64,000 nucleotides of DNA from Thermoproteota archaeon (GCA_003649185.1 QMRB01000002.1:1-64000), one strand, 5' to 3'. Counted from the stretch's first letter, positions 1 through 64,000 are shown. Numbers and translations: made by a program. Notes: generated by a model from the letters alone, not told the origin.

Positions 1-195
1 GAGAAGACGCTTTCATATCTAAGAGTTAAATATAGAGCTAAAGAGATAATTCCAACAACATTGGAAGATAAAAGGTTTGGCGGATATACTATCATGACGA
101 TGATTTGGGGAATGTCTCTCGACGATATAAAGCCTAAACTGAGAACTAAGAGGCCGCTAACAGAGGAAATTTTGAAGACCTTTAGACTGAGCTAA
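1..195 (+). CDS. C-terminal end of an unidentified protein (partial)
   Basis: The window opens inside a reading frame (frame 1) that runs 64 codons to a TAA at 193-195. The visible tail is basic and soluble-looking and ends in TEEILKTFRLS. I do not recognise the family from this fragment. It lies about 100 nt before the S25e gene on the same strand, so the two could be co-transcribed. There are no membrane segments or metal-binding cysteines in the visible part. Confidence 0.6.
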   Translation, partial: EKTLSYLRVKYRAKEIIPTTLEDKRFGGYTIMTMIWGMSLDDIKPKLRTKRPLTEEILKTFRLS

Positions 196-296
196 AATAA
201 ATCTTCCCAATTTTTCTCCAATAAGAATGAAATAGAAAAACTAATTAAATTACTATGCATTTTAAATTTTAGACCTGCAGCTGAGGGGGATGGGCT

Positions 297-614
297 GTGG
301 GTGGAAGGCAAAAAACATTTCTCATAATGGAACGCCCCCAAATTCGGGTAAGGAGAAAAATCGGTAGAAGAGCAGAACCCAAGGAGAAAAAAATTAGAGA
401 GATAGAGTTGAATGAAGACAGGATAAAGGAGATAAAGGAAACTGTGAGAAAGATGAAGTGTATAACTCCTGCTGAAATATCAATAAAATTTGATCTAAGA
501 TTGAGCATTGTTAAAGACCTTCTAGAGGAAATGGAGAAGGCTGGAGAGATTATAAGGATTTCGAAGAATAGAAGAATTATAATATATAAGCCTTCAGTAA
601 AGCAGGAGACATAA
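297..614 (+). CDS. rps25e: Small ribosomal subunit protein S25e
   Basis: A 105-aa basic protein. The first 40 residues are Lys/Arg-rich and probably disordered. The second half is a winged-helix domain with the S25e pattern: KCITPAEISIKFDLRLS (about residues 54-70), then a leucine-rich recognition helix and KNRRIIIYKP at the end. S25e is a small-subunit protein shared by eukaryotes and the TACK archaea and missing from Euryarchaeota, so it is a useful lineage marker. The GTG start is chosen because GAGGGGGA lies 7 nt upstream; an internal ATG at codon 11 is possible but has no such site. Similarity of the C-terminal domain is clear; the N-terminal tail is divergent. Confidence 0.8.
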   Translation: MGGRQKTFLIMERPQIRVRRKIGRRAEPKEKKIREIELNEDRIKEIKETVRKMKCITPAEISIKFDLRLSIVKDLLEEMEKAGEIIRISKNRRIIIYKPSVKQET

Positions 615-657
615 GAAGATTAATACAGAAAACACTATAACAATTAAAACGATAACC

Positions 658-1749
658 ATGTTTGAAAAGGGAGAGATAGATGAAAATTATGTTAGAGTTG
701 AAAGAGATGAACTCTTCAAATTCATAGTTAATGTAATGGTTAAACTTGGAGTAAATAGAAGAGATGCAAAGATCTTTGCAGACAACCTTGTAACAGCAGA
801 CTTGAGAGGCGTTGAAAGCCACGGAGTTCAGAGGCTTAAAAGATACGTTAACGGAATATTGAGTGGCGGAGTGAATGTAAAGTCTAAAATCAGGATTGTA
901 AGGGAGGGAGAAACATATGCCCTTTTAGATGGAGATAGAGGATTAGGTCAAATCATAGGTTTTAAGGCTATGAAGATCGCTATAAATAAGGCTAGAGATC
1001 ATGGTTTAGGATTCGTCTTAGTTAAAAATAGCAATCATTATGGAATTGCAGGCTACTATGCATTAATTGCAGCCAAGGAGGAGATGATAGGTATAAGTAT
1101 GACAAATTCTAGGCCGCTTGTAGCTCCAACCAACAGTATAGATAGATTTTTAGGTACAAATCCCATAGCATTTGCTGCGCCAACTAATAGTCGACCATTC
1201 CTATTGGATATGGCTACCAGCATAGTTCCCATAGGAAAACTTGAAGTTTACAGAAGGAAAGAAAGGAAGATTCCAAGAGGATGGGCAATAGATTCAAATG
1301 GAAATTTAACTGATAATCCTGAAGATGTCTTCAATGGCGGCGCATTACTGCCACTGGGAGGGCTAGGAGAAATACTGGGAGGCCATAAAGGTTACGGTTT
1401 AAGCCTCATGATAGATATAATTACTGGGATACTTAGCGGAGGCGTATGGAGCAGATATGTGAAGAATACGGAGCATAGAGATAGCAATGTTTCACATCTC
1501 TTCACAGCTATAAATATTGAAGCATTTATGCCGCTGAAAGATTTTAAGAAGAGAATGGATGAAATGATAGCTGAAATTAAGAAGTTAAGGAGACATAGCA
1601 AATTTAACGAAATCTGGATACACGGTGAGAAAGGATTTTTAACGGAGGAGACTAGACTTAAAATAGGCATTCCAATCTATAGAAAAGTTTTATGTGAATT
1701 GAATATCATAGCGGATCAATTAAGAATAGATAGGCTTAAGGTTAAATGA
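658..1749 (+). CDS. Malate/L-lactate dehydrogenase family oxidoreductase (Ldh_2)
   Basis: A 363-aa protein of the Ldh_2/YlbC/ComC family, NAD(P)H-dependent dehydrogenases of 2-hydroxy acids (malate, sulfolactate, ureidoglycolate and similar) that do not use a Rossmann fold. Family motifs are seen in order: ESHGVQRLKRY (about 53-63, with the conserved His), VKNSNHYGIAGYYA (about 122-135), and FLGTNPIAFAAP (about 164-175). Length is usual for the family. The substrate cannot be read from the sequence; malate or sulfolactate are the commonest in archaea. The 3' end overlaps the convergent gene at 1742 by 8 nt. No clear ribosome binding site precedes the ATG. Confidence 0.88.
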   Translation: MFEKGEIDENYVRVERDELFKFIVNVMVKLGVNRRDAKIFADNLVTADLRGVESHGVQRLKRYVNGILSGGVNVKSKIRIVREGETYALLDGDRGLGQIIGFKAMKIAINKARDHGLGFVLVKNSNHYGIAGYYALIAAKEEMIGISMTNSRPLVAPTNSIDRFLGTNPIAFAAPTNSRPFLLDMATSIVPIGKLEVYRRKERKIPRGWAIDSNGNLTDNPEDVFNGGALLPLGGLGEILGGHKGYGLSLMIDIITGILSGGVWSRYVKNTEHRDSNVSHLFTAINIEAFMPLKDFKKRMDEMIAEIKKLRRHSKFNEIWIHGEKGFLTEETRLKIGIPIYRKVLCELNIIADQLRIDRLKVK

Positions 1750-2326
1750 AATCTGACAGCTTTCTTCTCCTCTTAACTTTCGGAAGCCTATCTGTAGCAT
1801 TTAAAACTCCAACTGGAGAATACTCAACAAAACCCAGTTCTAAAAGTCTTCTCAAAATTCTTTCAGGTTCAGAGACTCCGATAAGCTTTAAATCATTAAT
1901 GAACCTTATTATCCCAACACTCCAATAATTATTTAAATATTCTACAGCCTTTACCAAATCATCATTTAACCCTTCAACTTTGGAATCTGACTTTTCATGT
2001 TCAACTTGATGTGTACGATCTTTATTCTTATATGTTTCTTTTCTTTCAACACTATAATTTCTTTTTATTTTAACTGCCGATATCCTTTTTGGAACTGGAA
2101 ATGCCACCATGATGTTTTGAGGTTGATGGAAGCCTTCTTCAACACTTAACTTTCCAGCCTCAATTAGATCGTTGAGAACTATGCTCAACGTTAAACTTCC
2201 AATTCCATGTTTTTCAGCCCATTCTAGAAGATCATTAAATGAAACTGTACCCTTAGAATATATGAAACTGTAAATTAAACTGAGAATCTTTGAATATGCA
2301 TCCTTCGACTCTGCCAAAATACTCAC
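1742..2326 (-). CDS. Unknown protein with two winged-helix-like halves
   Basis: A 194-aa protein I do not recognise. Residues about 10-75 (YSKGTVSFNDLLEWAEKHGI..., ending in a GKLSVEEGF turn) and about 125-180 (LIGVSEPERILRRLLELGFVEYSP) both look like helix-turn-helix/winged-helix units. They are joined by a charged linker rich in Lys/Glu/Ser (about 85-120), and the protein ends in a basic tail (KVKRRRKLSDF). The layout suggests a DNA- or RNA-binding adaptor. It converges on the Ldh_2 gene and is divergent from the unknown helix-turn-helix gene at 2377. No cysteines or membrane segments. Function unknown. Confidence 0.65.
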   Translation of the reverse strand: MSILAESKDAYSKILSLIYSFIYSKGTVSFNDLLEWAEKHGIGSLTLSIVLNDLIEAGKLSVEEGFHQPQNIMVAFPVPKRISAVKIKRNYSVERKETYKNKDRTHQVEHEKSDSKVEGLNDDLVKAVEYLNNYWSVGIIRFINDLKLIGVSEPERILRRLLELGFVEYSPVGVLNATDRLPKVKRRRKLSDFI

Positions 2327-2376
2327 CCAAACTACAACAAATTATTTGACGATGAAACCCTATAAATTATTATGAA

Positions 2377-2781
2377 ATGCCGAGGAGACTGATTGAAAAG
2401 GAAAGGAAAACAGGCTACATGTATTTCAATGCTAAAAAAATTAGAAGTAATATGAGGCTTGAAGAGATACTTGACGTAGTTTTCACAAGGGCGGAAGAGT
2501 ATAAGAGAACTGCCAGAGCGATTTTGGAGGGGATAAAAGATATTGCAAATACCCTGAATCGTAGAACTCTATGGATAGATGACTCTGAAATGTCAAACCT
2601 CATAAGGGAGAGAATTGGTTGGAAGAGAAGAAGCTTAGCTTATAGAGTTTTATCCGAATTTCTAATACCAATGGGATTTATAGATTATAGACCTGATGAG
2701 GGCAGATATATTATTAGCAGAGCCTTTCAAAATGCTCTGGTAAGATTAGGATCATCATATGGAAGATGGGTGAGAAGTTGA
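2377..2781 (+). CDS. Unknown small basic winged-helix-like protein
   Basis: A 134-aa basic protein of unknown family. The centre and C-terminus (from about residue 65: MSNLIRERIGWKRRSLAYRV, then FLIPMGFIDYRPDEGRYIIS) read like a winged helix with a beta-hairpin wing, so nucleic-acid binding is a reasonable guess. It overlaps the PfkB kinase by about 16 nt if that gene starts at 2766, which implies translational coupling. It is divergent from the two-winged-helix gene at 1742-2326, and the 50 bp between them must hold both promoters. Confidence 0.6.
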   Translation: MPRRLIEKERKTGYMYFNAKKIRSNMRLEEILDVVFTRAEEYKRTARAILEGIKDIANTLNRRTLWIDDSEMSNLIRERIGWKRRSLAYRVLSEFLIPMGFIDYRPDEGRYIISRAFQNALVRLGSSYGRWVRS

Positions 2782-3809
2782 ATATAGAAATGCAAAGACT
2801 CCTATATGCTAAACCCAGCTTCACAGTTGTGGCGATGCCTGACTTTTTCATAGACCATTTTATAGAAACAGATATGACAATAGAAGACGTGGCAAGAGAA
2901 TTTTATGCGGTAGCTGAGAGGGGAGGAGGAAACATCTTCAAAAATACGCAACATATTCGGAGAGGGGGATGTGCCGCAAATTTTTCAGCAGCATTGGGAA
3001 AGCTAAATGTGAATGTAAAGCTAATTACATTGGCAAATAAGCTTGGAATGAACATTTTAATGAGAGAATGTGAGGGAGTTGATTTATCGCATGTTAAAAT
3101 CGTGAAAGATCAAGCAATAACCACTATAATAGAAACTAAAAGGAAAGGTAGAAGGATAAATATAATGTTGAGCTTTCCAAGCATTCTATCTAAATTCACC
3201 ACGAAAAATCTTGAGGAGGAAGATTGGGAGACAATTTTAAAATCCGATTTCACATGCATATTCAGCTGGAATATAAATTTGAGAGGGAATGAATTGGTGA
3301 GGGAAATCTTTCAAAGAGTGAAAAATTGTGGAAGGGGAAGAACATATTTGGATCTAGGAGACCCATCAAATAGAATTGAAGAGTTAAAAGATCTGATAAA
3401 GATTCTGGAGAAAGAAGAATTTGTAGATGCCTTAAGTCTGAATGAAAATGAGCTGAGAAGAGTATATGAGCAGATATTCAACTTTAAAGGTGAAAAAGAT
3501 TTTGAAACAATGATCGTAGAATTATCTGAAAAATTGAATCCAAGACTGGATATCCATACACCGGAATATTCTGCAACAGCTAAAGATGGAGAAATAACTT
3601 TAAAACCAACTTTCAAAGTGAAAGTTCACCATACAACTGGAGCTGGAGATTCGTGGAATGCGGGAAATATATTTGGATGGGGGTTATCATTAAGCGATGA
3701 AGAAAGATTGGAGATAGCCAACTCTGTGGCAGCATACTACATTTCAAATCCATATATGAAGCATCCGAGCAGAATTGAACTAATAGAATTTCTTAAAAAG
3801 CAAGGTTGA
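2766..3809 (+). CDS. PfkB-family (ribokinase-like) carbohydrate kinase
   Basis: A 347-aa kinase of the PfkB/ribokinase fold, which phosphorylates a sugar, nucleoside or vitamin hydroxyl with ATP. The N-terminal signature is RRGGCAANFSAALGKL (about residues 65-80). The C-terminal signature is TTGAGDSWNAG (about 290-300), with the catalytic base Asp295. The substrate cannot be told: candidates in archaea include ribose, fructose, 2-keto-3-deoxygluconate, nucleosides or ADP-dependent relatives. The insert-rich middle (about 100-200) is divergent. The first ATG overlaps the upstream gene; an ATG at 2790 (MQRLLYAK) is an alternative that avoids the overlap. Confidence 0.85.
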   Translation: MGEKLNIEMQRLLYAKPSFTVVAMPDFFIDHFIETDMTIEDVAREFYAVAERGGGNIFKNTQHIRRGGCAANFSAALGKLNVNVKLITLANKLGMNILMRECEGVDLSHVKIVKDQAITTIIETKRKGRRINIMLSFPSILSKFTTKNLEEEDWETILKSDFTCIFSWNINLRGNELVREIFQRVKNCGRGRTYLDLGDPSNRIEELKDLIKILEKEEFVDALSLNENELRRVYEQIFNFKGEKDFETMIVELSEKLNPRLDIHTPEYSATAKDGEITLKPTFKVKVHHTTGAGDSWNAGNIFGWGLSLSDEERLEIANSVAAYYISNPYMKHPSRIELIEFLKKQG

Positions 3810-3911
3810 AGGAAGCCTCTGTAATTTTATTTCATAAGGCAATGCATCATCAAAACATTTAAAAAACTTCATTAACTAAATATAGATATAACAATTGAAA
3901 AGGTGAGGTTA

Positions 3912-4055
3912 ATGGCTAAATGTCCAAAATGTGGAACAAATGTTGAGAATCCGGTTAAGACATGGGTGCTTGCACCGAAGGGAAGGAGAGCTGTCACAAT
4001 AGGATTATTTAAATGTCCAGTTTGCGGAGCATACTTCAGGGCTGGAATAAAGTGA
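3912..4055 (+). CDS. Cren7-like chromatin protein with zinc-ribbon cysteines
   Basis: A 47-aa protein. The core [18 protein letters not shown] followed by P..G.YFR matches crenarchaeal Cren7 (WALAPKGRKGVKIGLFKDP, then GKYFR) almost position for position. Cren7 is a small SH3-like protein that binds the DNA minor groove and bends and compacts chromatin. Unlike Cren7, this protein has four cysteines as two CPxC knuckles: CPKC at residues 4-7 and CPVC at 35-38. They sit where Cren7 has KTPAG and KDPETG. It also lacks Cren7's C-terminal HKLPDDYPI tail. So it should be a zinc ribbon with a Cren7-type DNA-binding face. GGTGAGG at 3902-3908 supports the ATG, and a TATA-like ATTTAAAAAA sits near 3857. 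Single gene, not in an operon. Confidence 0.85.
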
Positions 4056-4129
4056 GCAGTTGAAACATTACAACAAAAATAAAATATTTTTTAACTATTT
4101 TATATGAAACGAAAAAATTTAAGTTAAAA

Positions 4130-5035
4130 TTATTCACTGAGCATTATTGGATTGATCCAAGCCTTACCTCCATCTGAGGATTCCAATTCTATTCGAAGAA
4201 AAACCTCAAAATTGTCAAGTGGACAGGAGATTTCTGTAATAGTGTTTCCCTCAGCATTAAATCTGAAACCTAAACCGTTTCGCGAAATAAATGAAATAGA
4301 TGTTACAGGAGAACATTTAACGTAGATCTCTTCATCATTAAACTTGATATCAAAGAATTCAGGTCCCGTACTGGAATAGAAGAGTCCTCTTCTAATAGAG
4401 TTCATTATTGAATCCTCACTAAGAGAAGGCGCCTTAACCATTATCCATGCACCGCAAGCATCCATCGGCAACTTATCCTTATACCAGTGTGCATCATCAA
4501 CTGCAAATCCTAACACGTAATGTTTTCTAGAGAGTAAGTCGTCCCAGTGAACTGTTGAGAAACCCTTAGAAACAGAGTAATGGCAATGTGTATTATAAAT
4601 TTCTATTCCCAAGTAACCTCTAATCTTTAACAAATCATGCACAGTCAATGAAGACCAGTAGGGATGAGCAATTAAAGCTTCACCACCCTCCCTTAAAATT
4701 TCGTTGATACATTTCTGGGGATCTCTATATTCAATTTTATTTTTAACATTCAATCCAATAATATGATATTTGGTGTCGATTTCAGAGCTGGGAACATCAA
4801 GTTCAATTCCTTTGAAAACGAGGAAATTTCCTGTAAAACTTTTTGACAGATCTCTAATCGGAGTTACATCTCGATGATCAGTTATAAAGAGAAAATCATA
4901 TCCATAAGCCTTGTATAGTTTACAGACATCTAGAGGGGATAAGCTTCCATCGGACTGGGTTGTATGAGCATGTAGATTACCCTTAAACCATTCACCTTCC
5001 ATCTCAAAAGGGTTGGGAAAATACTTTGAAACCAT
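4130..5035 (-). CDS. PHP-domain metal-dependent phosphoesterase
   Basis: A 301-aa PHP-domain protein, a trinuclear-metal phosphoesterase fold also found in DNA polymerases and histidinol phosphatase. Motif I is NLHAHTTQSDGSLSP (about residues 19-33). FITDHRD (about 50-56), ALIAHPYWS (about 118-126) and the late DDAHW (about 177-181) give the other metal ligands. Such stand-alone archaeal proteins are usually annotated as predicted metal-dependent phosphoesterases acting on nucleotides or sugar phosphates. The last 60 residues form a beta-rich C-terminal extension. It stands alone, between the Cren7-like gene and the Fe-S protein gene. Confidence 0.85.
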   Translation of the reverse strand: MVSKYFPNPFEMEGEWFKGNLHAHTTQSDGSLSPLDVCKLYKAYGYDFLFITDHRDVTPIRDLSKSFTGNFLVFKGIELDVPSSEIDTKYHIIGLNVKNKIEYRDPQKCINEILREGGEALIAHPYWSSLTVHDLLKIRGYLGIEIYNTHCHYSVSKGFSTVHWDDLLSRKHYVLGFAVDDAHWYKDKLPMDACGAWIMVKAPSLSEDSIMNSIRRGLFYSSTGPEFFDIKFNDEEIYVKCSPVTSISFISRNGLGFRFNAEGNTITEISCPLDNFEVFLRIELESSDGGKAWINPIMLSE

Positions 5036-5236
5036 GAGTTAAAAGAAAACATAAAAATATTTAAGACTTATCAGTCGAACATGCCGCTATAGTACGATTG
5101 CAGATAAAAATAGGTTTAAAACCTTTCTTCACAAACTTGGATTTAATGAACATGGAAAACATTCATATTAAGTATTGGTTATTCTAGTTATCACCTGTAC
5201 CGGATGAAGAAGCCCACCTTTAGATTGAAGACAAAT

Positions 5237-6307
5237 TCATTTAGAGTAGTCTTCTATTTTCCAGAATTCGTCTGGTGTAACATCCATCTTCTTCGAGGTT
5301 ATTAGATTATAGGGGCACACTTTTATGCATGTAGAGCAGTCTATTCCATTTTCACACCAGTATAGATAGCATTTTTCTACATCTACATACCATTTCAATG
5401 CTCCAGGATTATTTGACTTGCATTTAATTTGGAAACTTGGTTCGTCTTCCATGGAGATGGCTCCTGCCTCACAATTTTCCGCGCAAAGTTTACACTTTCT
5501 ACAGAAATCTTTCACACCGAATTCTATAGGTTTATCCACTTCTAATGGCATGTCTGTAAATATTTTGCATAGTCTTACTCTAGGCCCATACTCCGGTGTT
5601 ATTAGAAGACCATTTCTTCCAAGCTCTCCCAATCCTGCATCTATAGCTAATGGTATACTTAGGGCAGTGTCATTTCCACATTGAATAGCATTATAACCGA
5701 GATTTCTTATAAATTCACCCATACATGCAAGTAGGAAAGCCATTTTGGAATAGCCTACTCCTGTTGCGGCAGCTGCAATTGGGGATGGCGAGGTAGCTAT
5801 CCCCTCAGGATCCATTTCTATTGCCATGACAATTGCATATTTATATTGCTCTGGGAGTTCCACTTCTTCATAAAGCCAATCTCTATTTAATCTGCAGATG
5901 CCTATCAAGTCGGCTCCAAAAAATTTTGCAGCACGCTTCAATATTAGGCTCATTTTATGCGGATCATCTACATTTTGCTTTATACGGGACCAATCTATAC
6001 TTATGCTTGCTGCAGGTTCACGATACAATTTGATTCTATTCCAAGAAAAGCCTCCTTTGAAGGCGTCATGCACTATCCATGATGCATAGGCTAGGGCGAA
6101 ATCGATCCGCGAATATCCGGGTTTTCTCTCTTTAATTATTTCTAGGGTTCGCTCATTATATAGTCGTCTATATCCTTTCCACGACTTATCCCACATCACC
6201 CTTTCAAAAAGCACATCTTTATATTTGAATCTTTTAAGTCTACTTTTATCCACTATGTATGGCGGCTTCTCAATTCTTCTAACTTGGATTTTAAGAGATG
6301 TCTCCAT
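5237..6307 (-). CDS. Reductive-dehalogenase-like 4Fe-4S protein (RdhA/QueG-type fold)
   Basis: About 356 aa. The C-terminal part has two ferredoxin-type cluster motifs: CRKCKLCAENC (about residues 269-279) and CENGIDCSTCIKVCP (about 318-332). Before these, the region with GADLIGICRLNRDW (about 131-144), AMEIxxDPEG-like strands and IDAGLGELGRNGLLITPEYGPR (split over about 222-244) matches the nitroreductase-like, corrinoid-binding part of RdhA-type proteins. No twin-arginine signal is seen and no RdhB-like anchor gene lies next to it, so it should be cytoplasmic. Its role is unknown; reductive dehalogenation is only one possibility. GGAGG lies 9 nt before the second ATG, so I start at 6307; the first ATG at 6316 touches the ribosome site. 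Confidence 0.78.
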   Translation of the reverse strand: METSLKIQVRRIEKPPYIVDKSRLKRFKYKDVLFERVMWDKSWKGYRRLYNERTLEIIKERKPGYSRIDFALAYASWIVHDAFKGGFSWNRIKLYREPAASISIDWSRIKQNVDDPHKMSLILKRAAKFFGADLIGICRLNRDWLYEEVELPEQYKYAIVMAIEMDPEGIATSPSPIAAAATGVGYSKMAFLLACMGEFIRNLGYNAIQCGNDTALSIPLAIDAGLGELGRNGLLITPEYGPRVRLCKIFTDMPLEVDKPIEFGVKDFCRKCKLCAENCEAGAISMEDEPSFQIKCKSNNPGALKWYVDVEKCYLYWCENGIDCSTCIKVCPYNLITSKKMDVTPDEFWKIEDYSK

Positions 6308-6415
6308 GGAAAGCATCCTCCGATCACTTTAACGTTTCAAATAGCTAATTCTTAAATTTATATTTTAATATATTATTATATTGTTAGATAGTGTAATGGC
6401 TATTTGAAGATTTCC

Positions 6416-7819
6416 TTACACTTTATGATATCTATTACGCTCTATGAATAAGTCGATCTTTCCATTTTCTCCAATCATGAATTCCACCGGTTGCCTTACA
6501 CCATTAGACCATATGTAGAATCTGTTCGTCTTTAAATCGTCATCTTCAGGGATAAGTGGAACGGTAACTTCGCCGAAAGGCGACTTCTGAATAAGATATA
6601 GCAGTCCACCTCTATTTACTACGTCAACTTTGCTCAACCCTCTATATGATTCATATCTACCTGTTAAGAGCTCCATTTTCCTCATTATTTTTATTAAGGG
6701 TAAATCGCTCTCAGGTTTTTTACCCATCAATATTGCAAAGATTGCTTGAGCTAAAGCTTCATATGGAAAGCCTACAATATTTGAAGCCATTGCAACGCCA
6801 ATTCTACGTGAAGGTATAAAGCCTAGGAAGGCTGTTGAGACGAGAATTGAACCTCCATGTACAACCATCTTCTCGCCGAAGAAGTCTTCAATGATTCTCC
6901 ATCCATAACCATATCCACATCTACCGAAATGTCTTCGCGGAAGCTCCACATATATATTTCTCATACTCTTAATAAGGTCGGAACCTAATATTCTCATATC
7001 ATCGAATACTCCATCGTTAACATTCATTTTAATGTAATTTGCCAATTCCATTACTGAGCTGATTAGACCTCCAGCTGCAGCAATAAATGAGAATTCAGGA
7101 TTCAATTTTACTTCCGGATAGGGAAAATCTGTTGCTATAAGTTTTCCATTCTTTCCCCGTCTATAAGGTGTTATTCTATCAGGATCTTTTTCAAACTCTT
7201 CCTTAGAAAAAGTAGATCTATACATTTTTATGGGTTTCAAAATGTTCTTATCGACATATTCATGGAAACTGATTCCACTAACCTTCTGTATTATGTGTCC
7301 AAGCATCCTGTAGCCAGCATTAAGATAGAAGAATCTTATCCCCGGTTTGCAGACTACTTCGCTTCCAGCATTATTTATGTGCCTATAGAAATCTTCGGTG
7401 CTGCTGAAAGGTATACCTATATTTAATCCTATGCCTCTAAGAAGAGCTATAGTGGATGTTCCTAGAGATGGTATTCCAGATGAATGGGTGAGCAGATGAT
7501 GTATAGTTATAGGAGCATCTTCAAATCCCAATTTTAATGGAATATACTTGTTGGCAGGATCATCTAGACTTATTAAACCCTTCTCAACCAATTGAAGAAT
7601 ACCGATAGCTACAAAAGATTTGGTAATTGAGCCAACACCATATAGAGTGTTCGGCGTTGCGGGAAGGTTTAGCTCAACATTTCTAGCGCCGAAACCCTCA
7701 GCAAAAATCACATTGTCATCTTCAACAACAGCTATGCTGAACCCTGGAATTTTATATTTACTCATCCAACTTGGAACTTTATCCAAGATAAAGGACTCAA
7801 GTTTCTCATGGACATTCAA
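6416..7819 (-). CDS. Class C beta-lactamase-like serine hydrolase
   Basis: A 467-aa serine hydrolase of the beta-lactamase class C/esterase EstB/D-aminopeptidase DmpB superfamily. The catalytic SxxK is SITK (Ser64, Lys67), the second element is YLN (Tyr165, Asn167), and the third is HGGS (about residue 320). A beta-barrel-like C-terminal domain follows (about 370-467). No signal peptide is visible, so it is probably cytoplasmic, where such archaeal enzymes act as peptidases or esterases, often on D-amino-acid or beta-lactam-like bonds. The TTG start is backed by GGGGTGA 4 nt upstream. Confidence 0.87.
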   Translation of the reverse strand: MNVHEKLESFILDKVPSWMSKYKIPGFSIAVVEDDNVIFAEGFGARNVELNLPATPNTLYGVGSITKSFVAIGILQLVEKGLISLDDPANKYIPLKLGFEDAPITIHHLLTHSSGIPSLGTSTIALLRGIGLNIGIPFSSTEDFYRHINNAGSEVVCKPGIRFFYLNAGYRMLGHIIQKVSGISFHEYVDKNILKPIKMYRSTFSKEEFEKDPDRITPYRRGKNGKLIATDFPYPEVKLNPEFSFIAAAGGLISSVMELANYIKMNVNDGVFDDMRILGSDLIKSMRNIYVELPRRHFGRCGYGYGWRIIEDFFGEKMVVHGGSILVSTAFLGFIPSRRIGVAMASNIVGFPYEALAQAIFAILMGKKPESDLPLIKIMRKMELLTGRYESYRGLSKVDVVNRGGLLYLIQKSPFGEVTVPLIPEDDDLKTNRFYIWSNGVRQPVEFMIGENGKIDLFIERNRYHKV

Positions 7820-7985
7820 GGTTTCACCCCAATGAAGTATCTAAAAATATTAGATTTAATCTAGCCATTAAATGTTACTTATATCGACTATAAACTGGTA
7901 ATATATTATTTCAAATTAAAGGAAAATTGATAGATTATTATTATAAAAAGTGAGAATTTAAGCTGCGAACACTGCGTTAGCCATT

Positions 7986-8491
7986 CTAATACTCCTTCAA
8001 CTTCTCCAGTAAGAATTGCCTTCGATCTCTTTTACTCAGCTTAGATAACTCCGATTCATATTTTTCCCCTAAAAGTTTAACTTTACAATAAGTATATAGT
8101 GCATCATACATTATTGCAGCTTTTTGAAGAGCCTAAAATCATCTTTAGAAGAATATCGAACACCAGTCATAAGACGATCTAATCCCACACCTTCAGGTGC
8201 AACTTCCGTTTCACCTGTATCTGCAGTATGAACGATTTTCGCCAACTCCAGCAATGCAGGATCACTTAAACCATACTCTTCAATTATAACTTCGAAGCTG
8301 CAGTTACCATTTCTATGGCCCAGTTTAACACCTTTAGCATCGAAAGGTGTTGCATCGGTTTCCTTAACAACTTCGTCGATCTTCTCAGGAGATACAAATA
8401 TGAATTCTGCATCAGAATCTATGAATCTTTTTATTAGCTAGGGACAGGCGGTTCTATCTACATGAACAAATTCCCGTGCAACCCACTTCAA
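7986..8491 (-). pseudogene. Decayed ChrB C-terminal-domain (chromate resistance-like) gene
   Basis: Reading the minus strand from a TTG at 8491 gives KWVAREFVHVDRTACP, then a TAG stop (8440-8438), then LIKRFIDSDAEFIFVSPEKI, then FDAKGVKLGHRNGNCSFEVI and LAKIVHTADTGET. This is the ChrB C-terminal domain (chromate-resistance and related sensors). The TAG replaces the Trp of the family's CPWLIRRFID motif. A second lesion is a one-base loss in the A run at 8121-8125, after which the frame continues as KAAIMYDALYTYCKVKL to a stop at 7986. Two independent lesions make a pseudogene likely; a sequencing error could explain one but hardly both. No ChrA transporter gene is nearby. Confidence 0.8.
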
Positions 8492-8720
8492 ATTATCATC
8501 AAAGAACTATTATAATCGGTATGGAGAAATAAAGAGTATCATTTAATAGTAGAAAATTTGGAATATATAATATTAATTGTATTTCTAACTATTAATTAAA
8601 GATTACCTATGCAAAACCATCAAGTAATTATTATTGGTCATTTCAACCTAACATTATAGAAGACCAAAATCCAAGAGCATACGAGAAGATTAACAAGGAT
8701 TACATGGATAAATTTTCCAG
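8492..8720. other. Non-coding stretch between ChrB relic and acidic ORF
   Basis: No supported gene. AT-rich sequence; no hairpins or RNA genes that I can recognise by eye. Confidence 0.4.
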
Positions 8721-8951
8721 TTATAATTCTGACTTAGGTTCCTCTTCCTCTTCTTCTAGAAATTCTTCCCACTCCCATTCTTCATCTAAATCTTCAAATT
8801 CATCCAAATCTTCTTCCCAATCCTCCCACTCATCCTCCAGCTCATTAAACCATTCATCCTCTTCTTTTTCAACATTCGCCTCCTCTTTTTTCCGAACCCA
8901 TTCAAGCTTCCTTCTTTTGAACAAAATTACCACCAAGAAAAACCGACTCAA
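8721..8951 (-). CDS. Putative small, very acidic low-complexity protein
   Basis: A 76-aa frame starting with TTG. The first 20 residues are basic and hydrophobic (MSRFFLVVILFKRRKLEWVR). The rest is almost all Glu/Asp with Trp, Phe and Leu spaced 3-4 residues apart. The plus strand here is a CT-rich tract (8735-8895). The regular spacing of aromatics among acids argues for selection at the protein level, as in an acidic docking tail. But low-complexity DNA easily stays open in a frame, there is no ribosome binding site, and the start is weak. The plus-strand Ser-rich frame over the same bases is judged a shadow. Confidence 0.35.
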   Translation of the reverse strand: MSRFFLVVILFKRRKLEWVRKKEEANVEKEEDEWFNELEDEWEDWEEDLDEFEDLDEEWEWEEFLEEEEEEPKSEL

Positions 8952-9260
8952 TTTAAAATTTAAATTTTATGTTCAAGTTCAAGATAATCGAAATAAATTA
9001 ACATTATAAAATGACATACTCTTTAACTCTTTGAGGGGGAGAAAAGTTTTAATACAATTTACATTTCCATAGAAGCCTTAGAAATAGAAAGTATGAGGGC
9101 AGTATAATTTTGGTGGCCAAAGATACCCAATTCAACTGTAACAGGTATAACTTGGATGGCAATGTCACTAATTATTTACGTAAAGTTCATCTCTTAACAA
9201 GTAAAAGCGGAATATGAATCTAAATCTAAAAATAACTATCCAAAAACACATTATTAGAGA
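8952..9260. other. Intergenic region, possible decayed small membrane peptide
   Basis: No supported gene. Near 9093-9200 an ATG (MRAV) runs into TAA and the same frame continues as FWWPKIPNSTVTGITWMAMS and a short hydrophobic stretch. This could be the relic of a small membrane protein, but it is too short to judge. Confidence 0.25.
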
Positions 9261-10319
9261 CTATTTATTTTTAGTTATCGTGAGATAATAGATGACTAGG
9301 AGGATTACTATTGAAATTGCAATTAAAATTACTCCAAGAAATTGTGTTAAAGGTGAAAATGAAGGTAATTTAAAGCCGCTTTCCACAACTTTAAATTTAA
9401 TATAAAATTCTTTGAAGACTTCATTTGGATTAAGATTTCTAACAGGTCCATTTGTAATTTCTATCCATGAGCCTGATCTTTTACTCTGAAGTTCAGACGG
9501 CATTTTAGCTTCAACTATGACAAATTTCGAATTATATGGAGCATGTAAAATTATGTCGATTAATGAGAAAAATGATTTACTATTAATTCTTAATGGTCCG
9601 GTGAAGTTGAAAAGAGATAAAAGGTCTAAAACATATGTGTTTCCAACTTTGAAATTAAAATATGGAAAGTGTCTATAGAAAGTCAGCTTGTATCTTATTA
9701 GACCCGCTTCATCCCTGGAAATTTCAAATCTCAATTCTGTACATTTTTCTATGTTATCGCCATTTATGAGATCTAAAAAGCCGCAATTATCTTTTGATTT
9801 TATAAATAAATTTTTTACTTTTTCAAAGCTTATTCCATTCAAAATGTAATGGTACTCTTTATAATTATAGATCTTTCCACTTAATGGTGAAGCAAATGAG
9901 GTTTGTTTCTTCTCTAATAATGTTTTATGACCATTAATTGTTGAAATCCATTTTTCACTAAGTTTATCAGCATACATGTCTGCTTCCTCGCTACTTATAA
10001 TATTTAGATTATAAGAAATGAATAGATGTGCAACTGGATTAGTTCTCTTAACTCTTATTTCAGATATTTCAAGACCAACGCTTACATCTGATGTATTGAA
10101 AAACGAGCTCTTAACCAAGGATTCGACCCAAACACTTATACTGCCATTGGCGTAAACCTCAACATGAATTTCTTCATAATATAAGAAACGTTTGTCTATG
10201 TTTATTTTATCTAAAGTTTTACAAATCACATTATTTGCATTGTGAGATAAAAAGGACGATGATAAGATAAGTATAACTATTCCAAGGTTAAATTTGTCTA
10301 ATGTTCGCATCTTCATCAA
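9261..10319 (-). CDS. Membrane-anchored extracellular protein, unknown
   Basis: A 352-aa protein of unknown family. It has an N-terminal signal peptide or anchor (LGIVILILSSSFLS, about residues 12-25), a beta-rich, Ser/Asn-rich ectodomain with many predicted strands, and one C-terminal membrane helix (FLGVILIAISIVILLVIYYL, about 328-347) followed by a short basic tail (TITKNK). So most of the chain should face outside, held by the C-terminal helix. Starts at codons 1, 2 and 4 (all ATG) are possible. It is divergent from the exported protein at 10379, and their starts are only 60 bp apart. Confidence 0.7.
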   Translation of the reverse strand: MMKMRTLDKFNLGIVILILSSSFLSHNANNVICKTLDKINIDKRFLYYEEIHVEVYANGSISVWVESLVKSSFFNTSDVSVGLEISEIRVKRTNPVAHLFISYNLNIISSEEADMYADKLSEKWISTINGHKTLLEKKQTSFASPLSGKIYNYKEYHYILNGISFEKVKNLFIKSKDNCGFLDLINGDNIEKCTELRFEISRDEAGLIRYKLTFYRHFPYFNFKVGNTYVLDLLSLFNFTGPLRINSKSFFSLIDIILHAPYNSKFVIVEAKMPSELQSKRSGSWIEITNGPVRNLNPNEVFKEFYIKFKVVESGFKLPSFSPLTQFLGVILIAISIVILLVIYYLTITKNK

Positions 10320-10336
10320 GCTAGTTAATAGGGGAA

Positions 10337-10350
10337 AATTTATATATATA
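10337..10350 (+). promoter_or_regulatory. TATA-like promoter element for the 10379 gene
   Basis: AATTTATATATATA lies 29-42 nt before the ATG at 10379, the expected distance for an archaeal TATA box with a short leader. Being nearly symmetrical, it could also serve the divergent gene whose start is at 10319. Confidence 0.5.
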
Positions 10351-10378
10351 TTACTCTTTTATCATTGGAGAGTCTAAA

Positions 10379-10816
10379 ATGAAGAAATTTAAAAAGCTAT
10401 TTTATATTTACCTTATGTTTATTCTAATATCTATAATTTGCTTAATAACTGTTAAATGCAGCAATATAGTAAAACCTGAGGAAAAGACTATTGACCTTAA
10501 CCTACTTCTCTATCATGGGGAAAGTTCCTATGAAAATTATACCATGCATAAGTTACAACCTTACGATCCAAGCTATTTTATTATTGAACTAATATATTCC
10601 CCAGATCAAGTTAATCTTTGGATTAGATACAAGAGTTTATATGACGGCAAGCTTAAACCTATCGATCTTTATAGGGATGGCTGGGGTAGCGGTGAGTATT
10701 ATATATTTCCTGATGCTGCCACATATTTAGACATAACATACTATGATACTCAGCCAGACTACGGTCCTGTACAATACTTAGGGGAATGCTGGATTCCATC
10801 TGGCTGGGGAACTTAA
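10379..10816 (+). CDS. Small exported protein, unknown
   Basis: A 145-aa protein. An N-terminal basic-hydrophobic segment (KKLFYIYLMFILISIICLIT, about residues 5-24) is a signal peptide or anchor. The rest is rich in Tyr, Asp, Pro and Trp (GWGSGEYYIFPDAATYLDIT, about 101-120) and ends in SGWGT, looking like a small beta-sheet extracellular domain. I do not recognise the family. A good TATA box precedes it, and it faces the anchored extracellular protein at 9261-10319, so the two may work at the cell surface together. Confidence 0.6.
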   Translation: MKKFKKLFYIYLMFILISIICLITVKCSNIVKPEEKTIDLNLLLYHGESSYENYTMHKLQPYDPSYFIIELIYSPDQVNLWIRYKSLYDGKLKPIDLYRDGWGSGEYYIFPDAATYLDITYYDTQPDYGPVQYLGECWIPSGWGT

Positions 10817-11108
10817 CAATATAACGATAGACTTAAAGTTTCTTACTTTGAAGCGAGCATTGGACTTAAATTTAGTGATAGATTCTAGAAGAGTGTTTCA
10901 AATATATTCTGAATAGGCAGCGTAACTGGGATTTAGACGTTTATACATAAAGCGATGGGCAGGTATTCTTAGATTTTTGTATAACTTATCGATGTCATAA
11001 TATTGCTTTAAGAACCCATATGAACACCTTTATCTCTCTAAGAGAAAATGATATCCATAATCGTCTCCTATTCTTTTTCGCTTCTATTTGTTTCTTTCTC
11101 TTAGTTAA
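10817..11108. other. Intergenic region without recognisable features
   Basis: About 290 bp between two genes whose 3' ends face each other. I see no open frame of note, RNA gene or repeat. Short T-rich stretches at both sides could terminate the flanking transcripts. Confidence 0.4.
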
Positions 11109-12023
11109 TTATGTGATGGTGATCACTTCTTTCTCTAGAATTACAAAGGTGTGTTCAGCTTGGGCAACCGGCTGATTATTTACTTCTATCATACAGGGAT
11201 ATTCTGATATGTATCCTTTTTCGACGAGATGATTGAAGGCTCTTTGAAAGTGTGATTTTTTTCTTAGATCTGTGAGCCATCGAGTGGTAAAGGGTAGAGT
11301 CTTATATTTTCTCTGTATTTCTAGAAATATTCTTCTGGCGAATCCCATTTTAGGCGGCCTTTTACTTACAAGTCTATATATGTTGCCTCCCCGCCTTCCT
11401 ATGACTTCGCCTTTTCCTTTCTTTGTGGTTGCGAATGGTTCTATTGCGTAGGCATTTCCCGGTGTTAACCTTGTAAACATGTTTCTTATTGATCTTACAT
11501 TTGGAATTATGAATCCAGTGTGTAATTTATACTGTTTTAGTTGGTGTCCTGCAAGGTTGACTATGGGTTTAAATCCATAATATTTTATGGTTCTTTCAAT
11601 TATTGAACTTATTTTTGAAACTCTTATATTGGGTTCTAACTCTCTCTCTACGTTTGCGAGAGCCTCGTTTACAGCCGTTATAAGTTCATCTTCTTCTGAT
11701 GAAACATTTACAGTTATAGCGGTATCTGCTATAAAGCCGTTGCTATGTGCTCCTAGATCGATTTTAACAAGTGAATTATCCGGTATCAGTCTGTTTGAAT
11801 TTGCTGGAGGAGTATAGTGGGCTGCAATTTCATTTATGCAGATGTTGCATGGAAATGCAGGTTTACAGCCCGACCTTACTATAAGGCTTTCAACTTCTTC
11901 ACAGATAGTTTTCAATTTAACATCTTTTTTAACTAGTCTTTCAATCCATTTTTTAGCCTTTTTTACGGATTCACCTGCCTTTAAATATGATTTTAAGGTT
12001 TCTTCTTCAATCAATTCCACCAC
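11109..12023 (-). CDS. map: Methionine aminopeptidase, type II
   Basis: A 304-aa type II methionine aminopeptidase, removing the initiator Met from nascent proteins with two active-site metals. Signs of the pita-bread fold: FPCNICINEIAAHYTP (about residues 58-73, with the substrate-binding His), KIDLGAHSNGFIADTAITV (about 88-106, two metal-ligand Asp), LAGHQLKQYKLHTGFIIPNV (about 156-175, His ligand), AIEPFAT (about 191-197, Glu ligand) and the late PVAQAEHTFV (about 282-291, Glu ligand). The 60-aa helical insert before the last motif marks type II. Usual archaeal length. It follows the DUF4438 gene on the same strand with a 125-nt gap. Confidence 0.95.
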   Translation of the reverse strand: MVELIEEETLKSYLKAGESVKKAKKWIERLVKKDVKLKTICEEVESLIVRSGCKPAFPCNICINEIAAHYTPPANSNRLIPDNSLVKIDLGAHSNGFIADTAITVNVSSEEDELITAVNEALANVERELEPNIRVSKISSIIERTIKYYGFKPIVNLAGHQLKQYKLHTGFIIPNVRSIRNMFTRLTPGNAYAIEPFATTKKGKGEVIGRRGGNIYRLVSKRPPKMGFARRIFLEIQRKYKTLPFTTRWLTDLRKKSHFQRAFNHLVEKGYISEYPCMIEVNNQPVAQAEHTFVILEKEVITIT

Positions 12024-12148
12024 TTAGAAGTATAGGTAATACTTACTTGATATATTAAGCTGGACATGATTTATATCGTTTATGCAATTTGGCAAGACAG
12101 CTTTAATCATATCAATTATATTATGGATTCTAAAAATGGGGGTAAAAT

Positions 12149-13048
12149 TTATTTGAAGATGTTCGGTCTAATGTTGAGATAGTATGCGATATTGGCCTTC
12201 GGATCTATTTTTGGAATTATCTTGCCGTTGCTTGATGTCATGATTGTAGTTACACCGGGGCCGTGGCCTGCGGAAACACAATTGGTATGTACAATTACAC
12301 CTATGGAAATTGCACCTGTCCTGTAGATTCTTCCATATGAATGATCTGCATTGATTATTGCAACTATGTCGCCAAGCCTTAAAGTGTCGAGACCATATTC
12401 CTCAACTATTTTTTCATCGAAAAGTTGGATGTCATAGTCGCCTCTATATGTGTGGTTTCTCCCTAACCCGGATCCCATTATGGCTGCTGGAACTTTATGG
12501 GTTACTGGAACCTCTATTTTATCTCCAACTGGAATTATATTCATCTTCTGAAGCAGCATTGGATCTATATTCATCACTTTTATATGTGGATAATCTAGAA
12601 GCTTCAATCCTTGTCCAAAAGCCTTTACAAGTATTTTGTCACCGATCACCAGTCTTTCAAGAACTTCTGGTTCAAAATCCACCATTACATGTTCTATTCC
12701 TCCATGCTTTCCAGTCACATAGCCTATTGCTCCCTTCGCATCTCCAGTTACAACTTTAGCTTCATTTCCTATACAGGCAAGCGTGTTTAAGGCTAGGTTT
12801 GGAGCGTTTGATCTTCCAGGATAATTGGATAAATTTTTTATGCTTACACCAGGCTCCACATGGTCAGCCATCCATCCAACAGCGGGATCTCCAACTCGAA
12901 CATTATATCTTATACCGCCCACTCCAGGAAAGACTACTAGATCTCCGAAAGCTGTTATTTTATAGGGGGGATCTCCGAAAACAGGGCTTGAAACTTCGCC
13001 TATCACTGAAACTTTAACCAGTTTATCTACGTTCATTCTCAAATTCAT
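12149..13048 (-). CDS. DUF4438 family protein
   Basis: A 299-aa protein of the DUF4438 family, conserved in archaea and some anaerobic bacteria and without known function. Diagnostic stretches are VFPGVGGIRYNVRVGDPAVG (about residues 37-56), the Gly-rich SGLGRNHTYRGDYDIQLFDE (about 193-212) and a C-terminal segment with DHSYGRIYRTGAI and HTNCVSAGHGPGVTTIMT. The His, Asp and Cys in the last part could bind a metal. GGTGATG sits just upstream of the ATG. It lies between map and the DUF711 gene on one strand. No membrane segments. Confidence 0.85.
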   Translation of the reverse strand: MNLRMNVDKLVKVSVIGEVSSPVFGDPPYKITAFGDLVVFPGVGGIRYNVRVGDPAVGWMADHVEPGVSIKNLSNYPGRSNAPNLALNTLACIGNEAKVVTGDAKGAIGYVTGKHGGIEHVMVDFEPEVLERLVIGDKILVKAFGQGLKLLDYPHIKVMNIDPMLLQKMNIIPVGDKIEVPVTHKVPAAIMGSGLGRNHTYRGDYDIQLFDEKIVEEYGLDTLRLGDIVAIINADHSYGRIYRTGAISIGVIVHTNCVSAGHGPGVTTIMTSSNGKIIPKIDPKANIAYYLNIRPNIFK

Positions 13049-13187
13049 TTCATCACCATACAGTTCCTATGTAATGATACATATATAGAGTTTCATGTTG
13101 GCCATGTTGAACACTTTTAGATCGCCACATTTCACCCCGTCATCGAAGGTAGTTTAAAGTTGAAGTTAAATTTCATCTTATTTTAAG

Positions 13188-14255
13188 CTATTTTAACTTT
13201 AAAACTGGAACGTCACCTATAAAACCTAAATTAACTGTTTCACCTGGCTTAGCTTCAGTAGGTATTATTCTTACACCTGAACATTTAGCTTTCATTTTTA
13301 AAATGGAGTATATGTCGACCAGCAGATTGTTTAAATCGGTATTCGACATTTTAGGTAGAGGTATCATATCGAATCCTGCCACACATACAGATGCAAGGGA
13401 TAGAAGATCATATGCTGTTATCGAGCCTGCCATTCCATAATTCATTAAAAGCTTATCCTCAGCATATGGAAGCATTATTTCATTGAAACCTACACATGAT
13501 GCAACTTCTCCCCATACATTCTTCAACAGTTCATTCAGCTTTAAAATTGTATAGTGGGTTCCAGGATCATTAAATTTTAAGTTGCCATAGAGTTCTATTA
13601 ACTTTGCTACGCTTTCATTCATCCATGGAGAAATTGAAATATCTATGCCGAAGCCGTTGAAACCTAGAAGTTTACAAAGATATTTTAAAAGTTCAATTGC
13701 CCTTAATGTGCAGTTTTTTATTGTTTCCATTAAACTCTTCGAATTTTTTAAACTTTCAATTATATCGTTAACATAGAGTAAAGCTGCAGCTAAATCCTTT
13801 CTCCCTGAAATGGCTGCAGCTGATGGAAAGTATGGAGTGAATATTGGTCTTCCAATTGAGAATGAGACTTTTATGAAGATTTCATATGGAAATTTACTCT
13901 TAATTTCCTCTAACAATTTCTTGTAAAGTTTAAGTTCTCTTAACCCTCCATATATCGAAACAAATAGTTTATTATACCTGTAAAGTATATTTGCAACTTC
14001 CCCTATCTCGCTTTCACTCTTCAATTTTAAGGGAACCGCATAGAAATCTATCACATCTCCAAGATCTGTAAAGTTTTCAGCTATCTGTTCAAGTTTTGAC
14101 GTCTCCACTGGATTTACTGCCAACCTTTTACTCCATATTGGAATATTCATTTCATTTTGGCATGATTTGAATGCTTTCTCCAGTATATGCGGATTTTCTG
14201 TAAATTCCTTTATGAATTTGGCATCCACCATTAATGTTAATGCTCTAATTCTCAT
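13188..14255 (-). CDS. DUF711 (UPF0210) family protein
   Basis: About 355 aa, DUF711/UPF0210-like. Family members are conserved cytoplasmic proteins structurally related to pyruvate-formate-lyase-type folds but without assigned activity. Recognisable parts are MRIRALTLMVD at the start, FFPSAA-like YFPSAAAISGRKDL (about 157-170), GFGIDISISPWMNES (about 214-228), VGFNEIMLPYAEDKLL (about 266-281) and GFDMIPLPKM (about 311-320). I start at 14255 because AAAGGG lies 5 nt upstream; the longer frame to 14309 would overlap the gene before it. It is at the end of the ABC-exporter operon but probably has an unrelated role. Confidence 0.75.
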   Translation of the reverse strand: MRIRALTLMVDAKFIKEFTENPHILEKAFKSCQNEMNIPIWSKRLAVNPVETSKLEQIAENFTDLGDVIDFYAVPLKLKSESEIGEVANILYRYNKLFVSIYGGLRELKLYKKLLEEIKSKFPYEIFIKVSFSIGRPIFTPYFPSAAAISGRKDLAAALLYVNDIIESLKNSKSLMETIKNCTLRAIELLKYLCKLLGFNGFGIDISISPWMNESVAKLIELYGNLKFNDPGTHYTILKLNELLKNVWGEVASCVGFNEIMLPYAEDKLLMNYGMAGSITAYDLLSLASVCVAGFDMIPLPKMSNTDLNNLLVDIYSILKMKAKCSGVRIIPTEAKPGETVNLGFIGDVPVLKLK

Positions 14256-14298
14256 TTTAACCCTTTTAGAATTATATTTCGATTCGCTATTTAATCTA

Positions 14299-16299
14299 TT
14301 AGTTTGCAAGTTTATCCATTAATTTTTTAAGTCGTCTCTCAATTTCTTCTAATTCAAGATCACGTTTCTCTCCTCTTTTACCATGCTTCCATATGAAAAT
14401 TATAATTAATCCGCATGTGAGAATTGAACCTATAATGATGATATATGTTAGGTTGGCTTTGGGCTTCACAGATGGTTGAGAAAAAATTCCCTTATATTCG
14501 GGTAGAGAGGATATTAGAAGACTGTTAAATCCAATTTCATATGTTTTGGTTGTAGATGTAAATGCCACATAGGAGGGTTTCACCGCTTTCACTATTTCTA
14601 TGTTGATCTTCGGCCTATTTTCAGATGTAAATATAATTCTAATATCTCCTATAAGGGGATGCTTAAGAATATTTATAATATTTCTAGATTCAACATCCAG
14701 TGTGCTGAATATTGGAATTATCAGTTTTCTCTCGCCGCCTCTAATATCAAGAGAATTTAAATCCCTTATGGGCATCCACATTCCATTAGCCTTATATTCT
14801 ATTGAAGTTATGTTAGCATTCTCCGAAATCAAAATTATATACAGTAGGTATATTTTTTCATTTTTCGACGTTACACCTGGAAGAAGATCTATGTTTTCCA
14901 GTGACCATTCATCCTTGTATAAATGTTTTATATGGATGGCCATGTAATCTTTACCCATATAATTTAACGTGAACCATGCTCTCGGATAATTTTCCCTCAT
15001 GTAAATGTAATTCGTTAAATCTGCAAGGTTCACCAAGTATTCCAATTGTGCTTCTAAATTTTTCTGGTAGGTTTCAAGGTTTGTCAACAAAATGTCTAAT
15101 GTTAAACCTACAGGTTGAAATGTTTCCGATGTAATTTGGGTTTGCTGATTTTGTAAAGTTAACTTTAGATTTGCAAAATATCCCGTTATCTGTTCCTTAG
15201 CATTCTCTATTGAAGCTTCCATATTGTTTAATGTTTCATTGATATTGGATAATGGATCTTTTAAAGATGGATGGCTCTTTGTGATGTTGTTTATAGCCTC
15301 ATCATATTCATTTAACGTTCTCTCATATTGGTTTAGCGATTCAATTATTGATTTTTCAATTAAATCTATACTGTTATATGTGTTGCTGATCTCTCCTTTC
15401 GAAATGGATGTTAACGGCTGCGCTTCAACATATACTTTTAATGTGGAAATAATTATTTGCATATAGTTCAAATAGTTAATTAGATCTTTCAGTTGGCTTA
15501 AATTTCTCATAAGCATTGCAATTTGAGCTTGACTTGAAATAGATGCATATATCGTTACATCTGGAATTTCAGTTTCACCCCATGAACCTAAGCTTAAAAC
15601 CTTCATGGTAACGTTAAACCATTTAGAATTCATTACAGTTAAAGTATAGCTTGGAGAACCATATTGGGAAGATATTTGTGGACTTAGCAGATCATACATT
15701 GAATCATCATAGTTTATTCTAATCTGCAAGTATATTGACGGCTTCATTACATCTCCATTTATGAACAGTTCATCAGCTTCATTTGTAAATTTCATGCATA
15801 TTGAAATTATATCACCAATATCTGCTTTCACTCTGTATTTTGAGATTCCCCTTATTAATCTTCGAAGTTTACCGTTAACATATATGTATCTTTCAATTTT
15901 AAGCGGAAATTGCGCCGTAGTTTTAGCGGTATATTTGAATTTTAGAGATGATTCTGGAGGTACTGTGACATTCCACCATTTCAATAAATATAGGTCTCCT
16001 CCAAGTCTAATAATTTCAGGTTTAGGTGTCTTATCGGAGAAAACTAAACTTTCAACTTGTATTTTTTCGCTTATCGAATATAATGTTCCTGTAAATGGTC
16101 TTGAAAAATTGTTTTCAGCTTCAATCACCTCTTCTATATAGCTTTCATACATCCGGTTAAAAACATCAAATTTAGCATTCCAAGTGCTTGATCTCTTCAC
16201 AGTTATATTTATCGGTGTATTAACGGCTATTGATGATGAAAACGAAGTTGAAAATATTAGCAGTACTATGAAAAATGAAAATGCCAGTTTAGATTTCAA
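14299..16299 (-). CDS. Large membrane-anchored extracellular protein of the ABC exporter operon
   Basis: A 666-aa protein with an N-terminal signal peptide ([19 protein letters not shown], about residues 4-22), a long beta-rich ectodomain, a helical coiled-coil region (about 260-400, with repeated polar-Leu heptads such as INNITKSHPSL and LSNINETLNNMEASIENAKE), another beta region, and a single C-terminal membrane helix (LTYIIIIGSILTCGLIIIFI, about 617-636) ending in a charged cytoplasmic tail (RDLELEEIERRLKKLMDKL). It overlaps the ATPase gene by 11 nt, so it is translated with it. The coiled coil recalls MacA-type adaptor hairpins, but no sequence similarity to MacA is visible. Family unknown. 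Confidence 0.78.
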   Translation of the reverse strand: MKSKLAFSFFIVLLIFSTSFSSSIAVNTPINITVKRSSTWNAKFDVFNRMYESYIEEVIEAENNFSRPFTGTLYSISEKIQVESLVFSDKTPKPEIIRLGGDLYLLKWWNVTVPPESSLKFKYTAKTTAQFPLKIERYIYVNGKLRRLIRGISKYRVKADIGDIISICMKFTNEADELFINGDVMKPSIYLQIRINYDDSMYDLLSPQISSQYGSPSYTLTVMNSKWFNVTMKVLSLGSWGETEIPDVTIYASISSQAQIAMLMRNLSQLKDLINYLNYMQIIISTLKVYVEAQPLTSISKGEISNTYNSIDLIEKSIIESLNQYERTLNEYDEAINNITKSHPSLKDPLSNINETLNNMEASIENAKEQITGYFANLKLTLQNQQTQITSETFQPVGLTLDILLTNLETYQKNLEAQLEYLVNLADLTNYIYMRENYPRAWFTLNYMGKDYMAIHIKHLYKDEWSLENIDLLPGVTSKNEKIYLLYIILISENANITSIEYKANGMWMPIRDLNSLDIRGGERKLIIPIFSTLDVESRNIINILKHPLIGDIRIIFTSENRPKINIEIVKAVKPSYVAFTSTTKTYEIGFNSLLISSLPEYKGIFSQPSVKPKANLTYIIIIGSILTCGLIIIFIWKHGKRGEKRDLELEEIERRLKKLMDKLAN

Positions 16300-17191
16300 T
16301 TCTCATCGACCTCTCAAGAAGATTCAATTTACGTTTCAATTCAGATTTTAAATTTTCATATTGCTTTTCACTTATCTTTCCTTCAGTTCGCCGTCTTTTT
16401 AAAGCTTTGAGATCTGTGAGTAAAAGTTTCAGTTGAGCCTGCAGAATCCTGTTTATCTCGGAATCTGAGAAAGATGCATTGAAGTTGTGGAGGCTCTTCT
16501 CGGATCCTTCATAGAGCAATCCGTCGCGAATAAAATATTTTTTCTTTGCAACCATCGCTACAGATGGATCGTGAGTTACTACGATAAATGTTTGACCATA
16601 AGTTTCATTGAGCAATTTAACTAGAGCCATCAGTTTGGAGCCGGTAATGGTATCTATTGCTCCAGTAGGTTCATCCATTAATATGAAGGAGGGGTCATTG
16701 GCTAAAGCTCTTGCAATAGCTACTCTCTGCTGTTGTCCGCCGCTCAACTGGATTGGGCGGTGATGCGCCCGCTCCTCTAAACCAACTAGACTTAGCAGTT
16801 TTAACGCTCGTTCTTCAGCTTCACTTTCACTGTATTTTCCGGTTAAAAGCATCGGCAACATCACATTCTCCAATGCTGTCAGTGTGGTTAGAAGATTATA
16901 TGCTTGGAATACGAATCCTATTTTTTCTCTTCTAACATGGGCTAATTGGGATTCAGGAAGATCTGTTACATCTAATCCTTCAATTATGATTCTGCCTGAG
17001 GAAGGCTTATCCATGGTTCCTATAAGGTTTAGAAGTGTTGTTTTCCCTGAACCTGATGGACCCATAATGGATATAAAGTCTCCTCTATGAACTTTTAATG
17101 ATATTCCTTTTATAGCTTCAACCGTTATCTCCTCGGTTAAACGATAAATTTTCTTGACATTTATAAGTTCTATTGCAATATCGCTACTCAT
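16289..17191 (-). CDS. MacB/LolD-type ABC transporter ATP-binding protein
   Basis: A 300-aa ATPase. Walker A is GPSGSGKT (about residues 44-51), the Q-loop region is FVFQAYNLL (about 93-101), the signature is [15 protein letters not shown] (about 147-161), Walker B is [10 protein letters not shown] (about 168-177), and the switch His follows in VVTHD. This is the LolD/MacB/FtsE subfamily, which powers mechanotransmission or lipoprotein and peptide export. Unusual is a C-terminal tail (about 230-300) with coiled-coil sequence ([20 protein letters not shown]), like a SHOCT-type module. The start overlaps the permease stop by 8 nt. Confidence 0.93.
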
Positions 17192-18338
17192 ATCTCAACG
17201 CCTCAATGGGTCTTATATTTGCACCTTTCCATGATGGATAGAAGCCGGATAGGAGACCTACACTTATGGAGACTGATAATCCAGCTAAAATATAATCGAC
17301 CGATATGAGAGGTGTTATGTATATGTTTGTGAGCCTTCCGAAAGCATCTGACATTAGGCGGGATGCTATACTTCCTCCAATAATTCCGAAGATTCCGCCT
17401 AGAAAGCTAAGTATTAGAACCTCGCCTAGAAAGATTGAGAGGATGTGGCTCCTGGTGGCTCCTATAGCTTTCAATATACCGATCTCTCTAATTCTATCTC
17501 TCACCACTGTCATAATGGTATTCATAACGCTTAGGGCGGCAACTATTAGACTTATAGAAGCAATAGTTAGAAGCGTTACATTGATTATATCTAATATTTC
17601 ATTTATCTTTGATAAAATTTCCTTTGATGTTGTTATTTTTGCATCTGGAAGCAGCTTTTTAAGATAGTTTATAAATGGGTCGATTTGATCATTCGAAGCA
17701 AGTTTTATCACGATCTCTGAGGCATATCCTTCTGCATCGAAGAGTTTTTGAGCCTCCTTAAACTTCATAACCACTAATCCTATGTTTCCAAATGAGAGGC
17801 CGGGGTCAAATACTCCTTTAATAGTGAAGTAGTCCTTTTTGCCGCTTGAAAAAGCATATACCTCCACTCTGTCATCTATCTTCAAGTCGCCCTTCGACAT
17901 TAAACCATTGGAAACCAGAATATATCCTTTATCAGTTTCATTGAGCTTTCCACCTGAAATGAATTGGACTGTAGATAGATAATCGTCTAGCTTACCGGCT
18001 GGAATTCCAAGTATGAATACATTTTGGCCGCCCAATAAACCTGATCCAGAAATGGTTGGATATGCATCTGAAACCATATTCATCATTTTAAAGCTCTCAG
18101 CCAAGTAATCTGGAACCTCCATCTCCCCTTTACCTCCAAGTCTAACTCCCACACCAAAGTATCTGTTTAATCGATCTTCTATTTGATATCTCATACCACC
18201 CATTATCGACATAAGAGCTATTAATGCTGAAATTCCCACGGAGATTCCGAGGATGGTGAGGGCTGCTCTAGTCTTCCTTGTAGACATATCGTTCCATGCA
18301 AATTTAAGACAGTATTTTAGAACGCTTATATTTAACAT
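17184..18338 (-). CDS. MacB/FtsX-type ABC transporter permease
   Basis: A 384-aa permease. The first helix carries the family motif RKTRAALTILGISVGISALI (about residues 21-40). An extracellular MacB-like domain follows (about 60-240), then an FtsX domain with three helices (about 252-375), including REIGILKAIGATRSHILSIF (about 287-306). It ends with the typical RPIEALRYE. It works as a dimer with the ATPase encoded next. Its start overlaps the upstream anchored-protein gene by 35 nt. In bacteria this class exports or shears substrates at the outer face together with adaptor proteins; the two anchored proteins encoded on either side may fill that role here. Confidence 0.92.
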   Translation of the reverse strand: MLNISVLKYCLKFAWNDMSTRKTRAALTILGISVGISALIALMSIMGGMRYQIEDRLNRYFGVGVRLGGKGEMEVPDYLAESFKMMNMVSDAYPTISGSGLLGGQNVFILGIPAGKLDDYLSTVQFISGGKLNETDKGYILVSNGLMSKGDLKIDDRVEVYAFSSGKKDYFTIKGVFDPGLSFGNIGLVVMKFKEAQKLFDAEGYASEIVIKLASNDQIDPFINYLKKLLPDAKITTSKEILSKINEILDIINVTLLTIASISLIVAALSVMNTIMTVVRDRIREIGILKAIGATRSHILSIFLGEVLILSFLGGIFGIIGGSIASRLMSDAFGRLTNIYITPLISVDYILAGLSVSISVGLLSGFYPSWKGANIRPIEALRYE

Positions 18339-19833
18339 ACATTACCACCGCTAGGAAAGATATAGTTATAAGGACGGCTGCCAAAATTATAAATATAGGT
18401 TCAAAGTATATTGGGGTTTTAACTTCAACTTTCAATTTCAAAATATTTGATTCAACTCCATAATATTCTTCGCTTTCCAGGAGGACTCCCTTAACTTCTA
18501 CAATGCTGGCATATGAAGGTATATTTATGCTCACTGGAATTCTAGTTGAGTTAACTTTAATTTCACCTATCGGAGCCCAATCAGCATCTTCACTGAATCT
18601 TCCAAAAATTATTATTGTAGAATTGGAAGATGGATGGAAGGATGGAAGAGTTAAAATTAAATTTATTGGTCTATCTCTCTTGACGGGAGATTCTAAATCT
18701 GCAGTTAAAATTAGATTTGGAGTGTTCTTTGGAACATTCACTTTTACTATTCTACTTGAAGATGGAAGATATTCTCCGTCGCCATCCCAGGCAGCCTTGA
18801 AGAAGTATATGCCTTTCTTTGGCAGAGGCATGGAAAATTGAAAGTAGCCTGTGGTTTCAAGATTTAGGGAAGCTATATTCGTCCAGTTAACTCCATCACT
18901 CGACATGTAAATCTTTACTGAAGCTCCTATTCGGGGTGGAATAAGTCGCCCCCAAAGGTTAAGTGCACCCTTACTGAAATTTTCGTAAAGCTCTATTCTG
19001 GAGGCTCCTTTAACATCTACAAGTTTAGAGGCTGTTAGAGATGAATTGTATCCAGCAGAATTTAAATATGAAATATATGCTCTTATCAGCCATCCACCCA
19101 TCTCCTCGAAAACTCCTTTAAAACTTACATTTAGAGAATCACCTGGATTAAGTGTTATTGGAAGTCTGATGATGTTGGGAGTTTTAAAATCAATTCCATC
19201 ACATTCGAGATGGATTCTCAAGTTTCTAGCTGGAGATACACCTACATTTAAAATATAAACTTGAATAGTGATATCTCCATTTTCATAGGCATCTCCAAAT
19301 AGAAATATTTTTGCATATAAATCTACAACTGGCGATTTTATATATATGGGGGCACCATCCTGAAAGCTGAATGAATATTTCTTCTCATTTTCATCCCAAA
19401 TTGAACCTTCAATTTTAATGTTCAATGTATATTCATTTATATTGCCTGGAACAATATCGTTGAAACTTGGATCCGAAAAATTAAGTTTAAAGTTTTCTCT
19501 ATAGGTTGAACCAGCCCAATATAATGTTTGAAAGGGGAAGACCGTTTTCGAGATCACTGTATTTGAAACATCGATACTTAAAACTTCTATTCTAATTTTC
19601 TTAGCTCCACCGAAATCTATAGGGGTTACACTGACATTCACCCAGTTTAAAGTGTCAGCTTCAACTTCAGCCAGATAATGGACATCAACTCTTATAATCG
19701 TATCATTCCAATTAAAGGAGAATGTTTTGAGAACTACGTTTTCATTGGCTGCTAGGCTGACTTTATATTGGAAAGGAATTGATGAAAGTGTGAGGATGAT
19801 GAGTGCTAAAAGAATTTTTGACCTGTAAAACAT
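18304..19833 (-). CDS. Membrane-anchored extracellular protein with Ig/CARDB-like repeats, exporter operon
   Basis: A 509-aa protein, first gene of the exporter operon. It has a signal peptide (KILLALIILTLSSIPFQYKV, about residues 6-25), then a series of beta-sandwich units. One resembles CARDB/alpha-galactosidase NEW3-type domains (YILNVGVSPARNLRIHLECD, about 191-210, with GDSLNVSFKGVF). Another resembles bacterial Ig-like repeats (GIYFFKAAWDGDGEYLPSSS, about 341-360). A C-terminal membrane helix follows (FIILAAVLITISFLAVVMYV, about 480-499) with a short basic tail. So it sits outside, tethered next to the permease. Substrate unknown. Confidence 0.8.
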   Translation of the reverse strand: MFYRSKILLALIILTLSSIPFQYKVSLAANENVVLKTFSFNWNDTIIRVDVHYLAEVEADTLNWVNVSVTPIDFGGAKKIRIEVLSIDVSNTVISKTVFPFQTLYWAGSTYRENFKLNFSDPSFNDIVPGNINEYTLNIKIEGSIWDENEKKYSFSFQDGAPIYIKSPVVDLYAKIFLFGDAYENGDITIQVYILNVGVSPARNLRIHLECDGIDFKTPNIIRLPITLNPGDSLNVSFKGVFEEMGGWLIRAYISYLNSAGYNSSLTASKLVDVKGASRIELYENFSKGALNLWGRLIPPRIGASVKIYMSSDGVNWTNIASLNLETTGYFQFSMPLPKKGIYFFKAAWDGDGEYLPSSSRIVKVNVPKNTPNLILTADLESPVKRDRPINLILTLPSFHPSSNSTIIIFGRFSEDADWAPIGEIKVNSTRIPVSINIPSYASIVEVKGVLLESEEYYGVESNILKLKVEVKTPIYFEPIFIILAAVLITISFLAVVMYVKYKRSKILS

Positions 19834-19844
19834 ATGTCGAACCC

Positions 19845-19880
19845 CGATATATCGATAATCGATTCATTTATATATTTTTC
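19845..19880. promoter_or_regulatory. Candidate PadR operator and divergent promoters
   Basis: CGATATATCG (19845-19854) is a perfect palindrome. It overlaps ATCGATAATCGAT (19851-19863), two ATCGAT palindromes separated by one A. Next to them an AT-rich box, TTTATATATTTTTC (about 19867-19880), can be read as a TATA element in both directions: about 30 nt before the PadR start at 19905 and about 40 nt before the exporter start at 19833. A regulator bound at the palindromes would lie between the TATA box and the exporter start and could shut off that transcript. Confidence 0.5.
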
Positions 19881-19904
19881 CCCCAGATATGGATTTGAGA
19901 AAAA

Positions 19905-20372
19905 TTGCAACCCAGAGGAAATGTGAGAGGAATAATCTTAACGATGCTCATACTATTACTCTTAGCGAGGGGAGAAAGCCACGGATATGACATCATGCAG
20001 AAATTGAGAATGATAACCCAAAATAGAATAAGGGCGTCGCCGGGAACAATATATCCGCTGCTGGAACAGTTGAGAAAGAAAGGATATGTTAAAAGTACAG
20101 AGAAAAGCCATGGAAAAAGGAAACGTAAAACATATATTTTAACATCTAAGGGAAAACTGCTTCTAAAAAATTACGCAATAGGTATAAAGAACATATTGAA
20201 TCACATAATAAAACTCATAGATGAAACTATTCCACGAATTGGAAAGGTAAAAGTGGGAGGAGAAATGGAGGAAATGATGAAAAACGAAATGAAAATTCTA
20301 CTGGAGATCAGGGAGAACATAGATAGAAGAATAATGGAGATCCATAAATTACTCAAAGAACGGGAAGATTGA
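19905..20372 (+). CDS. PadR-family transcriptional regulator
   Basis: A 155-aa PadR-family repressor. The winged helix is in residues about 8-85: LLLLARGESHGYDIMQKLRM (about 17-36), then SPGTIYPLLEQLRKKGYVKS (about 45-64) and a wing with RKRKTYILTSKGKLLLKN. The C-terminal half is a helical dimerisation region. PadR proteins often sense small hydrophobic drugs and control neighbouring efflux pumps; here it is divergent from the ABC exporter operon, with a palindrome between them. The start is TTG at 19905; a GTG at 19923 is the alternative. Confidence 0.92.
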   Translation: MQPRGNVRGIILTMLILLLLARGESHGYDIMQKLRMITQNRIRASPGTIYPLLEQLRKKGYVKSTEKSHGKRKRKTYILTSKGKLLLKNYAIGIKNILNHIIKLIDETIPRIGKVKVGGEMEEMMKNEMKILLEIRENIDRRIMEIHKLLKERED

Positions 20373-20468
20373 AATTTCCATGATAAACCTCGAATTCATA
20401 TTTCCATATCAAATTCAATAAGCATAAAATTCAAAGTCAATTTTATATTAAACTTTTATAGAAGTAGA

Positions 20469-21476
20469 ATGGTTAAATTGATCGACTTAAACGGGATTCT
20501 CATTCGCCAATTTGAACCAGCCGACGCTGAAGGCATAATTAAGCTTCATAAACTTGTAGGTTGGCCGATCTCCAATAAAATATTCGACTACTGGTTGAAA
20601 TATAAAAAATACTCTAAGGTTTTAGTTGCAGTAATTGATGATATAGTTGCTGGTAAAGTGACATTGGATATAGCTTTCCCTCCCTACTCTGAAATAGTTA
20701 ATCTAGTTATCCATCCTGAATTTAGAAGGAGGGGAATAGGGAGCAGATTAGTTGAAAAATGCTTGGAAATCGCAGAAGACCATAAATGTAACATAGTTTA
20801 TCTTATGACTGAAATTAATAATGAACCTGCCCTTAAACTATATAAAAAATTCAACTTTCTTCCCATAATTATACCTAAGAAGAAGCAGGATTACATATGG
20901 TTGTTCAGATTTTCAGAAGAAAATTTTATAGGGGAAATCATAAGTGAAATTTTATTTCCCGAATTTAAATTATCTAGAAATAGAGTGAAATTTTATGGTG
21001 GAAAAGCCTATAGAGTTCAATGGAAAAATCCGATAAAAAACGAAATGCTGACACTTTTCATTAAAGGGCAACCTCGACAAATAGGCGGAGTGGCTCCGAG
21101 AATATGTGGAGTTAACTATAGAACAAAAAAGTTTTCATTAAATATAGTTGTCCACGAAGAAGACGAATATGTAGGATTAGAAAGAGAAGCTAAATGCACC
21201 GTAAAAATAGTTAATAATGGTAATGCTAAATTTAAGTTGATAAAGATTAGACCGATATTACCTAACGGGTTGATTCTCGTCTCCAACAATTTGAAAGAAA
21301 TTAGAGATATTGAGATTAAACCGAGGGATGAGATTAACATATCCCTCTCATATAGAATGAATGAAAGTTTTGATATTCCACCATTATCATTCAACACCAT
21401 TTTATCCTCCTTATTCATTTACACGGATATCAGAGATAAACCGCTAATAGTATCTGCAGGATTCGAAAAGAAATAA
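20469..21476 (+). CDS. GNAT acetyltransferase fused to a C-terminal beta domain
   Basis: A 335-aa two-domain protein. Residues about 8-145 are a GNAT fold: NLVIHPEFRRRGIGSRLVEK (about 80-99) contains the acetyl-CoA-binding R/Q-x-x-G-x-G/A loop, followed by EINNEPALKLYKKFNF (about 119-134). Residues about 160-335 form an extra domain rich in beta strands, ending with a CARDB/NEW3-like sandwich (AKCTVKIVNNGNAKFKLIKI, about 239-258). That kind of domain is normally extracellular, but no signal peptide is visible. The acceptor substrate is unknown. It runs away from the ZIP relic and follows the PadR gene by about 100 nt. Confidence 0.82.
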   Translation: MVKLIDLNGILIRQFEPADAEGIIKLHKLVGWPISNKIFDYWLKYKKYSKVLVAVIDDIVAGKVTLDIAFPPYSEIVNLVIHPEFRRRGIGSRLVEKCLEIAEDHKCNIVYLMTEINNEPALKLYKKFNFLPIIIPKKKQDYIWLFRFSEENFIGEIISEILFPEFKLSRNRVKFYGGKAYRVQWKNPIKNEMLTLFIKGQPRQIGGVAPRICGVNYRTKKFSLNIVVHEEDEYVGLEREAKCTVKIVNNGNAKFKLIKIRPILPNGLILVSNNLKEIRDIEIKPRDEINISLSYRMNESFDIPPLSFNTILSSLFIYTDIRDKPLIVSAGFEKK

Positions 21477-21488
21477 AGCAATATCTAA

Positions 21489-21745
21489 TCAAGCTAGGAT
21501 TAAGTCCAGGATGAGCATGGTGACGAAGCCAAGAATCAACCCATAACTTGCCGACCTTTCATATCCCAATCTATGGGTTTCAGGAATTATCTCATCACTC
21601 ACAGCGAATATCATAGCTCCGCCAGCGAATCCCATGGCATAAGGAAGAAGCTCTTTCACATATACCACTCCCAATGCACCTAGAAAAGAAGGGGAAGTTC
21701 AACGAAACCAGTTAGAAAAGCCTTAACTCTGGAATTTTTCTAGAG
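21489..21745 (-). pseudogene. ZIP metal transporter pseudogene, C-terminal piece
   Basis: Minus-strand sequence reads KAFLTGFVELPLLF, then (after restoring one T of a T run near 21690) LGALGVVYVKELLPYAMGFA, then GGAMIFAVSDEIIPETHRLG and a final TM helix to a TGA at 21489. This is the C-terminal third of a ZIP-family (ZupT-like) zinc/iron transporter. A further shift lies near 21727. The rest of the gene is at 24850-25305; the two pieces join at a TCTAGAG shared by both edges. Confidence 0.85.
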
Positions 21746-21942
21746 CTATAGGTGAATTGGGAGTTGCTCTTATGATTGGAGGTAACATAAAGGGATATAC
21801 TAGAGTATTAACAACCTCAATAGCACTAGAAATAAGTAAAGGTGAATTTGAATTAGCCATAACTTTAGGTTTAATCTTATTATTCATATCAATTACACTT
21901 GCGTTAATCCTTAGACTATTAAGGTGGGCCTACCTTGATTAG
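21739..21942 (+). pseudogene. Truncated tungstate-type ABC permease (TupB-like), C-terminal remnant
   Basis: Plus strand reads SRAIGELGVALMIGGNIKGY, then TRVLTTSIALEISKGEFELA and a last membrane helix to a TAG at 21940. This is the C-terminus of a TupB/WtpB-type permease for tungstate or molybdate. The 5' part of the gene is missing: the frame begins exactly at the TCTAGAG junction with the ZIP relic. It overlaps the ATPase remnant that follows, as intact tupB and tupC genes commonly do. Confidence 0.75.
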
Positions 21943-22266
21943 CGTAAGAAATTTATGGTTTAGTTATAATGGCAAAGAATATGTAATTAAGGGTATTTCA
22001 CTAAATGTGAGATCGAATGAAATTATTGGAATAATTAGCCCAAATGGTTCAGGCAAACTACACTTCTAAAACTAATGGCATGTCTATATAAGCCAATAAA
22101 AGGTGAAGTTCTAATTAACAATACAAACTTTTGGAAAGTAAGTAAGCAAACGAGATTACAATTACGTAGGAAAATAGTATATGTCCATGAAAAACCAATA
22201 ATACTAAAAAGAACAACTCTAGACAACATAGCTTTTGCATTCACTCCAATTTACTTCATAAAGTAA
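21935..22266 (+). pseudogene. Truncated, frameshifted ABC ATPase (TupC-like)
   Basis: From a TTG at 21935 the frame reads LISVRNLWFSYNGKEYVIKG and reaches Walker A as SPNGSGK. There the loss of one A at about 22055-22060 shifts the frame. The other frame then continues LKLMACLYKPIKGEVLINNT and RKIVYVHEKPIILKRTTLDN, but the gene ends about 60 residues after Walker A; signature and Walker B are absent. It is therefore dead twice over. By position it was the partner of the tungstate-type permease. Confidence 0.78.
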
Positions 22267-22289
22267 ATTTAAGTAAAAATGAGTGAAGC

Positions 22290-23549
22290 TTAGTAGGTTT
22301 CTAGTATTAACGCCCATGCCGGAATATGGTAATAGGCATTTAAAGTACGCCACACTTCAGTATATTCTACATCAACTGTATATCCATATTCAGCATAAAT
22401 TTCAGCATATGCAGTAATTGCAGTTTCTTGTCTTATTTTAAGATTTACATCTATAGGTACTCTTAGTGCTGCGGGAAATCCAGCCCAGGCTAATAACACT
22501 CTAACGAAGGTTCCTACAGGGATTGCAAAACTATAACTTATAATTTTTTGGAAATGCACTATAGTTGCAACTTTATTCCATCCTTGTCCAGAAGCAGATT
22601 CAAGAAACTCTGAGCTCCCATTTATTTCATCTGTTCCTTTGATAGTATCTAGGGTTTCAGGCCAATAGGATGCTATATAGACTCTATGTTCTCGGAAGTA
22701 CTCATCTCCATCAGCCGGCTCATCATACTCCCAACATTCATATCGTACTACTGCCTTAAATGAAATATATCCAACACTATTGGGATTAACATCTAAAGTT
22801 AAGGCTTTTTTAATTTCGGTTACTGGCCAACTTATTTCAGCACCTATTTTCCATTTAACAATTATTTCATCATCTATTTTTCTCGTAACAGAATATGTAC
22901 ATTCAATTCCAATATCAGCATATTTCTCAATAGTATAACCGATATGTGCCCGAGTATGTTCATCAGTAACTACTTTCAGTGTAGTTACTCTCATTTCATG
23001 CTCTTCAACCCAAACTAGCCATGCCCATGGAGGTGCTTGTTGTTTAACATTAACATTTTTTCCATTCCCCTGCATCGAGTATAGCTTTTTAGGTACTTCA
23101 AGTTTATCTTTTAATTGAAGCTTTGTCTGAACGAATAATGGACCAGTTAGAGTTAAGGGTAATTTAATTGATGAAACGCCAAAGTATTTATATTCTCCAT
23201 CTTTGCCTATTGCAGTTATGTATAAACCGGGATGTAATGTAAAGCTTCTTTTCTCTTTTTTATTCCAATCATACATTGGTTTTATTATTTCTCGGATTGA
23301 AAGAGTTGCTCCTGCAACTCCTTTTGTTCCAGTTGATAGTTTAGTTATGAAACATGTTCCATTTGGCATAACCGCGAATACATATACTTTGGCATTTGGA
23401 ATGACTTTGTCGTTTCGAACTACAGTTACACTTAAATGAATAAAATCTAATTCCACTGCAATAATTTGTACTGTTCCAATTAGGACTGTTACCATCAATA
23501 CAATAAATATTAGAGGTCTTATCTTCATCAAAATATTTTTACCAGACAT
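22290..23549 (-). CDS. Exported protein, unknown, inside the inserted segment
   Basis: A 419-aa protein with an N-terminal signal or anchor (PLIFIVLMVTVLIGTVQIIA, about residues 12-31). A carboxypeptidase-regulatory-like beta domain follows (VTVVRNDKVIPNAKVYVFAV, about 41-60, a typical surface-protein start), then a large Tyr/Trp-rich beta region (about 170-415) with many alternating strands. There is no C-terminal membrane helix; a moderately hydrophobic part (FVRVLLAWAGFPAALRVPID) lies near residue 355. I do not recognise the family. Unlike its neighbours it has no frameshift, so it may still be expressed. It is convergent with the dead ABC ATPase. Confidence 0.7.
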   Translation of the reverse strand: MSGKNILMKIRPLIFIVLMVTVLIGTVQIIAVELDFIHLSVTVVRNDKVIPNAKVYVFAVMPNGTCFITKLSTGTKGVAGATLSIREIIKPMYDWNKKEKRSFTLHPGLYITAIGKDGEYKYFGVSSIKLPLTLTGPLFVQTKLQLKDKLEVPKKLYSMQGNGKNVNVKQQAPPWAWLVWVEEHEMRVTTLKVVTDEHTRAHIGYTIEKYADIGIECTYSVTRKIDDEIIVKWKIGAEISWPVTEIKKALTLDVNPNSVGYISFKAVVRYECWEYDEPADGDEYFREHRVYIASYWPETLDTIKGTDEINGSSEFLESASGQGWNKVATIVHFQKIISYSFAIPVGTFVRVLLAWAGFPAALRVPIDVNLKIRQETAITAYAEIYAEYGYTVDVEYTEVWRTLNAYYHIPAWALILETY

Positions 23550-23700
23550 AGAAGATCTCGAGAATAAAGTTCACATCGTCATATATATTTATTTCGAAAA
23601 AATGGAAAAAATACTAAAAAATAAAAATTAATTGTTAATATAATTCTAATTTTTTGAAATTGCCTAAAATATTAATAGACAAGTTATCAAAGTAATGTTG

Positions 23701-24397
23701 ATGGTTATGATAGATGATCTTAGAAATAGGTTTTTTGTTGTTGCTCATAGGGGCGCAAATGCTTATGAGCCTGAAAATACATTGAAAGCTATTAGACGTG
23801 CTATTGAAATTGGAGCTGATGTTGTGGAAGTAGATGTAAGGGTTACTCGGGACGGTTATCCAGTTTGATTCATGATGAAACTGTTGATAGAACAACTAAT
23901 GGAAGTGGACTTGTTAATGAATTTAGTCTCGATGAACTTAGGAAGTTGGATGCAGGTAAAGGTGAGAAAATACCATTATTAGGTGAGGTTTTAGACTTAG
24001 TTGCCGATGAAATTGATATTTTATTGAGATTAAGGTTGATGAAGCGGTGATTCCTAGTTTAAAGGAAGTAGATGTTAGAGATTTATGGAGCTCAGTGATG
24101 TTTACTTCACTTGATATTGAGCATTTAAGGAGGGTGTTGGAGTTTAATCCTAAAGCAAATGTGGATCTCGTTTACATTAGGCCTGTTGATGGTATTGTCG
24201 GTGCTAAGAAGCTTGGTGCTATAGCTGTTCTTCCCTTTTATAGGCTTGCTACAAGGAAGGCTATTGCTTTTGCTAAGAGATTGAAGTTGATGGTGATACC
24301 ATGGACTGTTGATGATTTAGAAGCAGCTAGGAAATTGAAGATGGATGGGGCAAATGGAATTGCCACTAATAAGCCTGACATTATGCTAGAATTATAA
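23701..24397 (+). pseudogene. Glycerophosphodiester phosphodiesterase (GDPD) pseudogene, two frameshifts
   Basis: The sequence encodes a near-complete GDPD-family enzyme, which splits glycerophosphodiesters into glycerol 3-phosphate and an alcohol. Seen are [19 protein letters not shown] (catalytic His and Glu), [14 protein letters not shown], then IHDETVDRTTNGSGLVNEFS, and the C-terminal IPWTVDDLEAARKLKMDGAN. Two one-base losses break it: in the T run at about 23862-23866 and near 24027-24031. With both bases restored the frame runs from 23701 to the TAA at 24395-24397 at the normal length of about 230 residues. Confidence 0.85.
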
Positions 24398-24413
24398 TGA
24401 AGTTTTAATTATA

Positions 24414-24845
24414 TTACATTTCCAATTCTTTGAATTCTTTTGCAAGTCTGGCAAGAAGATTTGTAAATTCATTCCTTGAACTGATCATTTTCCCATAAAT
24501 GTCTTCTAGTGAAATGTTTTTTAGAATGTCTCTGGAGGTTAAGGTATCATTAAATTCATAGTTTAATTCATAGGTGAATTCAGGTTTTACTTCTTTTGTT
24601 GGTGGACTTATTGCTATTAGCTTTAAGGCTTTTGCAAATACTTTTCCGAAACCAGTTAACTTTATTCTCTTTGTCCTAGTTGATTGTTCCTCGGTTATGA
24701 ATTCCTTTGCAATTAATTTTGAAATTAATCTGCTATATCTATTCTTTATGGCTGGATTTGAGGGATTGTCTCCACACCATTTTATTACAGATTTTACTGA
24801 TTCTGCTTTTCCTCCATGTTCAATTAAGGCTAACAATATTTTCAT
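24414..24845 (-). CDS. Winged-helix protein, unknown, at the edge of the inserted segment
   Basis: About 143 aa from an ATG at 24845. Residues about 1-75 look like a winged helix (KILLALIEHGGKAESVKSVI, about 2-21; RYSRLISKLIAKEFITEEQS; wing with RTKRIKLTGFGKVFAKALKL). The rest is polar and helical. The open frame continues upstream without a stop into the ZIP relic (IGFQNIPEGLSIGF), so a ZIP-winged-helix fusion exists on paper. This is an accident of the junction; the real gene may have lost its first codons there. Probably a DNA-binding regulator; conservation unknown. Confidence 0.55.
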   Translation of the reverse strand: MKILLALIEHGGKAESVKSVIKWCGDNPSNPAIKNRYSRLISKLIAKEFITEEQSTRTKRIKLTGFGKVFAKALKLIAISPPTKEVKPEFTYELNYEFNDTLTSRDILKNISLEDIYGKMISSRNEFTNLLARLAKEFKELEM

Positions 24846-24849
24846 TTCA

Positions 24850-25305
24850 TCTAGAGAAATCACGGAGAAGCCTATGGATAAGCCTTCAGGAATATTCTGG
24901 AAACCGATAGCTCTAGGAATATCTCCAGATCCAAATCCCACACCTACTGCAATGGTCACGGCAATTGCAGAGAGCCAGACAGCTTTAAATTTGGATGTGG
25001 AAGCCCCTCATAACCTATAATTGCATGAAGATGAGGTATCAACCTATCTGCTAGTGAAACCATATAACTCCTAGAAAAATTCCAATCACAACTGGAAGGA
25101 GACCTCCAGCCTCTATTCCAGGTAAGATTAAACTTGTAAAGCTAGCTGTAAGCATAACACCTGCTGCAAAGCCAAGACCGATGTCCAACAGTTTTCTAGA
25201 AATACTTTTCAAAAACAATACTGGAAGACCGCCTAACATGTTGAAAAAAGTGGTGACTCCGCCACCTATCAAGCTTAAAATTATAAGATTAGAGGAAGAA
25301 AACAT
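24850..25305 (-). pseudogene. ZIP metal transporter pseudogene, N-terminal piece
   Basis: From an ATG at 25305 the frame gives the first ZIP helices (LDIGLGFAAGVMLTASFTSL and GIFLGVIWFH) and stops at 25051. Restoring one base there continues LADRLIPHLHAIIGYEGLPH. A second lost base near 24985 is needed to reach KAVWLSAIAVTIAVGVGFGS and the metal-site segment QNIPEGLSIGF. At TCTAGAG (24850-24856) the homology breaks off and resumes 3.1 kb away at 21739-21745. So this transporter gene carries at least four small lesions and one large insertion. Confidence 0.85.
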
Positions 25306-25548
25306 GTTGAAAACAATATAATTAGAAGGAGTATAAAAGCATTTATTGGAAGGTTGAAAATTTCATAACTTACAGGCATGGAAATTGAAAGTTACTCATA
25401 CATTTATTCTATCACTCTTAACATATACAATAAACTTTTATGAAACAATACACAAGATGAATTCTAATTGAAGCATATTTCCGTAAAGCTTAAAAAGGGA
25501 AGACTATTGAAAGCTGAGTAAAGTTAAATTTCTCACATTATAGAGAAA
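25306..25548. other. Intergenic region
   Basis: AT-rich gap between the ZIP relic and the MFS gene. No frame, repeat or RNA that I can support. Confidence 0.4.
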
Positions 25549-26712
25549 TCATCCATTAATTTTCAGCAACTGTACTATGATTAGCGATGTTAAATAGAGG
25601 ATTATAGCTATTGGAAAGATTACACTTATATTGAAAATGCCGATTAGAAAGGATAGAATTATGGGCATAGCTATTCCAATAAGACTCATAGGTATAAAGT
25701 AGATACTATAGGCGGTGCCTCTAGCTCCAGATGGAATTATATTTGCAACAAGAGAACTTGATATGGGCATGCTCATAGAATTAAAGAAGCCGTAGAGAAT
25801 ATAGAATGCTATGGCTTGGAAAGCTGTTTGAGAAATCATGACGATAAATAAAGCTATGGAAACTGTTGAAAAAATTATTGTAAAGGACTTTTTCCATCCT
25901 AATCGATCGCCAAGATAACCTCCAATAATTGAACTTGACAATCCGATTAAGGGGTTGATGCCGAAAATCATACTTGCTAAGGCAGGATCCAACAGTTTAT
26001 CCTCAGTTAGATAAGTTGTTATATAAGTTGAAATGCTGGTGCCTGCAGCTGTTCTAAACAACATTAAGAGAAGTAGAGAGATAAAGGTCAGTGTGAAAAC
26101 TTTTCTAATGGGAGTTGAAATGGAGATTTCATGCTCCTCAATTTTCTTTTCCCTAACCATGTCAAGATCTATGAATAGTGCTATGAAAGCTGCAATTAAA
26201 ATTGGAATCAACCATATTAAATAAACAAATCGCCAACCGAAATGGTTTAAGAATAGGCCGAGAGTAATTGGGCCAAGCGAGACTCCTAAAGTTCCACTGG
26301 CACCATGAAAACCTAAACCTCTACTTCTAAAATTTAAGGGTAGAATGTCGGCAGCAGCGCTCAATGCGGGAGGATGATAAATTGTTGATGCAAGAGCAGT
26401 TAACGAGAAGGCTAAAACTATAGTTTCAACGGAGGGATAGAAAAGAATCACTGCAGCAGCTAAAACTTCAAGAAAAAGGCTGAGGGATATCAGCCGTTTA
26501 TATCCAAGTCTATCTGCAATTAAACCGGTTGGAAGAGAAAAGAAAAGTTGAATTATACGTGGAATTGAAATTATCAAACTTGCAATAAAAACTGATAAAT
26601 TATATTCCTTCATAAGGACAGGTAGAAGTGCTAAAGGAAGATTAGTATAAACGTGGAGTAATGTATGTGAAGCGCATAAAAAGATGAATTTAAATTTGAA
26701 ATCGCTTCTCAT
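25549..26712 (-). CDS. MFS transporter
   Basis: About 387 aa with twelve predicted helices, a major facilitator superfamily permease. The loop 2-3 motif is GLIADRLGYKRLIS (about residues 61-74), and its second-half counterpart is GGYLGDRLGWKKSF (about 266-279). The TM5 region has GASGTLGVSLGP (about 138-149). Helices 4 and 5 resemble drug or sugar-phosphate efflux members (YNFM/fosmidomycin-resistance-like), but the substrate cannot be read. AAAGGTG lies 8 nt before the ATG at 26712, so I use it instead of 26754. Confidence 0.88.
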   Translation of the reverse strand: MRSDFKFKFIFLCASHTLLHVYTNLPLALLPVLMKEYNLSVFIASLIISIPRIIQLFFSLPTGLIADRLGYKRLISLSLFLEVLAAAVILFYPSVETIVLAFSLTALASTIYHPPALSAAADILPLNFRSRGLGFHGASGTLGVSLGPITLGLFLNHFGWRFVYLIWLIPILIAAFIALFIDLDMVREKKIEEHEISISTPIRKVFTLTFISLLLLMLFRTAAGTSISTYITTYLTEDKLLDPALASMIFGINPLIGLSSSIIGGYLGDRLGWKKSFTIIFSTVSIALFIVMISQTAFQAIAFYILYGFFNSMSMPISSSLVANIIPSGARGTAYSIYFIPMSLIGIAMPIILSFLIGIFNISVIFPIAIILYLTSLIIVQLLKING

Positions 26713-26958
26713 CCACTCCACACCTTTCATTAAATTAACTTTTAGAATATCCAAGAGAACTGAAATAAAAGCGTGTCGATAATGATTAAATTAGAATTCA
26801 AAATGCTACAATTGACATAAATCTCAATTAAATAAGCTTATGAAACTGTAAATATTAAAATTAAACTGCACTCAAAGAAAATTGACAATGTAAAGCAGTA
26901 GTTAAATCTTAAGTTTTGAGAAAAAAGACTTATATCATAAAAAATCCTACTTTATAAC

Positions 26959-28053
26959 ATGTATAAGTTAGATGAGGAAGGAGTAAAGTTTTTAAAAGAG
27001 ATTCTGGAGGAATTCGGTCCCTCAGGATTTGAGAACAGAGTTCTCAAAAAGATTAAGGAGAGAATGGAGAAATATGCGGACGAAGTTAAGAAAGATAATT
27101 TAAACTCTCTAATATTCGTGAAGAAAGGTGCAAGTGAGAGGCCGAGAATTATAGTTGCTGGACATGTAGATGAAGTTGGATTTTTAATAACATCCATAAC
27201 GAAGGAGGGATATCTCACCTTCACCACCCTTGGAGGATGGTTCGACCAAGTTCTCCTAGCGCAGAGAGTAGTGGTTATGAGTAAGAATGGTCCTGTAATG
27301 GGAGTTATAGCCTCCAAGCCGCCGCATCTTCTACCTCCAGCACAGAGGGAGAAAGTGGTTAAAATAGATTCAATGTACATAGATGTGGGAGCCACCTCAG
27401 AGGAAGAAATCAAAAAATTGGGGATTAGAGTGGGGGATCCAGCTGCACCATGGTCACCTTTCCAGATGAGCGTAACAGGGAAAACCATGTTCGCTAAGGC
27501 ATTTGATGACAGAATTGGAGCATTCATAGCGATGGAGGCGCTTAGATATTTAAAGGAGTCAGGGGAGAAGCATCCAAACACTTATTATGCAGCAGCAACA
27601 GTGCAAGAAGAAGTTGGATTAAGAGGAGCGGAATCCGTTAAATGGTTAGCTGACCATGATGTGGCAATTGTAACTGAAGTTGATATTGCAGGAGATGTGC
27701 CTGGAATTAAACCGAGAGAAGCGCAATCAAAGCTTGGCCATGGACCTAGCATTCTCACATATGATAGAAGTATGATTCCGAATCAGAAGCTGAAGGAATT
27801 TGTAATTAAGGTGGCTGAAGAAGCTAAAATACCATACCAGTTATCGGCGATGGCTAGGGGAGGAACAGATGCAGGTAGACTACACCTGTATAGGGAGGGG
27901 AGACCCAGCATTGTTATAGGTATTCCAACCCGTCACATTCACAGCCATGTTGGAGTGGTACATAAAGAGGATGTGGAGAACGCGGTTAGACTCATAGTGG
28001 AACTCATAAAGAGATTGGACGAAAAGACCGTAAACTCATTTAAAGAACTATAA
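26959..28053 (+). CDS. M42-family metallo-aminopeptidase
   Basis: A 364-aa peptidase of the M42 family (TET aminopeptidases, often annotated as endoglucanase M). These form dodecameric cages that trim peptides released by the proteasome. Metal-site and catalytic segments: VAGHVDEVGFLIT (about residues 65-77), AFDDRIGAFIAMEA (about 182-195, bridging Asp), VQEEVGLRGAE (about 219-229, catalytic Glu), TEVDIAGDVPG (about 242-252) and the final His in GIPTRHIHSHVGVV (about 325-338). Length is typical. A TATA-like CTTATATC lies about 30 nt before the ATG. Confidence 0.95.
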   Translation: MYKLDEEGVKFLKEILEEFGPSGFENRVLKKIKERMEKYADEVKKDNLNSLIFVKKGASERPRIIVAGHVDEVGFLITSITKEGYLTFTTLGGWFDQVLLAQRVVVMSKNGPVMGVIASKPPHLLPPAQREKVVKIDSMYIDVGATSEEEIKKLGIRVGDPAAPWSPFQMSVTGKTMFAKAFDDRIGAFIAMEALRYLKESGEKHPNTYYAAATVQEEVGLRGAESVKWLADHDVAIVTEVDIAGDVPGIKPREAQSKLGHGPSILTYDRSMIPNQKLKEFVIKVAEEAKIPYQLSAMARGGTDAGRLHLYREGRPSIVIGIPTRHIHSHVGVVHKEDVENAVRLIVELIKRLDEKTVNSFKEL

Positions 28054-28214
28054 AATTTCAAATCTCTTTTTATCTAATAATGTTTTAATGCAACTGGTAA
28101 ATACTTTTGTATGTTGAAAAGGAATAGGATTCATCGATACCTTATGCAAACTATGCCTTTTCCAAAAGATTTTAAAGAGTAAAGGTTTAAGTATTGAAGG
28201 GATGAGGAGAATGG

Positions 28215-28358
28215 GTGATCATCAAACCATTAGTGGTGAAAAATGAATTATACAAAAATGTCAAGGAATCTTCCATAACACTCCTAAGTTACAAAGAAAT
28301 CTGGAAAGAAAATAAGTTTGGCCGGGAAAATTTTTTGGGGGAAGAAGATAATGGTTAA
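28215..28358 (+). CDS. Putative 47-aa leader ORF overlapping thrS
   Basis: A short frame from a GTG at 28215, with GAGGAG 5 nt upstream, encodes 47 mostly charged residues (start MIIKPLVVKNELYK) and stops at a TAA that lies 3-8 nt inside the thrS coding region. The overlap and the good ribosome site suggest translation coupled to thrS, perhaps as a leader. No Thr-codon run is seen. It could equally be a gene relic. No homologue comes to mind. Confidence 0.3.
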   Translation: MIIKPLVVKNELYKNVKESSITLLSYKEIWKENKFGRENFLGEEDNG

Positions 28359-30267
28359 AGTTAAACTGCCAGATGGAAGTATATTGAAAGTGAAAGCTGG
28401 ACGAAAAATCTTGGAAGCCTTACCTAAAGGTGTGGGATTGGTTGCTAAAGTTGATGGAGAACTGAAAGATTTAAGTGTCGAGGTAAGAAAAGATTGGAAG
28501 ATTGTGGAGATCCTCGACTTTGAAGCAGAGGATGGGAAGAGAACATATTGGCATACATCTGCCCATATTCTGGCACAAGCGGTGAAAAGGCTATTTCCAG
28601 AGGCAAAACTCGGTGTGGGACCGGCAATTGAAAACGGCTTTTATTATGACTTCGACTTGGATGGGAAGACCTTCACAAAGGAGGATTTGGAAAATATAGA
28701 GAAAGAAGCCTACAATATAATTGGAGAGAATTTACCTATAGAGCGAATGGAAATGAAAAGAGAGAAAGCAGTAGAACTGTTTTCGAAATTGAATGAACCA
28801 TATAAAATTGAACTTTTAAAGGAGATCCAAGAGGAAAAAGTTACAATTTATAGGCAAGGAGAATTCGTAGATCTATGCAGAGGTCCGCATCTTCCATTTA
28901 CAGGATATATTGAAGCCTTTAAAATACTTGGAGTTTCATCTGCATATTGGAGGGGAGATGAAAGAAACCCTATAATGCAGAGAATATACGGAATCTCCTT
29001 TCCAAGCAGGAAGCAACTGGAAGAATATTTAAAAATTATTAGAGAAGCGAGGAGAAGGGATCATAGACTTTTAGGTCAGAGATTGGATCTCTTCTCTATG
29101 CCCACCACCATTATAGGGCCGGGTCTTGTATTGTGGCATCCTAAAGGAGCATTAGCTAGGAAATACATGGAGGATTTCTTGCGGGAAATTCACATTAAAA
29201 ATGGATATCAAATCGTGTATACTCCGCAAATAGCATACATTGATCTTTGGAGAAAATCTGGACATTTAGAATACTATAAAGATATGATGTATATATTTGA
29301 GAAAGATGGAATTAAACATGTAGTTAAACCTATGAATTGTCCATTCCACATATTAATATATAAGTCTAAGACTAGAAGCTATAGAGAGCTTCCTATAAGA
29401 TATTTTGAGCTTGGAACAGTATCCAGATATGAGAGGTCGGGAACTCTTCACGGACTTTTAAGGGTTAGAAATTTCACACAGGATGATGCGCACATCTTCT
29501 GCAGGGAAGATCAACTTGAAGAAGAGATAGTAAATGTATTAACATTGATGGAAAAAATTCTCTCAATTTTCGGATTTAAAGAATATGAAGTGGAATTGTC
29601 AACTATGGATCCTGATAATCCGGAAAAATATATGGGTTCCCCGATAATCTGGAATCATGCTCAGAGGGCGCTGATCCAAGCTCTAGAAAGGAAAGGCTAT
29701 AGATATGTGGAAGCTGCAGGGGAAGCAGCATTTTACGGCCCGAAAATAGATGTAAAATTAGTGGACTCTTTGGGAAGAAGATGGCAATGTACAACTATAC
29801 AGGTGGATTTCAATTTGCCGGAGAGATTCAACGTTACATATATGGATGAGAAAGGCGAGAAGAAGAAAGTTGTAATGATACATAGAACAATTCTCGGATC
29901 AATTGAAAGATTCTTCGGAATCTTAGTAGAGCATTATAATGGCGAATTACCCTTATGGATGAATCCGATACAGGTGAGGATAATTCCAGTAAGTGATAGA
30001 TACACTGATTATGCGAAGAAAATTTACGAAGAACTTAGAGTATCGAATATTAGAGTTGAAGTTGATCTAGGCCTAGAGACAGTAGCATATAAAGTTAGGA
30101 GAGCAGAGATAGAGAGAGTCCCATACATTCTTATTGTAGGAAGAAGGGAAGAGGAGCATGGCACAATTTCAGTTAGAAGAAGGAGGAAAGGTAACTTGGG
30201 GGAGATGACGACTAAAGAGTTTATCAGAATGATTGATGAAAAATTGAAATGGAAAGAAATAATTTAA
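28351..30267 (+). CDS. thrS: Threonyl-tRNA synthetase, bacterial type
   Basis: A 638-aa class II synthetase that charges tRNA-Thr. It has the full bacterial architecture: TGS domain (about 1-60, VKLPDGSILKVKAG), N2 editing domain (about 65-225, WHTSAHILAQAVKRLFPE with the HxxxH, and CRGPHLPFTG), catalytic core (about 245-530, with VKPMNCPFH, motif 2 RYERSGTLHGLLRVRNFTQD and the zinc-ligand Cys/His set), and a C-terminal anticodon domain. Most archaea instead have a ThrRS with a D-aminoacyl-tRNA-deacylase-like editing domain, so this gene is probably of bacterial descent. GGGGGAAG 6 nt before the ATG at 28351 sets the start. Confidence 0.95.
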   Translation: MVKVKLPDGSILKVKAGRKILEALPKGVGLVAKVDGELKDLSVEVRKDWKIVEILDFEAEDGKRTYWHTSAHILAQAVKRLFPEAKLGVGPAIENGFYYDFDLDGKTFTKEDLENIEKEAYNIIGENLPIERMEMKREKAVELFSKLNEPYKIELLKEIQEEKVTIYRQGEFVDLCRGPHLPFTGYIEAFKILGVSSAYWRGDERNPIMQRIYGISFPSRKQLEEYLKIIREARRRDHRLLGQRLDLFSMPTTIIGPGLVLWHPKGALARKYMEDFLREIHIKNGYQIVYTPQIAYIDLWRKSGHLEYYKDMMYIFEKDGIKHVVKPMNCPFHILIYKSKTRSYRELPIRYFELGTVSRYERSGTLHGLLRVRNFTQDDAHIFCREDQLEEEIVNVLTLMEKILSIFGFKEYEVELSTMDPDNPEKYMGSPIIWNHAQRALIQALERKGYRYVEAAGEAAFYGPKIDVKLVDSLGRRWQCTTIQVDFNLPERFNVTYMDEKGEKKKVVMIHRTILGSIERFFGILVEHYNGELPLWMNPIQVRIIPVSDRYTDYAKKIYEELRVSNIRVEVDLGLETVAYKVRRAEIERVPYILIVGRREEEHGTISVRRRRKGNLGEMTTKEFIRMIDEKLKWKEII

Positions 30268-30947
30268 GAAAATTTAAGTGTGAATGGTTTAATCTCCTCT
30301 TTTAAAGCATCCACCAAGTTTAACAGTCTTTTAATTCTTTCATCTGCCAGTCTTCTTCCAATATATGTGTTCATCATTTTAGGTATGTTAATAAGTTTTT
30401 TGAATAGATGATCCAGCGTGTAAAGCGAGTCATCTATAACTCTGCTTTCAGGTATAGGTTCACCTTGGAAATAGAGTTTCCTCTTCTTATATTCGCCATA
30501 GATAACCATTCTAATTAAACCTATCACTCCTAGAGAGTCAAGTCTATCCGCATCTTGAAGTATCGCTGATATTTTATTTGTGGGTTTTCTAGCCTTAGAC
30601 CAGCTATGCTCTCTAATTGCGTTACAAATAATATCTGTATGGTGAGGGTTAAAATTAAATTCTGCCAGTATTTTCCTAGCGGTCAAACTTGAAATTTCAG
30701 CATGATCCTTCTTTACACCATATATGGGTATTGCTATATCATGTAGTAAACATGCAATCTTCAATAAATGAAGATTGATCTCGCTAAGATTCTCATGTAA
30801 AGCTATTTTCATAGCATTATTTAAAACTCTTTCAACATGTAGATAATCATGAGATGTTGGATAATTTCCCCAATGCTCATCGTAGATTCGTTTAACTCTT
30901 TCCCGTAGAAGATTATATTTTGATTCTAAAGGGAAACAGTTATTCAT
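30264..30947 (-). CDS. HD-domain phosphohydrolase
   Basis: A 227-aa HD-domain protein, a metal-dependent phosphohydrolase of the YedJ/YfbR-like group. The first His is in SHDYLHVERVLNNAMKIA (about residues 33-50), the HD pair is in LKIACLLHDIAIP (about 61-73), the later ligands are in HHTDIICNAIREHSW (about 101-115) and ILQDADRLDSLG (about 129-140). Proteins of this set act on nucleotides or unknown phosphates; none can be assigned here. The last 4 nt overlap the thrS stop on the other strand. Confidence 0.88.
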   Translation of the reverse strand: MNNCFPLESKYNLLRERVKRIYDEHWGNYPTSHDYLHVERVLNNAMKIALHENLSEINLHLLKIACLLHDIAIPIYGVKKDHAEISSLTARKILAEFNFNPHHTDIICNAIREHSWSKARKPTNKISAILQDADRLDSLGVIGLIRMVIYGEYKKRKLYFQGEPIPESRVIDDSLYTLDHLFKKLINIPKMMNTYIGRRLADERIKRLLNLVDALKEEIKPFTLKFS

Positions 30948-30985
30948 CGCTATTTAAATGGGCATTATACATATATTTTAAATTT

Positions 30986-31444
30986 TCATTGCAAAGTTAC
31001 ATGATATTTGCATATTTCATCTCCTTCAAGAACCCACTTTACACGTTTAATCTTTATTTTAGGGTTGAATCCACGATATTTATATATGTCCACATCGCAG
31101 TATAATTTTCCAAGCTCCACAGCATTCTTCTCAAACCATACTTCAGCGAGAGGACAGAAACTTCTTCTATCCATTCCACCCCAACCCAGTTTGGGTAGAT
31201 CTGAAAACTTATTGAAAGATTCCGGTGTAAGTTTCAATCCTAATTTTAAAGCTTTCTCCCTGATCATTTTTCCACGGTCTAGGCCGAAATTTTTTATTGC
31301 AAGTGAAATTAGTCTTTTACCTTCCTTCTCACCAAGCTCATCTATTAACACTTTTGCAAAATGGTAATATAGTAGTCCCATCAATCTTACGGCCAATTTA
31401 ACCTGTTTCTCACATTCATCTATAGTTATAACTTTTTCTTTCAT
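30986..31444 (-). CDS. L-2-amino-thiazoline-4-carboxylate hydrolase-like protein
   Basis: A 152-aa protein similar to the ATC hydrolase family (PF14196-like): a helical first half (LAVRLMGLLYYHFAKVLIDE) and a second half with FCPLAEVW (about residues 96-103) and a conserved Cys (YCDVDIYKYRGFNP, about 114-127). The founding enzyme takes part in converting thiazoline carboxylate to cysteine, but most archaeal members have no proven role and often sit near sensory V4R-like proteins. No operon partner. Confidence 0.65.
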   Translation of the reverse strand: MKEKVITIDECEKQVKLAVRLMGLLYYHFAKVLIDELGEKEGKRLISLAIKNFGLDRGKMIREKALKLGLKLTPESFNKFSDLPKLGWGGMDRRSFCPLAEVWFEKNAVELGKLYCDVDIYKYRGFNPKIKIKRVKWVLEGDEICKYHVTLQ

Positions 31445-31498
31445 GTTGAATATTATATGTTAAATGTGAAATAAAAATATCGAATCGGTATGGTTCAA

Positions 31499-32647
31499 CT
31501 ATCTCTTTAGGAGGGAGAGAACCATTATTCCTGCCATATTTAATTGATATTTTAAATTGAGAGATTCTCTAATCAAACTTATAAAATGCTCATCGTAATC
31601 GATTTTTCCAAGAATATCATGACTCAAATTCAATTTAATCATGCCTTCCAGAATTTTCCTCAAGAATTTACAGTTATATTTGAAGAGAAATTCTGAAAGA
31701 ATATGAGAATATTTTAAACTTTTTATTAAACTTTTAATATCAGTCTCATATTTATTTAAAACTTCAAACCAGTTTAATCTATTATCTAAATATAAGTTTA
31801 ATTTATCGGCGAGAAGTTTTGAGGCTACTGCAATCGGATATAATCCTCCTCCACTTATAGGTTTGCTCATTTGAACAGCATCACCTATCCCTAATATTCT
31901 ACCCTTAGAAAGTTTGCCTACAGGCCCTCTAATAATTATCCCTCCAAACAAGCGAATTATTTTGGATTGATCTATAAGTTTAATTCTCTCTAAGTTTTTA
32001 ATTAAACCTTTAAGATACATTTTTAAATGCGACTTTCTTCTTCCACCTACACCTACAACAGCTTCACCAACCTCTTTTATGGGAATAAGCCAAGAGAAGA
32101 AATTCTCCGAATAGGTGCATGGAAATACATGTATAGCCTCTGTGTAAACTTTACACTTCAACCTTGCCTGTAAGCCTATTATATCTTTACAGTGCTTAAC
32201 TAGACCTATCTTTCTGGAGAATGTTCTTTTAGATCCCTCCGCCAATATGACCAGTCCAGATCTGAAAAGTCCTCTATCAGTAACAACTGCTCCATTCTCA
32301 TTTAAATCTAAAACTCTAGTTTTAAATTTGACGTCAACCCCATTCTTCAAACATCTGTCAAGAAGATAACTCTCAAGGTTAACTCTATCTAACTTTAAAG
32401 CTAATGGTTCTCCACTCCAAGTTATAGTTGAATCCCCAATATGAATATTCATATAATAGAATTTTGATTCTATAAGTGAGGATGGAATATTCAAAAGTTT
32501 AAAGGTTAATGGGCTTATTATACCTGCACAATGTTCTGGAAAGCCTATTCTAGAATGCTCCTCCAAAATTATGGCATTACCTCTCAATAAGCTTCCTAGA
32601 AAGAGCCCTGAGAAGCCTCCACCAACAATTATTAATTTTTCATTCAT
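31499..32647 (-). CDS. FAD-dependent oxidoreductase, geranylgeranyl-reductase-like
   Basis: A 382-aa flavoprotein. The dinucleotide-binding motif is LIIVGGGFSGLFLG (about residues 4-17), the second FAD motif is ILGIGDAVQMSKPISGGGLY (about 267-286), and CAGIISP appears near 43. This matches the GGR/PHBH superfamily, which saturates isoprenoid chains of archaeal lipids or oxidises aromatics. It is shorter than the other family member at 58845. The ATG at 32645-32647 is chosen; the frame is open much further upstream (to 33145) but only by overlapping the divergent thiolation gene, which I regard as an artefact. The two genes are divergent with about 75 bp between starts. Confidence 0.8.
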   Translation of the reverse strand: MNEKLIIVGGGFSGLFLGSLLRGNAIILEEHSRIGFPEHCAGIISPLTFKLLNIPSSLIESKFYYMNIHIGDSTITWSGEPLALKLDRVNLESYLLDRCLKNGVDVKFKTRVLDLNENGAVVTDRGLFRSGLVILAEGSKRTFSRKIGLVKHCKDIIGLQARLKCKVYTEAIHVFPCTYSENFFSWLIPIKEVGEAVVGVGGRRKSHLKMYLKGLIKNLERIKLIDQSKIIRLFGGIIIRGPVGKLSKGRILGIGDAVQMSKPISGGGLYPIAVASKLLADKLNLYLDNRLNWFEVLNKYETDIKSLIKSLKYSHILSEFLFKYNCKFLRKILEGMIKLNLSHDILGKIDYDEHFISLIRESLNLKYQLNMAGIMVLSLLKR

Positions 32648-32723
32648 CTGAATGATAAAGTGGGAACATTGTAAATTAAGTTTTACCTTGAAAGGAGATG
32701 GGTTAAATATTTGGGGGAAGCTC

Positions 32724-33560
32724 ATGGAAAAATATTTTAAGAAAATTTTTAAAACTATTGAGAAAAATAAAATGATTGAGAGAAATGACAAAATATTTGT
32801 GGCTTTAAGTGGAGGAAAAGACAGCGCATTAACATTAGCAGCATTAAAAAAATATGTAGACACGAAGAATATTGAATGTGAAATTTCAGGATTCCACATA
32901 AACTTAAACCTTCCAGGTTCCAGATATATGGAGGAGATTGCTAGGAAGCAGGCTGAAATGTTCGGAGTGAAACTTAAAATTTTAGATTTAAAAGAACTCA
33001 ACATCTCAATTCTTGAGGCATCTAAGATTAGCGGCAGACCAATATGCAGCATATGCGGATTAACTAAAAGATATTTCATGAATAAGATTCCAAGGGAGAA
33101 TGGTGCAAACAAAGTTGCAACAGGACATAACATGGATGACTTCATAGTTTTCTTTATAAAAAATTTTATAAATCGAAATTTTCAATGGATCTCCAAATTT
33201 AAACCAATATTGAAAAGTAAGCATCCTAAAATGATCGTGAAGATTAGACCTTTATTTGAAACTGGTGGAGATGAAATTGAAATGATATGTAAGCATTTGA
33301 ACATACCCTATGCAGCTGAGTTTACATGTCCATATAAATATACAAGTAGATTTGGAGATGAAAGAACTAGGATAATTCTGAAAGCCATATATGATTTGGA
33401 AAGGGAGATTAGGAATTTCAGAATTAAAATGATAAGGGCTGTTGAAGCGATTAGTGATAAATTCGAAGTAGACGGGGAGCTGAAAAGTTGCAAAATATGT
33501 GGAGAACCATGCAGCGGCAACATCTGTGCATTCTGCAAGCTATTTAAATTAAAAAGATAA
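32724..33560 (+). CDS. TtuA/Ncs6-like tRNA 2-thiolation protein
   Basis: A 278-aa ATP-pyrophosphatase of the TtuA/Ncs6/TtcA group, which thiolates tRNA uridines (position 34 or 54) or cytidine 32. The PP-loop is FVALSGGKDSALTLAALK (about 24-41), the catalytic cysteine pair region has CSICGLTKRYFM (about 105-116), and VATGHNMDDFIVFF (about 131-144) is conserved. The C-terminal zinc finger is CKICGEPC and CAFC (about 256-275). Most TtuA/Ncs6 proteins begin with another CxxC zinc finger before the PP-loop; this one lacks it. GGGGGAAG before the ATG at 32724 sets the start. Confidence 0.8.
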   Translation: MEKYFKKIFKTIEKNKMIERNDKIFVALSGGKDSALTLAALKKYVDTKNIECEISGFHINLNLPGSRYMEEIARKQAEMFGVKLKILDLKELNISILEASKISGRPICSICGLTKRYFMNKIPRENGANKVATGHNMDDFIVFFIKNFINRNFQWISKFKPILKSKHPKMIVKIRPLFETGGDEIEMICKHLNIPYAAEFTCPYKYTSRFGDERTRIILKAIYDLEREIRNFRIKMIRAVEAISDKFEVDGELKSCKICGEPCSGNICAFCKLFKLKR

Positions 33561-35156
33561 TTAAATTTGCATTTTCCTTAAAACTTTTCCAGGTAATTCT
33601 CCAGTATATTTCCCCTTATCTATTACAATTTTACCGTTAACCAGTACATAGTTAATGCCCCTTGCAAATTTATGTGGATCCATGAATGTAGCTGCATCAA
33701 TTATTTTTTCCGGATTAAATATTACGATATCCGCCCATGCACCTTCACGTATTATGCCTCTATCTCTGAAACCCAGCCTCCAAGCTGGCAGATAAGTCAT
33801 TTTTCTAATCGCCTCTGATAAGCGGAGAATATTTCTCTCCCTAACATATATGCCTAACACTCTTGGAAATGTTCCATAATATCTTGGGTGGGGTTTTCCT
33901 TTTCCCAGCACACCTTCAGGTGAAACTGCAAGACCGTCAGATCCAACCATAACCCATGGAAGCTTCATAACGTACTCTACATCCTCCTCGCACATTCCAA
34001 ATGAAACCATTTGAACCATAGTCTCCTCTTCTATAAGAAGATGAAACACTGTTTCAACTGGATCTTTGCCTAGAATCTCTGAAATCTCCTTAACAGTTTT
34101 ACCTTCAAATTGGGGGTTTTTCTTAGCTGAAGAGATTACAATTCTACTCCAATATTCCGGATCTCTTTTAACATATCGTTTCATATATTCTTCCATTCTC
34201 CGTTTATCATCAGGGTTTTTTAATCGTTCAAGCAGTTTTTCAGCTCCACCTTCATGAGCCCATCTTGGAAGTAGAGCTGAAAGCCCAGTGCTTGACGCAA
34301 TATATGGATATTGATCTGCTGTAACATCTACACCTCTCATTCTAGCCTCCTCTATAAGTTTTGCTGCTTCATGCACTTTACCCCAATTCTCCTTTCCAGA
34401 AGCCTTGAAATGACTTATCTCCACTGGCAGCGAAGCCTTCTCACCTATCATTATTGCCTCTCTAACGGCTTCTAGAAGCGTTTCACCTTCACCTCGAATA
34501 TGGCTTGCATATATGCCGTTAAATTCCGCTACAACCTTTGCAAGCTCAATTAACTCCTCAGTTTCAGCATAACAGCTTGGAGGATAAATTAAACCTGTAC
34601 TCATTCCTACAGCGCCATCCTCCATGGCTTCAGCTACAAGTTCTTTCATCTCGTCGAGCTCTCTACCTGTAGGTTTCCTTTGATCATATCCCATCACACA
34701 GGATCTAACTGTTCCATGGCCGACATGAGAAGCAACGTTAAGGGCTATCCCTTTTTCTTCAAGCTTAGCAAAATATTCACGCATCCTACTCCAATCTAAC
34801 TCTAGAAGACCATTGAACATTGGCTTCAAATATTTTTCACGATAATCTCTTAGAAAATCATTCATAGGGGCAGCTGAACTGCCACAGTTTCCTACAATCT
34901 CAGTGGTAACGCCCTGATGAATTTTGCTGAGACCTCTCGGATCAACTAGAAGTGTGAAATCGGAATGGCTGTGAATATCTATAAATCCCGGCGAGACTGC
35001 TAATCCTAAAGCATCTATAATGTATTTACCGTTAGAATTCTTCAATTTTCCAATAGTTTCAATCTTTCCGTTGAGAATTCCAATATCGGCATAGAACCAT
35101 GGATTTCCAGTTCCATCATATATTTTACCATTTAAAATTATAACATCATATTCCAT
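33561..35156 (-). CDS. N-acyl-D-amino-acid deacylase (D-aminoacylase)
   Basis: A 531-aa amidohydrolase of the D-aminoacylase family, which removes the acyl group from N-acyl-D-amino acids. Landmarks are FIDIHSHSDFTLLVDPRGL (metal-binding HxH, about residues 58-76), GVTTEIVGNCGSSAAP (about 82-97, with the metal Cys), VGMSTGLIYPPS (about 177-188), ASHIRGEGETLLEA (about 210-223, His ligand), EISHFKASG (about 239-247, His ligand), VMVGSDGLAV (about 390-399, catalytic Asp) and a beta-sandwich end. It follows Elp3 on the same strand by 36 nt and abuts the thiolation gene tail to tail. Confidence 0.92.
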   Translation of the reverse strand: MEYDVIILNGKIYDGTGNPWFYADIGILNGKIETIGKLKNSNGKYIIDALGLAVSPGFIDIHSHSDFTLLVDPRGLSKIHQGVTTEIVGNCGSSAAPMNDFLRDYREKYLKPMFNGLLELDWSRMREYFAKLEEKGIALNVASHVGHGTVRSCVMGYDQRKPTGRELDEMKELVAEAMEDGAVGMSTGLIYPPSCYAETEELIELAKVVAEFNGIYASHIRGEGETLLEAVREAIMIGEKASLPVEISHFKASGKENWGKVHEAAKLIEEARMRGVDVTADQYPYIASSTGLSALLPRWAHEGGAEKLLERLKNPDDKRRMEEYMKRYVKRDPEYWSRIVISSAKKNPQFEGKTVKEISEILGKDPVETVFHLLIEEETMVQMVSFGMCEEDVEYVMKLPWVMVGSDGLAVSPEGVLGKGKPHPRYYGTFPRVLGIYVRERNILRLSEAIRKMTYLPAWRLGFRDRGIIREGAWADIVIFNPEKIIDAATFMDPHKFARGINYVLVNGKIVIDKGKYTGELPGKVLRKMQI

Positions 35157-35192
35157 TTTAAATCCTCCAAATATACCTTCCAGATGGGGAAA

Positions 35193-36659
35193 TTAACCCT
35201 TTCCATCTAGAAATTTCATCATGTAGGGACTGTTCTTCAAATGTTTATATCCGAAGCGTCTATAATAGTCTCTTACACCAATTCCTGAGAGGATGAGCAT
35301 CTTAGATTTATCAAACTCTTCCAAGGCTATTCTTTCAGCTTCAAATAAAAGTTTCTTTCCGAAACCTCTATGTTGCCATTCAAAGATGGGTTTCATACCT
35401 ATGGGGAGTTGGGGACCATAGATGTGAAGTTCTCTTATAATAGCAGTTTTCTCATCGATCTCCCATCTATGAGCCTTTGGAGAAGGAATTCGCAGCCTTA
35501 AGAAACCTAAAAGAATATCTTTAATTGGATCCTCATAGGATAAAAAGACTTCTACTCCTCCACTTGCCTCATAACTCTCTTTTAAAAGTCTTATATTTTT
35601 AAGATCTGGTTGAATTTTCTTCTTCAACATTACATGTCCAACTTCTCTGCATCGGATACAATTACATTTCAATCCTAATTTAGATAATTCTTCATGGACA
35701 AGTTGCCTTAAATGTCCAACATTCACACCTGCCTCCACCACATTTAAAGGTATATCCCGCTGAATTCTCTGAATTCGAACCCATCTTGGAATCTTCGGTA
35801 AAACTTTAATTAACAGTTCAATAGCATCTTCAGTTGTGAAAGGAATATATTTCCCCTTAATCCACCAATCATAGAGTTTAGTGCCCTTAACGACAATTGT
35901 GGGATAAATCTTCAACATGTCTGGCATGAAATTCTCATTCGAAAAAATTTCCTCGAAAACTTCTAAATCTCTGCTTAAATCACTTCCCGGAAGGCCGGGC
36001 ATAATATGATAACAAACTTTGAATCCGCAGTCCTTAAGAATTCTCGTAGCCTCAACGGAATCTTTGACGGTGTGGCCTCGCTCCACTTTTTCCAATAGAT
36101 CGTCAAATACGGTTTGAACGCCGAGTTCAACTCTCGTTCCACCTAGTCGAAGCATTCTATCTGCCTGCACCTCTTTAGCCCAATCTGGGCGAGTCTCAAA
36201 GGTCATGCCTACACATCTTATATTTGCATGCTCATTTCTCAGCTGGGCTGACTCTAGGCTAATCCAACCTTTAGGCTTCTCCTTCGGATAACGGTTCATT
36301 GCTTCGAGACACATAGTGACAAACCATTCCTGATAATCTAGAGTTAAGGCTGGAAAAGTTCCGCCCATAATTATAAGTTCAACCTTGGAGGGTGTGTGAC
36401 CTAAAAATTCATATTGATTTAACCGCACCTTAACCTGTTCATATGGATCATAGTTGCAGAGCTGGGCTCTCATAAGGGCAGGTTCATTGCCATAATAGCT
36501 TTGGGGAGTATTGAACTGTGGACCGCCTGGACAGTATGCACATCTACCATGGGGACATGGAAGAGGCTTACTCATTACGGCGACAACAGTAACCCCTGAA
36601 ATAGTTCTCACAGGTTTTCTTTTATGCTTGAAATATTCGTCTAAATTGCTGCTCAACAT
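35193..36659 (-). CDS. elp3: Elp3: tRNA uridine-34 carboxymethyltransferase
   Basis: A 488-aa Elp3. It uses acetyl-CoA and radical SAM chemistry to make cm5U34 in tRNA anticodons. The radical-SAM cluster motif is CPHGRCAYC (Cys35, 40, 43), followed by GYNEPALMRAQL-like YGNEPALMRAQLCNYDPYEQ (about 57-76) and EGGTFPAL-like IIMGGTFPALTLDYQEWF (about 97-114). A zinc-binding part with CNCIRC lies about residue 335, and the GNAT domain (about 370-488) has EWQHRGFGKKLLFEAERIAL. Slightly shorter at the N-terminus than most archaeal Elp3. It belongs to a run of tRNA-modification genes. Confidence 0.95.
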   Translation of the reverse strand: MLSSNLDEYFKHKRKPVRTISGVTVVAVMSKPLPCPHGRCAYCPGGPQFNTPQSYYGNEPALMRAQLCNYDPYEQVKVRLNQYEFLGHTPSKVELIIMGGTFPALTLDYQEWFVTMCLEAMNRYPKEKPKGWISLESAQLRNEHANIRCVGMTFETRPDWAKEVQADRMLRLGGTRVELGVQTVFDDLLEKVERGHTVKDSVEATRILKDCGFKVCYHIMPGLPGSDLSRDLEVFEEIFSNENFMPDMLKIYPTIVVKGTKLYDWWIKGKYIPFTTEDAIELLIKVLPKIPRWVRIQRIQRDIPLNVVEAGVNVGHLRQLVHEELSKLGLKCNCIRCREVGHVMLKKKIQPDLKNIRLLKESYEASGGVEVFLSYEDPIKDILLGFLRLRIPSPKAHRWEIDEKTAIIRELHIYGPQLPIGMKPIFEWQHRGFGKKLLFEAERIALEEFDKSKMLILSGIGVRDYYRRFGYKHLKNSPYMMKFLDGKG

Positions 36660-36762
36660 TGATTTGCACCTTGAAATAGCATTTAAATCACACTATAAGC
36701 TTTCATGGAGAATACAATAAAGTTTACGTTTAAATTTCTGTCAGATACATGTAAATAATGAT

Positions 36763-37476
36763 TTATCTCTTCTTAACAGGTTTAAATATTATTGCAACAT
36801 GGTTTTCGGCGAAGAATCTAGATTTAAAGTTCTTTGAATATTGAATAGCTACTTTGAATCCTGATCGTTTTAAAAGTTTTTTGAACTCTCTTCTCGAGAA
36901 TAGATGGTAGAATCTAAGTGAAATGGATCTTCCACTTCTCCATGGAATGTAAATATCTCCAAACTCTGACACTCTACGTGTAATATAGTTTAGAAACATT
37001 TTTGGAATATGTTTTAAAAATCTTCCTTGATATTTAGCCCAAACACTGATCACTAGAAAACTGAAAGGCTTTAAAACTCTATATATTTCAATTAAAGCGT
37101 CCAAGCGATTTTTAAATGAAGGTATGTGGTGGATTGCTGCGAAACATATACCATTATCTATGGAGGAATCTCGAAGTGGCAGATGGTTTAAGTCGCAGAG
37201 CACCGCGTTTGCAAAAAAATATTTATGAATTTTTAATGCTTTTTTAAGAAAAATTTTAAGCATTTCCACTGATATGTCAATCGCCAAAACTTCTCTATTG
37301 AAAATTAGAATTGGAAGAAGATTTCTACCGGAGCCGCATCCAAAATCAGCTGTTAAACCGCTTTTACAAATAAATAGGTGGACTTCACTCCACTCCCGTC
37401 TCCTCGTAGCGTCAAAAGCATATGCAATATCATTGAAAGTTTTCATTAATTCACGTTTCACTTTCCACTGCTCCAT
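36763..37476 (-). CDS. Trm9-like SAM-dependent tRNA methyltransferase
   Basis: A 237-aa class I methyltransferase. The SAM motif is ADFGCGSGRNLLPIL (about residues 39-53), followed by VLAIDISVEML, and a post-motif segment DNGICFAAIHHI. The order and the ending SRREFKKLLKRSGFKV resemble Trm9/ALKBH8-type enzymes, which methylate cm5U34 (the Elp3 product) to mcm5U. The neighbour relation to Elp3 fits this. Start at 37476 because GGAGGAG lies 8 nt upstream; a start at 37506 would overlap TrmO. It follows TrmO by 5 nt. Confidence 0.8.
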   Translation of the reverse strand: MEQWKVKRELMKTFNDIAYAFDATRRREWSEVHLFICKSGLTADFGCGSGRNLLPILIFNREVLAIDISVEMLKIFLKKALKIHKYFFANAVLCDLNHLPLRDSSIDNGICFAAIHHIPSFKNRLDALIEIYRVLKPFSFLVISVWAKYQGRFLKHIPKMFLNYITRRVSEFGDIYIPWRSGRSISLRFYHLFSRREFKKLLKRSGFKVAIQYSKNFKSRFFAENHVAIIFKPVKKR

Positions 37477-37481
37477 AACTG

Positions 37482-37934
37482 CTACTCCTCCAAACTGGAG
37501 ATCCATGATGGAAGGCGCAGTTCACCAGCCAATTCAACTAGCTTTTCAGAAGCATATGAGAATGGTTTAATGTCAATTACAGGTGTACCATCATATGCAT
37601 CTAAACCTTTAACATATATTCGGTTCACATCTACTTTTAGCAGTTTTACTATGGAGAAGCCTAAAGGATTAGGTCTGAATGGAGAATGAGTTGAGAAGAC
37701 TCCTACCAATGGAAGATCGGCTCTACCCCTAGGATGAACGAGTAAAATGTTCGGAGAAGTAGATAAATGAAATATGAAGAAGACTTCTATATGGCTGTAT
37801 GCTTCTAAACCCTTTAAACCTTCAACATAATTTGGAAATATTCTAATCTCTGAGATTATAGTGGACCAGTTTACTCTTCGAAATGGTTTGACATCATTGT
37901 GGATGTAGCCTATAGGCTTAAATGTGAACTTCAT
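37482..37934 (-). CDS. TrmO-like tRNA t6A37 methyltransferase (TsaA/VirR family)
   Basis: A 150-aa TsaA-like protein. This family (TrmO) adds a methyl group to threonylcarbamoyl-adenosine-37 of tRNA-Thr and others. Signs are PIGYIHNDV (about residues 7-15), GLEAYSHIEVFFIFHLS (about 41-57), and FSTHSPFRPNPLGFSIVKLL (about 79-98), the last being the family signature. The reaction is known in E. coli; the archaeal function is inferred. It is transcribed just before the Trm9-like gene with a 5-nt gap. Confidence 0.88.
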   Translation of the reverse strand: MKFTFKPIGYIHNDVKPFRRVNWSTIISEIRIFPNYVEGLKGLEAYSHIEVFFIFHLSTSPNILLVHPRGRADLPLVGVFSTHSPFRPNPLGFSIVKLLKVDVNRIYVKGLDAYDGTPVIDIKPFSYASEKLVELAGELRLPSWISSLEE

Positions 37935-37971
37935 ACATCATTGGAAGAGAATTTCACATTTAAAAAAGTTC

Positions 37972-38172
37972 CTAGCGCTTTTTACTTTTCATTTTTAGGA
38001 AGCGAACAATCCTTGAGATTTCATGATGATCATTACTTGATTCTAAAATTAGGTCTCCTCTAATTTTCACTCTTTTTCCACATGTGAAGCATTGAAAAGA
38101 TTTTGCATTGGAGGATATAGCTCTAATATCTCCACAGTGAGGACATTTAACAGCTAAGTATCGTTTAGGCAT
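37972..38172 (-). CDS. Small zinc-ribbon protein (DUF1922-like)
   Basis: A 66-aa protein with the zinc ribbon CPHC...CFTC (about residues 10-13 and 28-31) and a basic tail (LKMKSKKR). It is like DUF1922-type archaeal zinc ribbons, which are small uncharacterised, possibly nucleic-acid binding, proteins. The ATG at 38172 (MPKRYLAVKCPHC) is preferred to 38217, because family members start just before the first knuckle. First gene of the tRNA-modification run (37 nt before TrmO). Confidence 0.7.
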   Translation of the reverse strand: MPKRYLAVKCPHCGDIRAISSNAKSFQCFTCGKRVKIRGDLILESSNDHHEISRIVRFLKMKSKKR

Positions 38173-38281
38173 TTTGAACGTATCTATATATTTAAACTTA
38201 TAAAGAATTCGATTCACAAAATTAAATATACTTAGATCGAATAATATAGTGTGACAGCCCTAGAAGATTGGTGAAAATAAT

Positions 38282-39079
38282 TTGAGTAAAAAATCAAAGT
38301 TTAATCCAAAAGAAACTCTAAGCATCGCTAAGACAGCCAAAAACAAACTGTTAGAATTTTATGTTAGATTAAGGAATGTTCCAGGAGCACTCTCTGAAAC
38401 CTCAGAAATATTTTCAAGATACAATGTTAACATTTTGATCGGCGAACATTTCGTAAAGGATTCTGAAGGATACTGGATATTCTTCGCGGACTTCTCAAAT
38501 GCTGTTGATAAGCCTGAAATAATTGCTGAAAGGGTGAAGGCTAATCCAAAAGTGCTTGAAGTAAAATATGTAAAGTCGGAGAAGAACATAATTATCGAGG
38601 AATTTCTATATCCAGTTACATCGTGGGGTTGGAGACTTCTCCTCTTCAATGCAAACAGGCTTAAACATAGTTTTAAAACGTTAATGGAGGAGTTTGGAAG
38701 CGGCATTTCCACCATGATCTTCTATCAAGGCTTCCTCTATGGAGTTGAGATTACAAGATGGCTGAAAGATATAACAAAAAGTATAGAGATAACTAGAAGG
38801 GAAATTTTAGAGCTCATTATAAAACTTTATAGGAGCCATGGATTTGGCATAGCAGAACTTGAAGAATACAATTTAAAAAATAGAATTATAAAGATAAAAG
38901 TTGAAGATTCATTTGAAACATTTAAAGAGAAGATGAAGACATCTACATGCCAATTTAGTAGAGGTTTCTGGAGTGGAGTTATCTCGGAAATCTTCAAAAC
39001 CAAGATGAAAGCAGATGAAGTGAAATGTGTAAGCAAGGGCGACGATTTCTGCGAATTCTACATAAGAGAATGGCGATAA
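38282..39079 (+). CDS. ACT-V4R sensory-type protein
   Basis: A 265-aa protein. Residues about 20-105 look like an ACT domain (VRLRNVPGALSETSEIFSRY, about 28-47, then FADFS), usually a small-molecule sensor. Residues about 105-262 are a V4R (4-vinyl-reductase-like) domain, ending with VKCVSKGDDFCEFYI, the signature of the Cys-containing ligand-binding site. No HTH or output domain is attached. Such proteins may bind hydrophobic ligands or metabolites and signal to partners. TTG start with GGTGAA upstream. It is divergent from the zinc-ribbon gene and 40 nt before Trm5. Confidence 0.75.
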   Translation: MSKKSKFNPKETLSIAKTAKNKLLEFYVRLRNVPGALSETSEIFSRYNVNILIGEHFVKDSEGYWIFFADFSNAVDKPEIIAERVKANPKVLEVKYVKSEKNIIIEEFLYPVTSWGWRLLLFNANRLKHSFKTLMEEFGSGISTMIFYQGFLYGVEITRWLKDITKSIEITRREILELIIKLYRSHGFGIAELEEYNLKNRIIKIKVEDSFETFKEKMKTSTCQFSRGFWSGVISEIFKTKMKADEVKCVSKGDDFCEFYIREWR

Positions 39080-39119
39080 GATTAAATTTATAAAAGTTTA
39101 AACTTTTCGAGAGTCTTAG

Positions 39120-39935
39120 ATGAGAAGAAGGAAATTTAAAGGGATGCTGAAATATTTCGACATTATAGGAGATATAGCAATTATAGATATTAAAGAAGAA
39201 TATAAATCGCTTAATAGAAGAATAGTGGAAGAAATACTTTCAACAAATAAGCATGTTAAAGTAGTTCTTGAAAAAGCTTCACCCATAAGTGGACGTTATA
39301 GAATTTTTAAGGTGAAGTGGCTTGGAGGAGAAAAGAGATTTATAACTATATATAGGGAGCATGGCTGCATTTTTAAAGTGGACTTCAGAAAAGTTTTCTT
39401 CACCCCTAGACTTTCAGGTGAAAGGTTGAGAATTGCTGAAAAAGTGAAAACCGGTGAAGTGATAATAAACATGTTTTCCGGAATAGGAACATATTCAATA
39501 ATTATAGCAAAGAAATCAAATCCTAAAATAATTTACTCAATAGATTTAAATCCAGCAGCATATGAGTTGATGAAAGAGAATATAAGGATTAATAGGGTAG
39601 AGAACATTGTAATCCCGATTCTTGGAGATGCCAAGGAAATTGTCAATGAAAGACTTCAAAGTATTGCTGATAGAGTTCTGATGCCTCTACCAGCCCTTGC
39701 ATTGAAATATTTACCATATGCATTGAAGGCATTAAGGAATGGTGTAGGCATAATCCATGTATACGATTTTGTAAAGGTGGAGAAAGGGGAGAAGCCGGAA
39801 AGCAAAATGAAAAAGCTATATTTGGGAAGATTGGAAACTTTGAATTCTAAATCAAAGATTCTGTTAGTGAAGAAAGTGGGAGAAGTAGGACCAAGAAAGT
39901 ATAGGATGGCATTGGATATTAAAGTTGAAGGATGA
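39120..39935 (+). CDS. Trm5/Taw2-family tRNA methyltransferase
   Basis: A 271-aa class I SAM enzyme of the Trm5/Tyw2 family, which acts on G37 of tRNA (m1G37 formation, or the aminocarboxypropyl step of wyosine synthesis). SAM site: VIINMFSGIGTYSIIIA (about residues 115-131), then YSIDLNPAAYELMKENIRIN (about 139-158), and the family segment ADRVLMPLPALALKYLPYA (about 181-199), which in Trm5 reads ADRVLMNLP. The change to Pro at this position leaves open whether it is Trm5, Taw2 or a relative. The N-terminal D1 domain is short. Confidence 0.8.
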   Translation: MRRRKFKGMLKYFDIIGDIAIIDIKEEYKSLNRRIVEEILSTNKHVKVVLEKASPISGRYRIFKVKWLGGEKRFITIYREHGCIFKVDFRKVFFTPRLSGERLRIAEKVKTGEVIINMFSGIGTYSIIIAKKSNPKIIYSIDLNPAAYELMKENIRINRVENIVIPILGDAKEIVNERLQSIADRVLMPLPALALKYLPYALKALRNGVGIIHVYDFVKVEKGEKPESKMKKLYLGRLETLNSKSKILLVKKVGEVGPRKYRMALDIKVEG

Positions 39936-40048
39936 TTGGGGCTCAGATCTGGCGTCACTCCTCATCGAAATCTAAGCATTACCAGCTCTCTTCATAGCCC
40001 AAAATAGAATGGAAATAGAAAGATAAATTTATTCTGTTGACAATTCTC

Positions 40049-40759
40049 CTAGGAAAATTTAAAGCTGAATGGAAGTTTCGCAACATAGTTTATACTTAAA
40101 TTCTCCACGTTTAAAATAAATTTATATGGATATATTTTTAAGCCTGAATTGTATGCTTTAACAAGCATTCTGGAGAAATTTGGATCAGTACTCCAGTTTG
40201 GAGCGAATTCTTCAGCAGCTTGATGTGTAATAAGAAATATTATTGCAGCTTCACATCCAATTCTCATAGAATTAACGAGACATTTCAAATGTTTCAATCC
40301 TCTTAATGTAGGTGCATCTGGAAATATCGCAACACCATCCTTTACAAGGGTACATCCTTTAACCTCTAAAAGAAGCAATCGATCATTATCAGACTTTAAG
40401 AGAAAATCTATTCTACACTTGTTGAATGAAACTTCTCTTCTAAAAAATTTGAAAACTTTAAAATCTTCAAGCAAATTCTCATTTAAAGCATGCATAATTA
40501 TCCTGTTGTGAAGAGCAGAGTCAACTAAGACCCAGCATGAATCGGCTTTAACAGCAAATAAATAGAAATTTGTCTTAGCATTTGGATTGTTATGCTTCCT
40601 TAAAAGAACTTTCACCCCTCTATGTAAAAGTTCACTTAAACGTCCAGGATCATGAATATGGGCGGTGAATAGGCGGCCGTCGACATTTACTATAGAGTTG
40701 AATCGATTTAAACGCTTAATAAATATACCTTCTAACATGAAATTATAATTTAACTTCAA
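40049..40759 (-). CDS. sfsA: SfsA family protein (predicted nuclease)
   Basis: About 236 aa. SfsA proteins were named from sugar fermentation stimulation in E. coli, but the fold is an OB plus PD-(D/E)xK nuclease. FIKRLNRFNSIVNVDGRLFT and HIHDPGRLSELL (N-terminal part), NPNAKTNFYLFAVK, HNRIIMHAL, the nuclease segment CRIDFLLKS ... LLLEVKGCTLV (about residues 117-140) and AIIFLITHQ are all conserved. A start at the TTG (40759) with AGGTGG 8 nt before is likely; the first GTG at 40771 lies in that ribosome site. Confidence 0.9.
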   Translation of the reverse strand: MKLNYNFMLEGIFIKRLNRFNSIVNVDGRLFTAHIHDPGRLSELLHRGVKVLLRKHNNPNAKTNFYLFAVKADSCWVLVDSALHNRIIMHALNENLLEDFKVFKFFRREVSFNKCRIDFLLKSDNDRLLLLEVKGCTLVKDGVAIFPDAPTLRGLKHLKCLVNSMRIGCEAAIIFLITHQAAEEFAPNWSTDPNFSRMLVKAYNSGLKIYPYKFILNVENLSINYVAKLPFSFKFS

Positions 40760-40830
40760 ATTGGAAGCCACCTGTCAAATTTAGCATTAATCAGGTTAAT
40801 TATATGTCGAAATATAAGAGAGACGTAATC

Positions 40831-40840
40831 AATTTATATA
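40831..40840 (+). promoter_or_regulatory. TATA-like element upstream of the GATase-like gene
   Basis: AATTTATATA lies 36-46 nt before the start at 40877, as expected for an archaeal TATA box with a short leader. Confidence 0.45.
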
Positions 40841-40876
40841 TGTTCAATATTTAATCTAACCGCAAAGGTGAATGCT

Positions 40877-41590
40877 TTGAAACCCGTAATTGGGATAACA
40901 TGCTCATATAGCTGGGATAGAGAAGTCTATCTCATCAGGGAAAATTATGTTGAAGCCGTGGTAAGGTCTGGAGGAATACCGATAATTCTACCAGCCACTG
41001 AAAATGCGGATATTAACAAGATAATTTCAATGATTGATGGATTACTTTTAAGTGGAGGAGGAGATATAGATCCCTATATTTATGGTGAAGCTCCAACGCC
41101 AAGATTGGGGAGAGTTGACCCTGTAAGAGATTTATTCGAAATAGGGTTAGCTAAGAAGGCTTTTGAAATGGAGAAGCCGACACTGGCTATCTGTAGGGGT
41201 ATACAGGTGTTGAATGTGGCTGCTGGAGGCACGCTATTTCAAGATCTTTCAAGCCAGCTGAAGAACACTATAAAGCATAGATGGTATTCTCAGGGAGGCT
41301 ATGATGCACCACCATCACATCCCGCACATTTAGTGAGAATAAGTAAAGATTCAAAATTGTATAAAATATTTGGAAGAGAAATTTTAAGGGTGAACAGTTT
41401 CCATCATCAAGCTGTAAAAAGAATAGGTGAAAAATTCAAGGCAACAGCATGGGCTGAAGACGGCGTAATAGAGGCTATAGAATATTTGGGAGATACTTTC
41501 ATTTTGGGTGTTCAATGGCATCCTGAAAGGATGATTAACGGAGAAATGATTAAACTTTTTAAAGCATTCATTGAAGCAGCTAAAAGTTAA
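40877..41590 (+). CDS. Gamma-glutamyl-GABA hydrolase-like (PuuD family) amidotransferase-type hydrolase
   Basis: About 237 aa, class I glutamine-amidotransferase fold, family of PuuD/gamma-glutamyl-gamma-aminobutyrate hydrolases. Nucleophile: LAICRGIQVLNVAAGG (about residues 107-122, Cys). The His and Glu of the triad are in GVQWHPERM (about 213-221). Also GGGDIDPYIYGE and FHHQAVKRIG. It hydrolyses gamma-glutamyl amides; the real substrate is unknown. AAAGGTGA at 40864-40871 overlaps the GTG at 40868, so I choose the TTG 5 nt further. Confidence 0.88.
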   Translation: MKPVIGITCSYSWDREVYLIRENYVEAVVRSGGIPIILPATENADINKIISMIDGLLLSGGGDIDPYIYGEAPTPRLGRVDPVRDLFEIGLAKKAFEMEKPTLAICRGIQVLNVAAGGTLFQDLSSQLKNTIKHRWYSQGGYDAPPSHPAHLVRISKDSKLYKIFGREILRVNSFHHQAVKRIGEKFKATAWAEDGVIEAIEYLGDTFILGVQWHPERMINGEMIKLFKAFIEAAKS

Positions 41591-42132
41591 AGTTTCATCG
41601 ACAATTCAAGATAAAAATCCTCGTTAACTAAACGTTCATAATCTGTTCCAAAGATCCCTGTAACATGGAAGCCTAATCGTTCATATAGATTTATCAATGT
41701 ATAATTTCTATTACTGACGTTTATTTTGATCTTGTTGACACCTTTTAATTTACAATAGGTTAAAGCTCTCTTCAACAAAACCTTATAGATTTGAATTCTT
41801 CCAGATATGTTTTTTACTAGAAAACATTTGATCTCTGCAATATCACCATGCAACACTAAATCTATAAATCCTAGAATATTCTGCAGATCTTTAGCTACAA
41901 ACTGAATTGAACCTTCAACATTTATTCTCGATGAAATTTCTTCTATATCATCGCTCTCCAAAGTATAGTTGAAGAAATTTTCTTCTTCAAAATCCTTTAA
42001 AACTAAGCCTATACTTGAAACTCCACTGGATAGAGATCCCTCACATGAAAGATAACTTTTAGATTGAAAGGAAGAGGATAAATGGAGAAGTTTTGAAACA
42101 TCATTTTTAAGCAATTTCTCAACGATTATCAT
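41587..42132 (-). CDS. GNAT-family acetyltransferase-like protein
   Basis: A 181-aa protein with a GNAT-like C-terminal part: LGFIDLVLHGDIAEIKCFLV (about residues 87-106), then SGRIQIYKVLLKRALTYCK and the end motif NYTLINLYERLGFHVTGIF (about 147-165). The usual acetyl-CoA loop (R-x-x-G-x-G) is degenerate (KNISGRIQIYKV), which may mean weak or altered binding. Substrate unknown. Convergent with the amidotransferase-like gene, overlapping it by 4 nt. Confidence 0.72.
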   Translation of the reverse strand: MIIVEKLLKNDVSKLLHLSSSFQSKSYLSCEGSLSSGVSSIGLVLKDFEEENFFNYTLESDDIEEISSRINVEGSIQFVAKDLQNILGFIDLVLHGDIAEIKCFLVKNISGRIQIYKVLLKRALTYCKLKGVNKIKINVSNRNYTLINLYERLGFHVTGIFGTDYERLVNEDFYLELSMKL

Positions 42133-42370
42133 GTTATCTCATCAAGTAAATTTATGGAAGGAACACTATATTTAAATTTTCAAGAATATATATGGGTAAA
42201 TTCGTCTTGTTGAAGTTGCTTCTTGGAAAACTATTTCAGCAATCTGATTTCATAGTTAATGGAAAATGCTTAAACATTAGCTGGAATCTTACATGATATT
42301 TCGTAACATATTAATATGTAGTCACAGGTCTTATATGCAAAATGTTAATAATTATTATTTAGGTGATTAT

Positions 42371-43354
42371 ATGGTTCTGGTCTTAAGCAGAGAGGATTTA
42401 AGAAGAATATTAACTATGAAAGAGACCATTGAAGCTGTGGAGGAGGCTTTCAAACTCTTCCATGAGGGAAGAGCAAAGATGCCTTTAAGACCTGCAATTA
42501 GAGTTGAGGAGCATAATGGACTCATATTATATATGCCGGCATATATTGGTGGAATGGAAGCTTTAGCAGTGAAGGTTGTTTCAGTTTATTCTGAAAATCC
42601 TAAAAAATATGGTTTACCTACAATTCTAGGCACAATACTTCTTAATGATCCTAAAAGTGGAAAATTGCTTTCAATAATGGATGGTGGGTTAATAACGGCT
42701 ATGAGAACTGGAGCGGTAAGCGGAGTTGCATCAAAATATCTTGCAAGAGAAGATTCAGAGATAGCGGGAATATTTGGAGCTGGAGTTCAAGCTAGAACTC
42801 AGCTTATGGCCATCTATGAGGTTAGACCGATAAAGAAGGCATTTGTCTATGATGTTTACCCTGAAGTTGCCAAGAAATATGCTGAGGAAATGTCGAGGCA
42901 ACTTGGAATCGATGTGATACCTGTAGATGAACCGATTAAAGCTGTGAAAGGCTGCGACATAATATGCACGGCCACAACATCTAAAACACCAGTCTTCAAT
43001 GGAGAATGGGTTGAAGAAGGAACACATATCAATGGAATAGGTTCCCATGTTCCAGAGGCAAGAGAGCTTGATTCCACAGTGATTAAGAGAGCTAAGATAG
43101 TTGTGGATTCATATGAAGCATGTTTAAAGGAGGCTGGAGATATAATCATACCGTTAAAGGAGGGAGTGATTTCTAAGGATCATATTTATGCCGATCTTGG
43201 TGAAGTGGTTTCTGGCAGCAAACCTGGAAGAATAAGCAATGATGAAATTACATTGTTCAAGTCAGTTGGATTAGCGATTCAAGATGCATCAACAGCTTTA
43301 AGAGCATACAAGATGGCTGTGAAGAGTGGACTAGGAAAAGAAATTACTCTATAA
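42371..43354 (+). CDS. Ornithine cyclodeaminase/alanine dehydrogenase family protein
   Basis: A 327-aa protein of the OCD/mu-crystallin family. In archaea the best-known members are alanine dehydrogenases (Archaeoglobus) making pyruvate, ammonia and NADH. Landmarks: LRPAIRVEEHNGLILYMPAY (about residues 42-61, substrate Arg), GGLITAMRTGAVSGVASKYL (about 107-126), the NAD site AGIFGAGVQARTQL (about 135-148), CTATTSKTPVFNG (about 205-217) and DVIPVD. AGGTGA 4 nt before the ATG at 42371 sets the start. The preceding longer frame (from 42293) has no such site. Confidence 0.9.
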   Translation: MVLVLSREDLRRILTMKETIEAVEEAFKLFHEGRAKMPLRPAIRVEEHNGLILYMPAYIGGMEALAVKVVSVYSENPKKYGLPTILGTILLNDPKSGKLLSIMDGGLITAMRTGAVSGVASKYLAREDSEIAGIFGAGVQARTQLMAIYEVRPIKKAFVYDVYPEVAKKYAEEMSRQLGIDVIPVDEPIKAVKGCDIICTATTSKTPVFNGEWVEEGTHINGIGSHVPEARELDSTVIKRAKIVVDSYEACLKEAGDIIIPLKEGVISKDHIYADLGEVVSGSKPGRISNDEITLFKSVGLAIQDASTALRAYKMAVKSGLGKEITL

Positions 43355-43376
43355 AAGTTATTGCAGGATAGTAGCC

Positions 43377-44218
43377 ATGCTTACACTGCTTAGCAGAGAT
43401 GGAAAGATCACTTTCATTTCAATGGCGGCAAGATCTTTCGGCTATGTTGCAGTTGGAATAGCATTTCCAATTTATTTAGCTAAAATCAGACTTGCACATT
43501 CAACCATCCTCTTATACTTATGAGAATGCATACCGTATAGTTTTCCAGCAAAATGAGAAATTATTGTAATTAGGTTTTCAACAAGCTCTTCCCGTGGGCT
43601 TCTCTCTCCGTGATTTATTATGACTATCTCTGTTCCATAGCTTTTAAAGAATTTCTCTAATGTTTTAAAACCAAATCTTGTCAATCTATCTGGATAAGCT
43701 ATAATGACCTTAGAAACCTCTTTATTCATAACCATCCTTAGTAATTTCTGGAAGTTTCTTCTATCCTCATTTAACCCTGAACCCGCATCCTTCAAAATCT
43801 CTATCTCCCAATCGCTATCCCTAGCATAGCTTTTAATTAACTCAATCTGTCTTTCTAAGTCATCCTTTTGAGTATGAGAAGAAACTCTAGCATATCCAAC
43901 TATTTTCCTTTCCTCGTGAATTCCTAAAATCCTCTTTTATCTCTGATTCAGGAACGCGGTGCAGGTGCATTTTCACCTATTGAACATGCAATAATAACTC
44001 AGTCATGTTCAAGCAAGAACAGGACTAAAGCATTCTCCTACTATTATTTATTTGGATCCGTTGCAGGCTCACTTGGATCACTATTTGGAGGATTCCCAGA
44101 CATCATGGTTAAAGTTTATGGATTTAACATTTTAACTGCGTTTCAAACATTATTTATAATATTCAGTTGCTTGTCAATCATCAGTTTAACGGGGTTCAGG
44201 TTTGGTAGATCTTCATAG
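43377..44218 (+). pseudogene. MFS transporter pseudogene, interrupted by IS607-type relic
   Basis: Two pieces of one MFS gene are seen: N-terminal MLTLLSRDGKITFISMAARS and [16 protein letters not shown] (43377-43485), then, after a minus-strand recombinase, QERGAGAFSPIEHAI and AFSYYYLFGSVAGSLGSLFG (about 43944-44218, ending in TAG). In an intact gene about 60 residues would lie between; they are missing, and so is the whole second half after helix 6. So the gene is dead. It is not like the MFS gene at 25549 in these parts. Confidence 0.78.
43472..43936 (-). mobile_element. IS607-type serine recombinase (TnpA) relic
   Basis: Minus strand from 43936: [19 protein letters not shown] (catalytic Ser in VSS), then [40 protein letters not shown] and [20 protein letters not shown]. 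This is the resolvase domain of an IS607-family transposase. The frame lacks a start codon. The MerR-like DNA-binding domain that should come first is gone except for HRVPESEIK in another frame just upstream. No tnpB is present. The element is therefore an immobile fragment inside the MFS gene. Confidence 0.8.
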
Positions 44219-44517
44219 GCATTAACTGCATTTCTTGCATCTAACTACCTGCCCTTTTCAGAGCTTCAGTAATCTTCCTCCACATAGAGGAGAGGCAGAT
44301 GATGTATTTTTAGGATTAACAAGCTTTGCTTTAGACTTATAACTCATATCAGATTGGCTATTTTAAAGAGATTGATATGATTTCTCCAGGAGAACATGAA
44401 ATTCCAAGGATACCATACATTTTGATTCTTAAAAGACCTAGAAGAAGATTTAAACTTGAAAACTTTAATGTGTATCCTATGATTTTAAAAAGAAGGATAA
44501 AGAATAGTTAATGTTCA
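44219..44517. other. Decayed or unknown sequence with a short ORF fragment
   Basis: No intact gene. At 44335-44511 a plus-strand frame without a good start encodes 58 residues ending in IPRIPYILILKRPRRRFKLE followed by a basic tail. It looks like the C-terminal end of a lost protein; I cannot name it. The rest has stops in all frames. Confidence 0.35.
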
Positions 44518-45363
44518 TCATCGTCTCTGTGCTATTTGACTGATGGCGCTGGAAACCAGAGCTAGAAGTTGAAAAACCTTATATGCTTCAATTATGTTCT
44601 TTGCTTCATATTTCACTGTTCTACCGTCAAGTCTATCTAATCTGGGAAGAAGGGAAGCTGCGTCGGCAAAGCTGCTCCGCATAAATGTTATTTTCAACTC
44701 CACCGGCTCATCAATTTTTAATGGCTTTACCTCCCTATTTCTAAATTTTGTTACAGCATTATTCACGGATTCGCGCAGCATTTTCTCAATCATTTTCATA
44801 CTTGGACTTCGCGCAGCATATCTGCTTGCCGAACGCTTTAATATTACTCTTTCCGCCCATGGAGCATATTTCTTTACATCCTCCTCCAACAATTTTTCCT
44901 CTCCAGCCACAAGGATCACTGGAATATCATGGTATCCTGCAACCCAACTATTTAGAAGAAATTCGCTTGCCTCAACACCATTCAATTCCACTTTAAATAT
45001 TGAAGCTCCACTATATGTGTGATCGAATGTGGACTTCATCGTTCCAGCTTTGGCATGATAGCCTAGGAATAAGGCTACATCACATTCTTCAATCCATGAA
45101 ACCATGCTTAGCGGTCTTGGAGAACCTCTGATCAATTCAGCATATTCCGGCAGATCCTCTACTAGGAGATTTATCATCGGTCCATGACTGTCAGCTATCA
45201 AGATTTCTTCAAAACCTCTTTTATGAAGTTCATCTGCAGTTATCAAAGTTATCTTTGTAGCGATTTTTCTAGCCTCATTATATAGGGATCCGCCGAGGGA
45301 TAGATGAGAAGATGAAACTATATGCGGCATCCCCTCTAAATCGACCGATATAAACGCTTTCAA
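44518..45363 (-). CDS. M55-family D-aminopeptidase (DppA-like)
   Basis: A 281-aa protein of peptidase family M55. DppA from Bacillus is a zinc D-aminopeptidase that removes N-terminal D-amino acids, with a decameric ring. Motifs: MKAFISVDLEGMPHIV (metal Asp and Glu in DLEG, about residues 8-11), IADSHGPMINLLV (about 56-68, His ligand), FLGYHAKAGTMKSTFDHTYS (about 96-115, His ligands) and GYHDIPVILVAGE. Start at the TTG (45363), as GGTGAT lies just upstream; the GTG at 45375 falls in that site. Confidence 0.9.
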   Translation of the reverse strand: MKAFISVDLEGMPHIVSSSHLSLGGSLYNEARKIATKITLITADELHKRGFEEILIADSHGPMINLLVEDLPEYAELIRGSPRPLSMVSWIEECDVALFLGYHAKAGTMKSTFDHTYSGASIFKVELNGVEASEFLLNSWVAGYHDIPVILVAGEEKLLEEDVKKYAPWAERVILKRSASRYAARSPSMKMIEKMLRESVNNAVTKFRNREVKPLKIDEPVELKITFMRSSFADAASLLPRLDRLDGRTVKYEAKNIIEAYKVFQLLALVSSAISQIAQRR

Positions 45364-45375
45364 GGCAATCACCAA

Positions 45376-45759
45376 ATAAACTTTACTCTTTACATTTAAA
45401 GAGTTTATCTATGTGGTAAAAGTAAGACCGTTTACAGGATATCTCTCACTGTTCTTTAGGTTCATATTTTTCACATTTAAAGTTATATTCTCTGTTAAGC
45501 TTGTAGAATTTCCATCTTCCATTATTATTATAGTCGCATCTTATGAATACATTGTTCGGCGATATCTCACTTCTATTGACAACTGCATGTTTACAGTTTA
45601 GACATGGTAGTTTTCCCAAAGTTTCACCTCATAACTATAAATAACGATTAAATTTAATTTTAAATCTTACTCTGAGAAAAATTTAAATATATACTGTTTA
45701 AGGACATAAATCTTAAAATTTTTATGATATTCTCTACAGCCTAGTTTAAAGTTAAAATT
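45376..45759. other. Intergenic region without recognisable features
   Basis: About 385 bp, AT-rich; stops in all frames at short intervals apart from one 62-codon plus-strand frame (45413-45601) with no ribosome binding site, which I do not accept. No repeat or RNA seen. Confidence 0.4.
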
Positions 45760-46695
45760 TTAGATAATTCGATTTCTAATAACACCTACATTTTCTATTG
45801 AAACTTCCACTACATCACCTTTACGTAGATATCTTGGCGGATTTCTCGCAAAGCCCACTCCACTTGGAGTCCCAGTTAAAATTATATCTCCCGGCAATAA
45901 TGTGAGATAACTTGATAACTTACTTACAATTACATTTACTTTGAATAACATTTCTCCTGTACAGGCATTTTGAACTATCTCTCCATTTAATTTTGTTATT
46001 AACTTTAAATTGTTCGGATCATGTATATGATCTCTGAAAGTTATTCCGGGACCTATGGGAAGGAAGGTGTCAATGGATTTGCTTAGAAAGAATTGAATTG
46101 GACTTCTAAACTCTATATCTCTAGCCGTTACATCGTTGGCCGCCATGTATCCTAAAATATATTTGAATGCTTCATTTTCATCTACATCTTTACATTTTGC
46201 TCCAATAACTATGGCGAGCTCCCCTTCATAGTCCACTTTACTTGAAATTTTCGGTAAAATTATTGGATCATATGGACCTATTATGGAGGAGGATGCTTTA
46301 GAGAAGACTACTGGTTCTTTAGGAAGTTTTTCGTCAGCCTCCTTCACATGGCTTCTATAATTCAATCCAATTCCAATTATCTTGCTTGGATTTTGTATTG
46401 GCGGCTTCAAGACTATTTCGTATGGTTTATAGATTGCATTGGAAATATCGGTAACTTCATTCAACCTTTCAACCAAGTATTTTATTTTTTCCAATGCTTT
46501 TAATCCTCTCCTGACAAGTTTTTCAGGATTTCTCGGAAGCTCTTTTCCAGCCTTTATTTTTGCCTCCAATTCATCATAACCGTCCAACATTAAAATCTCG
46601 GTGTAAATTTTATTCAAATCCAAAATTACACCATTAATGAAGAGACCTGAGAGAATTGTTCTTCTTCCGAGAGGGGTGAATGCCATCAGCCTCAA
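45760..46695 (-). CDS. Fumarylacetoacetate hydrolase (FAH) family protein
   Basis: A 311-aa FAH-family enzyme, a metal-dependent C-C hydrolase, decarboxylase or isomerase acting on 2-keto acids (for example 2-keto-4-pentenoate hydratase-like, acylpyruvase). Landmarks: IIGIGLNYRSHVKEADEKLP (about residues 105-124), the metal site VDYEGELAIVIG (about 154-165, Glu/Glu) with GYMAANDVTARDIEFRS (about 182-198, Asp), and ILTGTPSGVGFARNPPRYL (about 271-289) near the end. The substrate is unknown. Confidence 0.92.
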   Translation of the reverse strand: MRLMAFTPLGRRTILSGLFINGVILDLNKIYTEILMLDGYDELEAKIKAGKELPRNPEKLVRRGLKALEKIKYLVERLNEVTDISNAIYKPYEIVLKPPIQNPSKIIGIGLNYRSHVKEADEKLPKEPVVFSKASSSIIGPYDPIILPKISSKVDYEGELAIVIGAKCKDVDENEAFKYILGYMAANDVTARDIEFRSPIQFFLSKSIDTFLPIGPGITFRDHIHDPNNLKLITKLNGEIVQNACTGEMLFKVNVIVSKLSSYLTLLPGDIILTGTPSGVGFARNPPRYLRKGDVVEVSIENVGVIRNRII

Positions 46696-47259
46696 GTTTC
46701 CACCAATAATAACTATGGAAACTGTTAGATAAAAGCATCTAAAATCTAAGAAGTGTTTAGTAAGAAGAATGATGCGAAATTTATCAGCATAATATTATTA
46801 ATACCCGTTAAGAAGATTTTAATGAACATAAAAATGAATTGATACTTGTATTCTTTGACATTTTAAAGAATTATTTTAGCTTATAACCTAGATAACGGGT
46901 TTTAGCTCTTCTATTTCACATCAATCTATATAGGAGACGTATTTACAACTAAATTGAGAATTAAAAAGTTTAGAGAACGGGCTTAAACTGATAGAGAAAG
47001 AGCACATGAAAATGCCTCATCAAAACCATTTATCCTAAAATATGTGGAGAAATTAGATAAGAATGGGATGCTTATACTTATTTTAGATTTAAATAATTGG
47101 AGTGGTAATCAAATTTTAATTATTAGAATATAGCATCGTAATATTTGAAAGTCTAAATAAAATATTATAACTTAACCATTGAAAAAGTAAAATTTAATTT
47201 AAACAAATCCAACTATAAATGGGTATGCAATTAACTGGAGTTAGGAGAGAAGGAGAAAT
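46696..47259. other. Long intergenic region before the ABC-2 operon
   Basis: About 560 bp, very AT-rich. A degraded plus-strand frame (about 46988-47133: TDRERAHENASSKPFILKYV) may be a gene relic but I cannot name it. An 8-bp inverted repeat (ACCCGTTA at 46803-46810, TAACGGGT at 46893-46900) is too short and far apart to mean much. The ABC-2 operon promoter must lie at the right end. Confidence 0.35.
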
Positions 47260-48198
47260 TTGAAGGTTGCAGTAGAGATAAATAATTTATCAAAATATTA
47301 CGGAAGTTTTCAAGCATTGAAATCCCTAACATTAAATATTTATGAGGGAGAAATTTTCGGTTTGCTCGGCCCGAATGGTGCTGGAAAAACAACCACACTC
47401 CTCATATTGGCCACTGTAATTAAGCCATCTTCAGGAAATGTAAAGGTTATGGGAATTGATGTCACCAAGGAACCTTTAAAGGTAAGAAAAAATATTGGAT
47501 TCTCATTTCAGGAGCCTAAAGCGTTAAGAGTAGATACAGTTTTAGATGTGCTTCGATGGCATGGAAAGATCTGTGGTTTAAGAGGAATAGAGCTTGAAGA
47601 GAATATTAGGAGAATTATGGCGAATCTTGGTTTGGCGAAGTATAGTGGAAAAATGTTTATGCATTTAAGTGGAGGACTCAAGAAGAAGGTTGAAGTGGCA
47701 AAGATTTTGATTCAGAAACCTAAAATAGCAATATTTGATGAACCGACAGCGCAAGTGGACGTTATAGGTAAACATGCCATTTGGAATTTGATAAGAGAGT
47801 TGAGAGATGAAGGATCAACTATTATAATTGCCACCAATGATATGAATGAGGCTGAAATGCTCTGTGATAGAATAGCCATAATACATAATGGTGTGATAAT
47901 TGTGGAAGGTAAACCTGAAGAGTTAAAGGATAAGATACCTTCAGGCGACATTTTGGAGATCGAATTAGAGAGGAATTTAACGAGAAAGGAAATAGGTTTA
48001 ATGGTTGAGAAAATAGGGATTTCAAATTTTAAGGCTACAGGTAGAAATATAATATTCTATATAAATAGAGGAGAGGAAATGCTTCCAATAATTATGGAGA
48101 AAATGAATTCCATAGGCATCAAGATTAAAAGAACTATGATAAAGGAACCCACATTAGATGATGTTTTCTTCTACTTTACTGGAAGAACTTTACGGTGA
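47260..48198 (+). CDS. ABC-2-type transporter ATP-binding protein
   Basis: A 312-aa ATPase. Walker A GPNGAGKTTT (about residues 38-47), Q-loop IGFSFQEPKAL (about 80-90), signature MHLSGGLKKKVEVAKIL (about 134-150), Walker B IAIFDEPTAQVD (about 157-168). The C-terminal 100 residues (regulatory beta region) are as in drug/antibiotic exporters of the DrrA type. TTG start with AGGAGA just upstream. It is the first gene of a three-gene operon with two permeases. Confidence 0.92.
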   Translation: MKVAVEINNLSKYYGSFQALKSLTLNIYEGEIFGLLGPNGAGKTTTLLILATVIKPSSGNVKVMGIDVTKEPLKVRKNIGFSFQEPKALRVDTVLDVLRWHGKICGLRGIELEENIRRIMANLGLAKYSGKMFMHLSGGLKKKVEVAKILIQKPKIAIFDEPTAQVDVIGKHAIWNLIRELRDEGSTIIIATNDMNEAEMLCDRIAIIHNGVIIVEGKPEELKDKIPSGDILEIELERNLTRKEIGLMVEKIGISNFKATGRNIIFYINRGEEMLPIIMEKMNSIGIKIKRTMIKEPTLDDVFFYFTGRTLR

Positions 48199-48205
48199 GA
48201 ATGAA

Positions 48206-48952
48206 ATGAGAAATATACTGCTCATAATATCTAGGGATCTAAGTAAGCTTATAAAGGAAAAATTCTTTCTCGTTATGAGATACATATCAACTTTAATTCA
48301 AATCTTCGTATATGGAGTGATAATCTCAAAGATAATTACTTTCAAAAATTTCTATAATTATTACCTGGTAGGAATATATGTCATATTAGTCTTCTATGTG
48401 GCTTTGAATGCCGGCTATGATGTTTTAGATGAAATACGAATGGGAATGCTTGAATATTATCTTTCCCTTCCAATCTCAAGAGGAGAATACATAGTTGCTA
48501 AGAGTATTAGTGGAGGAGTTCTGTCAACAGTATATTCAATACCCATACTTGCATTAATATTATTGCTGTCAAATGCATTCTCACCTTTAAAAATAATTGA
48601 AATTTTAACGCTAACATTCATATTTGCACTGAGTATGAGCGGCATAATAATCATCATCTCTCTTCAAATAAAATCTCCAAATATATCTGACATAATATAT
48701 GGAGTACTCGTCACCCTACTTTTAAAGTTAAGCACAGTCTATTATCCAACAGCTGTAATGCCCTCATTCTATAAGTATCCAGCCCTCATAAATCCTGTCA
48801 GCCACATAACTGATCTCTTAAGATACATTATACTCGGAGAGGGAAGCTATTCGATTCCACCTGAAATTGCTTTTCCAGCCATATTATTTCTAGCTATGGC
48901 TTCAATCACATTTACGACGATCATAATGGAGAGAAAAGTTGAGGGGAGATGA
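48206..48952 (+). CDS. ABC-2-type transporter permease 1
   Basis: About 248 aa, six helices, DrrB/ABC-2 fold. After a basic amphipathic start (RDLSKLIKEKFFLVMRYIST) it has the elbow and helices; the loop MLEYYLSLPISRGEYIVAKS (about residues 85-104) is the typical coupling segment of ABC-2 permeases. INPVSHITDLLRYIIL near 205 is the family end motif. The ATG at 48206 with GGTGAG 6 nt before is the likely start; the frame is open to 48158 within the ATPase gene. Confidence 0.9.
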   Translation: MRNILLIISRDLSKLIKEKFFLVMRYISTLIQIFVYGVIISKIITFKNFYNYYLVGIYVILVFYVALNAGYDVLDEIRMGMLEYYLSLPISRGEYIVAKSISGGVLSTVYSIPILALILLLSNAFSPLKIIEILTLTFIFALSMSGIIIIISLQIKSPNISDIIYGVLVTLLLKLSTVYYPTAVMPSFYKYPALINPVSHITDLLRYIILGEGSYSIPPEIAFPAILFLAMASITFTTIIMERKVEGR

Positions 48953-48956
48953 AGAT

Positions 48957-49724
48957 TTGGCGCTAGTGGAGATAGCTCGTCGAGAAGTGAGGCGATTCTT
49001 CAAATATAAATGGTGGACTACAGGTATAATTTTAATGAATTTAAGTGACATGGTAATATTAGGATTAATATATAATGGCATTGTAAATGCAAAGTATACT
49101 CCATATTACTTTAAGTTTCTTGCGCCAGGCATAACTGCAATGGCAGCATTCATCTCAGCCTTCTCCATTGGAAGAGAAACAGCTTTGGAGATAATAACTG
49201 GATATAATGACTATTTGAGATCTCTGCCTATTGGAGATTTCACATTGGCTTTTGGAAAAATCATCGCCGGATCATTGAGGGGAATAATTTATTCATTTCC
49301 ATTCTTAACTTTAACCTTTATAATTGTAAGTGAATTTAACTTCATGAAGATACTTGAAGCTTTAATTACAATTTTCATAATAACATTGGCCATGTCAAGC
49401 CTCGGAATAGCTATAGCACCGCTCGTCAAAAAACTCAGCATCTATACAGCGTTGAGAAGCCTCTTATACTATGTAATCTATTTTTTCGGAACTATATATT
49501 ATCCGAAGAATGCAATAATGGAGGTTGCAAGAAACAATAAGGTATATTTTATCGTCTATTTGATTGGAGAAGTTAATCCAGTATCTAAGGGTGCTGAAAT
49601 CATTAGAAGTATTCTAAACATATCTACCATAAATTTATGGGATATAGTAAGCTTTCTAATTTCAAGTCTTACAACAATATTGATTGGAAGTTTAGTCTAT
49701 GTGGAAGAGATAAGATCAAAATGA
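48957..49724 (+). CDS. ABC-2-type transporter permease 2
   Basis: About 255 aa, six predicted helices, clearly related to the permease encoded just upstream: the coupling loop is ALEIITGYNDYLRSLPIGDF (about residues 79-98) and the end motif is EVNPVSKGAEIIRSIL (about 218-233). The two should form a heterodimer over the shared ATPase. GAGGGGAG lies 8 nt before the TTG at 48957; a TTG at 48939 is possible but overlaps more. The substrate is unknown. Confidence 0.88.
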   Translation: MALVEIARREVRRFFKYKWWTTGIILMNLSDMVILGLIYNGIVNAKYTPYYFKFLAPGITAMAAFISAFSIGRETALEIITGYNDYLRSLPIGDFTLAFGKIIAGSLRGIIYSFPFLTLTFIIVSEFNFMKILEALITIFIITLAMSSLGIAIAPLVKKLSIYTALRSLLYYVIYFFGTIYYPKNAIMEVARNNKVYFIVYLIGEVNPVSKGAEIIRSILNISTINLWDIVSFLISSLTTILIGSLVYVEEIRSK

Positions 49725-49836
49725 TATATAATAAACCTTTAAATTGAAGAATCAAGAGTTTACCATTCGATTATCCTAAAATTATAAAATGAAACCGTTA
49801 AAAACATAATTTAAAATATTATTTTACGGTGATTTA

Positions 49837-51606
49837 ATGGTTGAGGAATATGATCTTCTAATAAATAATATTTTAATTGTAGATGGAACCGGTAAATCTG
49901 CATTTAAAGGAAGCATAGGAATTGTAGGTGACAAAATAACATCTCTTGGAGACGTTAAAGGGGATGCTAAAGTTGAGATTGAAGGAGAAGGTTTAATAGC
50001 CATGCCCGGTTTTATAGATGCTCACAGCCATGGAGACTGGACGCTGCTATGGTATCCGAAATGCGAAAACTATGTAATGCAGGGGGTAACAACATTTGTG
50101 GCAGGCCAATGTGGAGGATCACCTGCACCTGTCGGAGAATATGTTGGAATACCATTAATGTTGATGGATTATCTATTAGAGCTGGATCCATTCATGTATT
50201 ATCCTAAACCTCTCTATTCCATCGACACGGTGAATAGGTGGATGGAGGAGAAGTTCGGTTGGAAGATAACTTGGAAAACTATGGGTGAATTCTTCAAAAA
50301 AGTTGAGGAGAAGGGGATTTCATGCAATTATGCCCCACTAGTTGGACATGGAACTATAAGGTACTATGTTATGGGGAAAGATTATAGGAGGAAGGCGACG
50401 AACAGTGAAATTGACGAAATGATTGAACAGATTCATATTGCAATGAAAGAGGGATGTATAGGAATGTCAACTGGATTGGACTATGATCCAGATGTATTTG
50501 CAGATGAAGAGGAAATAGATAGATGCGTAGCTGTTTTAAAAGAGTATAATGGTATTTACGCTCCACATTGGAGAAGAACTGGAAGAAGAAGGGGAATTAA
50601 GCTTGGAGCAAGACTTCCAGACAGAATTGAAGGGATAAAACAGGTTATTCGAACATGCAAAAAGACAGGGGTTAAACTTCAAATAGCACATTTATATGGC
50701 GGATATGAGGTAATACCGCCCGGACCATCGATACTTTATAGGGCTATAGGTGAAGCCACATTAAAAGTTATAGATGAAGCAATAGAAGAGGGATTGGATG
50801 TAACATTTGACGTAATACCGTACAGTCCAAAAGGAAATCCAATGCCTTATCTATGCTCACTTTTAGCTCCATGGCTGAGAATACTTGGATCTAGAGAAAA
50901 ACTCGCCTACTGGTTGAAGGTTAAAGAGTTTAGAGAAGAGATTAAGCAAGCCATATTTGCTGGAAAATGGTTTATAAGGGTAGCTTATAATCCATGTGTA
51001 AATCCTAGATGGGCTGAAAACATATACGTTGTAAAATGTAAGAGGAAGGAGTATAATGGAAAGAGCATAGCTGAAATTGCAAGATCACTTAATAGGGATC
51101 CGCTGGAAACTTACTTTGATATAATTGCAGAAGATCCAGATGCAAGGGGAGCTGTACCAGATTATAGGGGAACAGAAGAATATGTTAAGATGTTCTTTAA
51201 GCATCCAGCTGGAATGGTTGGAGTGGATATAGCCATATTTGATGATAAAAGAGAGATGAAGACTCCGCCATACAGCATTCCCGGAATAAATACATATTCG
51301 GCATATCCCTCATTCATATCAAGATATGTTAGGGAGATGAAGATATTCACCATAGAGGAGGCTGCAAGAAAAGTTTCATCACTGCCCGCTAAGGCATATA
51401 ATTTAAGGGGAAGAGGATTCATCAAAGAAGGATATTATGCAGATATAACTATAATAGATATGGAGAAGTTGAAAGTAAACGGTGACGTCATAGAACCTAG
51501 AAGATATCCTTCAGGAATAGAATATGTAATCATCAACGGTGAAATCGTTGTGGAAAAGGGGAAACATACTGGAAGAATGCCTGGAAGAGTATTAAAAAGG
51601 AAGTGA
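49837..51606 (+). CDS. N-acyl-D-amino-acid deacylase family amidohydrolase
   Basis: A 589-aa D-aminoacylase family protein, second in the window but only distantly like that at 33561. Landmarks: GFIDAHSHGDWTLLWYP (about residues 57-73, HxH metal site), GVTTFVAGQCGGSPAP (about 79-94, Cys), IGMSTGLDYDPDVFAD (about 208-223), APHWRRTGRRRG (about 242-253), QIAHLYGG (about 281-288, His), and VGVDIAIFDD (about 463-472) where the catalytic Asp is expected. An extra 60 residues lie between the first sites. It may act on acylated D-amino acids or dipeptides, or on hydantoin-like rings. Confidence 0.85.
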   Translation: MVEEYDLLINNILIVDGTGKSAFKGSIGIVGDKITSLGDVKGDAKVEIEGEGLIAMPGFIDAHSHGDWTLLWYPKCENYVMQGVTTFVAGQCGGSPAPVGEYVGIPLMLMDYLLELDPFMYYPKPLYSIDTVNRWMEEKFGWKITWKTMGEFFKKVEEKGISCNYAPLVGHGTIRYYVMGKDYRRKATNSEIDEMIEQIHIAMKEGCIGMSTGLDYDPDVFADEEEIDRCVAVLKEYNGIYAPHWRRTGRRRGIKLGARLPDRIEGIKQVIRTCKKTGVKLQIAHLYGGYEVIPPGPSILYRAIGEATLKVIDEAIEEGLDVTFDVIPYSPKGNPMPYLCSLLAPWLRILGSREKLAYWLKVKEFREEIKQAIFAGKWFIRVAYNPCVNPRWAENIYVVKCKRKEYNGKSIAEIARSLNRDPLETYFDIIAEDPDARGAVPDYRGTEEYVKMFFKHPAGMVGVDIAIFDDKREMKTPPYSIPGINTYSAYPSFISRYVREMKIFTIEEAARKVSSLPAKAYNLRGRGFIKEGYYADITIIDMEKLKVNGDVIEPRRYPSGIEYVIINGEIVVEKGKHTGRMPGRVLKRK

Positions 51607-51719
51607 AAATTTTAAATTTCCCTTCAATTTAACAATTATAGAGCAGAATGATATTCATTTTAATTGTCAAATACTCCAACTAAGTAGAGAGAAATCCACG
51701 TAAACTCATATTTACTATT

Positions 51720-52688
51720 TTACTGAAGTTTAAAATTAAAATTTGAGATTAAAGATACAATTTTCAATCCCTCTTTTATTACATTTTCAGTTCCACTTTC
51801 ATCCATTAATTCTCCATGAGTTTGAGATCTATATTCCTGTATTTTATATGCGGATTTTCTTAATGGATGAAGAGCTCCCGCCACTGCTGGGATAATGCCT
51901 CCTATGATACCTATAAGGGGATGACTTGAGATTTGGCCTATCATCCAGCCGATGGCCATCCCTGAAGCCAATATACTTAAAGACATACCTATAGCCATTC
52001 CTCTGTGAAATGTGGACATAGGATATTGTGCTGAGAAGACTTCGCCGCTTACAGCGTCCACAACACCTCTAAGCTTAAACCCGGCATATACATATTGTAA
52101 CTCCCAGATTGGATAATGGGTTAAACCCTCACATTTACAGTTAAGCGTTACCTCTGCTTTTGGACATGCAAGCTCCACCTCTCCACTAATCCTTCTATAT
52201 ACTCTGGCCTTTGCATACTTCTCTAAATGCTCAATCTTCAATTGGGGAGAATAGAATTTACCGTATTTTAGCATTTGCGGCTTAAAGTAAACTCTACCTT
52301 TAATGGGAAAACGGTATTCGGCTGGTATAGGTATTGGAAGAATTCTCATCGACGGTATAGCGACATATTCAGCCTCCAAGATCTCCGTTCCTTCACATTC
52401 AGCCTTCCCCTCCACATAGAAGATGTATATTGGAAGATAATGTAAATGTCTACTTATAAGTGAAACTTTCTCTTTAAAATCGCTTGGTATGCCGAACTGC
52501 CTTATAAGTATAGCCTTCAATGTTTCATAAGCTTCATTAGAATCATAGATCATTGGATAAAAATAATGTTTAGACTCCAATTTACCCGTGGAGATCTCAA
52601 AGGTTGTTCCACAATATGGACATGTAGCTATATTAACGTCTTCCGGAACCTCGAATTCTCCGCCGCAATGGCTACATTTAAGCTTCAT
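51720..52688 (-). CDS. Zinc-ribbon membrane protein, YdjG-like (paralogue 2)
   Basis: A 322-aa protein. N-terminal zinc ribbon: CSHC (residues 5-8) and CPYC (about 23-26). A middle domain with LPIYIFYVEGKAEC (about 87-100) and HYPIWELQYVYAGFKLRGVV (about 191-210, the YdjG-like pattern of an aromatic strand pair around a membrane-surface domain), then two or three hydrophobic segments (about 232-275). C-terminal 50 residues are polar, with RKSAYKIQEYRSQTHGEL. It sits head to tail after a paralogue with the same layout at 52689. The bacterial YdjG of the PspA-associated ydj operon has the same domain order; similarity is inferred from pattern. Confidence 0.72.
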   Translation of the reverse strand: MKLKCSHCGGEFEVPEDVNIATCPYCGTTFEISTGKLESKHYFYPMIYDSNEAYETLKAILIRQFGIPSDFKEKVSLISRHLHYLPIYIFYVEGKAECEGTEILEAEYVAIPSMRILPIPIPAEYRFPIKGRVYFKPQMLKYGKFYSPQLKIEHLEKYAKARVYRRISGEVELACPKAEVTLNCKCEGLTHYPIWELQYVYAGFKLRGVVDAVSGEVFSAQYPMSTFHRGMAIGMSLSILASGMAIGWMIGQISSHPLIGIIGGIIPAVAGALHPLRKSAYKIQEYRSQTHGELMDESGTENVIKEGLKIVSLISNFNFKLQ

Positions 52689-53648
52689 TTAAACACCTCT
52701 TTCAATTCGCACATCGCTAACCAATCTGTCTCCAAAATAGAAGCTTATCCCTCCACCAATAATCAATGAGAGTAGAAGTGTGGAGATATGATGGGAGAAG
52801 ACCATTCCAAGCGAGGATATTAAACAGCCTGCAACTGAACCTATGAAGTAGAGTATTCTATGATATGGCATTATAGGTTCCTGTGCTGTTAAAAGATGCC
52901 GATCCCATCCTGCATAGGCAGCTCTATACTGAGCTCCCCTATAGCTATAAATAACATACCAGTATGGAAGTAATGTTAAAGGTGAACGTTCAAGAATTTT
53001 GGCTCTGCAAATAAATTTTGTGAGCTCAGAAACTTTAGATTTAGCTTTCTCCCTCATAATGTTCATGGCTTTATCTCTCGCTAGAATATCAGCCTCGTCA
53101 ACCGGAATCTCCGTTTTCAATATGGGAAGTTTAACTTTACTCCAATCTATCTGCATAATATCCACCGTTTCAGGATTAGCGTATCTATAATAATCAGTTA
53201 ACTCTTTAATGGAGAAGTCTTCTGCACCTCTCCTGGCAAGAATGGAAATCTTAAGGGTTGAGCATATTCTATCTCTAACCATTTTTCTCCGAGTTTCTAA
53301 AATGGTTCTCTTACCCCTTTTCACAGCAACAGTTTCAACCCTCCAACCTTCATAGTAAGCTTCAGCTCTAACAGTGTAAAAATAGAAGGGAATATAGGCT
53401 CCGTCAACTGTAACTATTTTTATTTTATCTTTAATTTTTCTTAAATCAAAGTCTTCGGATATTCTCTTTTTAAATGAAAATTTAACTTCATCTCTGCTTA
53501 GAGAGGGAATTATGAGAATCTGTTCTTCCACATGAGATATCCAATTGGGATATCCGCAGTAACCGCAGATTGCAACTATGGTTTCAGGTGTAATTTTCAG
53601 GGGAGCCCCGCAACGTTTACATCTATACTCTTTGATGGCAGTTACCAT
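52689..53648 (-). CDS. Zinc-ribbon membrane protein, YdjG-like (paralogue 1)
   Basis: About 319 aa. Zinc ribbon CKRC (about residues 10-13) and CGYC (about 29-32). The middle domain carries YIPFYFYTVRAEAYYEGW (about 83-100) and, later, LPYWYVIYSYRGAQYRAAYA (about 224-243), matching the LPVWLL...Y.G..Y pattern of YdjG-type proteins. Two hydrophobic segments follow (about 263-305: ILYFIGSVAGCLISSLGMVF and TLLLSLIIGGGISFYFGDRL). Start at the ATG (53648); a GTG at 53657 is possible. It abuts the SPFH gene and is followed without a gap by its paralogue. Confidence 0.72.
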   Translation of the reverse strand: MVTAIKEYRCKRCGAPLKITPETIVAICGYCGYPNWISHVEEQILIIPSLSRDEVKFSFKKRISEDFDLRKIKDKIKIVTVDGAYIPFYFYTVRAEAYYEGWRVETVAVKRGKRTILETRRKMVRDRICSTLKISILARRGAEDFSIKELTDYYRYANPETVDIMQIDWSKVKLPILKTEIPVDEADILARDKAMNIMREKAKSKVSELTKFICRAKILERSPLTLLPYWYVIYSYRGAQYRAAYAGWDRHLLTAQEPIMPYHRILYFIGSVAGCLISSLGMVFSHHISTLLLSLIIGGGISFYFGDRLVSDVRIERGV

Positions 53649-53658
53649 TAGAAACACT

Positions 53659-54696
53659 CTATTTCAATTCTTCACCGCATGTAGGGCAATATTTGGCTTC
53701 ACTTGGAGCAATATGCCCTTTAGAACACCATTTAACTCTTCTGCCGCAATATGGGCAGAAATTGGCTCCAAGAGGAACAGGTTTACCACAATATGGACAA
53801 TTAGATTGCTTAGGAGTGGATGTGGCTATTGGAGCACCACTTGGCTGGCTGGCTGCTGTTTGAGAAGATGGCTGAGGAGGAGGCTGCATAACAGGCGGTA
53901 TGAGAACCATTCCGGCACCTATACCGGCTCCTGGACTTTTACCAAGCTCTTTAGCCATCTCCTTGGCAGTTTCCATTTGTAGAACATATCCACTTTGGAC
54001 GCCGCCACGCATAATCCAGAAGAGCCTATCTCTCCATTCGCCTTCCGTATCAACACCTTCAAAAACCACTTTCTCCAAGTTTATTCCAAGTTCTGAAAAA
54101 TCCTTTCTGAGGAGAATTGTCAGCTTCTCTGTAACTTCACTCTGCTTTACATAAACATCCTGTATACTTGTTTTACTTAAATAGGCCATGATCTTCTCGT
54201 TGAAGTATCCTCTAAGATAATCATTTAGCTCTTCTGTTGTAAAGGCATTCTGTGGACCTACAACTTTATTTACAAGTAGTGAGGGATCCTCCACTCTGAA
54301 GTAGAAGCTTCCGTGGAATAGGAGGGGAGCCAGCTCCACAGTCTGCGTTCTTCCACCAAACTTTCCCTGAAACCTTCTAAGCGAAACAAAAATGATTATC
54401 GATCTGAAAATGCTCGTACCATATAAACCTTCAACTAAACCACTTAGAAATGGAACATTCTGAGTATCCAATACATGTCTTCCAGCACCTAGAATACCAT
54501 AGATCTTTCCATCTCTATAGAAAAGTGCCGTTTCAAACTCCTTTACTATTACTACACTTCCCCATGGAATAACATCATCTGGAAAACGCCAGACTATTTC
54601 ATCTTCACCTGGATTAACCCATTCTATGACCTTTGGTTTCAATCCTCCAATACCCCTTGCAACTTTGCCTAAACCTTTACCTAAAATGTCGATCAT
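53659..54696 (-). CDS. SPFH-domain protein with C-terminal double zinc ribbon (YdjI-like)
   Basis: A 345-aa protein. Residues about 20-230 are an SPFH (stomatin/prohibitin/flotillin) domain of the so-called virion-core-protein type: EDEIVWRFPDDVIPWGSVVI (about 31-50), then VKEFETALFYRDGK and YYFRVEDPSLLV-like FYFRVEDPSLLVNKVVGPQN. A Pro/Gln/Ser-rich linker (about 265-295) leads to two zinc ribbons: CPYC, CPYC and then CSKG, CPTC (about 299-342). It has no membrane helix; in Bacillus the homologous YdjI is recruited to the membrane by YdjG and YdjH. GAGGTGA lies before the ATG. It follows the 54718 gene by 21 nt. Confidence 0.88.
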   Translation of the reverse strand: MIDILGKGLGKVARGIGGLKPKVIEWVNPGEDEIVWRFPDDVIPWGSVVIVKEFETALFYRDGKIYGILGAGRHVLDTQNVPFLSGLVEGLYGTSIFRSIIIFVSLRRFQGKFGGRTQTVELAPLLFHGSFYFRVEDPSLLVNKVVGPQNAFTTEELNDYLRGYFNEKIMAYLSKTSIQDVYVKQSEVTEKLTILLRKDFSELGINLEKVVFEGVDTEGEWRDRLFWIMRGGVQSGYVLQMETAKEMAKELGKSPGAGIGAGMVLIPPVMQPPPQPSSQTAASQPSGAPIATSTPKQSNCPYCGKPVPLGANFCPYCGRRVKWCSKGHIAPSEAKYCPTCGEELK

Positions 54697-54717
54697 AAAG
54701 CGTTCACCTCAAAGTTA

Positions 54718-55212
54718 TTAAACGCCTTTAAATACTTTAATTCTCCTATCGATTACATCATTAATCTTAGAGAGAACTTCATTTATCCTTAAAATGACTT
54801 CATTTTTCACCGTTGAAACTTTAGCTGATCTTAAAACTTTAACGGATAATTCTTTGATTTCTTCAGCCAATTCTACAAGTTTCCCATCTATATCTCTAAC
54901 TTTTTTCAAATCTGGGAGTTCTATGTGAATTCTGCTGTAATGTGGAGCATATCCTGCCTCAGAGTATCTAAGCTTGTCTATGGTTAACCTGACATTGGAG
55001 ATTAAATCTTCAATTCTCCTTGCAAGTTTAAAATCGAAGTCTAAAATTGATGCTGCTGCTTCCTCCAAGTTTCTTCTAGCATCTGACAATAAGTCCACTA
55101 CGTAACTTCTAATTAAACGGTCATCCTCTCTTATAAGTTCTCTCTTCTTATAACCGCTAAATCCAGGAATCATGGTTTCAAGCTTCTCGATCCAGGTAAG
55201 CTTCTTAGACAT
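54718..55212 (-). CDS. Helical protein paired with the SPFH gene, unknown
   Basis: A 164-aa, almost entirely helical protein. The first part is IEKLETMIPGFSGYKKRELI (about residues 6-25), followed by REDDRLIRSYVVDLLSDARR (about 26-45). The middle GYAPHYSRIHIELPDLKKV (about 86-104) breaks the helices, and the end is leucine-rich. Proteins with this GYxGYK/REDDR pattern are often encoded next to SPFH genes in bacteria and archaea. I see no catalytic motif. It is first in the cluster and could take the place of PspA in the bacterial system. GGTGAT before the ATG at 55212 sets the start. Confidence 0.72.
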   Translation of the reverse strand: MSKKLTWIEKLETMIPGFSGYKKRELIREDDRLIRSYVVDLLSDARRNLEEAAASILDFDFKLARRIEDLISNVRLTIDKLRYSEAGYAPHYSRIHIELPDLKKVRDIDGKLVELAEEIKELSVKVLRSAKVSTVKNEVILRINEVLSKINDVIDRRIKVFKGV

Positions 55213-55360
55213 ATAATCACCGATAAATTCAATTAAAACTTTCATGTAAACTATTTAAGAGTTGAGGGACATATTCCACACATATTTTGATTATATAAAA
55301 TTTCAAATAAAAAGTTGATATTAGGAATTAATGTGAGATTAATTGAAATTAAAATGTAAT

Positions 55361-55591
55361 TTAGCCTCCACTTATAATGGGCATTAAGACTATTCTATCA
55401 GAATCTACGATTAGGGAGTCAAGGGTTGAAGGTTGACCGTCCACTAGAATTATTATCCTCCCCTCCAGATCCAATGGTAATTTAATTATATCTCTAATTT
55501 TAACTGGTTTATCAACTCTGATCTTCATGCTTCTTCCACCAATATATTCTGCTAAGTAGCCTAAAGCTCTTATAAAGGCCATCCATTTCAC
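55361..55591 (-). CDS. MoaD/ThiS-like ubiquitin-fold protein
   Basis: A 76-aa beta-grasp protein that ends in the GG (VLMPIISGG) needed for activation as a thiocarboxylate sulfur carrier. Its layout [12 protein letters not shown], then [20 protein letters not shown] and a final DRIVLMP strand is that of MoaD/ThiS/SAMP. The GTG start overlaps the TGA of the oxidoreductase gene (GTGA), so the two are translated together. That placement points to supplying sulfur for the tungsten- or molybdenum-pterin cofactor of that enzyme. A later ATG at 55582 is possible. Confidence 0.85.
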
Positions 55592-57420
55592 TCTTCAAGC
55601 TTAACATATTTCTCTAATATGGGAATGGTAAAGTCTAATCCAAACTTTTTAAGAGTTGATTTTCTAGGTACTCCTCTTTCGTCCCAGCCTCTCCTCTCAT
55701 AATATTTAGAGAGCAGTTCATTCCAAAGCTTTTTATCCAGTTTTTTTCCTGCAAGAGGCCCTTTCGTTAAAGGTTCCTCAAACCATCTGGTAGGCGGAGT
55801 ATCCATTTCTCTATTCCAATCTCCTTTATACTCTCTTATCCAGAAAGCTCTTATCAGAGAATATATTCTATCTCCAACTTCAAAGAAATCTTTCAATGAA
55901 AGGTTCACTCCGGTGGCAGCTTTAAAGAATTTCACATACCAGTCGAGATTGAAGCCCAGTTCTATCCATGGAAGTCTACAGGTTACTAGAGATTCAAACA
56001 TTCCTCCTCGTATTCTTTGAAACTCCAATACTTTGTCAACTTTAATATCATCATATTTAAATCGGCCGATGCTGATCTCCCATGAAATAACCCATGCATC
56101 CTTATGATGAGCACCTATAGGGGATGTTCCGAACGCTAATGCCATTCCTGGAGCTGCATGGCAATCATAAGCAGATATTTCAAGCCCTTTAACATGCATA
56201 GCCCATCTTTCAGATCCTTCGCCAAGTTTTCTAGAAATTTTTCTCACACCTTCAGCCAGCAGGTTTCCAATTCCACGTCTATAGGAAATGTCATATAAAA
56301 GTTCCTTGGCTTTCTCGAAGTCTCCCCACTCGATCTTCTCATTCACTAAACCTTTCTCTGAAGCCTCCATGATAAAGCCTATGACATTTCCAGAAGATAT
56401 TGTATCTATTCCCATTTCATCACAAATTCTATTTAAAACTCCCACTTTCCTTATATCGCCAACACCTATATTACTGCTCAACATAGTTACATTCTCATAG
56501 TCAAGCTCGGAGCTTCTTCCCTCAGCATCCTCAATGACATTTCCACATTGCATGTTGCAGTATGGGCAGCCTCTCCTCTTAATCTTCACCTTTTCCATGG
56601 CGTAGCCATTAACATTTTCAGCGAAATCGAAAACTCCCTCTCTAAAATTATATGTTGGTAGTGTACTGTTCTCCTGGCACCATTCAACGGTCATCATAGT
56701 TCCCTGCCTAATCCAGAAGTCATATCCACTGGCCTTTCTAATGGATTCATAGCCCATTCTTCCAAGCTTCATTAACTCATCCATATCTGCAACTGGAATT
56801 TCACCTGTACCTTTAAAGACTACGGCTTTAACCTTCTTGGAACCCATAACGGCACCCATTCCAGGTCTTCCACCAGATCTACCCTCCTGTGATATTATTG
56901 TGGCAAATTTAACGAGGTTTTCTCCTCCAGGACCTATAACAAGTATGCCGCAGTCTGATCCAACATTCTCTCTTAGTTTTCTTTCAGCTTCAAATGTGCT
57001 TAGACCCCATAGATCTGAAGCATTTCTAATTTCAACTTTATCATCCTCCACATATATGTAGACGGGTTTTTCGGAGACACCTTCCAAGATTAATGCATCA
57101 TAGCCGGCTCTCCTCATATGAACCGAAGCCATTGTTCCAACATTTCCATCACCATATCCTCCAGTTAGAGGACTTTTAGAAGCCACCACCATTTTTCCAC
57201 TGCTGGCAATGGGTAATCCGGTTAATGGGCCTGCAGCAAAAATCAACTTATTCTGAGGTGAGAAAGGTTCAACTCCTATTGGAAGTTCATCCCATAAAAG
57301 TTTAACAGCGAAGCCTCTTCCCCCAATGAAATTTAAAGCTAAATTTTCATCATAATTCTCCACCTTGCATCTTCTCTCACTTACATCTACTCTTAGAAAT
57401 TTTCCAGTCCAACCCTTCAT
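55588..57420 (-). CDS. Tungsten-type aldehyde ferredoxin oxidoreductase
   Basis: A 610-aa member of the AOR family. It oxidises aldehydes to acids with ferredoxin, at a tungstopterin site next to a 4Fe-4S cluster. N-terminal [16 protein letters not shown] (about residues 31-46), the pterin segment [18 protein letters not shown] (about 97-114), [20 protein letters not shown] (about 181-200), the cluster CPYCNMQC (Cys285, 288, 292) and a last Cys in [10 protein letters not shown]. It lacks the longer domains of glyceraldehyde-3-phosphate oxidoreductase. The substrate is not known. MoaD-like gene overlaps the stop. The truncated tungstate transporter at 21.7 kb may have once supplied its metal. 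Confidence 0.95.
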
Positions 57421-57528
57421 TTAAACGTCACCAAGATAAAATAGTGTTGGAAAGTTTAAATGCTTTCGGCTATGATAAGACTTTTAGATTAATAAAAACA
57501 ATAATTCTAATTGTTGAGAGGTTCAATT

Positions 57529-58827
57529 ATGAGTGGAGGAGAATTTTTAAAAATAGCGGCGACAGGAGATTCATTTATAGCCACAAAACTTTCCACATTT
57601 AAAGAGAATGGATTTATAAAAATATTAGAGTTGATTAGAAGCGCCGATGTAAGATTCACAAATCTCGAAGTTTTAATAAACGATTTTAAAGGTTTTCCAG
57701 CAGTACAGAGCGGCGGAACATATGCTGGAAATTACAGTTATATAGCTGATGAATTGAAGTGGATGGGGTTCAACATTGTTAGCAGAGCCAATAATCATGC
57801 CATGGATTATAGGGAGCTTGGACTTGTCGAAACAACGAAGAATCTGAATAGAGTCGGCATTGTTCATGCCGGTGTCGGCTTAAATTTAGGAGAGGCTAGA
57901 AGTCCAGCATATCTTGAAACTTCTAAAGGCAGAGTTGCATTAATATCTGCAGCATCCACATTTCCCGTTGAAGCGAGAGCCGGTGAGAAGAGACCTGACA
58001 TGCAGGGCAGACCTGGTTTAAATCCATTGAGATTTAAAGTTACATATGAGATAACGGAGGAAGTGTTTTCAGGAATAATGAAAATAGCTTCCAAAATGGG
58101 CTATAAATTGAGGAAGGATCAGGAATCTATAAGGATTTTCGGAATGACCTTTAAACGTTCAGATAAGTTCAAAATAGAATATGAGTTGAATAGGAGAGAT
58201 GAGGAAGGAAATTTGAAAGCAATTAGAGATGCTGCAAGAATGGCCGATTATGTAATATTCAGTTTACATGCACATGAAAGATATGGTAGCATTGAGATTC
58301 CAGCTCCATTTATAGAGGAGATTGCGAAGAAGAGCATAGATGCTGGAGCCGATCTATTCATCGGGCATGGACCGCACGTTTTAAGGGGAATTGAAATTTA
58401 CAGGGGAAAGCCAATATTTTATAGTCTCGGAAACTTCATATTTCAAAATGATCTGATAAGGAAGCAGCCTGCAGATCTCTATGAAAGATACAATTTGGAT
58501 TGGAATGCAACACCAGCAGACCTTTACGATGCAAGAGAGAAGGGTAGACCTGGATCAAGCATTACAGGATTTAAATGGTTCACTGAGAAAGAGGATTACT
58601 GGGAAACTATTCTAGCATATTTAAGTGTAGATGGAGATGAACCGGTTGAAATAAAACTTTATCCAATTGAACTTGGCTTTCGAAGAAATAGGGCTAATAG
58701 GGGAAAACCAATACTGGTTGAAGGTGAAAGGGCTGCTAAAATTTTAGGTAAAGTTGAAAAACTGTCAGAGAGGTATGGAACTAAAATTAGAGTGGAGAAG
58801 AATATTGGAATAGTGGAGCTTAAATAA
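57529..58827 (+). CDS. CapA-family (metallophosphoesterase-like) protein
   Basis: A 432-aa CapA/PgsA family protein. The fold is a calcineurin-like phosphoesterase: AATGDSFI (about residues 9-16), VRFTNLEVLI (about 44-53), SRANNHAMDY (about 81-90, metal His), HAHERYGSIEIP (about 247-258, with His), IGHGPHVLRGIEIYRGKPIF (about 280-299) and SLGNFIFQ. Bacterial CapA makes poly-gamma-glutamate capsule; archaeal cytosolic members like this lack the signal anchor and are of unknown role. GAGAGG precedes the ATG at 57529, which I prefer to the TTG at 57511. Confidence 0.88.
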   Translation: MSGGEFLKIAATGDSFIATKLSTFKENGFIKILELIRSADVRFTNLEVLINDFKGFPAVQSGGTYAGNYSYIADELKWMGFNIVSRANNHAMDYRELGLVETTKNLNRVGIVHAGVGLNLGEARSPAYLETSKGRVALISAASTFPVEARAGEKRPDMQGRPGLNPLRFKVTYEITEEVFSGIMKIASKMGYKLRKDQESIRIFGMTFKRSDKFKIEYELNRRDEEGNLKAIRDAARMADYVIFSLHAHERYGSIEIPAPFIEEIAKKSIDAGADLFIGHGPHVLRGIEIYRGKPIFYSLGNFIFQNDLIRKQPADLYERYNLDWNATPADLYDAREKGRPGSSITGFKWFTEKEDYWETILAYLSVDGDEPVEIKLYPIELGFRRNRANRGKPILVEGERAAKILGKVEKLSERYGTKIRVEKNIGIVELK

Positions 58828-58844
58828 TGCTCTTAAACTGCCTC

Positions 58845-60200
58845 TTAAATTTTTGATTTAAAACTTTCAATCAATTTTTTAAATGAAATTCGCCATCTAG
58901 GAAATTCGGCGGAGTTTTCAGGATAATTTGAGCAGAGTTTCTTCACCCTCTCCATATAATCAACCACCACTTTCAATTTGAAGAGCAATGTAGGCCGTGA
59001 GATTAGTTTGAGAGCCTGCCCAATCTTCTTTACAAGTTTAAGGTTAAGTTCACCCTCTCCACCCATTCTATTTATATCTTCTCCACTTACAAGTTTCCTC
59101 TTAAAGATGAAGGTTAAATCTTCATCGGATAATTTTTGAAGAAAGATTCTTAATATTTCAAGTGAAACCTGTTTCAAACCGTAATCTGCAAGATATTTTC
59201 TAGTGTAACTCCAAAGGGAATTCATACTTGCCACTCCATTTCTCTCTAATGCAGATATGATGGTTTCTGAAGCATGCTTAGCACTTATAAGGGAGGGGCC
59301 TATCCCACCTCCATGGATTGGATTGCAAGTTGAGGCTGCATCTCCAATTGCAACTATTCCATTCCCTACTGGAACTAAAAGAAACCTTCTAGTTGGAACG
59401 ACACCTCCACCGCTATGTATAATTCTTCTAGATTTAAATTCAGCTTTACAGGCAATATGCTTCATGAATTGAAGCTTCGGATTTGGATGGTTAGATGTTG
59501 GTTGAACACCCAATCCTACATTTAAAATTTTGGATTTTTTAGGGAAAATCCACCAGTATCCTCCAGGTGCAACCATCTTTGAAAGGTAAATATTTGCATA
59601 ATGAGTATCATATTCCCCGTCAATTTCAACAATCTCCCGGTAACATATATTTGTGTCTGACGAATCTATTTTTTCATTTATCCACCATGAAGATGGAAGC
59701 TTACTTCTCACAGCGGCTGCAAATCCAGATGCATCAACAACAACTTTACTGGAAAGTTCAAATTTCTCATGAGTAGATAAATCGATGCACTTTACACCTG
59801 AAACGAAATTTTTAGTTAACAGTGGAGTATAAACATGGGTATTTGGATAAAGATTCACACCTGAATCTAAAGCCATCTTTAAAAGTCTTCTTCCAAAAGC
59901 TTTTCTATTAATAGCGAATCCTTCACCTTCAACCGTTACATATTCTTCTTCATCAGGCGAGTAAACTTTAACTCCGCGAAAAACTCCATCCAATTCTTCT
60001 CCTGAAGGATAGCTTAACCCTAAATTGTCAAAGTGATGCTTACCTATAGCATCTCCGCATACTTTCTCCCCTATTTCATCTTTAAATTTCCTGTCCAACA
60101 GGGCTACTTTAAAACCTTTCTCAGCTAGGATATGAGATGCGTAGCAACCTGCAGTTCCGGCACCAACAACGATGACATCGAAGAATTTGGGGGAGATCAA
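58845..60200 (-). CDS. Geranylgeranyl-reductase-family flavoprotein
   Basis: A 451-aa FAD oxidoreductase of the geranylgeranyl reductase (GGR) family, which saturates the isoprenoid chains of archaeal membrane lipids. FAD motif FDVIVVGAGTAGCYASHILA (about residues 7-26), KVCGDAIGKHHFD (about 46-58, the CxxG-type Cys), VDASGFAAAVRSKLP (about 154-168) and GNGIVAIGDAASTCNPIHGG (about 282-301). It is closer to bona fide lipid GGRs than the shorter gene at 31499, but a menaquinone-saturating role is also known in the family. Confidence 0.88.
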   Translation of the reverse strand: MISPKFFDVIVVGAGTAGCYASHILAEKGFKVALLDRKFKDEIGEKVCGDAIGKHHFDNLGLSYPSGEELDGVFRGVKVYSPDEEEYVTVEGEGFAINRKAFGRRLLKMALDSGVNLYPNTHVYTPLLTKNFVSGVKCIDLSTHEKFELSSKVVVDASGFAAAVRSKLPSSWWINEKIDSSDTNICYREIVEIDGEYDTHYANIYLSKMVAPGGYWWIFPKKSKILNVGLGVQPTSNHPNPKLQFMKHIACKAEFKSRRIIHSGGGVVPTRRFLLVPVGNGIVAIGDAASTCNPIHGGGIGPSLISAKHASETIISALERNGVASMNSLWSYTRKYLADYGLKQVSLEILRIFLQKLSDEDLTFIFKRKLVSGEDINRMGGEGELNLKLVKKIGQALKLISRPTLLFKLKVVVDYMERVKKLCSNYPENSAEFPRWRISFKKLIESFKSKI

Positions 60201-60316
60201 TAGGAAACCTCCTAACAGGCAATTAACAATAACTTAAATATAAAATTATTCCGGAAAATTTCGATAGAAATACTATTAATAGCCTCTTGAATATAAAATA
60301 GATTGAGGTGTAAAAG

Positions 60317-61468
60317 ATGAAGGCTTTAAGGGCAGATCTCCTCTACACTGGCAAGCCAGGTGAAGTGCTAAGAAATGTATATGTACTGTTCGAAGGGGAA
60401 AAGATAATTGGAGTATCGGAGGAAAAGCCGAGAGAAGGGGAAATAATAGATTTTGATGGAAGCATTGTTACACCTGCATTTATAGATAGCCACTGCCATA
60501 TAGGTATGAATAGACATGGAGAACCATCAGCTGAATCAGAATCCAACGAGAAATATGGTCCAGTATTACCGTTGATCGACGCCATATATTCAGTATATTT
60601 GGATGATAAAGCCTTTAAAGAGTCCATAGAGCATGGAGTGTTATATTCATGTATTCTTCCGGGAAGCGGAAACATAATAGGAGGTAAAGGAGTTTTAATA
60701 AGAAATTATGGAAGAGATGTAGAGGAAGCATTCATAAAATATGCAGGAGTTAAAGCTGCATTAGGATATAATCCTAGAAGTACAGTGGATTGGAAAGGTG
60801 TAAGACCTTACACTAGGATGGGTGCAATAGCTATACTTAGAAGATGGCTTGAAAAAGCAAAGGACCAATTGAAACTTGTTGAGAGAGGGAAGAAGACCTT
60901 GGAAGAAGTGGATCCGGAGATTAAACATCTATTTCCAGTGGTTAAAGGCGAGGAGAGATTGAGGGTTCATGTACATAAAATGGATGATGCAGCTGGATTA
61001 TTGATGATAAAGAGAGAGTTCAACTTGAAGGTGACTGCTGAACACCTTGGAGATGTACATTCAAAATTTACCTTCGAGAAATTGAAAAAGGAGAATATTC
61101 CAATAATTTATGGACCGCTGGACAGCCATGCATACAAAGTTGAATTAAAGCATAGATCATGGAGAAATGCAAAATTAATTGTAGAAGTTAAACCACTATT
61201 CTCCATAATGTCAGATCACCCTGTCACTTTACAGAGAAACATATTTCTACAGACAAGATTCTTCAGGAGATTCGGTATGAGCAAGGATGAATGTATAGCC
61301 CTACTCACATCTAAAGCTGCTAGAATACTTGAAATCGATGATAAACTTGGAACAATTGAAAATGGTAAATGGGCATCCATGATAGTTTGGAGTGGAGATC
61401 CATTCAGCTTGGATTCATATCCGAAGATGGTTATAGGAGAGGGAAAAATACTTCACGAAGAAAGTTAA
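60317..61468 (+). CDS. Metal-dependent amidohydrolase
   Basis: A 383-aa amidohydrolase of the imidazolonepropionase/cytosine-deaminase-like branch. HCH metal pair in FIDSHCHIGMNRHGEPSAES (about residues 57-76), a lysine/gly-rich GSGNIIGGKGVLIRNYGRDV (about 116-135), RVHVHKMDDAAGLL (about 215-228, His ligand), TAEHLGDVH (about 239-247, His ligand), MSDHPVTLQ (about 299-307, catalytic Asp) and LGTIENGKWASMIVWSGDPF (about 348-367). The substrate cannot be read. AGGTG 9 nt before the ATG. Confidence 0.88.
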   Translation: MKALRADLLYTGKPGEVLRNVYVLFEGEKIIGVSEEKPREGEIIDFDGSIVTPAFIDSHCHIGMNRHGEPSAESESNEKYGPVLPLIDAIYSVYLDDKAFKESIEHGVLYSCILPGSGNIIGGKGVLIRNYGRDVEEAFIKYAGVKAALGYNPRSTVDWKGVRPYTRMGAIAILRRWLEKAKDQLKLVERGKKTLEEVDPEIKHLFPVVKGEERLRVHVHKMDDAAGLLMIKREFNLKVTAEHLGDVHSKFTFEKLKKENIPIIYGPLDSHAYKVELKHRSWRNAKLIVEVKPLFSIMSDHPVTLQRNIFLQTRFFRRFGMSKDECIALLTSKAARILEIDDKLGTIENGKWASMIVWSGDPFSLDSYPKMVIGEGKILHEES

Positions 61469-61485
61469 AGTAAAATTTCCACATT

Positions 61486-63006
61486 TTATTTTAAACCTAT
61501 CAATGCTAATAGAAAGCTTGCCAAGTAAGGTTCAAGCAAAATTAGCAGAATAAGTCTTATAAGATCTGACAGCATGCCAACTTTAAACATGTTCCAAAGC
61601 TTCACATATCCAGATCCATAAACTATTGCCATTGGAGGAGTTGTACTTGGAAGGGCGCTTGAAATTGAAGAAGCCAATGCAGCCGACAGAATTGGAGGTA
61701 TAGGATTAACTCCTGCACCTTTAGCTAAAGCAGCAGCCAAGGGGCAAGCTATAATTGATGATGCAGTATTTGAAGCTGGATAAGTTAACAGAAAACCTAG
61801 AATGGCGCTTATAGCTGAAATGGTCCAAGGATTATTTGCCCATCCACCTCCAACATTCATTACGATAAGGGAAAGCCAATTCGTGAAACCGCTGTTCTCT
61901 AAGGCTTTCCCCATGGCTATTCCACCGCCAAATATGAAGATAACGTTCCAGTCAATTCCGGTTTCTATTTCATCCCAAGTTAGAAGCGGCCTTCCCTCTA
62001 TGGGAATGAAACCTAAAAGAAATATTGCTAAAACTGCAGGTAAGACTTCAGGGATTAACGCTCTAACATTTTCAGATAATCCTGAAAATTCAGGATAAAT
62101 ATTTGAGATCACCATTAACGCTCCGGGAAAAATCCACAGAAACAATGTTAAAGAGAAGATTGAAAGTACAGCTTTCTCACTTGGACTCATAGGGCCAAGT
62201 GAAAGCAATTTTTCACGCATAAGTTTAGAGTTGAAGAATACCTCTTTCAAATCAATTTTAATAACTTTAAATACAATTATCCATGAAATTAAAAGTCCTA
62301 AAAATGCATGGACACTGCCAATTATAAACCAATCGAAGAATGTTATAGTAATATTTGGCATAACCTCCTCTATAACCTTTTTTGCTACAAGATTTGGAGG
62401 AGTACTTATGAGAAGAAACATTGCACCTGCAGTGGCAGCCTGTCCAAGAGCAAGCATAACAGCCTCAGAAAACTTCTCCTCTCTGGTAAAACCCAAAGCT
62501 GAAAGATAGGCTAAAACTATCGGATACATGAGTGAAGTGGAAGCTGTGATTGAACCGGTTACGGTGAGAAAGAAGACTGGGAGACATGCAATGAAGAATG
62601 CCACTAACATGGGGTTTCCTCCCTTATAGATGGTTGAAAGCTTGAATGCTATACGTTTATCTAGACCCCAAGTTTGAAATGCCCTTGCTAAGACGAAGCC
62701 TCCCATGAAGATCCATATAATCTTATCCATAAATGAGGAAAGAGATTCACTCCAAGATACGAAACCCAATGTAGAGAAAATTAAAGGTGCTAGAAGCGCC
62801 GTTAAACCCAGTGGAATAACTTCTGAAACCCACCATGAAGCTATCCAGAGCATTCCTCCAAGAGCTATTTGTGGAGCTTTTAGAATTGGGGTTTTAGCAG
62901 CTGAACTTGCCTCCACCACGTATGGTAGCGGCGGAATTATGGAGAGAACTATGAATATTAATGGTCCAATTGCAAGCTTCATAATTCTTTTATATGCGTC
63001 ATCCAT
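61486..63006 (-). CDS. SLC13/DASS-type anion:sodium symporter
   Basis: A 506-aa transporter with about 11-12 helices of the divalent-anion:Na+ symporter family (CitT, sulfate, dicarboxylate carriers). Landmarks are WIASWWVSEVIPLGLTALLA (about residues 34-53), the hairpin signature with SITASTSLMYPI (about 150-161), STPPNLVAKKVI (about 201-212, the SNT-like loop), and TYPASNTASSIIACPLAAAL (about 408-427), the second SNT-like loop. The substrate could be sulfate, succinate, malate or phosphate. GGGGGTC is just before the ATG at 63006; the open frame to 63057 is not needed. Confidence 0.88.
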   Translation of the reverse strand: MDDAYKRIMKLAIGPLIFIVLSIIPPLPYVVEASSAAKTPILKAPQIALGGMLWIASWWVSEVIPLGLTALLAPLIFSTLGFVSWSESLSSFMDKIIWIFMGGFVLARAFQTWGLDKRIAFKLSTIYKGGNPMLVAFFIACLPVFFLTVTGSITASTSLMYPIVLAYLSALGFTREEKFSEAVMLALGQAATAGAMFLLISTPPNLVAKKVIEEVMPNITITFFDWFIIGSVHAFLGLLISWIIVFKVIKIDLKEVFFNSKLMREKLLSLGPMSPSEKAVLSIFSLTLFLWIFPGALMVISNIYPEFSGLSENVRALIPEVLPAVLAIFLLGFIPIEGRPLLTWDEIETGIDWNVIFIFGGGIAMGKALENSGFTNWLSLIVMNVGGGWANNPWTISAISAILGFLLTYPASNTASSIIACPLAAALAKGAGVNPIPPILSAALASSISSALPSTTPPMAIVYGSGYVKLWNMFKVGMLSDLIRLILLILLEPYLASFLLALIGLK

Positions 63007-63175
63007 TCTAGACCCCCAGCCGTTTTTACAAATGTAAATAAAATATATAAATTTCACCCTTCACAACTAAATTGAAACACTCTGAACTGTTGGAAAATTG
63101 GAGAAATACATGAGAAGATAAACTTATTTGCAGAATTAACAAATATTAAATAATAAATTGTATAGGGGAGTAATT

Positions 63176-64000
63176 ATGGAGGAACTTACCCGTAAAGCTG
63201 TCGAAACAGCCCTATCGGAAGGTGCAACCTACGCAGATATAAGAATAATTGAGATTACAAGGGAGAATATAACAACTAGAAATGGAAAAGTGAGAAATGT
63301 TGGAATAGGAAGAAGTAAAGGATTCGGTATAAGAGTTATAGTTGACGGTGCATGGGGATTTTCAAGCCACTATGAACTAACTCCAACAGAAATTGAAAAA
63401 GTTGCAAAAGAAGCAGTTAAAATTGCAAAGGCAAGTGCAAAATTAAAGAAGAAGGATGTGAAATTAGCCCCTGCAAAACCTGTCAGAGACACTTATAAAA
63501 CACCATATAAAAAGGATCCATTCAAAGTTCCATTAGAAGAAAAAATAAAGCTTCTAATAGAGAGTGATAAGAGAATAATGTCGAAGGGAGATTTAATTAA
63601 AGTTGCAACTTCAGGAATGAGAATATATAGAGAGAATAAAATCTTCGCTAATAGTGAAGGATCATACATAACTCAGGAAATAACATGGTGTGGAGCAACC
63701 ACAAGAGCAGTTGCAGTAGGCTATGGAGATGTTCAAGATAGATCATATGATGGAAGAAACTTCAATACAGGAGGATATGAGATCATTGAAGATGCAAACC
63801 TGCTGGAGGCAGCTGAAAAAAGCGGAGAGGAAGCCATTAAACTACTTCAAGCCAAGAATTGTCCATCAATGGTAACAGATCTAATAATCGGTGGAAGCCA
63901 ACTGGCACTGCAAATCCATGAATCATGTGGACATCCCACGGAGCTTGATAGAGCACTGGGAGCTGAAGCAGCATATGCTGGAACAAGCTTTCTAACTCCA
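63176..64000 (+). CDS. tldD: TldD metalloprotease subunit (partial, runs off the window)
   Basis: The first 275 codons of TldD. TldD and its partner TldE form a heterodimeric protease that degrades unfolded or modified short peptides through a narrow channel. The active-site HExxxH is HESCGH (His248 to His253), followed by PTELDRALGAEAAYAGTSFL (about 254-273), as in all TldD proteins. TldE would be expected downstream beyond the window. The start is an ATG with GGGGAG 6 nt before. Confidence 0.93.
   Translation, partial: MEELTRKAVETALSEGATYADIRIIEITRENITTRNGKVRNVGIGRSKGFGIRVIVDGAWGFSSHYELTPTEIEKVAKEAVKIAKASAKLKKKDVKLAPAKPVRDTYKTPYKKDPFKVPLEEKIKLLIESDKRIMSKGDLIKVATSGMRIYRENKIFANSEGSYITQEITWCGATTRAVAVGYGDVQDRSYDGRNFNTGGYEIIEDANLLEAAEKSGEEAIKLLQAKNCPSMVTDLIIGGSQLALQIHESCGHPTELDRALGAEAAYAGTSFLTP

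Follow-up and report, generated by a model that had tools for sequence, protein, structure and literature searches.

An archaeal gene module with homologues of Bacillus YdjG and YdjI next to an unnamed helical protein family

A cluster of four genes in a Thermoproteota archaeon belongs to a module that is real and widely conserved in archaea; two of its components are homologous to those encoded by ydjG and ydjI of Bacillus, whereas the rest is different. The four proteins probably form an undescribed membrane scaffold. The cluster was found in a window of 64,000 nucleotides (GCA_003649185.1, QMRB01000002.1:1-64000), which is the whole stretch of DNA that was analysed and to whose first letter all positions refer. 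It encodes a helical protein, an SPFH protein that ends in two zinc ribbons, and two membrane proteins with a zinc ribbon each, here called ZnR-A and ZnR-B.

Organization of the cluster and its proteins

The open reading frames of all four genes lie on the minus strand and span positions 51720-55212. With the longest possible starts, 21 nt separate the helical gene from the SPFH gene, 1 nt the SPFH gene from ZnR-A, and 0 nt ZnR-A from ZnR-B. The helical gene (54718..55212, minus strand) encodes 164 residues from its conserved start, while its reading frame opens at 55245 (175 residues). The start is most likely the ATG at 55212, because the relatives align from approximately that methionine and because a GGTGA ribosome-binding motif precedes it. 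A TATA-box-like element, TTTTATATAA (55291..55300, minus strand), lies 5' of this first gene and, judged by its sequence only, might be the promoter of an operon. The SPFH gene (53659..54696, minus strand; 345 residues) is followed by ZnR-A (52689..53657, minus strand; 322 residues), for which the ATG at 53648 is most likely the conserved start, and by ZnR-B (51720..52688, minus strand; 322 residues). The upstream neighbours are a MoaD/ThiS-like gene and a gene for an aldehyde:ferredoxin oxidoreductase; downstream, an amidohydrolase gene is located on the opposite strand.

The SPFH protein matched Band_7_1 (PF13421, E 9.6e-23) better than PF01145 (E 5.1e-14). At its C-terminus two stretches of Zn_Ribbon_1 (PF13240) were found by Pfam (residues ~299-343; 53668..53802, minus strand), and the protein has no transmembrane helix, i. 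e. it shows the features of a YdjI-type SPFH protein. ZnR-A and ZnR-B each contain one N-terminal CxxC...CxxC ribbon, a beta region with a pair of aromatic-proline motifs (PFY/PIY and PYW/PIW), and two hydrophobic helices at the C-terminus according to hydropathy. In the AlphaFold2 model of ZnR-A (mean pLDDT 93) these helices comprise residues 264-287 and 291-313 and are predicted to form a membrane hairpin (residues 264-313; 52719..52868, minus strand). For ZnR-B, hydropathy likewise indicates a hairpin of two membrane segments (residues ~230-275; 51864..52001, minus strand), the limits of which were read from the sequence. A fold search with ZnR-A did not return any solved structure resembling it. 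The reading frames, Pfam matches, hydropathy and structure models thus agree with the original prediction, which had described a single-strand cluster with gaps of 0-21 nt composed of a helical protein, a two-ribbon SPFH protein and two ribbon-hairpin proteins sharing an aromatic motif pair.

Conservation of the module in archaea

The same four genes, identically arranged and with 47-81% identity, are present in each of the well-covered genomes from the same order (4/4), the SPFH proteins being 76-81% identical. Since the gene set is conserved in relatives, chance adjacency was rejected, and the conservation of gene order on which the prediction depended was found. When named genomes were scanned with the helical family and the best 80 of 119 matches kept, loci turned up in Bathyarchaeota, Caldarchaeum, Calditenuaceae, Terraquivivens, Geocrenenecus, Nezhaarchaeota, Thermofilum and others; all the matches listed carried titles of archaea. 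Among these best 80 of 119 matches, the helical gene is followed by a co-directional SPFH gene at 77 loci, and at 70 the two are no more than 60 nt apart (median gap 1 nt). One or more YdjG-like genes are present within 4 kb at 56 of these 80 loci, and the pair of ribbon genes A and B at 16.

In an even sample of 398 Thermoproteota genomes, 205 contain the helical family and 145 a YdjG-like protein (E 1e-8 or better). Families f18, f27 and f30, which include complete genomes, are among those with the helical protein. Both families occur together in 137 genomes, so that 137 of the 145 genomes with a YdjG-like protein also carry the helical family and only 8 have the ribbon protein alone. For this association the Fisher odds ratio is 47 (p 1e-43, uncorrected for shared ancestry). 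These comparisons indicate that the module is old and widespread in archaea.

The two ribbon proteins of the cluster are only ~20% identical to each other within one genome. In a tree of 89 ribbon proteins the second copies of the pairs, including ZnR-B, form one clade of 32 (support 0.948); the first copies, ZnR-A among them, are located in another part of the tree, whose deep branches are not all well supported. By their separate positions in this tree ZnR-A and ZnR-B are ancient paralogues. That their adjacency and order have been kept in spite of the low identity suggests that A and B work together.

Homology to YdjG and YdjI

The sequence used as the query is a putative B. subtilis YdjG, taken as such on the strength of its two ends. 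These ends agree with published primers, of which the forward one encodes MIISYKCPNC and the reverse one MGGGF followed by a stop (PMC8581546). This query led to ribbon proteins on bacterial plasmids, and in 5/5 loci fetched an SPFH gene adjoins the ribbon gene. At the Enterococcus gallinarum locus the order is SPFH protein, ribbon protein and TPM protein, corresponding to the families of ydjI, ydjG and ydjH.

A profile built from archaeal ribbon proteins only matched the five bacterial ribbon proteins with SPFH neighbours as well as YdjG with E 1.7e-25 to 2.4e-42; the value for the putative YdjG sequence was 1.4e-32. There was no other match below E 0.6 among the 422 sequences searched, which included 50 shuffled copies of YdjG. 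Similarity due to the zinc ribbons alone was rejected, as the beta domain by itself, with the ribbons cut away, still aligned (hhalign probability 99.2%, E 2.6e-19), against E 0.07 for a reversed control and E 0.008 at best for 20 column-shuffled controls. Hence the homology to the YdjG family extends over both the ribbon and the beta domain. The archaeal-only SPFH profile, in turn, matched the bacterial SPFH partners with E 6e-25 to 3e-44, which indicates that the archaeal SPFH protein is homologous to them. As both archaeal-only profiles reach the bacterial partners, the proposed links to the YdjG and YdjI families are real. Direct tblastn searches of bacterial plasmids with ZnR-A and with a protein of the helical family gave no match.

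The archaeal ribbon proteins deviate from the bacterial set in two respects: ZnR-A and ZnR-B have one N-terminal ribbon each instead of two, and their C-terminal membrane part is a hairpin of two helices where a single segment was read in the bacterial proteins. Because of the single ribbon we call them YdjG-like, i. e. a homologous subfamily and not YdjG itself. With this restriction, the suggestion of two YdjG-like partners and of a YdjI-like SPFH protein was borne out: both ribbon proteins proved homologous to YdjG and belong to paired copies in the tree, they did not fall into an unrelated family, and the SPFH protein combines the PF13421 match with a profile that extends to the bacterial partners.

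The helical protein and missing partners

The helical family is marked by the motif PG-x-[RS]-GYK-x-[KR]-E and by GY motifs; the protein of the cluster did not match any Pfam family. AlphaFold2 (pLDDT 80.8) predicted four main helices of 39, 23, 30 and 30 residues. None of the 67 family members matched PspA_IM30 or Snf7 in Pfam at E 0.01. In the fold search of the PDB the best match was chlamydial IncA (E 0.036), and neither PspA nor ESCRT-III was among the 50 best matches. An hhalign comparison of the family with archaeal Snf7-like proteins was not significant (E 0.06). Neither a sequence profile nor the long-hairpin fold therefore places the protein in the PspA/ESCRT-III superfamily, and assignment to this superfamily was not supported. 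This is in line with the original view of a helical protein other than PspA.

No PspA (PF04012) is encoded in the cluster, and none scored above the curated cut-off in the own genome (76% complete) and 40 relatives. In the same 41 genomes the TPM domain of YdjH (PF04536) was found 0 times; as a control, the model detected it in 8 of 14 control genomes, B. subtilis among them. The analogy to YdjG/YdjH/YdjI as originally drawn is therefore not supported for YdjH. In genomes from the own order Snf7 was not detected, but this is no firm absence, since the Pfam model is weak in archaea and remained below the cut-off even in the Sulfolobus control. Other assignments of the cluster were tried and rejected. 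For an anti-phage system PADLOC gave no meaningful match (the best was P0001 against a CARF_HEPN model, E 0.0036), and for a phage origin PHROGs gave only weak matches to families of unknown function.

Variants of the module

The number of YdjG-like genes per module ranges from 0 to 3, and a small protein with four TM segments is often present. This 4-TM protein (~115 residues) comes in two families, clusters c4 (31 of 85 loci compared) and c5 (29 of 85), and its gene adjoins the helical-SPFH pair in many loci. In the window's order no 4-TM gene is located in the cluster; the own genome has only a distant, unlinked relative (E 2.5e-9). Bathyarchaeia have a single YdjG-like protein of ~250 residues without a membrane segment by hydropathy, so that a role as an anchor is not universal. 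There, the small 4-TM protein beside the pair may serve as the anchor instead. In one group of genomes (family f6) the YdjG-like protein carries a fused arrestin-like domain, and elsewhere such a domain is encoded beside the pair.

Some complete genomes have the helical gene, the SPFH gene and a small multi-TM gene with no YdjG-like genes nearby. At E 1e-8, a YdjG-like match is missing from 68 of the 205 genomes in which the helical family occurs, so that the more general unit appears to consist of the helical and SPFH proteins, with the ribbon pair as an accessory. The gene arrangements suggest a helical-SPFH core with variable anchors. The idea of an archaeal version of the YdjG/YdjI module thus holds for the homologous YdjG-like and YdjI-type parts, but it understated the range of the module, the core of which would be the helical-SPFH pair.

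Discussion

The closest known counterpart is pspA-ydjGHI of B. subtilis. According to the study on this system, YdjI has no membrane segment, reaches the membrane through YdjG and YdjH, and is required for the formation of PspA foci (PMC8581546). Both systems have neighbouring genes, among them one for a YdjG-like membrane protein with ribbon and beta domain and one for a homologous PF13421 SPFH protein with a C-terminal zinc ribbon and without its own membrane segment. They differ in that the archaeal module has two YdjG-like paralogues instead of one, each with one ribbon instead of two and with a C-terminal hairpin where the bacterial protein has a single membrane helix, lacks TPM/YdjH, and contains an unrelated helical family in place of PspA. 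The bacterial plasmid pairs of SPFH and YdjG-like genes (Enterococcus gallinarum, Vibrio, Comamonas, Paracoccus, Tsukamurella) likewise consist of adjacent homologous genes; unlike the archaeal module they have a single YdjG-like gene and no helical-family gene, and in Enterococcus a TPM neighbour. In archaea, an SPFH-zinc-ribbon protein has been reported beside 'Meth_adaptin' ESCRT loci and was tied to YdjI by the authors; it belongs to a conserved membrane-related gene set there as well, but to one with ESCRT and adaptin-appendage genes (PMC11188069), whereas no ESCRT gene was found beside the present module. Two surveys of Psp systems touch the subject (PMC11237479, PMC9239133). For the PspA-Band-7 and PspA-TPM neighbourhoods of the former, the idea is likewise that SPFH and ribbon proteins organise a membrane-dynamics protein; this is PspA, which the archaeal module does not have, and the available sections of the survey do not describe the archaeal module (PMC11237479). 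Nor was a description of the helical-SPFH-YdjG set found in the open-access literature as far as its text was accessible.

Gene set, homologies, gene order, co-occurrence, paired anchors and the lack of PspA and TPM matches are direct observations. Our preferred interpretation, which we consider somewhat probable, is that a soluble SPFH assembly is held at the membrane by ZnR-A and ZnR-B as its anchors, with the helical protein as a dedicated partner of the SPFH protein. Both ribbon proteins would be seated in the membrane by their C-terminal hairpins, with the ribbon and the aromatic beta domain in the cytoplasm. The SPFH protein, itself devoid of a membrane segment, would be recruited by the ribbon pair and would in turn bind the helical protein encoded just upstream. 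The helical protein would thereby take the position that PspA has in Bacillus, though it is not recognisably related to PspA, and the assembly would organise or stabilise a patch of membrane. That the proteins bind one another is our inference, as is the order of recruitment, which is transferred by homology from YdjG/H, YdjI and PspA of B. subtilis (PMC8581546). A role in membrane integrity would fit this arrangement, and a role in membrane stress is suggested by analogy only. A bolder version, which we regard as rather unlikely, is that the helical-SPFH unit and the A/B pair constitute a self-standing archaeal system for membrane repair or remodelling with a new effector family, which would stand in for PspA, and perhaps for ESCRT-III, where a lineage has no recognisable PspA.

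Alternatively, the cluster could encode a platform for quality control or sorting of membrane proteins, in which the SPFH and helical proteins build a cage or lid like HflK/C or stomatins and the ribbon proteins present or bind substrates, with no stress response involved. Other SPFH subfamilies partner with proteases or NfeD (PMC2636767), the SPFH-ribbon protein beside ESCRT loci was linked to YdjI (PMC11188069), and the arrestin-like domain, fused to YdjG-like proteins or encoded beside the pair, would suit binding of cargo or membranes. Yet the conserved neighbourhood, where Pfam was run on a minority of the neighbours, showed no recognisable gene for a protease, NfeD or ESCRT-III, and searches with the four proteins gave no catalytic family. 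We consider such a platform unlikely. Much less probable is a signaling unit, in which the ribbon proteins would act as regulators, tethered to the membrane and binding either to nucleic acid or to the machinery of transcription. The ribbon of YdjG has been termed TF_Zn_Ribbon and a regulatory role suggested (PMC9239133), and there are weak matches to TFIIB and RNA polymerase ribbons; these matches are below the curated cut-offs, however, the ribbons are generic, conservation covers the beta domain as well as the ribbon, and the bacterial data make YdjG and YdjH anchors (PMC8581546).

More improbable still is that the helical protein is a very diverged relative of PspA or ESCRT-III and the cluster a Bacillus operon with an unrecognisable PspA. 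The protein is all-helical, its gene adjoins the SPFH gene as pspA does in the ydj operon, and a profile search of the PDB gave a non-significant match to SNF7 (E 0.34). These points are outweighed by the failure of all 67 family members to match either Pfam model, by a predicted fold of four separate helices instead of one long hairpin, and by the outcome of the fold search and of hhalign described above.

The YdjG-YdjI partnership, established by experiment in Bacillus, extends beyond the Psp response, as the homologous pair occurs through Thermoproteota without PspA or YdjH. An unnamed helical family, present in half of the sampled Thermoproteota genomes, is now on offer, together with a system of two anchors, paralogues that have remained distinct from each other in different lineages. 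In archaea, where few envelope-stress proteins are known, the module provides concrete genes for the question of how membranes are maintained.

Genes recurring beside the module

In the window, the module is preceded by a MoaD/ThiS-like gene adjoining an aldehyde:ferredoxin oxidoreductase gene (55361-57420), and the same two genes are likewise paired directly upstream of the module in the relative G004. Around the Bathyarchaeia loci (L118-L158), comparison of neighbouring genes showed two further recurring genes: one for a protein of 460-475 aa with a GAGPAG-type nucleotide-binding start, directly upstream of the module in 32 loci, and one for a protein of 530-560 aa, downstream of it in 26.

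At many loci the helical or the SPFH gene is adjoined by a gene for a small 4-TM protein of about 115 aa (e.g. L079:6623-6997, L107:8563-8886 and L130:8511-8849). No confident Pfam family was found for these proteins; the window's own genome encodes a distant relative, unlinked to the module (contig C21 of G000, 9613-9930). At three loci from isolates titled Calditenuaceae (L106, L112, L115), the helical and SPFH genes are separated by a third YdjG-like gene, a longer one of 415-452 aa.

In several lineages the helical-SPFH pair is adjoined by an arrestin-N-like domain accompanied by a zinc ribbon (PF00339, 9.7e-7). In genomes of family f6 a similar domain seems to precede the YdjG-like ribbon protein in a fusion, and its PF00339 match (0.011) lies below the cut-off. 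These observations come from L064:10960-11625, L041:7723-9183 and cluster c8, present at 11 loci. The apparent fusion hints that the arrestin-N-like domain is part of the module.
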